From Periplaneta americana (Eukaryota; Arthropoda; Insecta; Blattodea; Blattidae): a stretch of 64,000 bases of DNA. The notes under the pieces are model-generated. The model saw only the letters and a program-made list of their open reading frames with translations. It was not told where the DNA came from and ran no database searches. Below are positions 1-64,000 of this stretch, piece after piece. Every line of letters starts with the position of its first letter. Position 1 is the first letter of the stretch. Location: NCBI RefSeq assembly GCF_040183065.1, contig NC_091123.1, positions 113,992,821 through 114,056,820 on the forward strand, read 5' to 3'. The position numbers and the translations under genes were made by a program.

Positions 1-1219
1 TATACCAGAACAATGGAAGGAGTCCATAATTATACCTGTCTTTAAGAAGGGGGACAAGACTAACTGTAGTAACCTTCGAGGAATATCACTTTTGTTGACT
101 TCGTACAAAATTTTGTCCAATATTCTTTTGAGAAGATTAACTCCTTTTATGTAGATGCAATTATTGGGGGTCATCAATGTGGGTTTAGGCGTAATAGATC
201 GACTATTGATCAGATATTTTTGTATTCCACAGATATTGGAGAAAAATTGGAAATATGAAGGTGCAATACATAAGTTATTCATAGATTTCAAAAAGGCATA
301 TGACTCGGTTAAGAGAGAATTTTTATATGATATCCTTATTGAATTTGGTATTCCCAAAAAACTATTTCGATTAATTAATATGTATCTCAGTAAAATGTAC
401 AGCAGAGTCCGTATATGCCAGTTTCTGTCGGATGCTTTTCCAATTCACTACGAGATAAAGCAAGGAGATACACTATCACCTTTACTTTTTAACTTTGCTC
501 TAGAATTTGCCATTAGGCAAGTCCAGGATGACAGACAGGGTTTGGAATTGAGCGGCTTACATCGGCTGCTTGTCTGTGCGGATGACGTGAATATGTTAGA
601 CGAAAATCTACAAACGATTAGGGAAATCACGGGAATTTTAGTTGAAGCAAGTAAAGAGATAGGTTTGGTATTATTCTATTGAGAAGCTTTTTTCATCCAA
701 TCTTCTCTCAAAAAGCTTAAAGTTACAATTTATAAAGCAGAGTTATATTACCAGTTGTTCTGTATGGTTGTGAAACTTGGACTCTCACTTTGAGAGAGGA
801 ACAGAGATTAAGGGTGTTTGAGAATAAGGTGGTTAGGAAAACATGTGGGGCTAAGAGGGTTAAAGTTACAGGAGAATGGAGAAAGTTACACAACGCAGAA
901 CTGCACGCATTGTGTTTTCACCTGACACAATTAGGAACATTAGCCTATATGCAGACGTTTGAGATGGGTAGGGCATGTAGCACGTATGGGTGAATCCAGA
1001 AATGCATATAGAATGTTAGTCGGGAGGCCAGAGGGAATAATGCCTTTGGGAATGCCAAGACGTATATGGGAGGATAATGTTAAAACGGATTTGAGGTAGG
1101 TGGGATATGATTGTAATGACTGGATTAATCTTGCTCAGGATAGGGACCGATATGATGGCGGGCTTATGTGAGAGCAGCAATGAACCTCCGGGTTCTTTGA
1201 AAGCTAGATGTAAGTAAGT
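1..1219 (+). mobile_element. LINE reverse-transcriptase fragment, copy 1 (broken)
   Basis: A non-LTR retrotransposon that enters from the left edge. Translation gives RT motifs in order: FKKGDK near 45-60, motif A FIDFKKAYDS near 278-307, motif B KQGDTLSPLLFNF near 457-495, and motif C with ADD (CADDVNML) near 575-600. The longest frame is 155-682, but a stop at 152-154 and a frameshift near 160-200 break the domain. About 250 bp of the RT 3' part is missing after 670 compared with the copy at 25.9-26.7 kb. The C-terminal tail (ETWTLTL, LRVFENKVVRK, then an R/K-rich GRPRR-type segment) follows in shifted frames to about 1200. It ends in a (GTAA)n tail near 1208-1219, typical of LINEs with microsatellite 3' ends. 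The clade (RTE-like or other) cannot be fixed from here. It is non-functional. Confidence 0.85.
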
Positions 1220-1775
1220 AAGCCATACCTTCGTTCTGGTCTTTTCATATTATTTATGTCTAATTTTTAGATACATTTCATCCCCACGCACGACATACTG
1301 TATGGTTCCTCAGAAATTATTATTCTTGTTCAGCTTTTATTTCATTTTCCAATTCTTGCCGTATATGGTAACATAAATATTTAAATTTATTTACCTCAAA
1401 TGTATAAATAAAGATGTAAGTGTGTGAGTAGATGGAAATTTACGTAATAAAATACTTTGTGCGTTCTGTAATTCATATGATTATACAGACGAAAATTGTA
1501 GTAAGCGTCGAATACCTTCGAGTAAGAAGTGATATGTGAATTGCGATTATGTTGTAAGAGAGTGAAGAGTGAATGATAGAGCATGTTATGTCGTAACCTA
1601 CAGGTTAAGTGACATCTAATGACGGGTGGGTGTTTGCGGAAATCGTGAATAACTTAACCATTTTTCGTTCAGGTGTAGGAGACACTTCATAACCGCAAAG
1701 AAATCATGACAGATATTTGTTGCAAAACTAGAATCGGTGGATTGCTGAGATTTCATAACGTTACGCACATTTGAA
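1220..1775. other. unassigned AT-rich DNA
   Basis: I recognise no gene or repeat here. Short open frames on both strands have no familiar motif. Confidence 0.4.
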
Positions 1776-2006
1776 GGGTTCAGAGCCATAGTGGGCCAAG
1801 CGCCATTTATTAAAAACAGAGAAAGCAAGGGTTAAAGTTAAGTGAATACCATAGTTTAATGAAGATTGATATATCATTTAGTTTTAATGGGTATACTTTA
1901 TATTACTTGCTATATGTTTCCATTGAATTATGGTAATAACTTCATTTTAACCCTTGTTTTCTACGGTTTTAGTAAATGGCGCTAGGCCCACTATGGTTCT
2001 GAACTC
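1776..2006. mobile_element. foldback MITE, about 231 bp
   Basis: The left arm begins GGGTTCAGAGCCATAGTGGG. Its reverse complement is the right arm ending near 2006 (TAGGCCCACTATGG then TTCTGAACTCT). The arms match over about 85 bp, including AGCGCCATTTA and CAAGGGTTAAA blocks, around a short AT-rich centre. No coding capacity. This is a non-autonomous inverted-repeat element of unknown superfamily. Confidence 0.75.
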
Positions 2007-3054
2007 TTAATTTTTTCAAATAAATATAATACAGAACTTTCCACTGCTGAGATTTTGCATATTTTTTTGTCTGACGACTTTCTTGGAGAAATACTTGACA
2101 TGTTCAATAAATTACTTGTATAAACTCCATTCTACGAAGTAAATAACTACACTATACGAATCCATGTATTAAATGCAGATGTCTAAAAATTGGATATGGG
2201 TAGCCTAGAAGGAAACAAGCAAATAATTAGAAATGAAACGATCCCGGCAAAAAAACAATGTAGATTTATTTATCTCCAATAAGGACTGAATGCGTCTCTT
2301 GTTATGCCTACTTGTTTGTCGTGTATTTAATTACGCTGTATGAGTGCACCAGACTACCCTGTTACTTTTGAACATACAAAGTGTATCAAAACATGTGGGA
2401 AAGCACTGGGGAATTGGTAGAGGACCTGAAAACGAGCAAAAAAGTTCATATAAACATATGCTCAATTTCGCTTAGTTTTTTTAAATTAATTAATTTAAAA
2501 TTCCTACCTGTAGAATGTGTATTTGCTACTGAGTCAACCTGCTAAGAACTTTCTTGGTCTCTTGCGTCGATTAAGTACCGTCATTAGTTCGACTACTTTC
2601 ATCTACCGTCTACAGGTCTGATAATGAGGGAAGTGGAATATGTTTGTTTTTATCTGCTTGTCGACCTTTAATACATAATATATTACGAAACCGTGAATGA
2701 AATAAACATTATTATGCTTAGTGGTTAGAACTTACGGCAGAGAGCACTCATTCTTTGTGCTGGGAATTCTGTCAAATGCCTTCTTGAATTAAACAACGCT
2801 GCATAAAATATACTTCTAAACCGCAAAACTGCCTTATAGTGAAATCAGTGGAAGTTCTCAATTACGTTCTCGGTTGTGGTGTTCTCGAGTTACGAGAAGT
2901 CGCTTCGTACACCAGCACAATAAACAAATTCATAATTTGTGAAGAAGATAATGATAAGGTAGACCTAGCCGTAACTCATATAACTCCTCTGAAGCTGATG
3001 TTTTTCAGTTATCGACAGAGCCTGTGAGACTTTTAGTGGAGAAAAAGTTTATGG
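2007..3054. other. unassigned AT-rich DNA
   Basis: No recognisable gene or repeat. The 62-aa frame at 2839-3027 shows no motif I know and is probably chance. Confidence 0.4.
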
Positions 3055-3357
3055 ATTTATCTTCGGTGGTCTAGCGGTTACCACATTAGCCATTGAATTC
3101 ATAGTTAGTAGAGCCTAACCTGCCAAAAAGGCGACAAAATCCCTATCATTGCTATCATCGGAAAAGGAGTGAACTTTCGGTTCTCGCGTCATAAATTTGT
3201 GGCGTATGAAAAGAACTTGTCCCTGATTTGGAGAGTCCAGGCAAACATTTTCTCGCCCCCTCCCAAGTTCCCTGCTTTACGAGTAGATTTTTCTGTGGGA
3301 TAAATTCTCGATTGGTGATATTCTAAGACTGCAGATGTTCTGAAGGAAAAATAACAA
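3055..3357 (+). mobile_element. tRNA-derived SINE, degraded
   Basis: A pol III A-box-like segment TGGTCTAGCGGTTACC lies near 3069-3084. It is followed by a body with CCAGGCAAACATTTTCTCGCC and TTCTCGATTGGTGATA, which I recognise as a recurrent SINE body in cockroach-like genomes. The B box is decayed. The 123-aa frame on the opposite strand is an artefact of this repeat. Confidence 0.5.
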
Positions 3358-5342
3358 AGTAGGAAATATAAGGCAGACAAAATACGCCAATAGGGTTGCA
3401 GTTTATTTGGAGTGAATTGAGAAAGGATCCTCGATACTCCAAATAAAATAATCTGGGGCAGGTTTTCTTCAAATATTTCACTTAGTATATGCAAGCATAC
3501 CAATAGCCTAAAATAAACTAACCTAATCGAACCTGTCGTAGATTCGTAAATGCAAGACATATCAAAAGCCTAAACTAATCTAACCTAACCTGTCACAGAT
3601 TTCCGCACCATAGAACTTAGAAAAATGCAAGTTGAAAGTTTCAGTGTTGCGTGCTATAGAAAAGCCTCCAATGGGTAGGAAAATGCAAGCTTAAAATTTC
3701 AGGATTTCCTTTTGGATTTCCACAATGTGTTCTCGCACTCCGGTGGTAATTTTAACGTATATTTCTAGTTAGAGAGGTTATTCAAATACGACATAATATT
3801 ACAACTATGCTGTAACAATGGTAAGCATATGACAGGGGAAACCAAAATATTTAGATCCATGTTATCTGCAGACATCGAAATTGTTTACTTTTTTGCCCTC
3901 TAAGTACACGTAGACTGCAAGGTGCCCGTTGTTCCCTTTTAAAACCAGGATGATGATGATGGTGGTGGTGGTGATGGTGGTGGTGGTGATGGTGATTATC
4001 ACGCCGAAATGTTCCCGAGGACCAAGTACTTAGAAGTCGTCTGACATTTGCTCCTGAGTCAAAACCAGGCAACTGTACTCAACTGGAATTTGAATGAATG
4101 CCCGTTAGTTTTATAATAGATACGTTTATCATTACTCCATAACTGTTACTTTCGATTCCATTTACGAAAATGAAGTACGAGTGTTATCGTCCTTCAGTGT
4201 AGACTGGGTTTACATTCTTTGGTTTAAGTTTGTGACATGTTGTCTTACATCATGCTGGCAACGTGAGCAAGGAGTCCTGTTTCTGCTCTGTGATTGGAAG
4301 TGGTATGTATTCCTCTCAGAAATGAGGACAGAACGGTTCAAACAATCCAGTCCTTGAAAGCAGATGATGCTGCTATCAAGTATCTTACGTGCTGCATCGT
4401 ATAATCTTCTATAGTCTGTCATTACCTCAAGAAGCATAACTGGTCAGAAAATGGCCGGGTACAGCACACGGGCCATGTTCACTTTCTCTAGGTCAAGGGC
4501 TAGGTCGATAACTTTCTGTATTACACCAGGTCCAGAGGTTGATTGCTTACTACAGAATGCAATAGAGAAAATGCACTGTGTAATTCATTGGTGACCAACT
4601 CAGCTGCTCTTATGAAGCAATATGAGCACTCACGAGCAAAAAAGAGTTAACCGTTTGAGTGGGACGATTTGCTCTTGCATACTGCATGTGTGCAACGAAG
4701 AGTGCTCTTGTATAAAGAGAACAAGTTGTCACCACTTGTTTTTGGGCATTACATCTGTCTGTAGTACTTGAGGAGTGCTTAAGCCATACCAACTTTTAAC
4801 AGAAGTATCACAGAATCTCTCCCCGAGATCCGATCGCGATCGCTACACTGAGAGCCATAACCGACTGACATTCTGGATCTTTTTTGAATAGTAAATTTAT
4901 GATTAATGTTAAATGTTTCACTTCTGCAAACTTTAGAGAAACAAAACGATAGACCTATCTAGTACTCAGCCAAGACCATTTACATTCAATGTTCATAAAA
5001 CTTGTAAAATATTTTCCTTTTGAAAATAAAACATTAGAATATTTAAATTTGGAGCCTTATCTATGTCATACACATCACTAATAATAAACAAATATTTCTG
5101 AAAAAGACTTTTTCATTGGACTTCTCAGTTTGTGCAGAATGGCTGTTTAGTATGTAATTTTTCTTTATGCCAGTCTCTGTATAGCGACTTCTCCTGGCTT
5201 TTTGAGCAATATTTTGCATATTTAGCAACTTCAAGTAAATTTAATTAAGGGTTATGAATATGAAAATGATAATTTTTACGAACAAATTAATGAATCTTTC
5301 TTAAAGTATCATAAGACGCTGATTAATTCGAAATCTGCTCCA

Positions 5343-5397
<55 letters not shown>

Positions 5398-5507
5398 TAT
5401 ACTATGAGGTAAATGAAGCAGTTATAAATAGTACTGTATGCTTCTAAAGCAGCCATCGGAACATTTTCACTCATGATGATAAGGAATGGAAAGGGCATTA
5501 TGACTTA
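3358..5507. other. unassigned DNA with simple repeats
   Basis: No gene recognised. A (GGTGAT)n-like tract sits at about 3949-3995 and explains a His-rich frame on the minus strand. A run of 47 T residues at 5347-5393 could be a poly(A) tail of a minus-strand retroelement, or a slippage tract. Confidence 0.45.
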
Positions 5508-5880
5508 GCACTGCGACCTTCTATGATCTATTGCTCTAACCCTCAACTTAGATGCATTCCCAAACCCACACCGGCTGACCACACTAAGGTTCACTGCATA
5601 GCCAGGTTTCGAGCAAACCACCCCACTTGTCCCTAAGACAGATCACACCATGCGTAGTCAGTCGGAGTTCGGGAAATGCTATGAAATTATGTATTGGAGA
5701 AATGTTGACAGAATGTTGTAAATGCTTAATATGGAGAAATGGGAGAACCCAGAGAAAAACTTCTACTGCACCCTTGTCCGCCACAAGTGCCACTATGGAT
5801 TTCTCAATGAAAAATCCCGGGCTTCATCGGGACTCGAACCCTGACCACCTGCGAGATAGGTTGAAGATCTGACCACACGC
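5508..5880 (-). mobile_element. SINE-like repeat, minus strand
   Basis: The reverse complement has a B-box-like GGGTTCGAGTCCC near the 5875-5830 end, then a body with GTCAGCCGGTGTGGGTTTGG near 5580-5560. The same body segment occurs in plus orientation at about 24.95-25.04 kb. The 69-81 aa frames here are not genes. Confidence 0.6.
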
Positions 5881-6270
5881 TGACATCAATGGACGCAAGT
5901 CGCAATAGGCATGACGTAATATTAATCAAAGCTATTTCTGTTTGGATCCCAGTGGCGGACTCTCAACACAAGCATCTGAAGTAGACTATACATTAAGGAT
6001 TCATACATATATGGACAAATTATGTTTTATTTCACTTCAATTTTTACTATGCCATAAAAAGTTAGGAAAATACGTCACAAATTGCCACTCTTAATAAGTT
6101 ACAACTCGTAAATTTTCGTCTGTTAATCAGGATCTTTGTTTAGATTTTACAATTTTTAGTTTAGAAACCAATTGTTCGGAAATATACTGAATGTAGAGCC
6201 AAACATTGCAGCTATGTAGTGGGCGGCAAGCGACTTAGACAGTTGGAAAGCATTTCATATAAATCTAATA
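5881..6270. other. unassigned AT-rich DNA
   Basis: Nothing recognisable between the SINE and the mariner derivative. Confidence 0.4.
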
Positions 6271-6874
6271 AGCAAACATTCTGATAGGGGCAGATAAAAA
6301 AGTTATTTTCTTTCTTTTACCATATTAATAATGTCAAAAAATTGCTTATACAAATTTTAGTCACTCGACCGCAATTACGAGGGCCGTAAAAAATAAATTC
6401 GCCAGGGGCCGTTAACAGAAAGAAAACAACAATTTCATTGGAAAAATTTATTGGAACAGACACAGCAATTGTTGAGCTAATTTTCAACATATTCCCCACC
6501 GGAATTGAGACATTTGTCTTATCGTGAGATCAACAGAGAAGTACAGACAGCTGTCAAACGCTGGTTCCGATCCCAGGCGGCTGACTTCTACGACACAAGG
6601 ATACAAAAATTAATCCCAGGGTATGACAAATGTCTCAGTTCCAGTGGGGGATATGTTGACAAATAGCGCAATAATTATTGTATCTCTTTCAATAAATTCT
6701 TCCATGCAATCGTGCTTTTTTTCTGTAAACAGCCCCAGGGAAAATCACTTTCTCGACGGCCTTGTAATTGCGGTCGAGTGGCCAAAATTTGTATAAGCAC
6801 TTGTTTTGACATTATTAACATGGTGGAAGAAAAAAAAATTAAATTTTTTATCTGTCCCCATCAGAATGTTTGCT
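6271..6874. mobile_element. mariner-derived element with about 235-bp inverted repeats, copy 1
   Basis: The left arm (about 6271-6506) starts AGCAAACATTCTGATAGGGG. The right arm (about 6638-6874) ends with its reverse complement. Between and partly inside the arms lies a transposase C-terminus. The repeats are far longer than usual mariner termini and include an antisense copy of the last transposase codons, so the element looks like two 3' ends joined tail to tail. Related copies are at 16.3-16.7 kb and 40.5-40.66 kb. Confidence 0.8.
6526..6666 (+). pseudogene. mariner-type transposase C-terminus
   Basis: An open frame of 46 codons plus stop reads EINREVQTAVKRWFRSQAAD, then FYDTRIQKLIPGYDKCLSS and SGGYVDK-stop. 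FYDTxIQKL..YDKCL followed by YV(E/D)K-stop is the usual C-terminal end of a group of insect mariner transposases. The catalytic DD(D/E) region is absent. Only the tail survives, so it cannot catalyse transposition. Confidence 0.85.
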
Positions 6875-7289
6875 TGGAACATGCAATTTTTACTGCATTT
6901 TCTATGTACTGCGATTAACAAAATAGCTCATTGATTTTATGATTAAATGAACACTTTTTTTTAAATAAAATATGAAATATTTAGAGTGGTAATGGAAAAT
7001 TTCTATTTTTAAGTATGGAGTGATTATAAAATTTTTTTCCTTTTTTTTGTAGCAAAGATATAGGAAAAGATATGTGTGATGTTTTTCTGAATACGCCACT
7101 GGTCTTGCAAAAAAATCGAACATTTTACTAAAAAATTGAACATACACTTCATTTTGAAATATGAAAATTTTTAAGAATATATTTGTTAATAACCCAGACA
7201 ACCCATCACCGTAAACAACAGCTTGTTACGAAACCTCAAAATAAACCTCGGAATGGGACTGATTCTCTGGCACGACCACAGCAAAGGAA

Positions 7290-7567
7290 TAAGATTATGA
7301 TGAGAAGCTTTTATCATCCAGTCTGCTGTCAAAAAATCTGAAAGTTAGAATTTATAAACCAGTTATATTACCGGTTGTTCTTTATGTTTGTGAAACTTGG
7401 ACTCTCACTCTGAGAGAAGAACATAGGTTAAGGGTGTTTGAGATTAAGGTGCTTAGGAAAATATTTGGGGCTAAGAGGGATAAAGTTACAGGAGAATGGA
7501 GAAAGTTACACAACACAGAACTGGACGCATTGTATTCTTCACCTGACATAATTAATTAATTAGGCTA

Positions 7568-7609
<42 letters not shown>

Positions 7610-8212
7610 CCGTGGCGCTACAGCCGGCTGCTGGTCTTACGCCCATATGCCGAAGCAGAGGTGGACGATCATCCAACCAGAATGGAGGTATCGTGTGGTT
7701 AGCACGATGATCCCCCCAGCCGTTACAGCTGGTATTCGCAACCGGATTTCGCTACCTATCGCAGCTCCCCAAGTGCATCACGTTGCTGGGTGGGCACCGG
7801 TCCCATACACTAGCCGAAATTTCATGAGAAAATTTCTTCCCCCATGAGGACTCGAACCAGCGCGCATTCCGTAACGCGAGTCCTAGGCGGAATGCCTTAG
7901 ACCGCGACGCCACGGCGCGGGACACCTGACATAATTAGGAACATTAAATCCAGATGTTTGAGATGGGCAGGGCATATACCACATATGGGCGAATCCAGAA
8001 ATGCATATAGAGTGTTAGTTGGGAGATCGGAGGGAAGAAAACCTTTGAAGAGGCCGAGACGTAGATGGGAAGATAATATTAAAATGGATTTAAGGGAGGT
8101 GGGATATGATGGTAGAGACTGGATTAATCTTGATCAAAATAGGGACCAATAGGGGGCTTATGCGAGGGCGGCAATGAACCTCCGAGTTCCTTAAAAGCTA
8201 GTAAGTAAGTAA
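7290..8212 (+). mobile_element. LINE 3' fragment, copy 2, split by a SINE
   Basis: Homologous to copy 1 from GAGAAGCTTTTATCATCCAG onward. It encodes the RT tail (ETWTLTL, LRVFEIKVLRKIFGAKRDK, then MRWAGHIPHMGESRNAYRVL and RRRWEDNIKMDLREVGYDG). The part downstream of the SINE is one frame (7958-8152) ending where a Trp codon has become a stop. It is 5'-truncated, as is usual for LINE insertions, and ends in (GTAA)n near 8203-8212. Confidence 0.85.
7555..7922 (-). mobile_element. tRNA-derived SINE inserted in the LINE
   Basis: On the minus strand it starts GTCCCGCGCCGTGGCGTCGC with a tRNA-like head (A box near 7910-7890, B box GGTTCGAGTCC near 7860). A body of about 230 bp and a tail of 13 ATT units (plus strand AAT, 7571-7609) follow. 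The 15-bp target duplication CACCTGACATAATTA is perfect at 7540-7554 and 7923-7937. Removing one copy and the SINE restores the LINE sequence. Confidence 0.9.
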
Positions 8213-10495
8213 CCCAGAAGCTAATTGACTCACAGAAATGAAACTTCATTACATCATTATCTATCACACCGTGATTATGTGTACAAAAATAAAGGATGTA
8301 GCTTAAAAATTGTAGAAAATAGAAACTTCACCCGTCAATCCCTTAACTATTAAGTATACAAATTAAGGTATCTTACATTAGGGTTATGAAATACTGAATT
8401 CTCCAAACTTAGAAGACCACCCTTACACAACTTCTTAAAACCAGTTCTGTTAGCTCAACTCAATGCCGATGGTTTATGGTGCTTATTTGTAATTCTGCGT
8501 TGTCAGGTCTTACTAAGCGAATAATGGGGTAATTGAATTATTAAAAAATAATTTTTATATAGTTTAATCCACGTAAATAAACTGCAAAGAGACGATATTC
8601 TGCATACTTAATAGAGCGTTTTCACTACAAGTTATATACATACAGAATAAAGTACATAAAACAAGGAAACAAATTATTGCAACTGACCATTTACTCAGTG
8701 TCAGTAGGTGTTGTGTCCAAGTATACAATATTATACTCTTCGTGACTCTTCAAGTCCAAATTTCCTAATGTGTGATAGTAGTGGTATCGCCATGCAATAA
8801 TTTCTTGTCACTCCGATTTAGCATCTTTCCTCTGTAAAACCTTATAAGAAAAACCCATACTGAGCAAAAGTCTATATAAAGTTCTACTACTGTATGGAAT
8901 TCATAACCTGGCCCTCGTGTTTTATCACGCATAACTTGAATAAGTTTGTCGTTTATGGGCGCCTCTCCTTTTTAGTAAAATTTAAACATTGTTCGTCGCA
9001 GCACATCTCTTGAAAAGTCGCATATTTTATCGAATACTTGTTTCGATTTTTTCTTTGTTTCTACTTTGGCGTTTCATATGTTTTAGTGTCTTTAATGTTG
9101 GAAATTTTATTCACAATCGTTAATCCAACTCCTGTAGCAATTGAAGCGAATTTTTTTATACTTCTTGTCGGTAAAACTTTAAATGAGAGATACTTGCTTC
9201 ACAACCATTCTCCACTGCATCACTCGGGCATTCACTATCTAACCAAGGCCTAAACATATTATACATTTTATTTTACTTCACTGATAACATCACGAAAGAA
9301 GTTACTTCTGTGTGAGGTAATATAAAACTGAGATAACTAGAGTTCTACGATCCACTTGCTACTACAATTATTATACACGAGTTATGGCAACGCTGTTATA
9401 AAGCAATTCAGTCATCGGACGCGGCCAACTGCATAACATATATATACGTACATATGTACATCGAGAGCACGTTGATGTGACTTCTTTCCTCTGAGATGGA
9501 GATCGTCTAAGTTTGGCGAGTACAGTATGTTGTATACAATGCGGCAAACCAGTGTTTTTATTCTCCTTTCGTGTATAGTATATATAAATGATTTGAATTA
9601 TCTATTTAGTTTCGATGATAATGCGACAAAATGAACTATGGACAGAACTGAATTTTTGCGTAATTTATTATGTAAGTATAATGATAAAATATGACATATT
9701 TTTCTCAAAATTTTGATTTATATTGTTTAATTAGTTGTGTAATAATGAAGTATGTGTAAATAAAATATACTTTGAATTTAAGAATTTGTAAAAAATGAGT
9801 TCATGTTTAGTAATATGATTCATAGAGTTTTAAATTTAGTTCTTAAGTAATACATTTGGTAGTGTTGTATCAACATTAACGGAAATGTTATTTAATCTTA
9901 CATGGTTTCGGGGGAAATATCCAAGTTTTAAGTTGAATCTATCAATATTAACTATAGAGTGGTAAGAACCGGAACTGATCCCCCTCCATGTTTCAGTTTT
10001 TATATAGAAGACGTTCAGCTTGTCGACCAGTGTCCCTCTGCGATTGAATACCTCGTGCATGTGAGCAACTGCGGGAAATAGAGAAGCAGACTATCCCATC
10101 GTCAAAGTGGAAAACTCTATGTTCTGCGGCTAGACAAGCGTGGGCAAGTCTTCATCACTAGCAGAGAAACGTAAGTTTTAATATTTTATAATCCTGTGTC
10201 ATATTAATTTGAAAATAGTATGAATGGGAGTAGTATTTGATATTCATTTTACTAGAAATTAAACATTATGTTAACATACTTTGACCCTCTGTGTTTGAAA
10301 TGATGCTTCCGGCTAGTAATCCAACGAACTTTTAACTTACTTCCCTCCCATCGAGACCGGTGCGGTGTAGTCTTGTGTTTATCCCACGGTTGTCTCAAGC
10401 TGCGAGCTTGCGTCATGCTAACAGCATGTCGCATGTTCCGCTGCTTGTGAATGCCTAGTGTTGGTAGTAAAGAATATGAACCGAAAGACCCAATG

Positions 10496-10496
<1 letters not shown>
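8213..10496. other. unassigned DNA
   Basis: Mostly AT-rich with no convincing gene. A less AT-rich patch at about 10020-10170 ends in GTAAGT, a splice-donor-like string. Its short frame has no recognisable motif and meets a stop first, so I do not call an exon. Confidence 0.35.

Positions 10497-10544
<48 letters not shown>
10497..10544. repeat. (AAT)16 microsatellite
   Basis: Sixteen perfect AAT units. No flanking SINE head is recognisable, so its origin as a SINE tail is not shown. Confidence 0.95.
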
Positions 10545-10545
<1 letters not shown>

Positions 10546-12335
10546 TTCATAGAGTTAAAAGCTGATTGTGTTGAATGAATAAAACATTGTTTTGATTTAC
10601 AGTAACTTTTCGGAGACAATTTATTTCAGATAGGATTATAAATCATTGCAACTCGTAGTTATTGTTTCTGCTATTTATTACAGTTGACCCATTTAAAAGA
10701 AACAATTTGATAAATCTAAAATATTGTGTACAGACATTTGTCATTCCTTATTGTTCACGTCTCTGCTGATGCAAAGTTCGAAATTCTAAAAACAGTATAT
10801 CAGTAACAGAAGCGTGTGCGTATGTATAAAATTTGCACCCTCGTTAATTAAATTAGTACCATATCAAAAGTTAAGCAGTGAAAGCTTTTGATGACAGCTA
10901 AACGACAGGTTTAGTAATCCTTGTAAAGCGTCATATCGCAATTTTAAGTTCCATTATACTTCGAAGTACCGGTACAGCGCAAAAGCTTATATAAAATTAC
11001 TTTTAAATTTAAAAAAAAATGTTGGTACAAGAGTAAATAAATAAACGCACAAAAATTATCCTGGCACCAAAAATAAATCATTCAGTAATGCAATGACGAC
11101 ATAAGTACTTATGCGGTGAAGTGATTCCTAGAAAATATTGAGAAGTTTGAAGGTGTTGTAGAAGATTAATGTTGTAATGAAATGAATAAAAATACTCATG
11201 TCTTAATTTTTTTTTTTTTTTTTTTTTGCTGATTATATTGTAAGTAGTGCTCTCAAGAAGTTGCCTGGCTACAAAATGCAAATATGTTGTAGTTAAAGAT
11301 TGCGATGTGGAATTGAAGGTACCTAAAGATCTCGCAAGTTACGTTTAGGTGAGCAATAGGGGTGGTTTAAAGCAGCCGATATATTTTGTAACAGATCTAT
11401 TTGTTGATGTAGGTCTATACAGATCGTCACAATATTAATTAGTGTACAGTATGTGTAATTTTATAGATTCAGGTTGTCATATACCGGTACATTGAAAAAA
11501 AAATTCAATGCAGAAAATGTTAATATTATTTTATGATGTAGATATCTTATGTTCTTTTAAAACTACTCTTAAAACAACTGGAGAAACTTGTGACTAATAG
11601 GCCTAGGCATATATTTATGAACAATTATTTAAAATATAACGTGAAAAGAGGCAAAAACGTTAAGTTCAATCATTTAAATGACAACATAAAATAATGTACA
11701 ACATAACTGCTTTATAACAGTTCTATACTGTAATTTAATTTATGTTTCACCCTTTCCAGTTGTTCCTCTTTCCCAATTAGATAAAAAAAAGAATTCGTCA
11801 ATTTTTTCCCCATTTTAAACATAACAGGTACTGTAGTAGATTTGATGGCTTTCAATTTCAACCTACATTGGCGCCCGTGACAAGTCATTTATAAGTATGG
11901 AGAGAATTTTGTCTCTGATACTTTTTAAAATCGGGAAAAGAAGTGAAAAGAGCTTCAAGAGACATTACTATTTGAGTCAGAATTATGCATTTCAGATGTT
12001 TTCACTGTTTTATCTTCAAAATCTAACCCTAAACTGCATTTATTTTTACTAATAATGAAATTAGTAGTTAAAACACCTTCATGGAAATAACGTTAACAAT
12101 ATTGATAAATTTTAATACCTTTGCTACTTTATGAAACTCTTTGTTAATATTATTATTTATTTTAGTAATATGAGCGTTTACAGTAATAAGTAATATTATT
12201 AACTAAAACTTCTATGAAACAGAACAGTAATAATATTACATAATGTTGTTACCTTTTTAGTAATAATATTAAATTATTACTTTTATGAAATAGGCCCCAA
12301 GGTATTAAAACGATGTTCCAAGTATCGCTGTAAAT
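10545..12335. other. unassigned AT-rich DNA
   Basis: No gene recognised. There is a run of T at about 11210-11227, and many AATATTATT-type strings near 12.1-12.3 kb. Confidence 0.4.
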
Positions 12336-12700
12336 CAGGGCTGGATACATTACGTGATTCTGAGAAATGAGCGCTGTGTGCTTTAAAGAGCGGGTCTCGA
12401 GAGCGGTGTGACGTATGCATACAGTACGTCATTCAGTGTCGGTGCAGTGGTGACTCTGCTGTATGATGGCGAACTTTGAAGACGGAGCTTCCGTTCATAC
12501 ATTAAAGCGTCCCGCTATGCCCAATGCTTTTAATGTATCATGGGAAGAGGAGTTCTTTTTAGTAGAGAGCAGTGGATTAGCAAAGTGTTTAATTTGTCAT
12601 AAAACACTCCAACTGATTAAGAAGTTCAATATCCAACGACATTATTCTTTACGACATGCTACTGAATATGACAAATATGTTGGTAATACAACTTAAAGAA
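12336..12700 (+). mobile_element. 5' end of a hAT-like element with BED-finger exon
   Basis: The sequence CAGGGCTGG at 12336-12344 resembles hAT terminal repeats. A less AT-rich leader follows, then the BED-finger frame starting at 12463. No matching 3' terminus (CCAGCCCTG) is seen downstream, so the element is truncated or its end has decayed. The assignment combines the terminal motif with the protein. Confidence 0.5.
12463..12696 (+). CDS. BED-type zinc finger, N-terminal exon of a hAT/ZBED-like transposase
   Basis: An uninterrupted 77-codon frame. Residues 23-34 (FNVSWEEEFFLV) and 40-65 hold a finger with C42-x2-C45 and H60-x4-H65, preceding YDKYVG. This layout matches the N-terminal finger of hAT-derived proteins of the ZBED5 / GTF2IRD2 type, which normally run to several hundred residues. 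Here the frame closes ten residues after the finger. A GTAATA string at about 12681, right after the VG codons, could be a splice donor, making this a first exon. No downstream transposase exon is recognisable in the following kilobases. A short pseudogene is equally possible. Confidence 0.5.
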   Translation: MMANFEDGASVHTLKRPAMPNAFNVSWEEEFFLVESSGLAKCLICHKTLQLIKKFNIQRHYSLRHATEYDKYVGNTT

Positions 12701-13624
12701 AATGTTTCTCAGGTACATTATATTAGAGTATCTATTTGATATTTACATGCAGCCTGTGCGTATGAGTTATGTAAATAAGCCTAATGATTTGTGAGTGTGC
12801 ATAGAGTGAAGTTTATTTAATTAAATTAATGAGTGTTATAAATTCTGTAATGTACAATGGATTGATGTAATATCCTTATAAACTATTATGTACTAACAGA
12901 CTGAATGACTAGAACAACCGTGGCTCTTGTTATATTAATGCAGGGAAGGTAGCTTAATGCGAGTCCGCCACTGCGTGAGCGTTCTGCTCTGGCTTCGAAT
13001 TAAAGTGCCTTGCGGAGCGAGAGCAGCTCTGGCTGACTAGACTGCACAGCAAATGAAACTGTTGTTGCTACATTCTATCGTTCATAGTAGCCTATATTTT
13101 AATCCGTAATATGAGTAGCCTATATTTAATGGACTTTTTTATGTTCGAAACCAGTAATTTAAACTATTGCCCATACGAAGTTCAGGAGAAATTATGTTAA
13201 ATGATAAGCTTGTAGTAATCAATTATGGTCTGACTCAACAATTATTACTATGTGTTACATTTTTCATATTATGTTCTTGTGCTCAACGTAAAACACATTT
13301 ACTGTAACAATTATGTAAATAAAATGAACAGTTTCTTTTAAAAGTCGAATGTAATTTTCAATACATTTGGCTATGTGAAGTCACCGTCAAACCTCAAAAT
13401 TATTTTAAGTACTGTACATTGTAAATTTTCTATATTCAATTACTAACTAGGCAAATTGATAACTTGCCTTTATTTTAGGAATTATGTATCGATGTAACTC
13501 TCTCTCTCTCTTTAAAAACAAAAAGAAATAACTAACAATTAAGCAGTTTTTCCAGTAGTAACTTGAGATTTTCTTTAATTGATTAAAATAATTTAATTCA
13601 AGTCACTAATTTTTTAAAAGTTTT
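12701..13624. other. unassigned DNA
   Basis: AT-rich apart from a GC-richer patch at about 12950-13050 containing GAGCGAGAGCAGCTCTGGCT, which might be subterminal hAT sequence. TAGCCTA occurs twice close together near 13090 and 13115. Confidence 0.35.
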
Positions 13625-13960
13625 ATTTTATTTATTTCTTTTGCTAATAATTGTAACATAAACTATAATATAAACCCCTGAAAGAGTAGAATTCATGCTC
13701 AGGGGCGGATTACTGAATTGAAAATTAAGAAGTATATAACACAATTTATCTTATGACTACTACGCAATAAGAATATTTATTTAGTTATTTATCTATTTTG
13801 CTAATAATTGTAACATAAAATATAATATAAATAGAAAAACTTTAGCTCGCCCCTGAAAGAATAGAACTCGTGCTCAGGGGCGGATTCCTGAATTGAAATT
13901 AAGAAGTATATAATAAAATTTCTTATGTCTACTACGCAATAACAATATGTAAATTTAAAT
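13625..13960. repeat. tandem duplication of about 170 bp with an internal hairpin
   Basis: Two adjacent diverged copies (about 13630-13790 and 13795-13960) share GCTAATAATTGTAACATAAA, GAAATTAAGAAGTATATAA and CTACTACGCAATAA. Each holds an inverted pair CCCCTGA...TCAGGGG; in the second copy the stem is CGCCCCTGA / TCAGGGGCG. Function unknown. Confidence 0.7.
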
Positions 13961-14074
13961 GCACAATTTTTCATTATTTATAAAATCCATACATAACTTT
14001 TTAAATTTAATACTAGAACTATTAGCATTCACAAGATTAGGATATTTAAATATAAATTTTTTATATATTTTTTA

Positions 14075-14240
14075 ATTTAGTATGTTATTTTACGACGCTT
14101 TATCAACATCTTAGGTTATTTAGCGTCTGAATGAGATGAAGGTGATAATGCCAGTGAAATGAGTTCGGGATTCAGCACCGAAAGTTACCCAGCGTTTGCT
14201 CATATTGGGTTGAGGGAAAACCCCGGAAAAAACCTAATTT
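14075..14240 (-). mobile_element. SINE/repeat 3' body, minus strand
   Basis: The reverse complement reads TTTTCCCTCAACCCAATATG, then GGGTAACTTTCGGTGCTGAA, then AACCTAAGATGTTGATAAAG and CGTCGTAAAATAACATA. I recognise this as the common 3' body of a cockroach-type SINE. The head is missing or decayed. A plus-strand head with the start of the same body may be present at 30.66-30.78 kb. Confidence 0.6.
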
Positions 14241-15115
14241 GTTATATATTTTTGGGCCTAAATTACTACTATGATTAAATACTGTAACAGTGTTGCATTT
14301 TGGTTCAAACAATATTAAAGAATTCATATATTTTGTTTCATAACTATGAGAATACAATTCAAAATTATTTAGATTTTTATATATGAATTTTATTAATACA
14401 ATATAATAAATTTGTCTTATTTTAAGAACATTAAAGTCCAAAAACAATTTTTGAGATGGAAAATCAGTAGGTTTATGAAGACATATTTTAATCATTTTCT
14501 TTTGTAATAAACAAAGTGAATTAAAATTGGATTTAAATAAGTTACCTCATCCTATAATTCCATACATAATTACCGATTGAAATAAAGTTATTGACAAGTA
14601 TCTACGTAAAAATTATTATTTTTTGGTCCTACAGAATAATCTGTTATAGTAACAATTAATATTAGAGGAGAAAAATTCGCTCCGGCGCCGGGGATCGAAA
14701 AAACTCTGGAGGAGAGGGCCGGTGCTGTTGATTGGACTTCGGCGTAGCTCAATTATGAGAGCGCTTGGTATGTAAAACCAAGGACCCGGGTTCGATCCCC
14801 GGCGCAGGAGCGAATTTTTCTCCTCTAATATTAATTATTGACAAGTAATTCCTCAATAAAACAAAATAGTATATTATTTTACGTAATTTATTACAAAGGT
14901 AATTAAAGTATTGGTTCCACTTTAAATGAATGTCGAAAATTATGCCTAAATATTTAACTTCAGAGGACTCCTTAATAATCGGACATTTACATTGTATAAG
15001 GCAACAATCAGAGTTATGTAATTTAATACTTAATATAGATGTAGGAGATTTGTTACATTTTTCAGATAATGAGAATGGAATAATTATGGTTTTATTTTCG
15101 TTGATAGAAAGATAA
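14241..15115 (-). mobile_element. LINE reverse-transcriptase C-terminal half, split by a tRNA-derived insertion
   Basis: On the minus strand the segment 15115-14848 encodes SEVKYLGIIFDIHLKWNQYF and NYLCNKLRKIIYYFVLLRNY, typical of the RT thumb region. The segment 14587-14241 continues LFQSVIMYGIIG-stop-GNLF and then LHKPTDFPSQKLFLDFNVLK. The two halves are in the same frame once the insertion and one target duplication are removed. The stop replaces an expected Trp. Related fragments lie at 49.2-49.9 kb (plus) and 60.06-60.24 kb (minus). The polymerase core motifs A-C are not present. Confidence 0.8.
14601..14834 (+). mobile_element. tRNA-derived SINE with a 43-bp inverted repeat
   Basis: A tRNA-like head spans about 14738-14810: A box TAGCTCAATTATGAGAGCG, an anticodon arm TTGGT-ATGTAAA-ACCAA with GTA (tyrosine-like) in the loop, and B box GGGTTCGATCCCC. 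The segment 14792-14834 is repeated in inverted orientation at 14656-14698 with one mismatch, so the insertion can fold into a long hairpin. A 13-bp target duplication TTATTGACAAGTA at 14588-14600 and 14835-14847 marks it as a retroposition event. It is not a functional tRNA-Tyr gene: the usual animal tRNA-Tyr intron is absent and the acceptor stem does not close well. Confidence 0.8.
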
Positions 15116-15175
15116 TTGCTCGTGTATATGAGAATATGGTGAAAGATTTCATCACGCGAACAATTAGACTAGTAT

Positions 15176-15357
15176 CACAGTTTAGTATATACAGTCACGA
15201 AGCTCAATACGTAGTAAATATGCATCCATAGATAGTTGCTAACCACTAGGGTCGCTAATATCGCCTCATTACATACAATGCGAAATAGTACTGTCACAGT
15301 CAATTGTTCCTAGCACCCTCACATCTCAAGCTTCGTGACTGTATATACTAGACTGTG
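15176..15357 (+). mobile_element. 182-bp MITE, copy 1
   Basis: Terminal inverted repeats begin CACAGTTTAGTATATACAGT and end with the complement (ACTGTATATACTAGACTGTG). They extend about 28 bp to AAGCTT-like motifs. The 7-bp target duplication CTAGTAT is perfect at 15169-15175 and 15358-15364. Copies 2-4 lie at 36344, 42189 and 60548. Confidence 0.92.
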
Positions 15358-15364
15358 CTAGTAT

Positions 15365-16284
15365 GGTATTCAGTTTCTCTCAAATTAAACCTGTAACTCT
15401 ATAGCTACAGTACACTGTTATGTTTAGTTCAGATTGCGTAATTGCTGGTCATTGCTTCGTGACACAGGTACTACACGGACCTTGCCTTCTTTCGAGCGAC
15501 AGTATCAGGAGTTCCAAACTACCAAGCTACTACTAATACTCCAAGTACTATTTAGCTATCTTATAAATCGATTTCTAAACAAAAAAAAAAAAGTGGAAAA
15601 TTTATTATAAACGCTACTTTCAGAGTACAAAATTTGAAGGTCATATCCAACCTTCCAGTGTTGAACGTTCTCTTGTGAGTAATGATGATGAAAATTACGA
15701 TTATTCTTCAAGGATTGGACATTAATTAGTAGTGTAGCATGAAATTTTGAGAAGGGGACGCTAACTCATGTTGCCTTTCATGTAGTGAGGAAACACATTG
15801 CAAAAATATCATCTCAAAATAATTAGTAGTAAAATTTAATAATTTCATGTTAACACATACACCTAACAAATAAACTAGTACCGTAGGTATAATTTACATT
15901 AGCTGATTTACTGGCATGTTTAGAGAAATTACAATCCATTTTGTTCTATAGGCCTATTAAAAAAAGAGCCGTTATCTCGCGAACTCATTGTCACATTAAA
16001 GTGAACTGAATGAACTCTGTCCAGAATTTGTTTTACACATACTATAAAAAGATAAATCGCATACTGAATGCCAATACTCGTATTTAGAAACGTAATATTT
16101 ACGTAAACGTTGATCTCTACATAAATTCGCAAATAACTTACGTACCTAATATATAACTCCTCAGAATTATGCTTTCTTCATACTTAGGTCTAATATTACA
16201 GAGAGATAGTAGGCTATGTCACTTTGGATTTTCGCCTATGACCACACTTTTGTTCATAAATCATTGCGCATGATCAAGTGATTT
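15365..16284. other. unassigned AT-rich DNA
   Basis: No gene recognised. It contains one TAGGCCTA at 15949-15956. Confidence 0.4.
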
Positions 16285-16715
16285 TTCCTCAGGCCGTTTA
16301 CAGAAAATAGCACAATTTCATGGAAAGATTTATTGGAACAGATAGGCCTACAGCAATTGTTGCGCTTTTTTTCAACATATTCCCCATCAGAATTTGTCAT
16401 ACCGTGGGATCAACAGAGAGGTGCACAACACGACACAAGGATACAAATATTGATCCCATTGTATGACAAATGTCTCAATTTCAGTGGGGAATATGTTGAA
16501 AAATAGCGCAACAATTGCTGTATCCGTTTCAATAAATCTTTTCATGAAATTGTGCTTTTTCTGTAAACGACCCCAGGGAAAATAGTTTCTGGACGGCCTC
16601 GTAATTGCGGTGGAGTGGCCAAAATGTGTATAAGCACTTGTTTTGACATTATTAACATGGTGGAAGGAAAAAAAATTAACTTTTTTTATCTGCCCCCATG
16701 AGAATGTTTGCTTTG
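16285..16715. mobile_element. mariner-derived element with long inverted repeats, copy 2
   Basis: Same family as 6271-6874. The left arm is shortened and begins near TTTTCCTCAGGCCG. The right arm runs to GAATGTTTGCTTTGAG. A transposase tail ends at the stop 16504-16506 (DTRIQILIPLYDKCLN, then FSGEYVEK). About 45 bp of the tail present in copy 1 is deleted here. The left arm carries TAGGCCTA at 16343-16350, where related arms have only TA. Confidence 0.8.
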
Positions 16716-16924
16716 AGCTCGATTTTCTCTGTCACGTACCATTTTTCCGCAACACGCATTGGCATATTTAGCAATGTGAATATAGCGTTATTGAATTTAA
16801 TATGGAAAAGTGATGAAGTGAAACATGTCCTGTGGCAAATATTAAAGTTATATTTTACAAAACTTATTAGGCCTAGATTGTCATAATTAACAACTCACAT
16901 TTAGACAAAATGCTTTATACCACC

Positions 16925-17560
16925 TTTTTCTCTTCATGGTGAAGTTGCGTTTGTTGTTCTTCCTCCTGTGTGAGGTTCAAGAGATATCCTTTGTAGCCAG
17001 TGTTTTTGTTCCCATTGACTGATTCTTGCTCTGCTGTCCCATTCACACGTGAAATATGGAAACTTAGTATACCCAGCCTGCTGACCAAGAAGCATGCATA
17101 ACTCTCTCAGATCTCTACATATCATGCAATTATTATCTTTGTAAGAAAAATTTCAAAGATTCTCATAAGTTTCTTTAAGGTGTACCGAATCACCAACAGA
17201 TAACGAAGCATGCTTGTTGTCATTGTGCAAAAACACTGATCACTGCATTTAGACTTCTTTTGGAGGAATCGATAAAGGTCTCCTTTCATCCACTTCTTAC
17301 TGGACATTAAACTTCTGTATCAAACCAGAAATATCACTGCAGTATACTAAGGCACTCTCTTATGAAGAGCAGGGCGTAAATTCCTCTTCTCTACTCCTGT
17401 ACCAATGAAGAAATATTCCTGGTACCAACAAATTGATTTATTTTAATCTGGAGCGTAAGAGCTCAGCTTTTCCCTTGGGTAACCCTAAACCTCTTATCAA
17501 ATCATTGAGTTCAGATTGGTAAACTCTTCAGGACTTTTACTCTCTACATCGCACAGCCTT
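16925..17560 (-). pseudogene. pseudogene of a recurrent uncharacterised insect protein family
   Basis: Minus-strand translation reads LNDLIRGLGLPKGKAELLRS near 17500-17440, then SALVYCSDISGLIQKF in another frame, then VFLHNDNKHASLSVGDSVHL near 17235-17180. It ends with LRELCMLLGQQAGYTKFPYF and TCEWDSRAR near 17110-17015. I recognise the GQQAGYTKFP...CEWDSRA block from proteins that occur in many copies in insect and other invertebrate genomes and are annotated only as uncharacterised. Their copy number suggests a mobile origin, which is inference. Several frameshifts and stops (for example a TGA between 'ENL' and 'NFSYKD') show that this copy is dead. Confidence 0.65.
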
Positions 17561-20500
17561 CTAGATTATGTTTCTGATCCTCTTTAACTGGTTAGTACAA
17601 AATTTGCATTAGAGCACTGGATTATGGATGCAGAAAAATCACTAATATTTTAATAACATAAAACATAAAATATAGTTTTGCGTAACAATGGTGCGTGATT
17701 TGCCATTTTTTATGTAATTTCCGGCTTCAGCACACAAAAAGACATAAAAGAGGATTTTCTCATTGCGGGCCTGTGTTATCTAAGCTGCCGACAAACTTAC
17801 ACAGATGATACAGAAAAATCCACTGAACAGTGAAGTCTAATTACGTTTTCTTCCAAGTCTAACGATTAAAAAAAATATTTTTAGAAAGTCTGTGTTTTTG
17901 TAAAAGTGCAGGGCTGAGAAACTCACCATATCAAGATCACGGTGAGTGAGAGTAGCTTAAGTCATCTGCAGTTAAATATTAGATATTTATTGCATGGTAT
18001 TAATGGATATTATATACTGTGTGTCACCAACTTTGTGATAATTCACTTTTTTCGGAAAGATAATATGTGTTGAATCAACTTGAGAATGCTATGGGCATCG
18101 TCGACCTTCTGTACACTCAGCATTTGTTGCTGTTGCTCGGAGATTAAAATTTTAAAGGCACATTCAACGTTTGTTGCTTATAAATTAAAATTTTAGATGG
18201 AATAATTAATCTGTTCACTAAGTACTATCTATCCAACAAAAATGTTATTACATTACAATTGAAGTATTAAAGTTTGAGATAGAAGGAAACTTTATTAAAC
18301 TTTTTTTCTTTGTTCAGTGTTCTGTGTTGTTCCATCTAAATAAGAATAACAGCTTATATTCTCTACACCAAGAATGGGGATAAGCCTCTCTCTGAGCGTG
18401 CAGCTGGTGGATAGAAATGATAAACAACACAGAGGTTCAGTGACGTGCCATTCACAATGAGTGTAAGACGTACTTTGCCTACATAAATACATTTAATTTT
18501 ATGTTTACAATAAATGTAAATATAGCTTACACATTGACGACACTGATCGATTCTTACGTCCGCGATGAACACAAATGCGGGAGTAGGAGGAGACCTCTAT
18601 CTGAAGATCGCTCAAGCTAACGCATAAATCCCCAGGCCTGATCTACACTGTATCTATATACACATGTGTAGATTCAAATGAATTTTTAGATCACAATAAT
18701 ACCATTTATGGAGTTTCTACCTGCTCTGTAAGCAGGCAGACAGACAGAGGAGCCTACGATCGGAAAGATAGACGAAAAGACAAGCGAACGGACGAAATGC
18801 CAGAATCGGCTTCTTTGATAGAAATACTGGAAGTGTAGTTGTATTTTCATAAACAGGGACATCATTTTGTTTTTATTAACATTTCTGATATTAACCTGGC
18901 TATACCTTTGGATTAACGGTCAAGAACCCTCTTCGACGACCGAAGTTTGATGACACTACTGTAAAACACAAACAAAGCACTTTACTAGGTACAGGAGGGA
19001 AGAAAAGTAGTGCATCCATTTACGTAAACTGGGAACTATTACGATTCTGACTTTGATAATTTTCGTTAGAATTTTATTTAATCAAAATACAGTAGGCTAC
19101 AGTATTAACAATAATTGTTTTTACTCATTAACTGAACTATACAAGCGGACGTATTCATTATGCAATGTATAGTACACTGTCCACAGCACATTAGCATACA
19201 ATATGGAGAGTGCATTTAAATTGAAAAATAATCAAAATCTGGATATTTTAAACAAATTGTTAAAAATGATTGACGTTCATTTCGATACAGGCTTCAGTTA
19301 TTTTGTGCATGTTATCGAAAACGTTTTTCAGTATAGTTTCTGAAATGTAATGTATTTTTTATTGAATGTAATTCTTTAATTCTTATATTGTTGTAGGATA
19401 TTTAGCAAACACATCTGTTTTACAGTAATCTCAAAAGAAATAATGTAAAGCACTGAAATCAGTCGACATGGTGGGCCATAATCCTGCGCCTGTTGAAGTA
19501 ATTATGTACTTACTCTATAACAGAATACCTTACGTACTGTAAATTAAATCTTCACTTCTGCCCGATCCTTAGATAAATTTACTCAAATTAAAATTTGCTT
19601 TTTACTGTCCGTCCAATTGGTTATGTCGCAGGGTGGTAGAAAGGGAGGGGAATCAAGTGGAAGTTACTTACTTAACGAGGAAATTTATTTAAATTAATTT
19701 AAACACTTTATAATATTACGTAGACGCCCAATTCCTAAAGCAAATGTTTTCAGAAAAGAGCCAAGATTGCCCAGTCATTAGCCTTTACAGAAGGGCCAGC
19801 AGAAATGAGTGGGGGAAACCGGGATGCGACGTAACCAAACGGACACAGTACCTGTGCGAAAATATGATTAAATGATTAATACACTTCGTTCACTGGAAAA
19901 TACGACCATATTTCTGGAACATACTATACTCACTCACTCAGTACTATTTACTGGGTCATTCCATACAAAATCTTAAGAATATGCCAGCGATGTCATGAAT
20001 TTTTTTGGGCTTTTAATATAATGTAATTATGAAAATAAATTAAACTGCCAACTATGACCGCCATATCATTAATATTTTAGTCATACAGATGGCTGAAAAT
20101 GAGTGGTAGTTACATGTTATCCATCATTTAAAATATACTAGACACCCTATATGAAGTGTCATCGAAACTAAACAGACACCATTGTAAACCTGAATAATCA
20201 TATTTTAATACCTTAAAGACCAATCCGAATAACATTAAGGCATATGCGAATTTCATTCGTATTAAAGAAAATTTTATTCTTAATCCATCTCCCAAGTTTT
20301 ATGACTTTATCTAAAAAAACCTGTGAATAATTAAATTAATAATATTATTAATTTTTGTTCCGACGGTTGAAAATCGCTTGCTATGTGTGGCGGTCGCAGA
20401 GTTCGCGAGACTTCATAACGATGAGTAATCTCAAACGTCCGCCTCCCTGACCTTGATCCCGCAACATTCTGTACGATGGTAGAGCCTACCTACCTCCTTG

Positions 20501-20725
20501 GTTCCGGCGAGTTACTTTTATTAAAAACTGACATGATATTTAAGTCAACATTCTGAAATTTTCACAGTGAAATCAAAATACCCTAAACAATTAAACGTAA
20601 GTTTTTTGGTCGGTAAAAATGAATTGCATTTTGTGCTCCACATTTTTAAAAATTATTTTACGGTGGGTAACTATTTAATTTTCCATATTCTATCTGATAA
20701 TGGAAAGGCAAAAGTTAAATATTAA
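17561..20725. other. unassigned DNA
   Basis: Three kilobases without a recognisable gene. A GC-richer patch at about 20380-20510 (GGCGGTCGCAGAGTTCGCG) is unexplained. Short frames at 18295-18572 overlap one another in two frames and have no motif. Confidence 0.35.
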
Positions 20726-20769
20726 TAATAATAATATAATGATATAATAATATAATAATATAATGATAC

Positions 20770-20818
<49 letters not shown>

Positions 20819-20819
20819 T
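20726..20819. repeat. imperfect (AAT)n / (ATAATAT)n microsatellite
   Basis: The first half is impure (ATAATATAATGATA types). The second half is a pure AAT run from about 20769 to 20818. The Tyr- and Leu-rich minus-strand frames here are translations of it. Confidence 0.9.
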
Positions 20820-20890
20820 ACTCGCATGGATTTGAACCAGCAACGCTTCGTATATGAGAAACTCTGTTCCACATGTGTAATCGGTTTTGA
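20820..20890 (-). repeat. possible tRNA-like SINE head, decayed
   Basis: The reverse complement contains the B-box-like GCTGGTTCAAATCC near 20845-20830, directly next to the (ATT)n tract. No clear A box. This could be the head of a SINE on the minus strand with the microsatellite as its tail. Confidence 0.3.
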
Positions 20891-21735
20891 AGAGACATCG
20901 TGGTATTTTGACACCCACACTAATTAAATCTTAGGTTAAACATTTCTATGATAGAAAGATAGGTTAAATGAGATGTGATTATGCCTCGAAAATGTTGATT
21001 GATATTCAAAGCCTGGTAATCGAATACTTTTATTTAACTCTAAGTGTATACTTTTCTTAGCTTCCGAAAGTGAGTAATCCTGATTAGTAGGATATTTCAT
21101 GCACTGTGGAGAGTTTTTATTATAAGGAAGTGCAATTACAGCTTGTGATGCTCACACTTTCTCCCTCCTCAAGATCATCTTTCTCTCGTTCACAAAACAT
21201 TACTTTCTTCAGCCTGTCACTGTTATTTTTTCCTCTGATGTGGGATAAACTAATCTATACGACGTTCTCATATGAAACTGTCCCTAGCAGTCGGGACCGC
21301 TTGTTTCTTTGTTAAGAATGTTTTTCTTCATTCAGGTGCGAACCTCTCGATCATGACACCTCTCTGCTATTGCATTTTTTACTTCGATATCTGATTACAA
21401 AGATATCATATCAAAGTAACTGAGAACACAGTTTATATTGCAAGGATAAACTTCATATTGTTCCGTCATCTTTCCGCTTGAACGCTGATAGACGAACTAT
21501 GGCCCTCGAACGGTTACAGCTTGTTGAAATTATAGGTAGATAGATATACATTATTTAGCTTGTCTGTCGCCTTTTAAGATTATAATTATATACCCTGATT
21601 TTCCTGAAGTGGAAATGTTCATAGTTACCAACCATATTTACAAATATGTGCTACTCTTCGTCTTCCTGTCAGGAAATTTCGGCCTGTTCAACTTTTATGC
21701 TCTTTTTTCTTAGCTCTTTCTGATCTTATTTTTTC
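20891..21735. other. unassigned DNA
   Basis: No gene or repeat recognised. Confidence 0.4.
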
Positions 21736-21812
21736 GACCTGGGCCGGGATCGAACCCGCAATCTCGAGCACAGAAGGTCAGCGTTATACCGACTACATAC
21801 CGAGGCCACCTC
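21736..21812 (-). mobile_element. tRNA-derived SINE head, minus strand
   Basis: The reverse complement has A-box-like GTATGTAGTCGGTATAACGC and B box GGGTTCGATCCCGG, followed by CCAGGTC. It matches the head of the SINEs at 46533 and 52932. The body that normally follows (GATGGCATTTAA...) is absent, so this is a head-only fragment. Confidence 0.65.
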
Positions 21813-22840
21813 TCAAAACTACATCTCATGGACTTGATCCATTTAGAGCTGAGCGTCTCATTTATAGATTGAGTAGAACGATTTTTAATAAATTTTAAAA
21901 TAAACAATTTTAGATGTTTTAAAATGAAGAAATGATTCATTATGACTGTAAGAGGATTTTGACCATAAAATAATATATTTGGAGCCATAAGTGGAAGCAT
22001 TTCTTGATGAAGTAATAATATTAATGCTAAGCGAATAAATTCATGCTGCTACGAGTTTTGCCGAGCTGAAGCTGGTTCGTGAACCACTAGCACTCAGCTT
22101 ATACACAAGGTAGCCTATTATTAATTCGTAATCAATGTATAATACTGTCTTGCATTATGGAATGCAGGTAACGCAACATTGAGACCGATAGCGAACAATG
22201 ATTACTTTTTATTAATGCATTCGATAAACGTGTAATTTGTCGGAGGCAAAGTTTCCATCGTGGCACTGCAATACTGACGTAATCCATTCTATGCGTAACC
22301 TGAGGAGGGCAATGAATGTAAATAGGAGGCTCTTCCAGATAGCTGCCGCCTCCATTATGCAAGAAAAGATCGAAATAAAGATGGTGCTGGGCAGCAATAC
22401 CAACACGAATGATTACGAAGTGATAAAATTGCACGTATTGTGGTGAAAGAATGCACTTGTCAATACAACCTATAACAGCTTTATGTTTATGACGGTTTTG
22501 GAGTGTTGGCAGAAGGCATTCAGACGTGTATTAAATCATTTACATATTTCGTAACAAGGAGTAATTGTACCTTTTAAATTACAGTAATTTTTATCCCAAA
22601 TGTAAATGCTTCCTTTTGTAAAATATAGTATTTCTTAACAAGGAAATTCATTATTTTTTCATTGAATAGTTCGATCGTAATAGTAAGTTGTCATAATGGG
22701 CGTTTCTAAGCGCTAAAATCTTTCTTTTGTGAAGAATCATACGAAAATATAGGCCTACATGTTTTTATTTTTTCTTCCTTGATCTCGCTAATTTTTGTTT
22801 TCTCTTACATATATAAAAAGCACAGCATTTTCGTCAATAA
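21813..22840. other. unassigned DNA
   Basis: Overlapping frames on both strands at 22132-22446 carry no recognisable motif. The strip 22220-22400 is less AT-rich than its surroundings and might be a host exon or an old repeat. I cannot tell which. Confidence 0.35.
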
Positions 22841-24260
22841 TTATTTCTTTCCGTCTTGGTTTGACTCTGTCTCTGTTTCAAGCCCTCCGTTTTTTTTCTG
22901 TTTTTCTTTCTGTATTTGCTTCTGTTTTTCTCTCCTCCGTATCTGTCACCTCCATATCTCTTTCTCTGCATTTTCTTCTCTTTCTGTCTTCCCCTTTCCC
23001 TGTCATTGTTTCTTTCGGTCTCTGTACCTGTCTCGAACTGTCTTCCTGTCTCCTCCTGTATCATTTTTTCTCTGTTGGCATCTCCATCTCCTTATCTTTG
23101 CATCCGTGTCTGCATTACATTTGTTTGCAACTTTCTCTATCTCAATTTCCTTCTGTCTCCAGGTCTTTCTTTGTTTCTATTTGTTTTCTCCTGTCTCCAT
23201 CTCAGTGTCTGCCTCCGTCTCTGCCTCTATTTTGTCTCCATCTTTCTTTGTTTCTATTTGTTTCCTCCTGTCTCCATCTCAGTGTCTGCCTCCGTCTCTG
23301 CCTCTATTTTGTCTCCATCTTTCTTTGTTTCTATTTGTTTCCTCCTGTCTCCATCTCAGTGTCTGCCTCCGTCTCTGCCTCTATTTTGTCTCCAGGTCTT
23401 TCTTTGTTTCTATTTGTTTCCTCCTGTCTCCATCTCAGTGTCTGCCTCCGTCTCTGCCTCTATTTTGTCTTCATCTTTCTTTGTTCCTATTTGTTTCCTC
23501 CTGTCTCCATCTCAGTGTCTGCCTCCGTCTCTGCCTCTATTTTGTCTCCATCTTTCTTTGTTTCTATTTGTTTCCTCCTGTCTCCATCTCAGTGTCTGCC
23601 TCCGTCTCTGCCTCTATTTTGTCTCCATCTTTCTTTGTTTCTATTTGTTTCCTCCTGTCTCCATCTCAGTGTCTGCCTCCGTCTCTGCCTCTATTTTGTC
23701 TCCATCTTTCTTTGTTTCTATTTGTTTTCTCCTGTCTCCATCTCAGTGTCTGCCTCCGTCTCTGCCTCTATTTTGTCTCCATCTTTCTTTATTTCTATTT
23801 ATTTCCTCCTGTCTTCATCTCCGTGTCTTCTCCGTCTCTGCCTCTCTTTTTGTGTCCACTTGTCTTCGTTTATTTTTTTGTCCTCTTTTCATTTGTGTTT
23901 CCGTTTCGTTCTCTGTTTGTCTTTATCTTCAATTTTCTCTGCCTTTGTTTCTGTTTCCCTCTGTCTCCGTATCTCTGTTCCATCTCCATGTCTCTAACGC
24001 ATTTTCTGCTTCTATTTCTGCCTCTGTCTTTCTCTGTCTCTATTTATGTTTCCTCCTCTGTCTGTCTCCGTTTTGTACATCTGTTTGTTTCCGTTTCTGT
24101 ATCTGTCTTCGTCTTTCTCTGTTTTGTCTCAGTCCGTCTCATTTCTGTCATAATCTGTGTGTTTATATCTCTACCTCCATCTCCACATCGTTGTCATCTT
24201 ATCTACCTCCGCTTCTTTTATGCCGTCTGTCTCCGTCTACGTCATTATTTCTCGTTATTA
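22841..24260. repeat. pyrimidine-rich tract with a 77-bp minisatellite
   Basis: Nearly 1.4 kb of plus-strand C/T-rich DNA (TCTG, TCTCC, TTTC words). Its core, 23155-23850, is nine tandem copies of a 77-bp unit containing CTCAGTGTCTGCCTCCGTCT and TTTCTTTGTTTCTATTTG. The copies at 23155 and 23388 have a 2-bp insertion (79 bp). Flanks are degenerate related sequence. All three plus frames stay open (400-498 codons) because pyrimidine-rich DNA cannot easily make stop codons. The peptides are one repeat read in rotating frames, so I do not call a gene. Confidence 0.9.
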
Positions 24261-24774
24261 GATTTTTATTGTTAAAGATCGTCAGGTTTTCTGGGTATTG
24301 CAGTGAGTTGAAAAATACTGATTCTGTGTTTCTTTTTAATAATAGGGACTAAAACCATAGCTCAATTAGTTCAAGTACGAATAATTATGATGTTTTTTCA
24401 CTACGTACACATTAGTTTCTGCAAGACTTGTGCTGTATAAAACGGCTATGGACAAGCTTTTTTTTTCGATGCTTCCATTTTTTTCTCCCATTCTCGCATA
24501 ATTTCTCCATTGTCGCCTCAATTTCCCCATATAAACTCTTCAGTTAATGGAGACGTCAGACATAGACCAACTGCTTTAGACAGAGTCTACTGAAGTATGA
24601 AGTGTGTGACCAATTTTGCTCCAATTAACTTACGCGATGCAGTTAATTTGCGCCACAGCAATATTTTAAAAAATCTATTAATTATTGATATTTTTTTGTC
24701 ATAGGTTGATAACTAGAAACAAATTCGTATTATAGTGATTCATTCGAGATATTTTCCGTTACACTTAATGGTGA
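24261..24774. other. unassigned AT-rich DNA
   Basis: No gene or repeat recognised. Confidence 0.4.
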
Positions 24775-25085
24775 ACGTGTCTGACCTGGGACTTTTCATT
24801 GAACAAATCCAGTGACATTTGTGGCAGAAGAGTTCGCATTTGGGAATTTTCTCTGGATTATGCTGTTTCTTCATATTAGATATCTACATTATTCTGTCAT
24901 CATTCCATAGAATTCCTCTGGCGCCGGCTGGCGACGCACAGATTGAGGTGGTCTGGAGACGAGTGGGTTTGCCTATTCGAAACTGGGTACACAGCGAACC
25001 TTAGTGTAGTCAGCCGGTGTGGATTTGGATTGCGTCTAACTTGAAGGTTAGCGCAGTAGATCTTCCAGATCGCAGAGCTGGGTCA
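24775..25085 (+). mobile_element. SINE-like repeat, plus strand
   Basis: Body segments TTTGCCTATTCGAAACTGGG, GTCAGCCGGTGTGGATTTGG and GCGTCTAACTTGAAGGTTAG match the reverse complement of the repeat at 5508-5880. The tRNA-like head is not clear. The 61-aa frame here is not a gene. Confidence 0.6.
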
Positions 25086-25364
25086 TAGCGTCCCCCTTCT
25101 TAAATCTAAACATGTTAAACTTAACCCAATTAGCAAATCTAAGTATGTTGGTAGTAATTTCAGTTAAGGATCTATCATATTTAATCTGAATATGCTAATC
25201 TATTGGTTGTAATTCAGACTGCAGACTGGCAGGTATGCACAATCAACAAATAACGAACAAGAAATCGTTTCCTCTGTTGGTGCCCTCTGGCCAGACTGAT
25301 TTGGTCCGCAGACAGCTTGGTCATTAGATACTTCATACAAGGGTTGTTTAAGTTTTCTATTACC

Positions 25365-25573
25365 AACATAAACAAAATGTTTCTCAGTGAAACATACAGC
25401 AGAGTCCAGAGTCCGTATAGGTCAGTTTCTATCTGATGGTTTTTAAATTCCTGCGGGCTAAAGCAAAGAGATGCACTATCACCTTTAGTTTTTAACTTTG
25501 ATAACGTACCTCCAAAATATACTTTTTTGTCTTCGTACCCCACACTGTATTACAATTTATATAAGAAATAACA

Positions 25574-25636
<63 letters not shown>

Positions 25637-26703
25637 CAGTAGTTATTGATGTAATAATATTAGTAATGAATTGTGTAAAATGTTATGGAAGCAAGAAAAA
25701 ACAAAAGTTGGTATTGTAAAAGAAAATATGTAAACTGGAATAATTATCAACAAGTATAATAAAATATATTTGTCAGCATTTTTATATACGTGGTCAGTAG
25801 GATTCGTACCCCTTGAGGTAACCCAGCGTACTCCCATACCATAAATTGAATACCACTGCTCTAGAATATGCCATTAGGAAAGTCCACGATAACAGAGAGG
25901 GTTTGGAATTGAACGGGATACATCAGTTAGTTGTTTATGCGGATGACGTAAATATTTTAGGAGAAAATCCACAGACGGTTAGGGAAAACACGGGAATTTT
26001 ATTGGAAGTAAGTAAGAAGTTAGATTTGAAAGTATATCCCGAAGAAACATGTTTCGTAACCAGAACGTAATACGAAATGGAAATATAAAAATTGGAAATT
26101 TATCCTTTGAAAAGGTGGAAAAATTAAAAAATCTTGGAGTAACAGTAATAAATATAAATAACACTGTAGAAGAAATTAAACGCGGAATAAATATGGGAAA
26201 TATCTGTTATTATCCGATTGAGAAGTTTTTGTCATCCAGTCTGCTCTCAAAAAAGGTGAAAGTTAGAGTTTATAAAACATTAATATTACCGGTTGTTGTG
26301 TATGGTCTCACTTTGAGGAAGGAACAGAGGTTAAGGTTGTCTGAGAATAAGGTGCTTAGGAAAATATTTGGAGCTGAGAAGGAGAATGGAGAAAGTTACA
26401 CAACACAGAACTGCACGCATTTTATTCTTCACCTGACATATGAGAAACATTAAATCCAGACGTTTGAGATGGGCAGGGCATGTAGCACGTATGAGCGAAT
26501 CCAGAAATGCATGTAGAGTGTTAGTTGGAGGGCCGGAATGAAAAAGTTCTTTGGGGAGACCGAGACGTAGATTGGGGGATAATGGATTTAAGGGAAGTGG
26601 GATATGATGGTATGGACTGGAATAAACTTGCTTAGGATAGGGACCAATGGCGGGCTTATGTGAGGGCGGCAATGAACCTTCGGGTGCTCTAAAGGTCATT
26701 TGT
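25365..26703 (+). mobile_element. LINE reverse-transcriptase fragment, copy 3, interrupted
   Basis: RT sequence resumes the copy-1 alignment at AGAGTCCGTATAGGTCAG, breaks at 25500 and continues at 25859 with [20 protein letters not shown] and a YADDVNIL motif C (YADD intact) near 25939-25960. The tail (KVLRKIFGAEKENGE, then GRPRR-like residues in other frames) reaches about 26695. A 7-bp tandem duplication AGAGTCC near 25395 and several frameshifts mark decay. The insertion at 25501-25858 is listed separately. Confidence 0.85.
25501..25858. mobile_element. 358-bp insertion with (ATT)20, possible hAT-type MITE
   Basis: It interrupts the LINE between the codons for NF and ALE. The right end, read outward on the minus strand, is CAGTGGTATTCAATTTATGG then GGGAGTACGC, resembling the CAGTGGTTCTCAACC class of hAT-type termini. 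The left end (ATAACGTACCTCC) does not match it, and no 8-bp duplication is visible, so one end is probably lost. A pure ATT array lies at 25574-25633. Confidence 0.45.
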
Positions 26704-28141
26704 AAGTATTACCAATATAAACACAGTTTCCCTAAAACGGATTATCAACAAAGTGGCGCAAAATCATGCACCCTCGGGCATTGGTAATTGGAGACTGGTG
26801 GAATGGAAATGACAGAAAATTTGAGATGCTCATAACCTAAGCCAAGCCGCTTTGTCTTTAAATTTCACAAAATTAAATGATCGTCGTGATATCATCGTGT
26901 GCTTTGTGTAAAATCGTAAGTTGATAAACTTAAGGTATTTTTGAACGAGCCTTAACTCTGTAAAAATGAGGATTGCAGACGAACATATCAGTAATCTCAT
27001 CAGAGAAGTTGAGCTGTATTTAGTAGCTCAAGGTTAGTATAGAAGTAGTCCCAATACGTAATGATAATGATAATGGCGATAATGTGAGATTTCAACCTTT
27101 CTAGTAAACCTGCAATAACATCGTGCACCACTTGTAACGTTTAAGGAAGGTGTGGCAAGTTACTGCGAATGTGTGTTACGATATTCTCTTTAGAAGTTAC
27201 GTTACATTTGCTCAACTTAATAATATAATGGCAACTGAGTAAAACAGACGAAATCTCTACAATGGAATAGAAGTTGTAGTTGAGTTTTAGTGTGCTAAAA
27301 TGGATTGCGTTTCAGGTATACTCCGGATCAGCTTACTTAATACCCCAAGGGTGAAACCTGACCATTTCCCCCCATTGCTACATATACTAGTGGATTATGG
27401 TGATTTTCTAGTTTGCAGATTGAATTTTCTTTTCTCAACTTCGTTTCGTATTTTGGTACTGAGAAATACTGCAAGTGGTAGTGATTTTATAACTGTTGTG
27501 TTGGCAGCAGTGACACAAGTTTTCGGTAGTGCAAATTATGAAAATTCAAATTGTTTTAGATTTCTGAGCCGATTACTGGAAACTAGTGAAATTTTAACAT
27601 ATTAATATTTAATTAGTATCAGTATTAATATTAATACATAATATAGTAGTTATTTTATGTGTTGCTTTGTGTTGTGGTTAGAATTCATGATTATAGTCAG
27701 GTAGACTAATGTAAATAAATATAACATACTTCGTGTGATACATACCCTTAGGTAATCGATAGAAATACCATTTCACATTTTAATTAATTTCTTTCGTGTT
27801 TAGACTTTTATTACAATAATGGATTAAGTATTTTTAAGCGTACATTTCAAAGTGGCATTCGTTTTCGGAATTCGTACTAATCATTTCACGTAATCAAACA
27901 AAATACATTTTTAGGTTAGGTCTTGTGAATTGTAAACTGTTTAATCAAAGCAATGAATTTCATGTTGCCAGACAAAATACATAGCCTACACTAATCTACT
28001 AACTACCAACATAATGTGCGAGAGGTCCAGGAGGGAAATATAGGCTACTCTTTCACAAATTATTGAACCATTTAGAAAACATCTCCCCAACATAAAGATG
28101 AGATGTGGTAAATAAGCAAGACATCGTTATTGTTAATACTA

Positions 28142-28142
<1 letters not shown>

Positions 28143-28196
<54 letters not shown>

Positions 28197-28197
28197 T
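28143..28197. repeat. (ATT)n microsatellite
   Basis: About 18 perfect ATT units inside the degraded mariner interval. The Asn-rich minus-strand frame is a translation of it. Confidence 0.9.
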
Positions 28198-28554
28198 AGT
28201 ATACATGGCATTGTGATTTTACCCTTTTTGGTGAAATCTGGTATAGTTGGCAACACTGAAGAGACGGCCAAATTAGCCTTTTAGGAACTTCTCTTACGTG
28301 ATCCTCACTATACCTGTTTCTGAAGGTAACATCAGCAAGGAGTTCCGAAATATTGGAAAATTAGACCGTGTCTCAAAGCTACATTTTCCGATGAGTGAAC
28401 TAGATAGTTGTCTAAAAAGTCGGATGTGACGTCAGATCAAACTCTACATAGTGCATAGGAATCAAGTCCGTAGTAAGTAAACGAAAATGCTTGCTTGATT
28501 GAAGACTTGTTCACTAAACAAACATGGATGCCTCATCAGCAATTGGGGTTGTGA

Positions 28555-28974
28555 TATCTGATATATGTTGCTATTCTTGAAACATTCTTTGTACCGAGAC
28601 TGCACGAACTTAACATCGAAAACATATTATGGTTCCAGGAGGACGAAGCAACGTTACATTCTGCTCGACAATCAATGCAAGCCGTTCGCAAATTGTTTGG
28701 AAGGCACGTTATGTCACGTAACGATGGCATTCTATGGCCTGCGAGATCCCCTGATCTCAGTGTTTGCGATTTTTTCCTGTGGGGACATCTTAAAAGCAAT
28801 GTGTACCACACACGTCCTGCAACCATCGCTGAACTAAAACAGAGGATTGAATACGAAATCATTGGCATTCCTCGAGACATGATACATCCAGCATTCCAGA
28901 GTTTCCACACCAGGCTATCAGAATGTGTACGCCGGAATGGAGCACATCTTTCCGATGTCATCTTCAAGAAGTAA
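28555..28974 (+). pseudogene. mariner/IS630-type transposase, C-terminal part
   Basis: An open frame of 139 codons plus stop follows a TGA at 28552-28554. It reads YVAILETFFVPRLHELNIEN, then ILWFQEDEATLHSARQ, where FQED supplies the second catalytic Asp. WPARSPDLSVCDFFLWGHLK follows, where the D of CDFF should be the third. I count 41 residues between these two Asp residues (DD41D), as in rosa-type elements of the IS630-Tc1-mariner superfamily. The C-terminus runs to the stop at 28972-28974 without damage. The first catalytic Asp and the helix-turn-helix domain are missing. Usual length would be about 330-350 residues. Confidence 0.85.
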
Positions 28975-29460
28975 CGTGACAAGTGACATTGTGTAATAAT
29001 GGCAACATAAATGGCATATTAAGTAGCCTACACGCACTTCCATCAATAAATAATGTTTGTACTGTGTTTATTCGTGCCATTTACGTTAATTCAAAATTTC
29101 TCGTTTCCTGCGCCACTCTGTATTATGCACATAGTTATTGTGACAGTAAGGTTATGTCCTAACATTACTGAAAGTAATGAATATGTATTTAAAGGGACTA
29201 ATTCACCCACATGATTTTTTCTTTACATGAAGTCATGTTACAAAATGGAATGTAGGTTCACCGTTATGGAGTAACGTTTATATTGCCTGACCATGAAACG
29301 AGCGGCCCCGGGTTGAAACGAATTGCATGCGGAATGGGAAAAAATGTCCGAGTTGCGTCGCATAACATTCACAGGTGTAAACAGGATTAAACAGGACAAA
29401 AGTGTAACATTTTCCTTTTCACTTTTCACGCGTGAATTATTACGGCTCTTCCTGTGGAAG

Positions 29461-29687
29461 GTACTGGACTATGATCCCTACAGCCCCGATCCAGTGATTT
29501 CCATCTCTTCGGACCGTTGAAGAAGCACCCGGGTGGTAAGCGATTCAACACTCATACGAGCGCTCAGCAAGCCGTTATGGCGTGGCTTCAGGGACTCGAT
29601 TCAGATTTCTTCTATGCCGGCATCGATGCCTTGGTCTACCGTCGGAACAAGTGTTTGGACAAGCATGGTGACTATGTTAAAAAGTAA
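29461..29687 (+). pseudogene. second mariner-type transposase C-terminus
   Basis: YSPDPV near 29478-29495 is followed, after a frameshift, by an uninterrupted stretch of 64 codons plus stop (29493-29687). It includes SDFHLFGPLKKH, AQQAVMAWLQGLDSDFFYAG, then RRNKCLDKHGDYVKK-stop. SPD-x-SDFHLFGP carries the third catalytic Asp, and the end is the canonical YV(E/K)K-stop. It is a different family from the DD41D element just upstream. AATAAA follows near 29735. No N-terminal part is visible. Confidence 0.85.
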
Positions 29688-29855
29688 TGTGTATCAGTGC
29701 GTTGCTACTGTGTATATCCGTATATCTGTCTATGAAATAAAGTTTGTCTATGAGAGCTCTTGTTACCTTATTTTTTGAAGTACTCTCATATATTGTTTCA
29801 CTCACACTGTTCTGTAGCAAGATTCAAGACACACTGGAAGCGACGTAATTGACAT

Positions 29856-30560
29856 TAGAGATGAACAGCGATCGAGAAAACGAGACTAACAGCGCCCGCA
29901 AAGCCGAAAACCCCCACGACAATGTTGTATTACGTCGCGTCCTTGATGTGAAGACTGATTGTGAATCTTCCGAGACTCGATATTGTGAGCAAGTCCCGAA
30001 GTCAGCAGTTGTTTATACCCGACTGAACTTTTATCTACTTTGGCAACTGTTATTGTATGTGTAAACAATCAAGTAGCCTATTTGAAACATCTCTACCTTT
30101 CAGTGTATAATAATCCGTTCCCCAGTCTTTATTTAATTACTAGGCCCTTATTAAAATGCTAGGAATTTTCTTTTCATATGTTTAAGATCAAGTGTGCTAT
30201 CTCAAGTAAAAATATATTAATGTCATGTTTTATGTTTCTTAGAAATGCAAATTTATTTGAGAATTGTTTTTTTTTATTTATATAACCATAGATCGTATCA
30301 TATAGCCTAATAGAATCAGAACATTTTTATAACTAAGATACTGTTCTGTTTTGTCTTTTTGTCTCATTTAAACATTTATAACGTTATTTATTTCAATGAC
30401 GTATGTTATTCAAAGTTACGAAATCTTTCCACGCCGACCAAATGCTATTTCCAGAGTGACGAGCGAGTCTCGAAGCTCACGAGAATGACGAGCCGAGACT
30501 CGAAAGACAAATGCAGCGAACACAGCGAGCGAGAGCGGCAGTTAGTTTTGTTCATCTCTA
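29856..30560. mobile_element. hAT-like non-autonomous element, about 705 bp
   Basis: The left end TAGAGATGAACA and right end (read inward on the minus strand) TAGAGATGAACAAAAC form terminal inverted repeats of the TAGAGATG class seen in hAT elements. The flanking octamers ATTGACAT (29848-29855) and GTTGACAC (30561-30568) agree at 6 of 8 positions, consistent with an aged 8-bp target duplication. No transposase is encoded. Confidence 0.6.
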
Positions 30561-30659
30561 GTTGACACACTAATGAACCAATAGTATGTTCCAAAAGCAC
30601 ACCAGCATGCAATTCAAATATGCGTTAAAAAATCCCTGCGTGCAATTCAATGTTTATTT

Positions 30660-30780
30660 TTTTCGACCTGCACTGATTCCGCATACAGTTCGGGAGCGTC
30701 GGTTCAAATCCTGTTGGGACTAGTTATCAGCTTGATGTTTTGCCGGCTTTTTCCCTCAACCCATTGTTGCCATTTGGAAC
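30660..30780 (+). mobile_element. degraded SINE head with start of body
   Basis: B-box-like TCGGTTCAAATCCTG near 30700 is followed by TAGTTATCAGCTTGATGTTT and TTTTCCCTCAACCCA. The latter matches the start of the body seen on the minus strand at 14075-14240. The A box is weak. Confidence 0.5.
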
Positions 30781-32199
30781 TTACGTCAGAGTTCAGGCGC
30801 CATTTCACGAAACAGAATTTTGCAATGCCTGGTCTATAACATCGACAAATATTGTTATCGGACGGAGGGTCAATTCTAAATTGCCTCGGAAAGCTCGCTG
30901 TAGAGTAACGACGGAACCGAACGTCGCAAACTGCAACACACAAAATGACTTATGCACGGGAATCACCATTTCATAAATTTAACGCTGTGAAGCAATAACG
31001 ACAAGAAACAAACACGCTGCGCTCAGGATATGAAACATTCACAGTTCTACTTCCATTACACGAAAGAAACACGCATCCACTTTGGTTTGTAAAGCTATGC
31101 CAACCACCTAAGACTCCGATAATCATTCAGGGACACGCTGTATTATTCATTTTGTACTGGAATCATTATAGGGTTGTGGTTACGAGAAGTGCATCATATT
31201 CTTTTCTTCTATTTGTTTGAATGGTGGAGTGTGTTAATCGTTCTGTATTCTTGATGAAATATTTCAGACTGCAGAATTAATTGGTTCGTCCTAGATTTCA
31301 TCTCAAAATCAGGGTGGAGCAATGTTGGTGCACGAGGTTTCCCTTGCAATTATCTGGAGCACCAGAGATGCAATCAGAGGAGACTGGTAATTCATGCCTA
31401 GTGTGACCGTCATTTTGCAAGTTCGTATCATGATATGTTGAGAAACAAATCCATTTTACATCGATTGTTACGAGACTTTTTGAGAATTACTTAACACTAT
31501 CTTTCTATTAGTATTGGTAATTAAGAGAAACTTCAAATTAAATCGTGTAGATTGACGATTTTATCTCTGACCAATCTTCGTTATGGCTCATGGGGTTGCA
31601 TCTGTAGTTACAAACTCGCCTATATGATTTGGATTTACGAGAAAGAAATTAAATTTTATTCATAAAAATTGAATATGTGACTTTTTTGTTATATTTATGC
31701 TTGGCTTTAAAATATGACCTTACGCAATTAGGCCTAATGTCAGACAAGGATTCGCATATGTAATTTTGTCATTCATTCGGTTGTAGACAGAAATGGTCAA
31801 ATATACACTGCAAACTGTATCAAATAGTGAGGGTGAAAACGACTAGCCTACATTAACAAAGACTCTGGAATTGAAGAAAGACGTATAATATTTCTGATAA
31901 TTCCATTAATAAACCTGTAATAAAAATTAAAGAACGCATTAATACAAAAAAGTTCAAAGACGAAGGTAAATTTCTTGTTAAAATAATTCTCATCATTCTG
32001 GTTACATTAAGTAATACACATCGACTGATTTCAAAAAGCAACGACGAAAACAACAGTGATTATCATGACCATCATCATGACCACTATCTGCAGCAAATAA
32101 AAGGAACTGAAAGTATCTGTTATCTTATATTACCGGTATATATTATTACATTATTTGTTCAATATCGTCAAATCTAGTCGACTTCGAATAATATGTACT
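30781..32199. other. unassigned DNA
   Basis: No gene recognised. One TAGGCCTA occurs at 31729-31736. Confidence 0.4.
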
Positions 32200-32738
32200 T
32201 GAGAGACTACTATTGCTACTACCGTCACTACTACTGTTACTGCTGCTGCTGCTACTGCTCCTACTACTACTACTACTATTGATACTACTATTTCAACTAA
32301 TACTGATCGTTTTATTGTTGGTTTATCATTTCTATCGATAGCGATCTATATATCACTGTCACTACTATGAATACCACCACTACTACTACTACCGCCAATA
32401 ACACTACTTCTGTTGTTGATGCTACTACTGTCAATAATACTTCTGTTGCTGCTACTACTGCCAATAACACAGCTTTAGTTGCTACTGCTACTACTCCATT
32501 TAACACCACTTCTGCTGCTACTGCTACTACTACTGCCAATAACACCACTTCTGTTTCTACAACTACTACTGCCAATAACACCACTTCTGTTGCTGCTACT
32601 ACTGCCAAAATACTGCTTATTTTGCTATTGTTACTACTGCCAATAACACTACTTTTGTTTCTACAACTACTATTGCAAATAACACTACTTCTATTGCTAC
32701 TGATACTACTGCCAATAACACTTATGTTGCTAGTACTG

Positions 32739-32773
<35 letters not shown>

Positions 32774-33176
32774 GCCAATATCATTATTCCTGTTGCTGCT
32801 ACTACTGTTGCCAAAGACACTTCTGTTTCTGCTGCTGCTACTATTGCCAATAACACCACTTGTGTTGCTGTTATTATTTCTGCCAATAATATTACTTCTG
32901 TGTCTACAAATACTACTGCCAATAACACCACTTCTGTTGCTACTACTACTGCCAATAACACATTTCTGTTGTTACTGTACTACTGCCAATAACACTACTT
33001 TTGTTGCTGCTGTTACTACTGTTAATAATACCACTTCCGTTGCTGCTATTACTGCCAATAATATCAGTTCTGTTGCTACTACTACTGCTGCTAATAACAC
33101 CATTTCCGTTGTTACTACTCCTACTACTACGACTACTACAATAACACCACTTCTGTTGCTCCTGCTACTGCTTCTA
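32200..33176. repeat. ACT/TGC triplet-rich minisatellite
   Basis: Long tracts of CTACTA and GCTGCT words interspersed with a repeated phrase GCCAATAACACCACTTCTGT. Spacing between repeats of the phrase is irregular (roughly 30-55 bp). The 350-codon plus frame (NTTSVAATTANN-type, then Leu-rich after a frame slip) and the Val/Ala-rich minus frames are translations of the repeat. A repetitive Thr/Asn-rich secreted protein cannot be formally excluded, but frame slips and absence of any non-repeat domain argue against it. Confidence 0.85.
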
Positions 33177-33188
33177 ATAATAATAATG

Positions 33189-33236
<48 letters not shown>
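33177..33236. repeat. (AAT)n microsatellite
   Basis: About 20 AAT units with one ATGAT interruption near 33185, directly abutting the triplet-rich block. Confidence 0.9.
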
Positions 33237-33680
33237 GCAGTGGTTGTGGTTGTACACCATAAGTTCCTATTCGCAAGTTGTTGTACTTCGACTCTTCTAT
33301 TAGCTTCTTTAAGTATGTGCGCAACTTTTGAATCATCCTGTATAAGCACCGAAATTCGCATTCATCATTTACCTGATGTAGTGTCAACAGAAAAAAACAC
33401 CAAGAGCTCGTACATCTAAACATTAACAATACAAGGTTTCGTGCTCTTATTAACAGGTGTGCTATCATTCCAATAGGGCTCGTTTTGCTTTTTGTAATTT
33501 GTGAAAACATATTATTGAATCTTCTATAACGTTCATAAACCATTTAGGGTCGATATTTTGCAATCGTTAAGCCGGAAACCTCGATTCCAGAGGTCAATGA
33601 ATTTACGAGGTTTTGGAATAACAATGACACTACATTTAACTAAAATTCTTTGTAAATTAAGACTGTTTTTGAAAGAAGAT

Positions 33681-33681
<1 letters not shown>

Positions 33682-33741
<60 letters not shown>

Positions 33742-33742
33742 A
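33682..33742. repeat. (AAT)n(ATT)n converging microsatellite
   Basis: A run of AAT units switches to ATT near 33722, forming a self-complementary array that can fold into a hairpin. Confidence 0.9.
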
Positions 33743-34478
33743 GTAATAATAATTATTGTTATTGTTATTGTCAATGTTTTATACACCGGAAAAAGACTAT
33801 TTTATTTCATTTCGAAAACTTGTAGAAAATATGGTTCATTTCAAGCAATTCTATATTATTCTCTTCCGACAAAATGTATCGTTCGTTTTAAAGGGTATAC
33901 AGTGGACTTATGATTCAGGGTGAGATAAGCCAACGTGCAGTTATGCTGCTAGTTTGGGGCTTTTTAGCGACCTCCAAATTTCGACGTGGGCTAGAAAGGC
34001 CGACAAATTTTACTTGGAGGCCTTTATGAAAATGAGGGTTCTTTAGCGTTCCGTAAATCTACGACACCCACCTCTCAGCTTTACTTCTTTTCCTGCTAGA
34101 AATTTTATCGCTCATTAACTCTTCAGTACTCGCGTACGGGGTACCTGTCAACCAGCTTGTTTCTTTTCATTGTTGTATTTCCTAGAAAGAGTTTACAACC
34201 ATGAGGCTTTAGGTATCTTTAAAACCAAGCTTACATAATTACATTATTTAGTTTCAGTCTTGAAGTAGCTAGTATAACTTATGTAGCTAAGGTTATATTC
34301 TTCTGAGTGACAATTGAAGACTTCGGGCATAAATAATGATAACCCACATATACAAACTGCATACATTTGAATTGTTACTGCAAACACAAGAGGATTGCCA
34401 TGTTTTTCAAGCAGCATTATCCAGTCATTATTAACACATTTTACATAATTATTTAACCATATCAAAGTTAATGTGGCT
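33743..34478. other. unassigned DNA
   Basis: No gene or repeat recognised. Confidence 0.4.
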
Positions 34479-34493
34479 TACAGGGTGTTAACA

Positions 34494-34808
34494 GGGCGGC
34501 CGGGTAGCTCAGTTGGTAGAGCAGCTGCCTACGGACTGGAAGGTCCGGGGTTCGATCCCAGGTGGTGACAGCATTTTTTCTCGTTGCCAAACTTTCAGAA
34601 CAGCCCCGAGTACCGGATCTTTCCCGGGGGTAAAAGGCGGTCAGAGCGTGGTGCCGACCACATCACCTCATTCTAGTGCCGAGGTCATGGAAAGCATGGT
34701 GCCGACCACATCACCTAATTCTAGTGCCGAGGTCATGGAAAGCATGGTGCTCTACCTCCATGCCCCCCAAGTGCCTTCATGGCATGCTACGGGGATACCT
34801 TTACCTTT
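34494..34808 (+). mobile_element. tRNA-derived SINE, young, with clean target duplications
   Basis: The head at about 34496-34567 has A box TAGCTCAGTTGGTAGAGC, anticodon arm GGAC-TGGAAGG-TCC (GAA, phenylalanine-like) and B box GGTTCGATCCC. A body of about 240 bp follows. The 15-bp duplication TACAGGGTGTTAACA is perfect at 34479-34493 and 34809-34823. A 48-bp segment is tandemly duplicated inside the body (34651-34698 and 34699-34746, one mismatch). The related copy at 59058 has only one unit. Frames of 74-102 aa here are not genes. Confidence 0.92.
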
Positions 34809-34958
34809 TACAGGGTGTTAACAACCAGAAAACTGTCAATCTCAATTTTGAGGGTTATCACTATTTACCCCCGACGTCTTTAATATTGTCAACCACGTGA
34901 CTTTTTACGTTACGGTTTCTGAAAAGTTTGGGATCACTTTTGTGAGTTATATACTATC

Positions 34959-35559
34959 GGTCTTACTAATAAAAACTCTATATACAGACGTTTAACTGTC
35001 TTATACTTATACAATGAGTAGCTCGTTTATAAGTCGTGTGTAAATTCCTTACTAATAATCACTACATACGTCGTGTATAACAGTATAACTGTTACACAGC
35101 TACGTCATAGTTTCGTCATTATTTCATTACGAAAGGTAATAGAATATCTAAGATTCTCTATTGTATCCGGTAGAGCGCTCTAGTGTGCCGTGTTAAGAAT
35201 CAATAGTACAACTGGCTCTGATCGATTACCACACTATATTTTGGTCAAAGGGTACAAGCTACAACAATAATATTCTACTTATTCTGTGCTCTTTGTTGTG
35301 TTCTTCTGTGGTTACAAGGCATCCATCATCATAAAATAACAGTCGATACGAACAGCTGTTAGAGGGGCGGCCATTTTTTCTCTATATACAACGCTTAAAC
35401 AAGGGGTTTCGTTTATATAACTACTGCAAAGCAATTCCCATTGTATAGTTACAGATTGTTTATACATCCATCGCTTATGCATGGTTTATTAGTAACATTT
35501 TCTGTCTCAACGCTGCATAAGACTCATATAAAAACTATACACGGTTTATTAGTAAGACC
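34959..35559. mobile_element. MITE of about 600 bp
   Basis: The left end GGTCTTACTAATAAA is repeated inverted at the right end (TTTATTAGTAAGACC, 35545-35559). Further imperfect pairing (CTATATACAG-type words) extends inward, and TTTATTAGTAA recurs near 35487. No coding capacity and no clear target duplication. Superfamily unknown. Confidence 0.65.
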
Positions 35560-36336
35560 TTATATCTTTAGGGATTATTTGTTCTGTTGAACTTCTAAGG
35601 ATTTTAAACCTTTGTTTATCAAATTCCTTCAGAGACTAGAGGCGTTTTCAAGTATATTACTGAGAATTCAAGAATCCGCTACTCCAGCTCAGAACAAAGG
35701 GATGGATCCAAGGGCCGTTGTTATCAATTTGGTAGGTCTCGAAACAAAACGACTAGAAATGGTGTGTGAAATGTTCAAAACGACATGTGCGGAAATTGGA
35801 GGGATATATGTGTAAATTACTTGTAAATAACTAGGTAGTGTAAAGTTATATCTGCAGAAAGCATTGAGGTATAAAGACTTTTGAAGGATAATCCAGGGAA
35901 AATAGGACAATAGAGACAATATAACTTATTAAGGTATTATTGTATACAAAGAATTTCACAACAAAGCAAGGATTATAAACGTATTTCCGGTGTTAATTTT
36001 GTAGGTGAATGTAGAAAGTATTTGAAATCACAAATAATTACCTACTAATTATAAATAAACTAATTCTATTTCAAAACTATTTTATATTTATTTATAAATA
36101 AACTGTATATACTCCGTTACTGTTACTGTAGTAACACTTAAGTAAGCATTCATATTGAAAAGAATGTTCAAATTCATTCTCTAAAGCAAGAATGTAGCTT
36201 AGTGACAGCTGTCCCCCACGCTACTGAATACGTTACGAAAAAGTATGAGTAATGAAGGGTAATGAGGGGTTAAAACCCATCATTCCCGAACGGATTTGAA
36301 TCCGCGAACCTCAGAACCTCTGATCTAACGGTCAAC
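35560..36336. other. unassigned DNA
   Basis: A 67-codon frame at 35612-35815 has no recognisable motif. Near 36285-36335 the minus strand has GGTTCGCGGATTCAAATCCG, a possible decayed tRNA-like B-box region. Confidence 0.35.
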
Positions 36337-36343
36337 ATAATAT

Positions 36344-36529
36344 CAATCTAGTATAGGCCTTTACAGTCACGAAGCTCAATACGTAGTAAATATGCATCCA
36401 TAGATAGTTGCCAACCACTAGGATCGCTACGATCGCCTCATTACAGACAATGCGAAATAGTACCGGCACAGTCTACTGTTCCTAACACCCTCACAACTCA
36501 AGCTTCGTGACTGTATATACTACACTGTG
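36344..36529 (+). mobile_element. 182-bp-class MITE, copy 2
   Basis: Same family as 15176-15357. The left terminus is altered (CAATCTAGTATAGGCCTTTA versus CACAGTCTAGTATATA). The right terminus is ACTGTATATACTACACTGTG. The 7-bp target duplication ATAATAT is perfect at 36337-36343 and 36530-36536. The left arm contains a 6-bp insertion GGCCTT after a TA relative to the other three copies. Confidence 0.9.
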
Positions 36530-37615
36530 ATAATATCCTCGAGATCACTGAGGACAACTCTGCTATTATTAACACTACTGCTAGAGCCACTACTATTGTT
36601 GCTGCCATATTCTACTATAATCACCGTTGCTGTTCTTATCACTTCTGCTACTACCACCACCACTAATATTACAGTAGCTGCCACCGCTACTTCTGTTACT
36701 AATGGTGGGTATCTGTGTTGCTACTGTTTACTGTTTGTGCATAGCAATTTTATGCTAGCACAGATCTCACCAGTTGCACAAGTAACTATCTCTGGTAGTG
36801 TATACTTATGGGAGGCAGGCATCTTGCTGCTCGTTGCACAATTCCATTCTTCGCGAAGGTCGTAGAGCTTCTGCTTATCGAGAGAGAACTTCCTTTCCCC
36901 GTTTTCCACGGAGCATTTCCTCCCAGCACTTTCCAAACAGTCCAACTCGTCAATTTATTCTTCGTAAATCAGAAGATTTCTTGAAAATTATGTCATGCAC
37001 AGAGCAATAGCTACGCCGCACCTGTTACACTACAATATTACGGCGAAGAAAGGGATCCAACAGTTTCGCAGCCTTCCAAGATTTACTAGTAGATTCTGGG
37101 ATGGTCATCATTTGATCTTAAACATTCTCTTAGATTAGTACAAGTACATAGGCCTATGGGTAATTTATTTAAAAGAGACAGCAGGTTCTCTGTGAGCAGA
37201 GATACTATACATCGATCTTCCGTGCCTAGGATACAGGTAGAAAATCCTGAATATTCAAGTAAAATTCTTGGTAAATAAAAATTCTTCGTATAAAACTTTC
37301 AGTACACTTTCGTTTCATCTGTCATTCATTAATACTATTACCTGCTATTACTTACAAAGTGTCATAGAAGACTAACGATTATTGGTTACTCAACTCTTAA
37401 AATAGAAGCTTTTCAGCCGAGCGACATCTTTGTTTCATTGTCTTTGAGTAGCCTGTGTAAATAAAAAGAAACTTGAAATAAAGGGGAGATTTAAATTGTA
37501 CTATTCCGTTGTTGATGAAAGACGTAAAATTAAAAACTTATGAGCACTTCTTCGGTTGAGAACAAAATGAGATAAACGATTATAAGATAGCAGGCCTTTA
37601 TGATGAAGGATTTCT
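36530..37615. other. unassigned DNA with ACT-rich stretch
   Basis: ACT/GCT-type triplets dominate about 36555-36700. The interval 36720-37010 is less AT-rich and open on both strands (74 and 70 codons) without known motifs. A host exon is possible but unsupported. One TAGGCCTA lies at 37149-37156. Confidence 0.35.
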
Positions 37616-38084
37616 CCGCTCTACCGATCCTTCATCATATGATAACGCAGAATTCCTGCACGGAAATATCATATGTACTTCGGTACATCCCAATAATATG
37701 ATAGGCCTATGCGTATATAATCACTTAGTGATTTAAGACTGCGCTCATTCCGCCGGATCCCGGCCACTTAGTCACTCGTAATGTGTGCACCTCTGCACAT
37801 TAGTTGGACATTGTGCCACTGTCACACATCTGTGACACAGTGCATGAGAGTTGGCCACTAAAGGGAAACTAAGAGGTGGAGCTTAAACTGAGAGGATTCA
37901 ATCCGGCATCGGAATTGGAATCCGGTGTGGCTTAGTGGATAGAGTGTCAGCATGTAGAGCTGGAAACCTGGGTTCAAATCCCGGTGCCGGAGAGAATTTT
38001 TCTCTGCTCCACCGATCCTTCATCATATGATAACGCAGAATTCCTGCTCGGAAATATCATATGTACTTCGGTACATCGCAATAA
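37616..38084 (+). mobile_element. tRNA-derived SINE, apparently in tandem with a second copy's tail
   Basis: A tRNA-like head at about 37919-37992 has A box GTGGCTTAGTGGATAGAG and B box GGGTTCAAATCCC, followed by GAGAATTTTTCTCTGCTC and a tail. A tail segment of about 80 bp (ACCGATCCTTCATCATATGA...) is present both at 37616-37696 and, 388 bp later, at 38004-38084. The direct spacing suggests two tandem units, the first reduced to its tail. The 37740-37915 part upstream of the head (CCGGATCCCGGCCACTTAGT...) appears to belong to the element. Confidence 0.7.
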
Positions 38085-38324
38085 CTTTATATAAATGTTA
38101 TGAAATCTGAGGACATGGTAGTTGAACGTAAATATGATGTTATTGTAAATCGCTGATATATGATTAATAACATTACTTGGAGAATCATGCTAATTTTATG
38201 AATCATGCTTCTGTTCATGTCAAACAAATTCAACATGGAACAGTTTTATTGCATTCCTGAAAAATGTTGGCTCTCAAATCTTACTAGGTTTTACACTTTT
38301 GCTAGCGAAATGATGAGGCATATA

Positions 38325-38890
38325 TTCTGATTACTTTTAAATATCTTGGTTCCATAATCGACAGCTCTGAAACATGTGGAAAAGAAATCCTCAACGGTTG
38401 AATCAAGTAACTAAAGCTATTATAAATCTATAAATGAACTCTTGAACACAGATTTATCAAAAACTACAAACAAGATTGTTCTACAATATTAGAAAGTATT
38501 TTACGTATGGCGCAGAAAGTTGGACATTAACTGCAAAATTACGTAAAAAGTAGAAGTGGTTGAAGTGGATGGTCTTCATGCGAATATGAAGAATCGGAAA
38601 TGAGATCAGGGAAGGGATGGATGTAAAGGAAAGGACCATAGATGGATGGAATAGAGAACTCTACAATGGTACAATAGTATGGACACTTACAGAGAATAGT
38701 AGGTGAAATATTGCCTAAGAAAGTTAATATTAGTCAACAGTAGGCAGGAAAAGAACAGGCGGATCCGTACGTATAACGTGCCGTGAAGTAATTGCTAAGG
38801 CAATGGAAGAAGCTTAAAAAAGGACAATAACAGGACCGAAATATATGAATGAGAATGAAAGGAAACCACTGAGAAGGAGAATGTCTTAAA
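38325..38890 (+). mobile_element. LINE reverse-transcriptase C-terminal remnant, different family
   Basis: Shifted frames read FKYLGSIIDSSETCGKEI, then TYGAESWTLTAKLRKK near 38505-38555, then MDVKERTIDGWNREL near 38620-38665. FKYLGS and YGAESWTLT are standard landmarks of LINE RT thumb regions. Multiple stops and frameshifts make it long dead. No core RT motif remains. Confidence 0.75.
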
Positions 38891-39494
38891 ATAATTATGA
38901 AGCAAACAAAATGATACCATACCCGCTAGAATCCTTACAAAAGGCTAAATGTTTCTAGCTAACCCATTGTGAGATTGAGAGATCTTTGCATTGGGAGATT
39001 ATAGTACGATTTTTTATAGAAGGAATCGTCCCGTCAAGAATTTTAAACCGGTCGGATTAGCAGGCCAATGACATTTAAGGATTGCAGGTAGGCTAGTAGG
39101 AGGAAGGACATAAGCAACCACTAAATATCATTAGCCTGTTAATTCGACTGGTTTAAAACTTTTGGCGGGACTATTCCTTCTGTATAAAAACATACTATAA
39201 CACATCTTTTTCGCTCTTTGGAAACTTAACCTGTTCCAAGTAGAGTCTGGCTGTATCTATGGGTAATGTTCTCAAAAGACAGGAGATAATAAAACAGTTT
39301 GCCTTGTCATGCTTTGGAAATATTATCCGTTGTGCACTTGATAAGGGAAATGATACGGGAAGAAGTTTTTGTTAATAGTATTTTTAAAATAGTATTTTTA
39401 ACTTTCAGAGTTTACCGAAATAGGAAAGAGACAGGTCAGTACCGGTTCTAAATTCTAATCATTTTACAGCAATTTCGTCACTGTAGATAGGTTA
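38891..39494. other. unassigned DNA with a short inverted repeat
   Basis: AATTTTAAACCGGTCGG-like sequence near 39038-39054 recurs inverted near 39135-39155 (ATTCGACTGGTTTAAAACTT), with GGAATCGTCCCG / CGGGACTATTCC-type flanks about 160 bp apart. It is probably a small foldback element. Confidence 0.4.
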
Positions 39495-39770
39495 ACAGAA
39501 AATCACAATTCAAGTCACACAGAGTTTGTGTGTACTCAAAGTTGAGTTTCTGGCGCCTTGTCAGCCCACTTGAGTTGTGTGGTTATAAAGGGGAAAATTG
39601 GGACGGTGTCGGGTGTAGTTCCTGGGTAGCTCAGTCGGTAGAGCATTCGTGCGCTAAGCGAAGGGTTCTGGGATCGATACCCTGCCCCGAAACAATTTTT
39701 CCATTGAAATTATTCAAGTCTGCTTTACAGGGAGCTTATACCTGAAAGCCAGATTTGCATTGTACAGTAA
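39495..39770 (+). mobile_element. tRNA-derived SINE (asparagine-like head), copy 1
   Basis: An upstream segment (AAGTCACACAGAGTTTGTGT, TTTCTGGCGCCTTGTCAGCC) is followed by a tRNA-like head at about 39627-39700: A box TAGCTCAGTCGGTAGAGC, anticodon arm TTCGT-GCGCTAA-GCGAA and a decayed B box GGATCGATACC. A 3' part has TTTACAGGGAGCTTATACCT. Two further copies form an inverted pair at 61690-62080. The loop reads GTT in one of those and GCT in this one. Confidence 0.75.
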
Positions 39771-40279
39771 GTTTGGAGTTATTCAGGAAAGCCTTGGAGT
39801 GAGGTTTTTACATTAAAAAAATAATTAAACTTTCACAACGTACCTAAGGTTGAATTCACTTCGTATATAGGTGAAAACTTCAGTTGACTAGATTAGATTT
39901 TTCACCTGAATGCGAAACTTTATCCAGCTTTCAGAACGTTATGAATATTCTACTTTTATTTTCTCTTCATAGGAACAATGAATGAGAAAGTGTTGTGACG
40001 TTGAAAAAATGTAGGCCTATTTCGGGATTGCTCGTAAATGCACGTTCTTAGCGCTCTTAATGGGGAAAAGTTGTTTAGGGTTTGCTGTTTCTCTGTCTGT
40101 CTACTGCGTTTTGTGCTTAATTCATGGTCGGATTTTGTTGATATTCTTTATTTTCGAGTCAATTTATTAGGGAATGATGCACATTAAATAGGTATAATAT
40201 ATTAGTAATAAATTAATACGAGGAAAAATCGGAAATTAACGCACAACAATTTTTTTTCAAAATATTTAATAGATAAATA
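39771..40279. other. unassigned AT-rich DNA
   Basis: No gene recognised. One TAGGCCTA at 40012-40019. Confidence 0.4.
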
Positions 40280-40326
40280 AATAATGCACAAAAACTACAG
40301 GCTTTACTTATTTTTCGACATATGCA

Positions 40327-40505
40327 CTAAGTCTCTCGACACATTTTCCCAACGTGACACCAATTTGAGCATTCCTTGTTCGTAAAACTCCGTTTCCTGA
40401 GAGTACAGCCACCTGCGGACGACCGAAACGTTGGCCTTTTAGGAATTTCTTCATTGGTCCGAAGAAATGGAAGTCTGACGGTGCGAGCGACTGTAGGATG
40501 GATGA
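40327..40505 (-). pseudogene. mariner-type transposase C-terminus, minus strand
   Basis: Minus-strand translation gives SLAPSDFHFFGPMKKFLKGQ near 40490-40430 (SDFHFFGP carries the third catalytic Asp). After frame changes it gives WLYSQETEFYEQGMLKLVSR near 40415-40360 and KCVERLSAYVEK-stop near 40350-40315. FYEQGxxKLVSRW and YVEK-stop are typical mariner C-terminal blocks. At least two frameshifts. It is a third distinct mariner family in the window. Confidence 0.75.
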
Positions 40506-40529
40506 TGGAACACATCGCAGTCCAATTGC

Positions 40530-40655
40530 TCAATTTTTCCACGAACAGAAGAACAGTGGCCAAAATTTGCAAAAATACTTCTTTTGACACTATTAACATG
40601 GTGAAAGAAAAACAAATTAACTTTCTTATCTGCCCCTATCGGAATGTTTGCTTGT
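40530..40655. mobile_element. solo arm of the long-inverted-repeat mariner family, copy 3
   Basis: Matches the right arm of 6271-6874 (GTGGCCAAAATTTGCAAAAA, TATTAACATGGTGAAAGAAA, ATCTGCCCCTATCGGAATGT). No left arm is present. It directly abuts the minus-strand transposase remnant of another family. Confidence 0.7.
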
Positions 40656-42181
40656 AAGTATATTATGTCTACCGGATGAATGAATACCTTTTTAAAACAT
40701 TTTCTCTAAAAATAATCATAGACTATTTTTATTTCTGCGTATGGTTTCAAGTTTATCAAAATTCATGTTACTGAGTAGGTAGAAGACGGGACTGCCTCTT
40801 ACCTCTGTATTACTAAGGGAATTACAGTTCCGAGTAGTGAACAATTAGTGAACTTCTATATCAAAGTTCAGCATTAAGAACTTAGGATTTTCTCTGGTGA
40901 GCCATTTCATAAATTACTAACATATTTAGCATTCATTTTAATTTAAACTACCGATTTTCATAAGTAAAAAAACTATGTAGAAAATGGTTACAATATGTGT
41001 GTAATTTTAAGTGAATTATATTAAAAATGCATTCCATAGGCTCATATGTATTTAAGTGTTATATCTTATATTTGGAATTGTTTGTATGTCCTTTAAATTA
41101 CAAGTGACGATAACCTACAAAGCGATAATATCCATAACACGTTGAAGGATGTGATTTGTTATGGAACGCGTGAAAATTGCAATGGGGAAGCATGTATCAT
41201 CTTCGCGACTCATTTTATTTCAACTGAAATGGAGAAGATGCAATTAAAACCTCTTCCGAATAGTCCTTCACCGCTTTCTCTCTCATTTAGAACGTTTACC
41301 ATGAACACTGCCGTCTCCTTGTGGGTTCGTTTTATCATCGGTATATTTTTGCTTTTCCATAATGGTTTGATATGCGGAGTTTGTGTATAAATTCCAAACG
41401 ACTCTGTTCACATGCTGCTTCATGTTTATGATTTCGGTTGTTTCACAACAAAACAGAAGAGATGACTGTCATACATAACCAGTAAACATATAATTATGAA
41501 ACTTTGCATGAGGATGATGATGAAATTCTTTGGGTGTCTGTTTCCCACGTTTATAAATAACTGTTTCCTTCTTGAGGGGAAGAAAATAATATTGAAATAC
41601 ATTAAATATATTCGTAATCTACGCCATTTAGATGCCGTTACTTCATTAAAATTGGAATTTGAGAAACATTGTTAACATAATAAAGTGTCCTAAACTCTTA
41701 TCATAGATGCGAAAAATATTTTCTGTCATTAATTACTTCTTACTGTACAGTTCTCTACAAAGGTAGATACTTAGCAGTTCCACACAAACGTTACTAAAAA
41801 ATTCAATTTCTTCCTTTCTTTTCTCGTAATTTGATAGTTGTGTTGTTACATAAACTTCAATTTTAACGAAGTTTTCAGCGATGTCAAAGTTTTCTAAGCA
41901 CTTCCCAGATATCAATGTCACCTTGAGTTTTTTTTTAAATTACTCATCATTTCTTCATCGTTAACATCAAAGAGAAGTTCTAGGAAAGTGGAAGTACATA
42001 ATACATCATGATGAAAGCGTACGAATCAGTTCGAAAGTATAGAATTAAACAAATTCTGTCACCTATTTGTACAAATTTGTACACTGAATATTCAATACAG
42101 AAAACTTTGCAAAAAGATGGGAATGACTGGTATAAGAATATATTGCAGCTCATTGCTAATAACATGGCCGTCAGTAGCAGT
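40656..42181. other. unassigned AT-rich DNA
   Basis: No gene recognised. The 82-codon frame at 41142-41390 shows a hydrophobic C-terminus but no family signature. Confidence 0.35.
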
Positions 42182-42188
42182 GTAATAT

Positions 42189-42371
42189 CACAGTCTAGTA
42201 TATACAGTCGCGAAGCTCAATACGTAGTAAATATGCAAACATTAGGTAGTTACTCACCACTAGGATCGCTAATATCGCCTCATTACAGGCAATGCAAAAT
42301 AGTACCGTCACAGTCTATTGTTTCTAGCACCCTCAAAATTCAAGCTTCATGACTGTATATAGTAGACTGTG
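42189..42371 (+). mobile_element. 182-bp-class MITE, copy 3
   Basis: Intact termini CACAGTCTAGTATATACAGT and ACTGTATATAGTAGACTGTG. The 7-bp target duplication GTAATAT is perfect at 42182-42188 and 42372-42378. Confidence 0.92.
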
Positions 42372-42378
42372 GTAATAT

Positions 42379-43059
42379 CGTTCGTAATCTCGCATGAAAG
42401 AATTATGAGGGCATCGGATCGTATCCAGGATAATAGCGACGGGCGTATCAATTATACACTGTCGCATGCCATTTGATGTGGTCATACTGCTTCGTGTATT
42501 TTACTGTCCTCAGAGAAATCTAAGGGAGAGAAATCAAATGAAGTAGATGGCCATGGAAGTTATTCACTTCGTGTCACCACAACATGTGGGAAATTTTCCT
42601 TGAAGACATTCCTTGCTTAGAAATCTTATAAATACGTACCACTCATGTTACGTAGGTCTTCAGCAAGACTTACATTAAAGGAGATTTCGGGCTTCGCTTT
42701 CTTTCTGCCATTCGTCTAAACAAAACTTACAGATAAAATTTTTATTTACCGCTGTTACGTTGTTTATTGATGAAGTGACGTTTTCAATTACAGGCATATT
42801 AATATTATACTTGCAATATACATTCCTGAATAGCGCAGAACCGGCACAGGTTATAGAAATTAGAACATTAATGTGAATGTACCGGGTGGCATTTTGGTAC
42901 CTTCTTTATTTATGGTATGTTAAATCTGAGAAACTATGCTAAATTTTTTTAGAAGACTTTAACATTATTGCTCAAAGATGTACCACTAATTGTAGACTTG
43001 CGTCAAAATATATAATGTGATGATTGTACTGTAAATTTTGCACTTGTAGCAAGGAATGT
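42379..43059. other. unassigned DNA
   Basis: No gene or repeat recognised. Confidence 0.4.
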
Positions 43060-43270
43060 CCTTGAGGATAGTTTGTCTCGAAGCTGGATGGATCTGGATG
43101 CATAGATTTTATAGTCACCTCATTGTCCTGATCTCAATCCCTTAGATTTCTCTGAGATCTGCCATGTACAGCTGTCAAAAGAAAAAGTGGCCGCTCTCCT
43201 GAAGCAAAGTTCCCTTCGGGTATCTTGGCTACAATTCGGAGACAGGCGATGTTACATGTTGTTGGACCAC
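43060..43270 (+). pseudogene. mariner-like transposase remnant
   Basis: The frame from 43115 reads SPHCPDLNPLDFSEICHVQL then SKEKVAALLK, preceded by a stop where Trp-rich sequence is expected. PDLNPLDF is the region of the third catalytic residue in mariner-type transposases. A later RRCYMLLDH in another frame fits the C-terminal helix. Heavily decayed. Confidence 0.5.
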
Positions 43271-43317
43271 GTTGCCTGATATCTACAGTTATAATTGAAG
43301 TATTCTGTATGTTATCG

Positions 43318-43376
43318 ATAGCATAATGGTAGCGTTCAGGCCTCTTATTCATAAGGTCCTGCGTTCGACTACAACC
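43318..43376 (+). repeat. tRNA-like sequence, probable SINE head
   Basis: A-box-like TAGCATAATGGTAGCG and B-box-like GCGTTCGACTAC lie at tRNA-like spacing. The anticodon loop region is oversized (CCTCTTATTCATAAGG), so it is not a functional tRNA gene. Confidence 0.45.
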
Positions 43377-43764
43377 ACGTGCTTTTTATGTTCTTTTTTG
43401 TTATGTTTTTGAGAGAGACAAACTATACATGATGGCTCCTTTCTCTTTTCCGATTATTTTAGTAATTAACATCAGGTTCATTAATATATTATGCCATGAC
43501 TTTATCATTATGATATTGTGGCTGCAAATGGAAAGAAAACAGATTTTATTCTCAATAAAAATATCTTTCGTGGCATAAACAAAACAAATTTACTGGCGTC
43601 GGCCTTAAAACATTCAAACATTTAAGCGTTCAAAAAACAAAACAAAAAGCCACAATTCAATATTTAGTCTATCTTCCTCTTATCTCGATCATCTTGCAGT
43701 CGAGTGGGCATGGAATTGACTAGTCTTTGCAAATAGCGACTGTTTTTAGACACGATATTCCAGG

Positions 43765-44140
43765 CATTCTGAACATACATACATAAGTGTTCTGTCCATG
43801 GGCAGGTCTTTCATTGCAAACCCAGGAATCTCCAATCTTTCCTATTTTCTGCCTTCCTCTTAGTCTCCGCATATGATCCACATATCCTAATGTCGTCTAT
43901 TATTCTTTTCAACCAGAGACCCAACCAGTTACTTTTTATCTTTCTAATCAGTTTCAGCATCATTCTTTCTTCACTCACTTTTTCAAACACAATTTTATTT
44001 CTTATTCTATCTGTCCACTTCACACGCACCGTTCTTCTCCAATTCCACATTTCAAATGTTTCAATTCGTTTCTCTTCATTTCGTCGTAATGTCCATGTTC
44101 CTTCCCCATACAATGCCACACTCCACACAAAGCACTTCAC
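43765..44140 (-). mobile_element. LINE reverse-transcriptase C-terminus, minus strand
   Basis: An open 109-codon frame contains VALYGEGTWTLRRNEEKRIE, WNWRRTVRVKWTDRIRNK and SEERMMLKLIRKIKSNWLGL. This is the YGxxTWTLR...WRR...WTDRIRN landmark set of LINE RT C-termini. It ends in a TATG-type microsatellite tail (minus strand) near 43775-43765. A plus-strand copy of the same family is at 61185-61620. Confidence 0.85.
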
Positions 44141-44535
44141 TAGTCTCTTGCTTAGTTCTTTTTCCAGTGGTCCGCAGAAGATCCTTCTTCTTCTATTTAA
44201 AGCTTCCTTTGTTCATGTTTGCAGTTTTTCTTGGGAAGGATAGACGTAAATGCGGTAAAATCCCGTTGATTTCCGCACACCACTATCTCTTTCGCATCTT
44301 ATTAAATTCCAGGGGGCCCAAGCGTGGAGATGAGGAGAGTGGATTTGACTATTTGGGCCCTCCGGACTTCACCGAAAGTCACGGCAAGGGTTAAATATTA
44401 ATTCTATCAGGATGTTTGACCCTATTAGAGATCGGGAAATCTCAATTAGCCTTTGCCCCCCGCATCCTGGACTAGCTTCTACGAATCATCAGAAAATCTT
44501 AGAGTGTGATTGGGCCAATTTTTCCGAAGATGTTT
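44141..44535. other. unassigned DNA
   Basis: GC-richer segment at about 44300-44480 (CCAGGGGGCCCAAGCGTGGA). No recognised family. Confidence 0.35.
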
Positions 44536-45890
44536 CCACACTTTTGCCCTCGTAGCTCAGCGGACGAACGTCGGAATTTAGATGTCAACGTCTCAGGTTC
44601 AATTCCTCGTTACTCCTTTTCATTTTATTGTGGTTCAAGATAGTATAATGTAATAATACAAAACGAAAAACTAATACCAGTATTATGCAACTGGATTTTT
44701 CCAAACCTAATATTAAATTTATGTTATTTATATCGCTAAAGAACGATTACAATATAAATAACTTGAATATTATTTATACAGTATCACTAAAGAAAGATAA
44801 CACAATATAAATGATAAATATGGGTTTGTTTAATTAATATAAGATATTATATAATACGTATTTCATTATCTAAATAAAATAACCTATTTTACAAAGAAAG
44901 ATGGTTATTTGTGTTATAATAATTACCTACATAAAATACAGATTATTTATATTGCGAAAGAACAATAACAATATAAATAACTTGAATATTATTTTATAAT
45001 GCTAATGAAGGAAAACAATATAAATGATAACTTGAATATTATTTATATCGCTAAAGAACGATAACAATATAAAAAACGTGAATATTATTCATATCGGAAT
45101 TTCACAGATTTATTACAGATGTATTTAAGAAATTGTAGAAGAATAGTAATTAGTAACAATGTCCTATTTATTCTTCTTGGAGCCAAATTTGTAACTTTTA
45201 AAAGCGTGGTTACTATGTTGAAGTGTATGTGTTACAACGGATGCTTGATTTGTTATGTATGTGAGTCAGTTATGGGATGCTTGATGTCGTCGCAATGTCG
45301 TAATTATAGTTTGATTGTGTTTGTGTGACTATTGTGTATTAATTTATGATGTATGGTACGGAAAGCTGCGTATTTGTGTTATAGAAGTGTTACGTATGTG
45401 TGTTGTTAATGTTTTTGTATGTTTCAAATTGATACCTGATATTTATTTTGCAATCGCAATGCCTAATTTACGGATTGTTTATGTTTTGTTTACATCGCGT
45501 AAGCTAATTTAATTTTCTTTTCCATTTCTCTTTATGCTTATCTTTTTTGTGTATAAAACTATAGCCCTAACATACATATGTAAAATAGGGCTAACCCCCA
45601 TTGGAGATACTGTAGCTACAATAGTAATAATTATTATTCATATCGTTATAAAACGATAACAGAATACAAATGATGACTTGAATTTTATTCATATTTCTAA
45701 AGAACGATAACAAAATATAAATAACGTGATATCCATCAAGAACGATAACTGGATATAAATGATAATTTGAATATCATTTACATCGCTAAAGAACGATTAA
45801 AAAATAAAATGAAAACTTGAAGAAGGCGCGAACCCAGAACCTTTGAATAATTAAATAAGCACTCTACCGCTGGTCTGCGAGGAGCAGATA
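44536..45890. mobile_element. two inverted tRNA-like heads flanking degenerate 60-bp repeats
   Basis: A plus-strand tRNA-like head at about 44541-44612 (CGTAGCTCAGCGGACGAACG; B box CAGGTTCAATTCC) and a related minus-strand head at about 45890-45830 (CCAGCGGTAGAGTG; CTGGGTTCGCGCC) face each other. Between them, at 44690-45110 and 45630-45810, are degenerate repeats of TATCGCTAAAGAACGATAAC and AATATAAATAACTTGAATAT. The 45120-45600 middle is GT-rich with short open frames lacking motifs. It looks like SINEs with repetitive tails in opposite orientation. Confidence 0.6.
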
Positions 45891-46532
45891 TGGAACACTT
45901 TCATAGTTCCGGAACTGCTTGTAAAAGCACATGCATCGTGTAACATCGCCGCTACCCGAAGTGGACTTTGAAAATATTCGCTGTTCACGAGTGCGGCCAC
46001 TTTTTTTTTTTTGACAGCTGTACAGAACTATATGACTACATACGACAGCGAGAAAATGATGACCTTCAGCACTTTGAGTACACATTGTAAGGAATCAACT
46101 GTAATGTGTTTTCTTTTATGTTACTTCCATTCTTGCATCCTCTGCTGTCCATAAATATCTCAGAGTAGCAGTAGGATTATTTCTTTTGGACTACAGTGAT
46201 GTGATGATGTTGATAAAGATGACGTCGATTATAATTTAAATTTAAAGAACAATCCACACTGCAACTTTTTGCTCATTGTGCTCGGTTTCATGTCTTCTTC
46301 ATTATGTTCTACTTTATCAGTCAGGGGCCTCAACAATTTCATAAGACTTTGCCTAGCAGAAATGTCTGTTAGCATAGCAGGGAATTATGTGGGTGAGAAG
46401 AAGCTTGTTGACTCATTTTGTCTAGTCTTTCTTCTTCTTCCTTCTTTCTAGGTAAGAATAGACTTTACAACCTTAAGAAATTGTTATTAAATCCAATTTC
46501 ATATCAAAATTTTAATAAATCATCCAATAATA

Positions 46533-46763
46533 GAGTCGGTCTGAGTGGCGCAGTCGGTGGAGTGCCCTCCTGCAGCGAGGTTGCTGGTTCGATCTCGGCC
46601 CAGGTCGATGGCATTTAAATGTGCTTAAATGCGATAGGCTCATGTCAGTAGATTTACTGACATGTAAAAGAACTGCGGCGGGACAAAATTCCTGCACACC
46701 GGCGACGTTGATGTAACCTCGGCAGTTGTAGCGTCGTTAAATAAAAACATAATTTTAAAAAAT
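46533..46763 (+). mobile_element. tRNA-derived SINE (arginine-like family), copy with target duplication
   Basis: The head has TCTGAGTGGCGCAGTCGGTG and B box GGTTCGATCTCGG. The body begins GATGGCATTTAAATGTGCTT and ends GTCGTTAAATAAAAACATAA. The 10-bp duplication TCCAATAATA is perfect at 46523-46532 and 46764-46773. The body is over 80% identical by eye to 52932-53157. Confidence 0.9.
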
Positions 46764-47032
46764 TCCAATAATAATTGTAAATGCTATTAAAGCACTTGGA
46801 CACAAATGGCTCACAGAGCACCCGACAAACTGGAAATCAAATCAGCTCTACGAAACTGCTGGGTTTTATTTCCTAAATATCGTCAGAAGACAACATATGT
46901 TTCCCGAGGTACTGATGTCTGATGTGACTTAAGCCTGGACAATCCAGCAAAATGTGAGGTAATGACATTTCACATTTCCTACTAGTTGGGTCATCAATGA
47001 ATCTCAATATCATTATATAGATCAGGGGCGCC

Positions 47033-47370
47033 CAATCTTTCTTATTTGGAGGGACAGTAACTACAAGAATGATCGGTCGCGAGCTGCATGTAACACTAAA
47101 AGTAATTCCTCGAAATACAATAAATATTGCTCAGAAAAATCTTACCATTTTATTTATGATACTTGTTAAATATGCAAATTTTAGTAGACAAGTGTATGTA
47201 TAATTATCTTATGAGGAGTTTGGAACTAACTTTTTGAAAATAAAATTGTTGACGTCTGGTTCTGTAGTATGTTGCTGAGAAGCAAGCCGTCTTCAAAATG
47301 TTCCTCACTTAAGCTCGATCTCAATTTTGATTTTTAAATTTCAATTTTTGAAAATATATGTTCTCATATA
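47033..47370 (-). mobile_element. terminal part of a hAT element
   Basis: Begins CAGGGGCGCCCAATCTTTCT then TATTTGGAGGGACAG, a terminus of the CAGGGGT(G)CCCAA...GGAGGGCC class of hAT elements. The transposase remnant at 48520-48910 is on the minus strand, so this should be the element's 3' end. No opposite terminus is found. Confidence 0.6.
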
Positions 47371-48365
47371 CAGGGTGAATCACGACGATTTACCGTCACT
47401 TACTGAGCATATTTCCGAAGACATTGAGCAAAAAATGTCATATGAACATTTGTCCTAATTTCAATATTTTCAGAGCTTACACTAATTTGAAATTGTTTGT
47501 AAAATACCATTGTTCTTGATTTTAAGGGTAAAAGAATATTACAGATAAAGCATGAATTATTCAGGAGTATAATTCCTTTAATTAGCTAATATTCTGAATA
47601 ATAGGTTAGGATTGAATGGGACCGTCAATTCTTATCTATTAATTGTATTGATATATTACAATTTATTAATCATGAACGTTATAAGTCAAAAACCTCAACA
47701 AAATGATATTCATATTCTGAAGCTAAAAATGTGTTGTGAATTCCATAGTTGCTTCGTACAGATTTTTTTTCCGATTTTTAACTGAAGAATTACATTTTCT
47801 TACGCATTTATCAAACAATTGTTACAAATCACGCGAGATAACTTAAATAATCAAAGTTAAAAAGCTTTAGAGAAAATTATATGTTTTGAAAGCATAGGAA
47901 AGAAGTTAAAATCTTCTATTAACTTTACTTAAATTAATACACCTAAATCAACAATAGCTCTTGTAAACTCTTCAAGAATGTGCATTAGGATGCATAATTA
48001 AACTGTAAAGAATCATGTTCCTGAAATTGTGTGATTTGTAACAATTTTTGTGATAACTGCGTAAGAATGATGTAATTTTTAGTTAAAAATTGAAAAGCAA
48101 AATTTGTACAAAGCAATTAGCAACATATTTTTAGCTTCAGAACACTAGCCAGTTAAATAAAGGATACTTCTGAATAGCTCATTCTCTATTTGTAATATTT
48201 TTTTACCCTTAAAACTAAAGAATAATGTTATTTTACTAACAAATTCAAATTAGTGTAACTCTGAAAATATTGAGGTTAGAACACATGTTTATATGACATT
48301 TTTTGCTCAGAATGTCTTCAGAAATAAGCTCCGTAAGTGACGGTAAATTCTCGTGAATCATTCTG
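47371..48365. mobile_element. 995-bp foldback element inserted in hAT DNA
   Basis: Termini CAGGGTGAATCACGACGATT (left) and the inverted equivalent at the right (CGTGAATCATTCTG) sit next to TA on each side (47369-47370, 48366-48367). Inverted homology continues through GTAAGTGACGG, AAGACATT, CCTTAAAA and TCTGAAGCTAAAAA blocks, so most of the element is two arms of about 400-450 bp with roughly 100 bp extra in the left arm. No coding capacity. Confidence 0.75.
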
Positions 48366-48519
48366 TATATATGTCGATGGAAACATGGAGAACATACACT
48401 GGGTTTGGTTCTCCAAAGCTGGTTACTTTTCATCTGGTATTAATTTATAGAATTTTATCACATCTTTAGGATGTTCCTCAACATCACAGGAAAGCGGAGA
48501 CGAAAATAAAAATCCGATT

Positions 48520-48910
48520 TTACAAAATCTACAAATATTTAAATAAATTGCTCTTCAATATCCTCAATAACTTCCACAAAAAATGTTTCAGGATATTGGT
48601 TTTGTGGATCATTGACTGTCCCCGTTTTTTCACATAAATTTGTTGCTTGAATAACTCTAACTGAAATAATTTCACTGCTCTGTATGCATAAATGATTATT
48701 TTATCTTTCTTTTCCTTGTAATATGGTGTTCAGATCGTTCAAATGTTTTGTTAAATCAACAAGAAATGCGGAGCAGGATAACCATTCGCGGTCACTTGAA
48801 AATTCATATGGGCGACCTTATTCTTTAAGAAATATATAGATATCCTCTCGTAAATCAAAATCCGTGCTAATGTATGATCGCGATTCAACCACTTTACTTC
48901 TGCATGGTAT
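48520..48910 (-). pseudogene. hAT transposase remnant (ZBED5 / GTF2IRD2-like)
   Basis: Minus-strand translation reads PYEFSSDREWLSCSAFLVDL then TKHLNDLNTILQGK near 48810-48700. After a one-base slip it reads DKIIIYAYRAVKLFQLELFK. W-L-x-x-x-AFLxDLTxHLNxLNxxLQGK followed by (I/M)Y(D/A)AxxAF is a hallmark of this domesticated/transposon hAT subgroup. Frameshifted and truncated. Confidence 0.8.
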
Positions 48911-49005
48911 ATTCACTAATAACAACTAATCGTCCCGCGCACAGCCAGGCCAAGTTTCACTGTCAAGATACACTGAAACAGTCGTATTCAAGAAATACAA
49001 CTCTA

Positions 49006-49254
49006 TCAGTTTTTACAAGAATAAAGACGGGTCACATTGAAGATCCATGAAGGGCTGTAGCTTCGGTGGTCCTGATGTAGTTGGTTATTCAGATGGCAGT
49101 GTTTGATCAGAAGTCCGGTTACTCTTTTTAAGCTTTTCCTTTCCAGAGCTAGGAGTTGTTTAGTTAATTTAGGTTTGGGTTCCCCAATAAGGAGTTTCTG
49201 TAGCTCTTTTACTCGGAAATAATTTATATAGCCTTTGGATTTTAACGTTTTCAA
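49006..49254 (-). mobile_element. LINE RNase H-region remnant, minus strand
   Basis: An 82-codon open frame contains ERKSLKRVTGLLIKHCHLNN and QLHQDHRS, resembling the VGLLTGHCxLNxHLxxLG segment downstream of RNase H in I/R1-type LINEs. The cysteines expected after it are not seen. It is overlapped at 49234 by the start of a plus-strand LINE fragment. Confidence 0.5.
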
Positions 49255-49328
49255 ATTGGAGCAGATATATAAATATGCATTATTAACTTTCTTTTATAAG
49301 AACAAGAAAAATTTCAATGCATATTTGC

Positions 49329-49407
<79 letters not shown>

Positions 49408-49912
49408 GAGAAGAAACATATTATTTCATTTTACAGAATCCAAAAGTTCAACGGCTGCTGGAATGAAATTTGGCCTCAATTATGGCTTAAAACTATACAA
49501 CAAATTAATTTCTCAGTACCCTGTTTTAGCTAACATAAGTATGATTAAATTTAGACTGAAAATTAAAGAAATTATTAAGGGAACTTAATATAGGGTTAGA
49601 TAATTAATTGCTAAATATTAGTCTTATATTATTTTACTTGTGAACATTGGTTATAAATATTTTCAATTGTGATTGTTCTTTATAATATAGGCTTTTGTTT
49701 TTGCAATCTGTGCTATTTTATTGCATATATTAATTTGTTTATTTGTCTTCTTCTTTATGGTTATCTACAGTGCGGTTTTGAACTTCCGACCACAGGCGTT
49801 TGCTCATACGGAGATAAATTCTTTAATTTTTTGTTTTGTTTTGTATATGTAATATTTTTTTAATGTATCATTTTAATGTAATGTATATAAAATAAACAAA
49901 ATAAAACAAAAC
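49234..49912 (+). mobile_element. LINE reverse-transcriptase C-terminus with in-frame AAT expansion
   Basis: The frame 49235-49588 reads MDFNVFKLEQIYKYALLTFF, YLH, a run of 25 Asn codons (49331-49405, perfect AAT), then TRRNILFHFTESKSSTAAGM and RLKIKEIIKGT-stop. It is the same family as the minus-strand fragment at 14241-15115 (FNVLKIRQIYYIVL there). The array begins where Asn codons stand in the relatives. A 3' region to about 49912 ends in ATAAAAC-type repeats. It is 5'-truncated. Confidence 0.8.
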
Positions 49913-50282
49913 ATACGATACGGAATCTCTGGTTTCACTTCTCCTTCGAAGGATATCGTTCTAAGGTTAGTTATCACCACTGAAAAAATCACTTCTCTTT
50001 AATTAAATTTGAACACAACTCCGGATTTCATTCCTTTGTAACCATGCATTATCAAAGGCGACATGGTTATGTTAATGATGTTGATAATGGTTATTGACTG
50101 ATTGCACGAGGGCTGGACTTGGGATGGATCCTTGCACTTAGGCTGTTTAGATCATTTACGTCCTATAAGCGATGGACCAAGTGGAATTTGTGAATCCTAT
50201 GCTAACAGACGGGCCATCCATCCTGGATCCTACAGGTAAAGTCAAATCGTCTATTGACGCGTCTGAACCCAGAACCCGGATC
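49913..50282. other. unassigned DNA
   Basis: No gene. GACGGGCCATCCATCCTGGA near 50210 loosely resembles the GC-rich block at 56.6-56.9 kb. Confidence 0.35.
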
Positions 50283-50290
50283 CCCAAGAC

Positions 50291-51653
50291 CATGGATGGG
50301 CAACTCGTGCTCCCAAAGCGCTAAAAAACCTTGAAAGAGAGAAAAGCAGACGGAGCCAACCGCTGTTGTTTGTAGTTTCACTGCAAGAGCCACGGTGTGC
50401 TCCGGCGGCTCATGTAGGTGATCGTGATATCTACTCCATGATTTTAATTTCAGAATGACGCATGGTATAATAATTATAGTAATTTTAGACAGACTGTACT
50501 GAACACATAAAAAATTATATTATTTTCTAGCTTTGTAAATTGGTTTAGTACTGGAAACACAAAATGAATACAATCTTTTCAAGATACAACAAATGTAGCT
50601 GCAACACTTTTTTATTATTACACTATTTGTTAATGTTTCTTATTATATATCTTACTTGAAACGTAGAACGCTAGAATTTACAAGTCTTTATACATTAAAG
50701 AGTATTGCTCTGTTCTCAGAAAGGTAATAGTCTGTATTCGCAAACAATAACAAATTCAAGGAAGTAATTTTTACGTGTCACGGCAGATGAAATAAGCTTA
50801 TTTCTGAGCTCTTTCTTTACTTTGAGAGCTTTTACACTTCTTTTTTCTATTAAACTCTGCCTCAAGCACATACAGTATATATGGAAGCAAAGTGTATATT
50901 TGGAAATTCTGACTTAGGCAACATTACGAACAGTTCGATTCCTGATTTTGCTGGAATCTGAGTGGCGTGCTGTTCTGTAGATTTTGAGGATTTTCTATCT
51001 GCGTAAGCCAAAAAGATTTCAGAAAAATTTCGATTCCTTGTCAATTGTCACTGTTTCTCCAAACTTAGCAGTGAATTCTGCTGTAGGTCTTGAAGTAGGA
51101 TCTTCTATTTGATGAGAAGATTTTCTTATCACTCTTCAAGATAGTTTATAGTCAAAGAAAGTGAAGTTGTCTATGTTCTAAATGATACTGCCACATTTCA
51201 AATTTATCCATAAATGTTCTTAGCTAGTCGATTATATGTCTTGCAGTTCCGTAACTCGCACGCACAACATGCTAATGATATTTGATATCAGTCTCACCTT
51301 GTTGATATCCCATTTTTACCTCTAGTTGTTCTAAAGTAGATGCAGACAGTATTTCTTTACTAAAATCTTCACTGTTTATTTGTAACATAAAATGTAATGC
51401 GTAAGAAAATGTAATAGAATATAAGCTTTACCTCTCTTCTTAATAAAAAAAAAATCTCTTTTTACTCGTAACTAAAGGGAAATGATCTAGGAATTATATT
51501 GTTTTTCACTTAAAACGTGCCGCCACTTACTGCAGACGCGATCGAACTTGTGTCTTGAAAGAATCGCACACAAACAGTACAGCTAGTACAGAGTCCGTTC
51601 TACCTGCACTGAGATTGTGTTGACACTTTGAGAGCACGAGTTGCCCACCCATG
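50291..51653 (-). mobile_element. hAT transposon, 1363 bp, with perfect 8-bp target duplication
   Basis: Terminal inverted repeats CATGGATGGGCAACTCGTGC (left) and, on the minus strand at the right, CATGGGTGGGCAACTCGTGC agree at 19 of 20 positions, and the match continues TCYCAAAG. The octamer CCCAAGAC is present at 50283-50290 and 51654-51661. The 8-bp duplication and the GGTGGGCAA core are diagnostic of hAT elements. A degenerate transposase lies on the minus strand. The length is well below that of an autonomous hAT (usually over 2.5 kb), so it is internally deleted. Confidence 0.92.
50840..51480 (-). pseudogene. hAT transposase remnant inside the hAT element
   Basis: Minus-strand fragments read FMDKFEMWQYHLEHRQLHFL near 51215-51155, EFTAKFGETVTIDKES near 51080-51030, and ELFVMLPKSEFPNIHFASIY near 50930-50875. 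LPKSxxPxI(H) precedes the hAT dimerisation region in related transposases, and the expected FGSTYxCE block after it is missing. Several stops and frameshifts. Confidence 0.55.
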
Positions 51654-51814
51654 CCCAAGACCTTAGAACCTATGTTAGCATCACATACCCGTACTAACCC
51701 CAGACATCATCCCAGTCTATTTTTGCTATTATAGATGGAAATGAGGGGGCATGAAAGAGAGAAACTGAAGTACTTCGAGAAAATCTTCTGCAACGTCTGT
51801 TTTGTACGTTTACA

Positions 51815-52030
51815 GTCAATTAGTCCACTGGGAAATGTCCACTGCAAACATGTCCATCATCATGAATGTCCCCAGTCATCAAATTTCGGTATAAAATATG
51901 TCCACAGTCATTATCTTAAATGTCCATAGACATTAAATGTCCAGTATCAGAAATGTTCAGACATTAAATGGCCATTATCAAAAGTCCGCAGTTATTACAT
52001 GTACGATATAACGAATGTCCAGAACAATAT
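51815..52030. repeat. degenerate AAATGTCCA minisatellite
   Basis: AAATGTCC-type words recur about every 20-30 bp (near 51834, 51866, 51898, 51928, 51948 and weaker ones after). Array too diverged to define a unit. Confidence 0.6.
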
Positions 52031-52039
52031 TTGTTAAAT

Positions 52040-52544
52040 GTAAAGTAATAATTTAACGATAAAATGTAAGTTAAACTTACAATATCCTGTAGCTAATTTT
52101 ATTTTCTAATTTTCTTCCGCTTCACGATCTGCATGCAGCTTCATAAGATATGAAAGTGCCCGCAGGTATTGCGTAACATTACTATTGTCCTTATATCGCT
52201 TCTATCATTGCACAATCCCTTCAATTGGGCGTTTATTTGTAATGCACTTCTTATTTACGGGGTGCCTTACGTTTATAAATGTGACCATTGTGAATTTGGA
52301 TATGGTATTCTCTGTCTCACTGTTTTTGAGTTGTGTTTCCTATAAATCTCTAAATACTGACATGATACCCAGAAGCCATTTTTTTTTAATTTAAAGTAAA
52401 AACATTCCACTATATTATTGGTTCAATGTGCACCTTGCAACGTTATTTCAAAGGAATTCCATATAGGAGGTGCAAATCTTGGCAGTATAGCTCTCTGAAC
52501 AGAACGATGAATAATCGTCTCTGTACATTATATTGGGCATTTTA
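52040..52544. other. unassigned DNA
   Basis: No gene recognised. A short AT-rich stretch precedes the 33-bp minisatellite. Confidence 0.4.
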
Positions 52545-53480
52545 CCTTGTAGACATTTCTGTATATTGGATATCTTGATTTGTAACATTTCTATACACTG
52601 GGAATTTTAACTTGTAGACATTTCTATATATTGAACATTTTGATTTGTGGACATTTCTACATATTTAACATTTTGACTTGTGGACATTTCTACATATTGA
52701 GCATTTTGATATGTGTATATTTGTATATATTGAACATTTTGACTTGTGGACATTTCTATATATTCGACATTTTGACTTGTGGATATTTCTACATATTGAA
52801 CATTATGATATGTGGATATTTCTACATATTGAACATTTTGACTTGTGAACATTTCTACATATTAAACAGTTTGATTTGTAGACATTTCTACATATTTAAC
52901 ATTTTGACTTGTGGACAGTTCTACATATTGAGTCGACCTGGTTGGCGAGTTGCTATAGCGCTGGCCTTCTATGCCCAAGGTTGCGGGTTCGATCCCGGGC
53001 CAGGTCGATGGCATTTAAGTGTGCTTAAATGCGACAGGCTCATGTCAGTAGATTTACTGGCATGTAAAAGAACTCCTGCGGGACAAAATTCCGGCACATT
53101 CGGCGACGCTGATATAACCTCTGCAGTTGCGAGCGTCGTTAAATAAAACATAACATTTTCTACATATTGAACATTTTGACTTGTGAACATTTCTACATAT
53201 TGAACAGTTTGATTTGTAGACATTTCTACATATCGAACATTTTGACTTGTGGACATTTCTACATATTGAACATTTTGATTTGTGAAAATTTGTATATATT
53301 GAACATTTTGACTTGTGAACATTTCTATATATATTGAACATTTTGACTTGTGGACATTTCTACATATTGAACATTTTGATTTGTGAATAATTCTATATAT
53401 TGAACATTTTGACTTGTGAAAATTTCTACATATTGAACATTTTGACTTGTAGTCATTTCTACATATTTGACATTTTGACT
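52545..53480. repeat. 33-bp minisatellite, split by a SINE
   Basis: About 20 copies of a 33-bp unit, typically ACATTTCTACATATTGAACA then TTTTGACTTGTGG, with point variants (CATATTTAAC, GATATGTGTAT). Because 33 is a multiple of three, both strands stay open in some frames. The minus strand gives an 11-residue repeat (STSQNVQYVEM) and the plus strand a CGHFYIFNILT repeat. I see no promoter, start context or flanking domain to support translation. Confidence 0.92.
52932..53157 (+). mobile_element. tRNA-derived SINE (arginine-like family) in the minisatellite
   Basis: The head has TTGGCGAGTTGCTATAGCGC, an anticodon arm GGC-CTTCTAT-GCC (TCT, arginine-like) and B box GGGTTCGATCCCGG. The body matches 46533-46763, ending GTCGTTAAATAAAACATAAC. 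The repeat string TTCTACATATTGA stands on both sides (52919-52931, 53158-53170), consistent with a 13-bp target duplication, though the host array itself contains this string. Confidence 0.92.
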
Positions 53481-53587
53481 TGTGGCCTCATTCGATTGGA
53501 CTTTTTACTTGTGGACATATGGCTTTCTCTATATTGGACATTATACTGTAGACGAATTGACCTGGAATGATTTTGTACACCACAAAT

Positions 53588-53668
53588 TCCACTCAGACCT
53601 GACCAGGAATCAAACACGTGCCGCTTGGATGGGAAGGCAAGTGTGCTAGAATTGCAACCACAGACTCG
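53588..53668 (-). repeat. tRNA-like sequence, probable SINE head
   Basis: The reverse complement has A-box-like TGTGGTTGCAATTCTAGCAC and B-box-like GTGTTTGATTCCTGG at tRNA-like spacing, with a glycine-like CCC in the central loop region (CTTCCCATCC). The flank TGAGTGGAATTTGTGGTGTA could be the SINE body. Confidence 0.45.
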
Positions 53669-54450
53669 TCTGATAAAAGTTATGGTAGTAAATGATGAAA
53701 TTAAGAAAAAGAAATCAGAAGTAATACGAAAAAAGTTAAGTATCCTAATATCGTTATGATTCACTGTATACGTTCTTGATATCACTAGGATTCGAAGCAA
53801 TGTCTCAGCCATTGAAATTCGATGTTATAGCCATTTAGGTAGCGGTGTAGGCTACTTGAATTGAAGTGAATAGCTTAATTTTGTATAGGCCTATATATTT
53901 TTTTCATTACTAAACCTCTTGTATTAGTTTTTCTATGTAATTAGTTAACTTAGACAATTGCGTCTTTAAGATTTTTTTTTAAATTTGAGAGTTTTTTAAT
54001 TCCCAGTGTTGATTGCTTAGAAATGACATGACAAACATACGTAAATAGACGTCTAGTCTTGCTGTTTATTTCCGGTCTGCGCAAACATAACATCAAATGT
54101 CACTTTAATTACACCATCTGTCCCTTGTTACCACTGTAATTCTTCTTTCTTCTTTGTAATGGAACGAGTTTGTGTATAAAATGTGCTCTCTTTCTTGTAG
54201 TTATATTGCTGCTTTCTATTGACAATGGTCTTGTAATTTGGAGACATAACAAGAGTCTCCAAATCGTAATATGGTCGTATTGTTAAGATATAATGAACAG
54301 ATGATACACGTGAAAGCATTATCGGACTGATTAATTGTTTCCAAAGGAACTGTAATTATAGTGCAGTTCGCATGCGATATCATGTCTCAGGAGGTAAAAT
54401 CAAGATTATTAATGCCATATGACATACAGGGTTGTTTCCGATCTCTGATA
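53669..54450. other. unassigned AT-rich DNA
   Basis: No gene recognised. One TAGGCCTA at 53886-53893. Confidence 0.4.
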
Positions 54451-55093
54451 ACGAATTTGATGACATCATGTGCGTCAGGAATCACACCGACAGCTCAATT
54501 GCGGCGAGAGGTGACAGACCAGTAGTGAGTGATTTCATAACCAGAGTGCACGGTGTATCACAGTAGAAATGTCCAAGAAAATCGAGCCTTTTTGGAAGGG
54601 GTAGATAACAACTCTTTCCGATGCCAAGTACAGTTACGTGAAAATCATAGGAGCCTTCAGAAAACGTGGTTTCGTTATTTCCAAGAAAGGATCTTGTGTG
54701 TACCTAATAAGACTGGCAAAGCTCGGATGGGATTAATTCCAGAGTGGAAAAACCAAGCAAATCCACCCCCCCCCCCATCACAAGTCGCCGCACCACACGA
54801 GATGATACAAATTAATTCCATTCGAGCTTTACCAATCTTAGTAAGTACACAGAAGATGCCTTTCTTGGAAATAACGAAATCTCGTTTATTACAGGCTTCT
54901 TTCATTTTCACTTAACTGTACTTGGCATTGGAAAGGGTCGTAACGCATCCCTCCCAAAAAGGCTCGATTTTCTTGGAAACTTCTGCTGTGAGTCACTGTG
55001 CGCTCTGACTATATCATCACTACTGGTCTGTCACCTCGCGCCACAGTTCAGCTGTCGTGTGACCCCTGACAGACACGAGTCATTCAAATTCGT
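54451..55093. mobile_element. 643-bp foldback element
   Basis: Two arms of about 290-310 bp in inverted orientation meet near 54740-54830. Shared blocks include ACGAATTTGA, GGTGACAGACCAGTAGTGA, CCAAGAAAATCGAGCCTTTT, CGTTATTTCCAAGAAAGG and ATGCCAAGTACAGTTA. A C11 run lies in the centre. Frames of 120 and 78 codons on opposite strands share similar peptides only because the arms are inverted copies. No target duplication established. Confidence 0.8.
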
Positions 55094-55689
55094 AGCAGAT
55101 ATACTTTTAAATTGGATGAGAATAAATCATTGAACAGGGATACAGAACTGGCGAGAGAGGGTTGGAAAGCATAGGGAAAGCGTTGGTTTCCCGTCCACGG
55201 TCCCCGGTGTTGATTGATGTATCTGTGGCCCGAACGCAATCACATAAGACAGCCACTGAATACAAATTCCTGCCCCTACCAAGTCAGGGAGTGGAAGAAA
55301 GGGGTGAGTGACGTATTCCTATGAGTGACGTAACGCTACAATTGGTGCTCAGTTCTGCAAGCCTGTCATAGAACTATGTAGAGTAAACATTATTTTAAAC
55401 TGTGCAAGAAAAAGGAGGGGCTAAAACGAACGTACCGATTGGACGTATATTTAAGCTATAAATCCCCAGTGAGGCAAGGCACCCTTGTGTTCAGGGAAAG
55501 CACAAACTACTGTTCATCAAAAGTCCCTCAGGATGAGCAATCTGGGTTACCAAACACATCTTAATCCTACATAATTGTTCAATGTTGTTTCGTGCATAAA
55601 TGTTGTTACTACCTGATTCTTTTTAAGTTATTTAATATAACAGTCTTAATCACTTCATTATTACACTTCACATAATTTGTCTATTTCTT
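55094..55689. other. unassigned DNA
   Basis: No gene or repeat recognised. The strip 55140-55340 is GC-richer. Confidence 0.35.
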
Positions 55690-56040
55690 CTTTCCACTGT
55701 AGGCCTATACGTTGACTTCATACTCTACTCCATTCTTCAGTGTATCTGGTTTTTGGACTGCTCCTCCTTCCTATTCTTGAGTCCCACCATGTTGACTTGT
55801 ATGTCTACCTGGATGGGTCCATTCTTGACACGTTTCCTCCCCAATTTCGTATGATCTTTTGAGTTCTTTTTCCTCATGTCATCTAAGCCACTTCTTCCTG
55901 TTTCTTCGTTTTTCATCCTGCCTTGTAATGTTGTGTATGTGTAATAGTTACCTTTCCATTTTGAATTTATATATTTCTAGTTTAAATTCATGCTTCTTCA
56001 TAAGAGACCAGGTTTGTGCTCCATAAACAAGTAGGCCTAC
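55690..56040 (-). mobile_element. LINE reverse-transcriptase C-terminal remnant, minus strand
   Basis: One minus frame from 56030 reads LLVYGAQTWSLMKKHEFKLE, IYKFKMER-stop-LLHIHNITR, QDEKRRNRKKWLR-stop and WTHPGRHTSQHGGTQE. YGxQTWSL and the MER...I..I.R pattern mark a LINE RT C-terminus. A TAGGCCTA (56032-56039) sits just upstream of LVYGAQ. Dropping its GGCCTA keeps the frame and yields VLVYGAQ, the more usual wording. Confidence 0.7.
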
Positions 56041-56377
56041 GCTTAAGATGCAACTACATTTGGTTAACAGTCCGAACTGCTGCTAGGCAAATTTTACAGG
56101 TGAAGACAACTTATAAGAATAAAAAATAGTGGATGATATGTTAGCAACTGTTGGAGAAGAATTACGCGTGGTGGATAGACGAGTAATACGATGTAACGTA
56201 AGTAGTAAGAGGTGAAAAAAAGAAAGGGGAGAGCTAAAAGAGAAAATGAGATAGAGAAGAAAATAATTTTAAAATAATTAAATTACAGAAATTGGAATGG
56301 AACTTTTTCAACGACTATTTTATTTATTTTCAGTTTAGTCTAGACCTGTTTGTAAGGACGGATAAAAAACTGTAAAC
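56041..56377. other. unassigned DNA
   Basis: No gene or repeat recognised. A purine-rich run lies near 56210-56270. Confidence 0.4.
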
Positions 56378-56600
56378 TAGCCGCGTCTGTTACTCAAGTG
56401 TTAGCACGCTGATCTCCTATCCAGGGGGCCAGATTTCGATCTCCTGCCAGGTTTTAATGGGATTTGAGCTGGACAAAGCCGACGTTGCAGAGACGGGGTA
56501 CTCTCGTTTCTCTCTATCATCCACAATACTTTCCACTTCCCCCCCATTTCATCTATCAACCTCAATAGTAAAAATAAGCTGTGTGAAATCTTGGTGGTAG
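56378..56600 (+). mobile_element. degraded tRNA-derived SINE
   Basis: A-box-like TACTCAAGTGTTAGCACGC and B-box-like AGATTTCGATCTCC flank GATCTCCTATCCAGGGGG. The body has GACAAAGCCGACGTTGCAGA and TTTCTCTCTATCATCCACAA, which I recognise as a SINE body of this repeat landscape. Confidence 0.5.
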
Positions 56601-56624
56601 TACGGGTTTTCGATGCTGATATAG

Positions 56625-56940
56625 GAAGTGCTTGAAGCTCCGGGCCCCTACTCGGCTACTCGTGTGCGGATGGGACCTGGCTCTATCAGATGCTGAGACA
56701 GGATGGCCCATCTGTCAGCCGACGATGACAGGAAGGACTTTGGGCTTCGGGTCCTGGGGCTTATCAGGCTACTCGTTCGTGAAGCGGGATCCGAATCTAT
56801 CAGGGGATGAGACAGGATGGCCCACCTGTCAACGTCGGGTTCACGAATGCCACCCAGGTCACCTGTAGGACTTGAACAATCATAGGCTATAAGGGCACAT
56901 AAAGGGAAAAACCGTGCTTAAGTGTACGGACTCGTCCCGC
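56625..56940. repeat. GC-rich imperfect tandem duplication
   Basis: Two adjacent diverged blocks of about 110 bp (starting near 56635 and 56745) share TCGGCTACTCGTG / CAGGCTACTCGTTCGTG, then GGATCC/GGACCT and GAGACAGGATGGCCCA-CTGTC. The composition is strikingly GC-richer than the surroundings. Origin unknown. Confidence 0.6.
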
Positions 56941-57040
56941 ATCCAATCCTTCAAAAGTCAATCCAAGCCAAGCCAATCAAACTGTAAACTAAATATGATA
57001 TGATATGATATTTGTCAGTCAACTTTACAATTCACAGTTA

Positions 57041-57835
57041 TGGTGGATCGTCACATTTCTGCTTTTCGATCCACCATCCCTTTAATACATACAACCCTTT
57101 TCTATTAGAGACTAATATATTCATTTGCCGAGTATTTCTTGATTACTTTCTAATGTTCTGAATTGCTATATGTCCTTCCCTCTATGTCCTCTTCTATTCT
57201 CTCTCATAGGCCTACCTAGACTGTCTCCCTTCCATTTCTCGCTTTCCTATTAAATATTGCATGTTCCTTACTTAATAATTTGCATTATTTATTTATTTTC
57301 TTCTCTACTCTCAAATCTACCTAAGCTTACTCTGTTATTTTTCAGCTATTTTCTCCTACATTAATTGTTGACTTTTCCCTTTTCTCTATTTACATCGCTT
57401 ATTTTTTTCTGTCCTCTGTTTATTTACGTATTGATCTCCTCTTCACTCCTAAATATCCTATTGTATTACCTCTTTCCATATATTTATTTCTATAATACTC
57501 CTACAGTTATAATACCCCTGATACTACTCCCAATCCACAACATTGAAAAACATGAAATATCTAATTCACTTAATTATACTTGCAATTTCTCTCTCTTCAC
57601 TTTGCATTTGTTCACATATTTTTCACTTTAATTCTCTTTTATTCATTGTTTGTTAGTCTATCTTATTATATTCTTACACTATCTTTTTACACGTAACACT
57701 TTCTTCTATGTTCCTATTCTACCACTTTTGCCACCCCTAACTTTCTTGCACTCACTTTTTAGCACTCTGCTTCTTCGCTAATAATCTCTCCAAAGCCCTA
57801 TCTATCTATTCTGTCCTCACAATCACTAATATCTG
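57041..57835. other. pyrimidine-biased DNA led by a perfect 11-bp hairpin
   Basis: ATGGTGGATCG and CGATCCACCAT pair around a loop of about 16 nt near 57040-57077. The following 750 bp is T/C-biased on the plus strand, giving a hydrophobic 88-codon frame (57365-57631) that I regard as compositional. It may be one repeat unit of unknown class. Confidence 0.4.
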
Positions 57836-59057
57836 GTAGTCGCTTCGTTCCTTCGCTCGAGTAAACTAAATATCGATACGATAAACGCGGGCGTTCTAAC
57901 ATAATTACTTTAGACTAATACTAGGCCTACATAATAAAATTTAAACTTTTAATATTAATTTTCTTGTAAATACGAGCATGTTTGCATCTATAGAAAGAGT
58001 CACTTTCCGGGAATATTGTATGTCCGCCTAATGTCAAGTCAAAAGACCAATAAAATCGCTTGATACATTTTTATTATTATTATTATTATTATTATCATCA
58101 TCATCATCATCATAATATAGTCGTCGTCAAATTTTACAAGCCACCTAGGAATTTTGATGCTAAAGGTGTCCTACAAGCAAAACTCAGCTCGGACTCGTTG
58201 CGGCGCGCATGCTAGACCCCTCTTACGCCCCTTAAGTAAGCGTGAGAGGATGTCATCTGTGCGAGACAGTCATGCCCGCTGGTTTCTGCGCAATGAGTTT
58301 TCTTTGTCGCATGCCTATAATCATATTATAGCCTATGTTCAGCTTACCAAATTTCACAAGTGGCGAAATTACTTTTAGCACGTCTCTTTGCTTAACATCG
58401 TACGGGACAAATCTCAGTCAAGAGGCACGTATGGGACTTCTTCAGAAGATGAATTCATCTCCATTTTCCTCTCGTGATTGTAACCCAGGTCGCCGGATTT
58501 TCAGCCGTAATGATAACAGATCTTAGAAAATAGAATCAGAAACGTGGGAGGATAGTTAATTTTTATAGAGAGAGATATAACGTCAATTAGTTAAATGTTG
58601 AGGTTGAAGAAGCGGCATCATAAGTCAAAAGTTGAAGTTCCGGTCAGAGAAGAGTTGCGTGCACCAGATGAACCGCAAACAAAGGGACGCGCTGCATTTG
58701 GGCGCTTGTGCAAGTGCACGAGTTGTCGAGATGTCTTTAGAGCTCGTGTCTCACCGATCGTGCTCTGTGAAGTAATGTCACGATTACTGTCGTTATATAA
58801 ATAACGTAAAATAATTTTTCTTTCACAAATCTTGGACAATCATTTTATATTTTTGTCGAGACTTAACGATACTGTACTGATCGTTTCTTCTAATAGGGTT
58901 TCTAAAATTTCTCCTAACTCAAAATCATCCGAAATAATATTTGGCTAGTGGAGACACGTGTGTTTTATTGTTGTGCTATAAATCGTGGAATAATTTTATG
59001 TAGAGGTATTTCTTAATGGAAAAGTAAATCTTAATTGATGGAATTTAAAAATCATTG
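57836..59057. other. unassigned DNA
   Basis: An (ATT)n(ATC)n array lies at about 58071-58112. Less AT-rich strips at 58180-58300 and 58600-58790 have short frames (74, 69, 73 codons) without known motifs. Confidence 0.35.
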
Positions 59058-59355
59058 TGGGTGGTTGGGTAGCTAAGCTGATAGAACAACTAGCTCCGGA
59101 CTGGAAGGTCCCGGGTTCAATTTAAGGTGATGCAAGTGTTTTTCTCGTTGCTAGAACTTCCAGAACCGCCACGAAATTCACACAGTCTCTTATCAAATTG
59201 AATACTGTGTCTTTGTCAGAGGTAGAAGGTAGTCAGAACATGGTGTGTCCACACCATCTCGTTCTAGTGTCGAAGTCTAGAAAGCATGGAACTCTGCCTC
59301 TATGCCTCCCCAAGCGCTTTCATGGTTTGTAATGGGGATAATTTTACGTTAGGTA
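59058..59355 (+). mobile_element. tRNA-derived SINE, older copy of the 34.5-kb family
   Basis: Head TTGGGTAGCTAAGCTGATAG...CCGGACTGGAAGGTCCCGGG with body GTTTTTCTCGTTGCTAGAAC and ATGCCTCCCCAAGCGCTTTC, matching 34494-34808 with many substitutions. Only one copy of the 48-bp internal unit is present. Confidence 0.85.
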
Positions 59356-59879
59356 TAACAAAAATCTTTTCAGCAATTTCGTAATATAATAATAAGTTAA
59401 AGTAGAACAAATATTAATTGCGAAGGAAATGAACGAAAAATTGTTTTTTTTTTTTTGTATTATAAGATGATGCATTGAAGGATAGTTTTGTTGCCATGCT
59501 GATCACACTGTATGTATGTTGAAAAAGTTTCGCTATTCGTGAATGTCTTGTTTAAGATTTTTCGGAAAGAAAACATGACGAGCGCCACCAAATTTTTAAA
59601 CTAAATGATGATTAATTAAGGAATTAAATCCATTAATAAATTATGTCGGAGCTTCGGAGCTGTTATTATTAATAGTTCTAATGATAATGTATGATTACAA
59701 AATATGTAAATGCTCTCAACTCAAATTTTCTTCGAAATTTATTCTTCTCTTAGAGACTTCAATTCTGCTTTGATTATTTTTTAAGTTACAGACCTACATA
59801 AAGTGTGTTATTCTTATTAATTAATTTTTTGTTATAGAAATCACTTCATCGTGTTTATAATTTTTACTACTGAAATTAA
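59356..59879. other. unassigned AT-rich DNA
   Basis: No gene or repeat recognised. Confidence 0.4.
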
Positions 59880-60045
59880 CTACTACTGCTACTACTACTA
59901 CTACTGCTACTGCTACTACAAATGGCTTTTAAGGAACCCGCAGGTTCATTGCCGCCCTCACATAAGCCATCGGTCTCTATCCTGTGCAAGATTAATTCAG
60001 TCTCTATTATCATATCCCACCTCCCTCAAATCCATTTTTTCATAG
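59880..60045 (-). mobile_element. LINE 3' end, copy 4, minus strand
   Basis: The reverse complement encodes MDLREVGYDNRD, then INLAQDRDRW in the frame used by copies 1-3. It ends AATGAACCTGCGGGTTCCTT followed by a (GTA)n/(GCAGTA)n tail at 59918-59880. Extreme 5' truncation to about 125 bp. Confidence 0.85.
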
Positions 60046-60054
60046 TCTAATGCA

Positions 60055-60240
60055 AAGAAAAAGAACATGTTTATCCCAACATAAGTGTTGGTCTATTATT
60101 ATTCCGAGATACTTAACTTGAGGAGATTCATTTAGAATAGGACAGTTACAATATTATTTATTAGAAAGACAATTGGATGTATGATTTTTAAATAATTATT
60201 TATTTGAATTGGCTTTAGTTTAAACACAAAACACGTTAAT
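60055..60240 (-). mobile_element. LINE reverse-transcriptase fragment, minus strand
   Basis: The minus frame reads PILNESPQVKYLGIIIDQHL then CWDKHVLF near 60145-60060, the same RT thumb segment as at 14241-15115 (VKYLGIIFDIHLKW). No other RT block remains. It is flanked by the 3' end of a different LINE family. Confidence 0.8.
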
Positions 60241-60547
60241 CTAGATATTCAGAGGGAAATTTGAAACTAGTGTTAATTGCATTTTATTTTTCATCCTGAC
60301 ATCCCGAACCCTTTTTGAAATTTCAAGTGGTACTTTTATATTATGATACTTAAATTTGAAAGAGTATTGAATTGTTAGACTTCTAATTCATTTATTTCAC
60401 ATCTTTTGTTTTCTATTGTCGCTGGTAACCTGGATTGTTGTTATTTTCAGTTGGTTGTATGATGAAAAAATTTTATTTTGGTTAATTTCCTAAATTTAAT
60501 ACATTAAATGTTCAAAATCTACTCCAGTGTTGGCTAGATAGTAATAC

Positions 60548-60730
60548 CACAGTCTAGCACATACAGTCACGAAGCTTGAGTTTATGAGGATATTAGGGAC
60601 AATAGACTGTGCTGGTACTATTTCGCATTGTCTGTAATGAGGCGATAGTAGCGATCCTAGTGGTTAGCAACTATCTATGGATGCATATTTACTACGTATT
60701 GAGCTTCATGACTGTATATACTAGACTGTG
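60548..60730 (-). mobile_element. 182-bp-class MITE, copy 4
   Basis: Opposite orientation to copies 1-3. Termini CACAGTCTAGCACATACAGT and ACTGTATATACTAGACTGTG. The 7-bp target duplication GTAATAC is perfect at 60541-60547 and 60731-60737. Confidence 0.92.
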
Positions 60731-60830
60731 GTAATACAGTCTATATCGAAACTTCTCTAGTATTGTCATAGTATCAAAACCATACAAAAATAACGTAAAC
60801 TCGAACTTCGGCTTTTATTATCCTCTATCC

Positions 60831-61157
60831 GAGCCATTTTCAACCTGTGTGCCGCTACACACTAATGTGCGGGGAATGTTCCGCTGGTGTACCGCGAAAA
60901 AATGAAAATAGTAAAGCCTGTAATACAACAATAATTAGGAAAGTAAAAGTAAAAGATTATTTTACAAACGTGAGTCCACAATAGTCAACATTCAGCGAAC
61001 GCGGCACAAGACAACATTATTAGTAAACACAGTTCTTCTTACAACCCTCAAAATTCCCCCTGGTTAGGAACTACTGGGTTAGATTATATGGGTGTGCCGC
61101 GGAATTTAAATTACACCTTTAGTGTGCTACATGTTTAAAAAAGGTTAAAAATCGCTG
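60831..61157. mobile_element. hAT-like MITE, about 327 bp
   Basis: The left end GAGCCATTTTCAACCTGTGT and right end, read on the minus strand, CAGCGATTTTTAACCTTTTT are imperfect inverted repeats of the CAG-N-GATTTTCAACC class. GTGTGCCGC-type motifs occur near both ends. Flanks TCTATCC and TCTACCC may be a decayed target duplication. Confidence 0.55.
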
Positions 61158-61184
61158 TCTACCCTGTTTTATTTTTTAAAGAAT

Positions 61185-61620
61185 AGAATGTGACATTTTA
61201 TGGGGCAGAAACATGGACATTACGACTAAGAGAAGAAAAACAACTAGAAGCATTTGAAATGTGGATATGGAGAAGAATAGAACCTGTGAAATGGACAGAC
61301 AGAATAAGAAATGAAGCTGTGTTGGAAACAGTGGGTGAAGAAAGAATGTTGCTGAAACTGATCAGGAAGAGAAAAAGGAATTGACTGGGTCACTGGCTGA
61401 GAAGAAACTGCCTACTGAAGGATGCACTGGACGGAATGGTGAATTGAAGAAAAGTTCAAGGCAGAAGAAGATATCAGACGATAGACAACATTAAAATTAT
61501 ATGGATCGTATTCGGAGTCTAAGAGAAATGCGGAAAGTAGGGAAGATTGAATAATACTGGATTTGCAGTGAAAGACATGCCCTTGGGCAGAAAACTATGA
61601 ATGAATGAGGTTTATAATAC
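61185..61620 (+). mobile_element. LINE reverse-transcriptase C-terminus, plus strand
   Basis: MTFYGAETWTLRLREEKQLE, FEMWIWRRIEPVKWTDRIRN and GEERMLLKLIRKRKRN match the minus-strand fragment at 43765-44140. After the stop at 61382-61384, GRRRYQTIDNIKII and AVKDMPLGRK follow in other frames. The 3' tail is AATG-type near 61608-61616. Confidence 0.85.
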
Positions 61621-61689
61621 AGGGCCATAGTGTTTCTTAATGATAGTTTGTGTTACTATTTGAAATATCCTGTAATCAACAGTAGTATT

Positions 61690-61835
61690 TGTATGCAAAT
61701 CTGGAGTTCAGCTAGAAGCTCCCTGTGAAGCAGGCTTGAATAATTTCAAGGAAAAAATTGTTCCGGGGCCGGGTATCAATCCCGGGACCCTTCGCTTAAC
61801 GCACGAATGCTCTACCGATTGAGCTACTCGTTATA
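61690..61835 (-). mobile_element. tRNA-derived SINE (asparagine-like), copy 2, minus strand
   Basis: The reverse complement has head GAGTAGCTCAATCGGTAGAG, loop GCGTTAA (GTT) and B box CGGGATTGATACCC, then the 3' part AAGCTCCCTGTGAAGCAGGC in plus view. It lies head to head with copy 3. Confidence 0.8.
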
Positions 61836-61854
61836 TTTGTTACTGCAGGTACGT

Positions 61855-62080
61855 TAACAGAAAGCCACAATTTAAGTCACACAGAATTGTGTGCACTCAA
61901 AGTTCGGTTTCTGGCGTCTTGTCAGCCCATTTGAGTTGTGTGGATATAAAGGCAAGTTTTGTGACTGTGTCTTATATGGTTCCTAGGGTAGCTCAGTCGG
62001 TAGAGCATTCGTGTGCTAAGCGAAGGGTCCCGGGATCGATATCCGGCCTCGGAATAATTTTTCCTTTGAAATTATTTAAT
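61855..62080 (+). mobile_element. tRNA-derived SINE (asparagine-like), copy 3, plus strand
   Basis: The 5' segment (TTTCTGGCGTCTTGTCAGCC) and head (TAGCTCAGTCGGTAGAGCAT; GGGATCGATATCC) match 39495-39700. With copy 2 it forms an inverted pair whose arms share about 80 bp of head. Confidence 0.8.
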
Positions 62081-62475
62081 AATATTTGTAGTTTTATTTT
62101 ATTGAGACTAATCAACAATAACAATCCAGGTTGTCAGGCAGTGATAGAAAACAAAAGATATGAAACAAATGAATAAGATATATGGGCAATAAAATTGAAT
62201 ACTGTTTCAAATTTAAATATCATAACTGAGGTGTCATTTGAGAAATTTCGAAGGGGTTGGGAGTGAGCGAGTTAAATGTAAAATGCTGTTAACACTGGTT
62301 TTTAAACTGTCCCCTCATTATTAAATTTCACCTGTTTTTTTTTTGTTTAAATTATATTAAATTAAATTGAAATTAACAATTTTTTAAGACTGGGAAGTTT
62401 TGAAATTTAAAGCTCTTTATAATTTATTGTCTTGCTTAAATACAGAGCGTTCAATTTAAAAGCGGACCCTCCATA
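62081..62475. other. unassigned AT-rich DNA
   Basis: No gene or repeat recognised. Confidence 0.4.
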
Positions 62476-63186
62476 TAAAGAGTGCGTCAGAAAGAACGGA
62501 TGGATTTCAAACTATCGATACGCAACGAGGAGAGAGATATAGTGAGGGGGACCATGACTGTTGGGTCAACCATAGAATGCAGTTTCAGTTGAGAACATGG
62601 TGTTGGTCTGACGTACAACGTGCTTTCATCGTAAATACATTTTTGAAAAATTAAGAGTCTGTGATCGCCACTCAGGACTCATTTCGACATCGGACGTCAC
62701 GCTAGGATTCCAACTCGGAATACAATTTTGCGGTGGGTGGCTTCACTTCGTACCACAGGTTCAACATTAAAGAAGAAATCACCTGGACGAACACGGAGCG
62801 CGTGTACATCTGCAAATGTGGAGACAGACAGTAGGTTGTCCGGCCACCTCAACGATCAGCCCGCAAGCATGCTATTGCACTGAGATTGTCCGAGGCTACT
62901 TCTTTCTTTGGGACCATTTGAAGGCGTAAGTTTGTAAACATCGATCACATACACTGGACGAAATGAAGACAGCGATTCGTGAAGAAATCGTGGCAATTGC
63001 ACCAGCTATGACTGTGAAAGTGATGCCTATATTGAAAGCCAAGGACATCATATGGACGATGTTGTTTTCCATAAATAAACTGCATGTATTGGTGAATATG
63101 TTGATAACAATAAATTTTTGATTTGATGAATCCTTACAATTTTCTTGCCATGTGAAATCCATCCGTTCTTTCTGACGCACCCTGTA
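62476..63186 (+). mobile_element. internally deleted mariner-type element, 711 bp
   Basis: Left terminus TAAAGAGTGCGTCAGAAAGA and right terminus (minus strand) TACAGGGTGCGTCAGAAAGA pair over about 40 bp, perfectly from GTGCGTCAG to GGATTTCA. TA lies at both ends. Inside are a degraded helix-turn-helix region (RNTILRWV, TTGSTLKKKSPGRTRSV) at about 62710-62830 and a C-terminal piece (YFFLWDHLKA-stop, DEMKTAIREEIVAIAPAM) at 62890-63030. The catalytic core between them is missing, so the N- and C-terminal ends have been joined by deletion. Confidence 0.85.
62690..63120 (+). pseudogene. mariner transposase: HTH remnant joined to C-terminus
   Basis: RNTILRWVASLRTTGSTLKK is the second helix-turn-helix of mariner-type transposases, followed by the GRPRS-like basic link. 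The C-terminal part carries FFLWDHLKA (the position of the third catalytic Asp is occupied by a different residue, apparently Tyr) and continues to a stop at about 63118-63120. Stops and frame changes occur throughout. Confidence 0.75.
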
Positions 63187-64000
63187 GAAGATGTTAGAAG
63201 TGATTGTCCCTCCGTTTGAATGCATTTGCCCACAACAGTTGATTGTTGCTTGATTAGTAATTATTATGTAATACATACGACGTAGAAGTATAATTAGGTA
63301 TATTATTATTATTATTACACACAAAAAATATATTATATAATTATGCCTTATACTCTTCAATGTGCGATCCTCTATTAAACTGAACCCTTTATGCCATTGA
63401 ATGAAATACATGTAGCTATAGATGCATTTAGCAACCTGTCACTTTTAATTTCTTAATTAGAAAACAATTAGATAATTTGTAAATATTTTGTTGTGTGTAA
63501 TAACTTTCACTAATCTCTTCGCTTCCTTCGAGTCTTCCAAGTTCATTGTAAAAACACACACACGTACGCGCGTGTGCGTGAGCGGTCGGTTACGTAGTAA
63601 CACAATGGAATGGTGAGGTAATGCCAGAAGGAGATTGTTTGATATGTCGCCTTGCATTCCTCCATCTTGCCGGAAGTGCGTAATTAGGGGCATTCTTTTC
63701 TCTTTTTGGGTTCACCTCGCAATGTTCTAGACACGAAAGTTCCATGTTAGTCAGCAATAAACATATTCAATGCAGTTCATACACTGAGTTATGTAAAATA
63801 GTGCAATGCATATTCTGACTGCAATGGAGTTTCCTGAGAACGTGTGCAATATCGACACAAAGCTCAAGTCGGCGGTGAAAATAAGCGCTTTTACTTTGTT
63901 TCCTATCTCAGAGCTGAACTTTTCCCACGGAGCAAAGCCTGGCTCAACTGTAGCAAATAATACCCCTGATGTTTAAATCTGAGATAGGAAGTTCAGATAA
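63187..64000. other. unassigned DNA
   Basis: No gene recognised. A CACACACGTACGCGCGTGTG near-palindrome is at about 63556-63577, and CCTATCTCAG (about 63901) is inverted as CTGAGATAGG (about 63981). Probable repeat continuing beyond the window. Confidence 0.35.

Follow-up and report, generated by a model that had tools for sequence, protein, structure and literature searches.

How six bases come to be present in one arm of an inverted repeat and absent from its counterparts is the question raised by a stretch of the Periplaneta americana genome on contig NC_091123.1 (the window below; 64,000 nucleotides at full length). The bases in question complete the 8-bp palindromic word TAGGCCTA. We considered whether they were inserted at a TA, how often the same happened in the rest of the genome, and what could have inserted them.

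The insertion in the mariner fold-back repeat

We take the fold-back repeat that carries the word (Table 1) to be a mariner relic, following the preliminary description of the window and the C-terminal motif; in a Pfam scan, the window frame 16387-16731 had no match. In the self-BLAST of the window, copy 2 of the repeat aligned with copy 1 (16292-16716 against 6407-6878, 77.9%). According to the preliminary description, copy 2 had gained GGCCTA after a TA in its left arm. We confirmed the gain, and the arm sequences quoted there were correct. Only this arm, one of the four covering the point, has the extra 6 bp; the arm not quoted earlier, the right arm of copy 1 (reverse complement AAGAGATACAATAA), also has the shorter form and agrees with the claim. 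The point is occupied by TA in two of the three arms without the 6 bp and by CA in the left arm of copy 1. Because the extra bases are confined to a single arm and the others show TA twice and CA once, TA is likely to be the ancestral state at 16343, with TAGGCCTA derived from it. Once the 6 bp were deleted in silico, both arms of copy 1 aligned better, with E-values changing from 5.9e-21 to 2.0e-24 and from 1.6e-20 to 5.5e-24.

Besides these repeats, the window has two long tandem arrays with 77-bp and 36-bp periods (23154-23885 and 32380-33125), whose long open frames are of low complexity. There are also three tRNA matches (14738-14810, 37921-37992 and 61982-62054), which may be the heads of tRNA-derived SINEs; such SINEs are mentioned in the published repeat survey.

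Table 1. Copies of the fold-back repeat and candidate footprint words in the window. Spanning paralogues were sought in the 364-kb sample.
Feature	Position	Strand	Basis
TAGGCCTA, TA + 6-bp insertion GGCCTA	16343..16350	.	left arm of mariner copy 2; other three arms without it
Mariner copy 2, fold-back (inverted-repeat) part holding the insertion	16281..16583	.	self-BLAST against own reverse complement, 74.8%
Mariner copy 1, same fold-back repeat, both arms without the insertion	6270..6879	.	self-BLAST, arm comparison
Partial third copy of the fold-back repeat, outer end only, short of the insertion site	40555..40657	.	self-BLAST
TAGGCCTA	37702..37709	.	1 of 4 spanning paralogues (L007) exactly 6 bp shorter at TA
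TAGCCTA	941..947	+	18 of 19 spanning paralogues exactly 5 bp shorter at TA
TAGGCTA	19093..19099	+	4 of 4 spanning paralogues exactly 5 bp shorter at TA
TAGCCTA	30303..30309	+	sole spanning paralogue exactly 5 bp shorter at TA
TAGGCCTA	11598..11605	.	same class; no spanning paralogue in sample
Further TAGGCCTA	starts 15949, 16868, 22750, 31729, 37149, 40012, 53886, 55700, 56032, 57207, 57922		no spanning paralogue in sample
TAGCCTA, candidate 3-nt footprint	2201..2207	+	class count
Other TAGGCTA/TAGCCTA candidates	starts 3504, 7561, 13088, 13116, 16210, 22111, 27982, 28041, 29024, 30074, 31844, 39089, 53848, 56883, 58329		at 3504, 30074, 39089 and 56883 spanning paralogues present, none exactly 5 bp shorter

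Abundance of the word in the window, the sample and the genome

The window has 14 copies of TAGGCCTA, compared to 0.50 in dinucleotide shuffles and 0.37 expected from an order-2 Markov model; this number is not a matter of chance. The related class TAGGCTA/TAGCCTA was seen 19 times with 4.0 expected, which makes about one in five of its members background.

Adding 300 kb to the window gave a sample of 364 kb (323,722 bases after masking of tandem repeats). With 51 copies in the masked sample and 2.3 expected, TAGGCCTA was the strongest of the 133 TA-N4-TA words. The counts were 74 (21.8 expected) for TAGGCTA/TAGCCTA and 138 (73.3 expected) for TACAGTA/TACTGTA, the footprint of Sleeping Beauty. 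Other words were high as well, such as TAAAATA (361 compared to 219 expected) and TAGGTTA/TAACCTA (77 compared to 35.9); counts alone are, therefore, no proof of insertion. In a sample of 264 kb, the 8-mers with the greatest over-representation were TAGGCCTA and a run of C.

Genome-wide counts were made on 3,231,669,367 bases in 91 contigs (the published assembly is described as 3.23 Gb in 91 scaffolds; PMC12774602). We found 457,526 copies of TAGGCCTA, part of them in tandem arrays (e.g., C1:1034003-1034514), compared to 16,914 copies of the reversed word. For TAGGCTA, with both strands counted, the number was 615,663 compared to 187,645 for the control, and for TACAGTA/TACTGTA 1,322,490 compared to 780,007. 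The reversed control words of TAGGCCTA, TAGGCTA and TAGGGCCCTA contain CG, a dinucleotide present at 0.86 of expectation; these controls are, therefore, slightly low. The excess over control was near-equal for the 4-nt and the 3-nt products, about 441,000 and 428,000, respectively.

The copies of TAGGCCTA are unevenly spread. The variance-to-mean ratio of counts per 10 kb was 2.9 in the 364-kb sample, 1.65 with locus L014 left out, and 2.2 on G000:C1:490000-1150000; ten copies lie inside L014, a single 10-kb locus. Such over-dispersion fits local hopping and equally regional duplication, and we draw nothing from it. At G000:C1:1034003-1034514, seven copies are spaced by exactly 84 bp, a tandem array that captured the word.

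Comparison with empty sites

The test covered all TA-Nk-TA words with k between 1 and 4. We aligned the 120-bp flanks of each occurrence to the remainder of the sample and recorded whether a paralogue exactly k+2 bases shorter was present. Among the 51 sites of TAGGCCTA in 364 kb, 11 had a spanning paralogue, and at eight of these one was exactly 6 bp shorter. All other TA-N4-TA words pooled gave 10 of 588. The highest rate among the TA-N3-TA words was that of TAGGCTA/TAGCCTA (9/21), followed by TACAGTA/TACTGTA (5/38), while all the remaining words of this length gave 21/660. Fisher P values were 2e-11 for TAGGCCTA, 4e-8 for TAGGCTA/TAGCCTA and 0.01 for TACAGTA. In the same test on 364 kb, TAGGTA/TACCTA was not inserted beyond background (1/40 compared to 13/676 for other TA-N2-TA words, 14/716 for all of them; Fisher P 0.56), and TAGCTA was inserted at 0 of 16 sites. 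An earlier run agrees: words restricted to G and C gave 0/8 for TA[GC]4TA and 0/10 for TA[GC]3TA, and random TAN4TA gave 6/353.

The extra bases are thus missing from homologous sites, and the target TA is duplicated on both sides of them: the empty paralogue has TA at 7 of the 8 passing TAGGCCTA sites and at all 9 of the TAGGCTA/TAGCCTA sites. The one exception for TAGGCCTA is L017:469, where the empty copies have TG or TT; at the 16343 site itself TA was seen in two of three empty copies. The TA-anchored 6-bp gain inside repeats, claimed earlier from this locus, is in this sample a derived insertion.

Testable TAGGCCTA sites numbered only 11, and five of them come from locus L014; the test was passed at two of these five and at all six sites outside the locus. 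In an unmasked run on 264 kb, the motif common to two further sites, L014:6504 and L014:6865, reflects their being copies of one another (97.6% identical). Paralogues of the same length were in the majority at none of the 11 TAGGCCTA sites and at 8 of the 21 TAGGCTA/TAGCCTA sites, a number in line with the 30% of this class expected by chance. No exact empty paralogue was seen at 12 of the 21. Part of the TAGGCTA/TAGCCTA class is, therefore, background.

We also compiled a spectrum of indels blind to any motif (1,255 indel carriers). The commonest 5-bp indel was TAGCCTA (6 of 53) and the commonest 6-bp indel was TAGGCCTA (5 of 23). TA was the commonest 2-bp microhomology; it accompanied 20 indels between 4 and 8 bp long, TAGCCTA and TAGGCCTA accounting for 11 of these, and other TA insertions occurred one to three times each.

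Further footprint classes are possible. In the 364-kb sample TACCGGTA (11 compared to 2.2 expected) and TACGTGCTA (11 compared to 1.4) were likewise over-represented, and TAACTTA had a paralogue 5 bp shorter at 3 of 21 sites.

Target choice and age of the insertions

Both products favor a TA preceded by a purine and followed by a pyrimidine. Flanks of the R-TA-Y form were found at 31 of 54 TAGGCCTA and 41 of 77 TAGGCTA, compared to 24.8% of all TA. The preference was weaker in the six other words compared: TACAGTA (49/141), TAGGTTA (23/85), TAAAATA (103/443), TAGGTA (40/177), TAGGATA (18/89) and TACACTA (18/75). Genome-wide, the form RTAGGCCTAY made up 237,347 of the 457,526 copies (51.9%). 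From the preference common to both products we infer that a single process made them and that a transposase selected the target. The preference is not private to these two words, as TACAGTA, of the CAG class, shows it in a weaker form. TAGGTTA looks like one telomere unit (TTAGG), and TAGGTTA/TAACCTA may be interstitial telomere-like sequence; without a strong R-TA-Y preference and inserted at only 2 of 29 sites, it was set apart from the footprint words.

The TAGGCCTA scars look young, since words one mismatch away from them are few. We counted 32 transition neighbours compared to 20.5 expected and 45 transversion neighbours compared to 40.8, an excess of about 16 beside 51 intact words. From these neighbours we estimate a scar divergence of some 3-4% per site, although the error is wide; the estimate comes close to the level published for the DNA elements of this species. 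DNA transposons are reported to form 24.3% of the P. americana genome, and its DNA elements, mainly Tc1-Mariner and hAT, to be most abundant near 5% Kimura substitution (PMC12774602).

Search for the parent element

Terminal inverted repeat (TIR) pairs with TA-GGC ends were searched for in 264 kb and in 364 kb, and none was convincing; the 241 TIR pairs tabulated for 364 kb have no GGC row. The pair at L014:586-1102 (264 kb) was rejected, with 3 mismatches in ATT-rich low-complexity sequence, and so were two more pairs with 6 mismatches each. One GGC family-boundary pair (L003, L028) at TA-GGC proved to be a single repeat displaced by one base in the upstream direction, and no boundary. Larger insertions at TA, compared with empty paralogues in the 364-kb sample, included none that was convincing with GGC ends, and TAGGC outside TAGGCCTA and the TAGGCTA words was not in excess in the sample.

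What we found instead were TA-flanked elements with CAG ends (e.g., CAGGGACATCATTTTATTTT), with GGG ends (GGGTAAAC...) and, in one case, with A(G/A)GC ends. The element at L004:5567-7278 is of the mariner type, with a perfect 20-bp TIR GGGTAAACATTGGTAATTTC, GGG...CCC ends, a TA duplication and a 71-aa frame that matches Transposase_1. The TA-flanked element at L025:225-1406 is 1.18 kb long, has the TIR A(G/A)GCAAACTCGGCTAA and contains a copy of TAGGCCTA. Its frame holds NLICNLDETGF, which we take to be pogo-like, and had no Pfam match above the cut-off. As a parent this element was ruled out: TA directly before its GGC end occurs only twice in the genome.

By the rule of three, finding zero GGC-ended elements in 364 kb sets the resident copies very roughly below 27,000 per genome. 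The real limit is looser, because only complete elements with good repeats inside a single 10-kb stretch could be recognized, and rarity alone may explain why no parent turned up. Still, about 870,000 scars are out of proportion to such a number of resident copies, which counts against the footprint model.

Transposases of the Tc1/mariner/pogo class are present in the genome. DDE_3 and Transposase_1 had at least 150 scored matches each, drawn from 26,193 and 19,038 first-look candidates, respectively; many of the matches had long open frames, and intact Tc1-like and mariner frames were common. Their tie to the TAGGCCTA footprint is putative. A comparison with look-alike contigs in IMG/VR gave two matches to contigs without TAGGCCTA, unrelated by appearance, and one more match (L033); another IMG/VR contig comparison gave no match.

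Footprint model and terminal bases

The reading of TAGGCCTA as a transposon footprint is well supported. We infer a transposon as the agent, GGC ends, a 3-nt stagger, and one element behind both TAGGCTA/TAGCCTA and TAGGCCTA. A cut-and-paste transposon of the Tc1/mariner/pogo class would enter at TA and duplicate it. At excision the transposase would cut the transferred strand at the element end and its partner 3 nt further in, so that GGC would remain as a 3' overhang on both flanks; end joining could pair these overhangs in two ways. With a stagger of one base, the self-complementary GC would anneal to GC and one base would be filled in per side, giving TA-GGCC-TA. In register, the pairs would be G:C, G:G and C:G, and the central mismatch could be resolved either way, to TA-GGC-TA or to TA-GCC-TA. 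No further register of GGC overhangs would pair.

The product spectrum fits such pairing and filling of 3' overhangs of 2-3 nt, and the other products tested gave no sign of insertion. Footprints of GGG-ended elements that keep three bases from each end (TAGGGCCCTA) were ruled out by count (418 in the genome compared to 1,125 for the reversed control). TAGGGTA, expected from GGG ends with a 3-nt stagger, was not enriched in the sample (17 compared to 23.8 expected), and neither was TACATGTA (13 compared to 11.4). The word that would keep both GGC overhangs whole, TAGGCGCCTA, was seen 0 times with 0.1 expected in the sample and is too rare to judge.

The preliminary description had attributed the insertion to the excision of a TA-targeting transposon whose ends, GG...CC, left their terminal dinucleotides behind. 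The derived, TA-anchored insertion of cut-and-paste form stands; the detail of the ends is not supported. Such ends predict inserted TAGGTA/TACCTA, and the paralogues (1/40) ruled out these GG half-footprints. Since TAGGCTA/TAGCCTA accompanies TAGGCCTA and TAGGTA does not, trinucleotide ends GGC...GCC with 3-nt overhangs are favored over GG...CC. The mariner-like parent with GG...CC ends predicted at the same time was not found in 364 kb, where the resident mariner ends in GGG...CCC.

A version with GG...CC ends can be saved by assuming a 2-nt stagger with both dinucleotides kept (TAGG+CCTA), one-base trims as the source of TAGGCTA/TAGCCTA, and a mariner with GGGTAAAC ends as the candidate parent. 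It draws on the TA-flanked GGG...CCC elements of the sample (the one in L004 with its Transposase_1 match, and those in L018 and L021), where no GGC-ended element was found. The Markov counts of TAGGTA and TAGCTA were slightly high (152 compared to 124.5 and 71 compared to 51.2), an excess that trimming of GG ends would equally give, and Tc1 leaves TACATGTA in the same manner. Within one repeat family, moreover, L014:553 carries TAGGGCCCTA and L014:7976 carries TAGGCCTA at one and the same TA, where the other copies have TA. Against this version are the absence of inserted TAGGTA/TACCTA above background and of inserted TAGCTA (0/16) in the sample; also, GG and GG overhangs cannot anneal, so that this version does not account for the 4-nt and the 3-nt products being in near-equal excess. 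We regard it as unlikely.

More doubtful is a footprint of the same transposon class produced by ends of another structure, or by a pair of elements with one product each. In its favor, Tc1-Mariner and hAT dominate the DNA elements of the P. americana genome (PMC12774602), and Passer, of the pogo superfamily, is described with TA duplications and footprints of 0-4 bp (PMC9976928). Speaking against it, both products share an R-TA-Y preference stronger than in the six other words, and the remaining TA insertions of the indel spectrum were seen just one to three times each. That one of these three footprint readings is correct we consider highly probable. The full account, in which a Tc1/mariner-class transposon with GGC...GCC ends left the word on excision, is the one we favor, with moderate confidence.

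Direct micro-insertion at TA by a process with no larger transposon, e.g., a nuclease with a fixed fill-in, would agree with the lack of a parent in 364 kb, the huge numbers and the low decay. We know of no process of such kind. Fixed palindrome-capable ends, TA duplication and the R-TA-Y choice are marks of a transposase, and the CAG class behaves alike and has TA-flanked resident elements; we consider micro-insertion improbable. The strong over-representation and little decay of TAGGCCTA would also suit an ancestral or selected motif, e.g., a protein-binding site, but this is contradicted by the empty-site test, with its paralogues exactly 6 bp shorter at 8 of 11 sites and mostly of the same length at none, which leaves it a very slight chance. 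Slighter still is the chance that the scars are somatic, left by programmed DNA elimination in which germline elements are excised in every body cell: fresh scars in a somatic assembly would account for low decay and a missing parent, but two products per site would make the assembly mosaic, and such elimination is not known in cockroaches.

Implications

If correct, the footprint reading explains why TAGGCCTA stands, together with a run of C, at the top of the over-represented 8-mers in the 264-kb sample. In its widest form, which we put forward tentatively, a single unnamed Tc1/mariner/pogo-class transposon with GGC...GCC ends, living by hopping at low copy number, may have written about 0.9 million near-identical scars (about 5 Mb) in the recent past, and the scars would record how its overhangs were joined. 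Excision scars are usually studied in reporter assays or in small surveys. If the reading is true, one genome offers hundreds of thousands of natural scars with a simple product spectrum, from which excision numbers, target choice and end-joining preference could be measured in an animal germline over evolutionary time; past jumps could be counted even where the transposon is nearly gone.

Comparison with known systems

Among the matches listed in the open-access literature, mostly judged by title and the start of the abstract, none described the TAGGCCTA phenomenon. One Blattella germanica primer contains the word (PMC7650587), which is too little for conclusions.

Ends starting with GG are usual in Harbinger elements, with a TIR consensus GG(G/C)CC (PMC4423477). 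A PIF/Harbinger or ISL2EU footprint was nevertheless rejected: their duplications are TWA (3 bp) and AT (A-AT-T), respectively (PMC4482050), while the duplication here is TA, about half of the time in R-TA-Y. A survey of excisions in rice, where footprints were, as here, deduced from sites with and without the element, lists 94 excisions, most of them accompanied by deletions or filler and 8 of them perfect (PMC4423477); the scars described here, on the other hand, are near-uniform and number in the hundreds of thousands.

Sleeping Beauty, a Tc1-like element, leaves the excision footprints TACAGTA/TACTGTA (PMC4378557). Its pattern of TA, three terminal bases and TA, with the central base resolved either way, has the logic of TAGGCTA/TAGCCTA; the overhang pairing for CAG ends is our own reasoning and not that of PMC4378557. 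The ends differ, CAG there and GGC here. As AG cannot self-pair, CAG ends would give no 4-nt product, and TACATGTA is not enriched. The CAG words themselves are also inserted in P. americana (5/38, P 0.01).

The Tc1 element of C. elegans has a 2-nt stagger and CA ends and leaves the footprint TACATGTA, with one-end products TACATA/TATGTA being usual. Its scar, like that of TAGGCCTA, is an 8-bp palindrome of two TA and four terminal bases. Unlike in Tc1, the corresponding one-end product here, TAGGTA, is not inserted beyond background.

Passer, a DD35D member of the pogo superfamily, has TA duplications and footprints of 0-4 bp and is reported from fish and from Blattella germanica, for which the table row gives 43 and 13, taken here as all and intact copies (PMC9976928). 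Likened to the scars by footprint length and TA duplication, Passer is no more than a possible parent lineage of TAGGCCTA.
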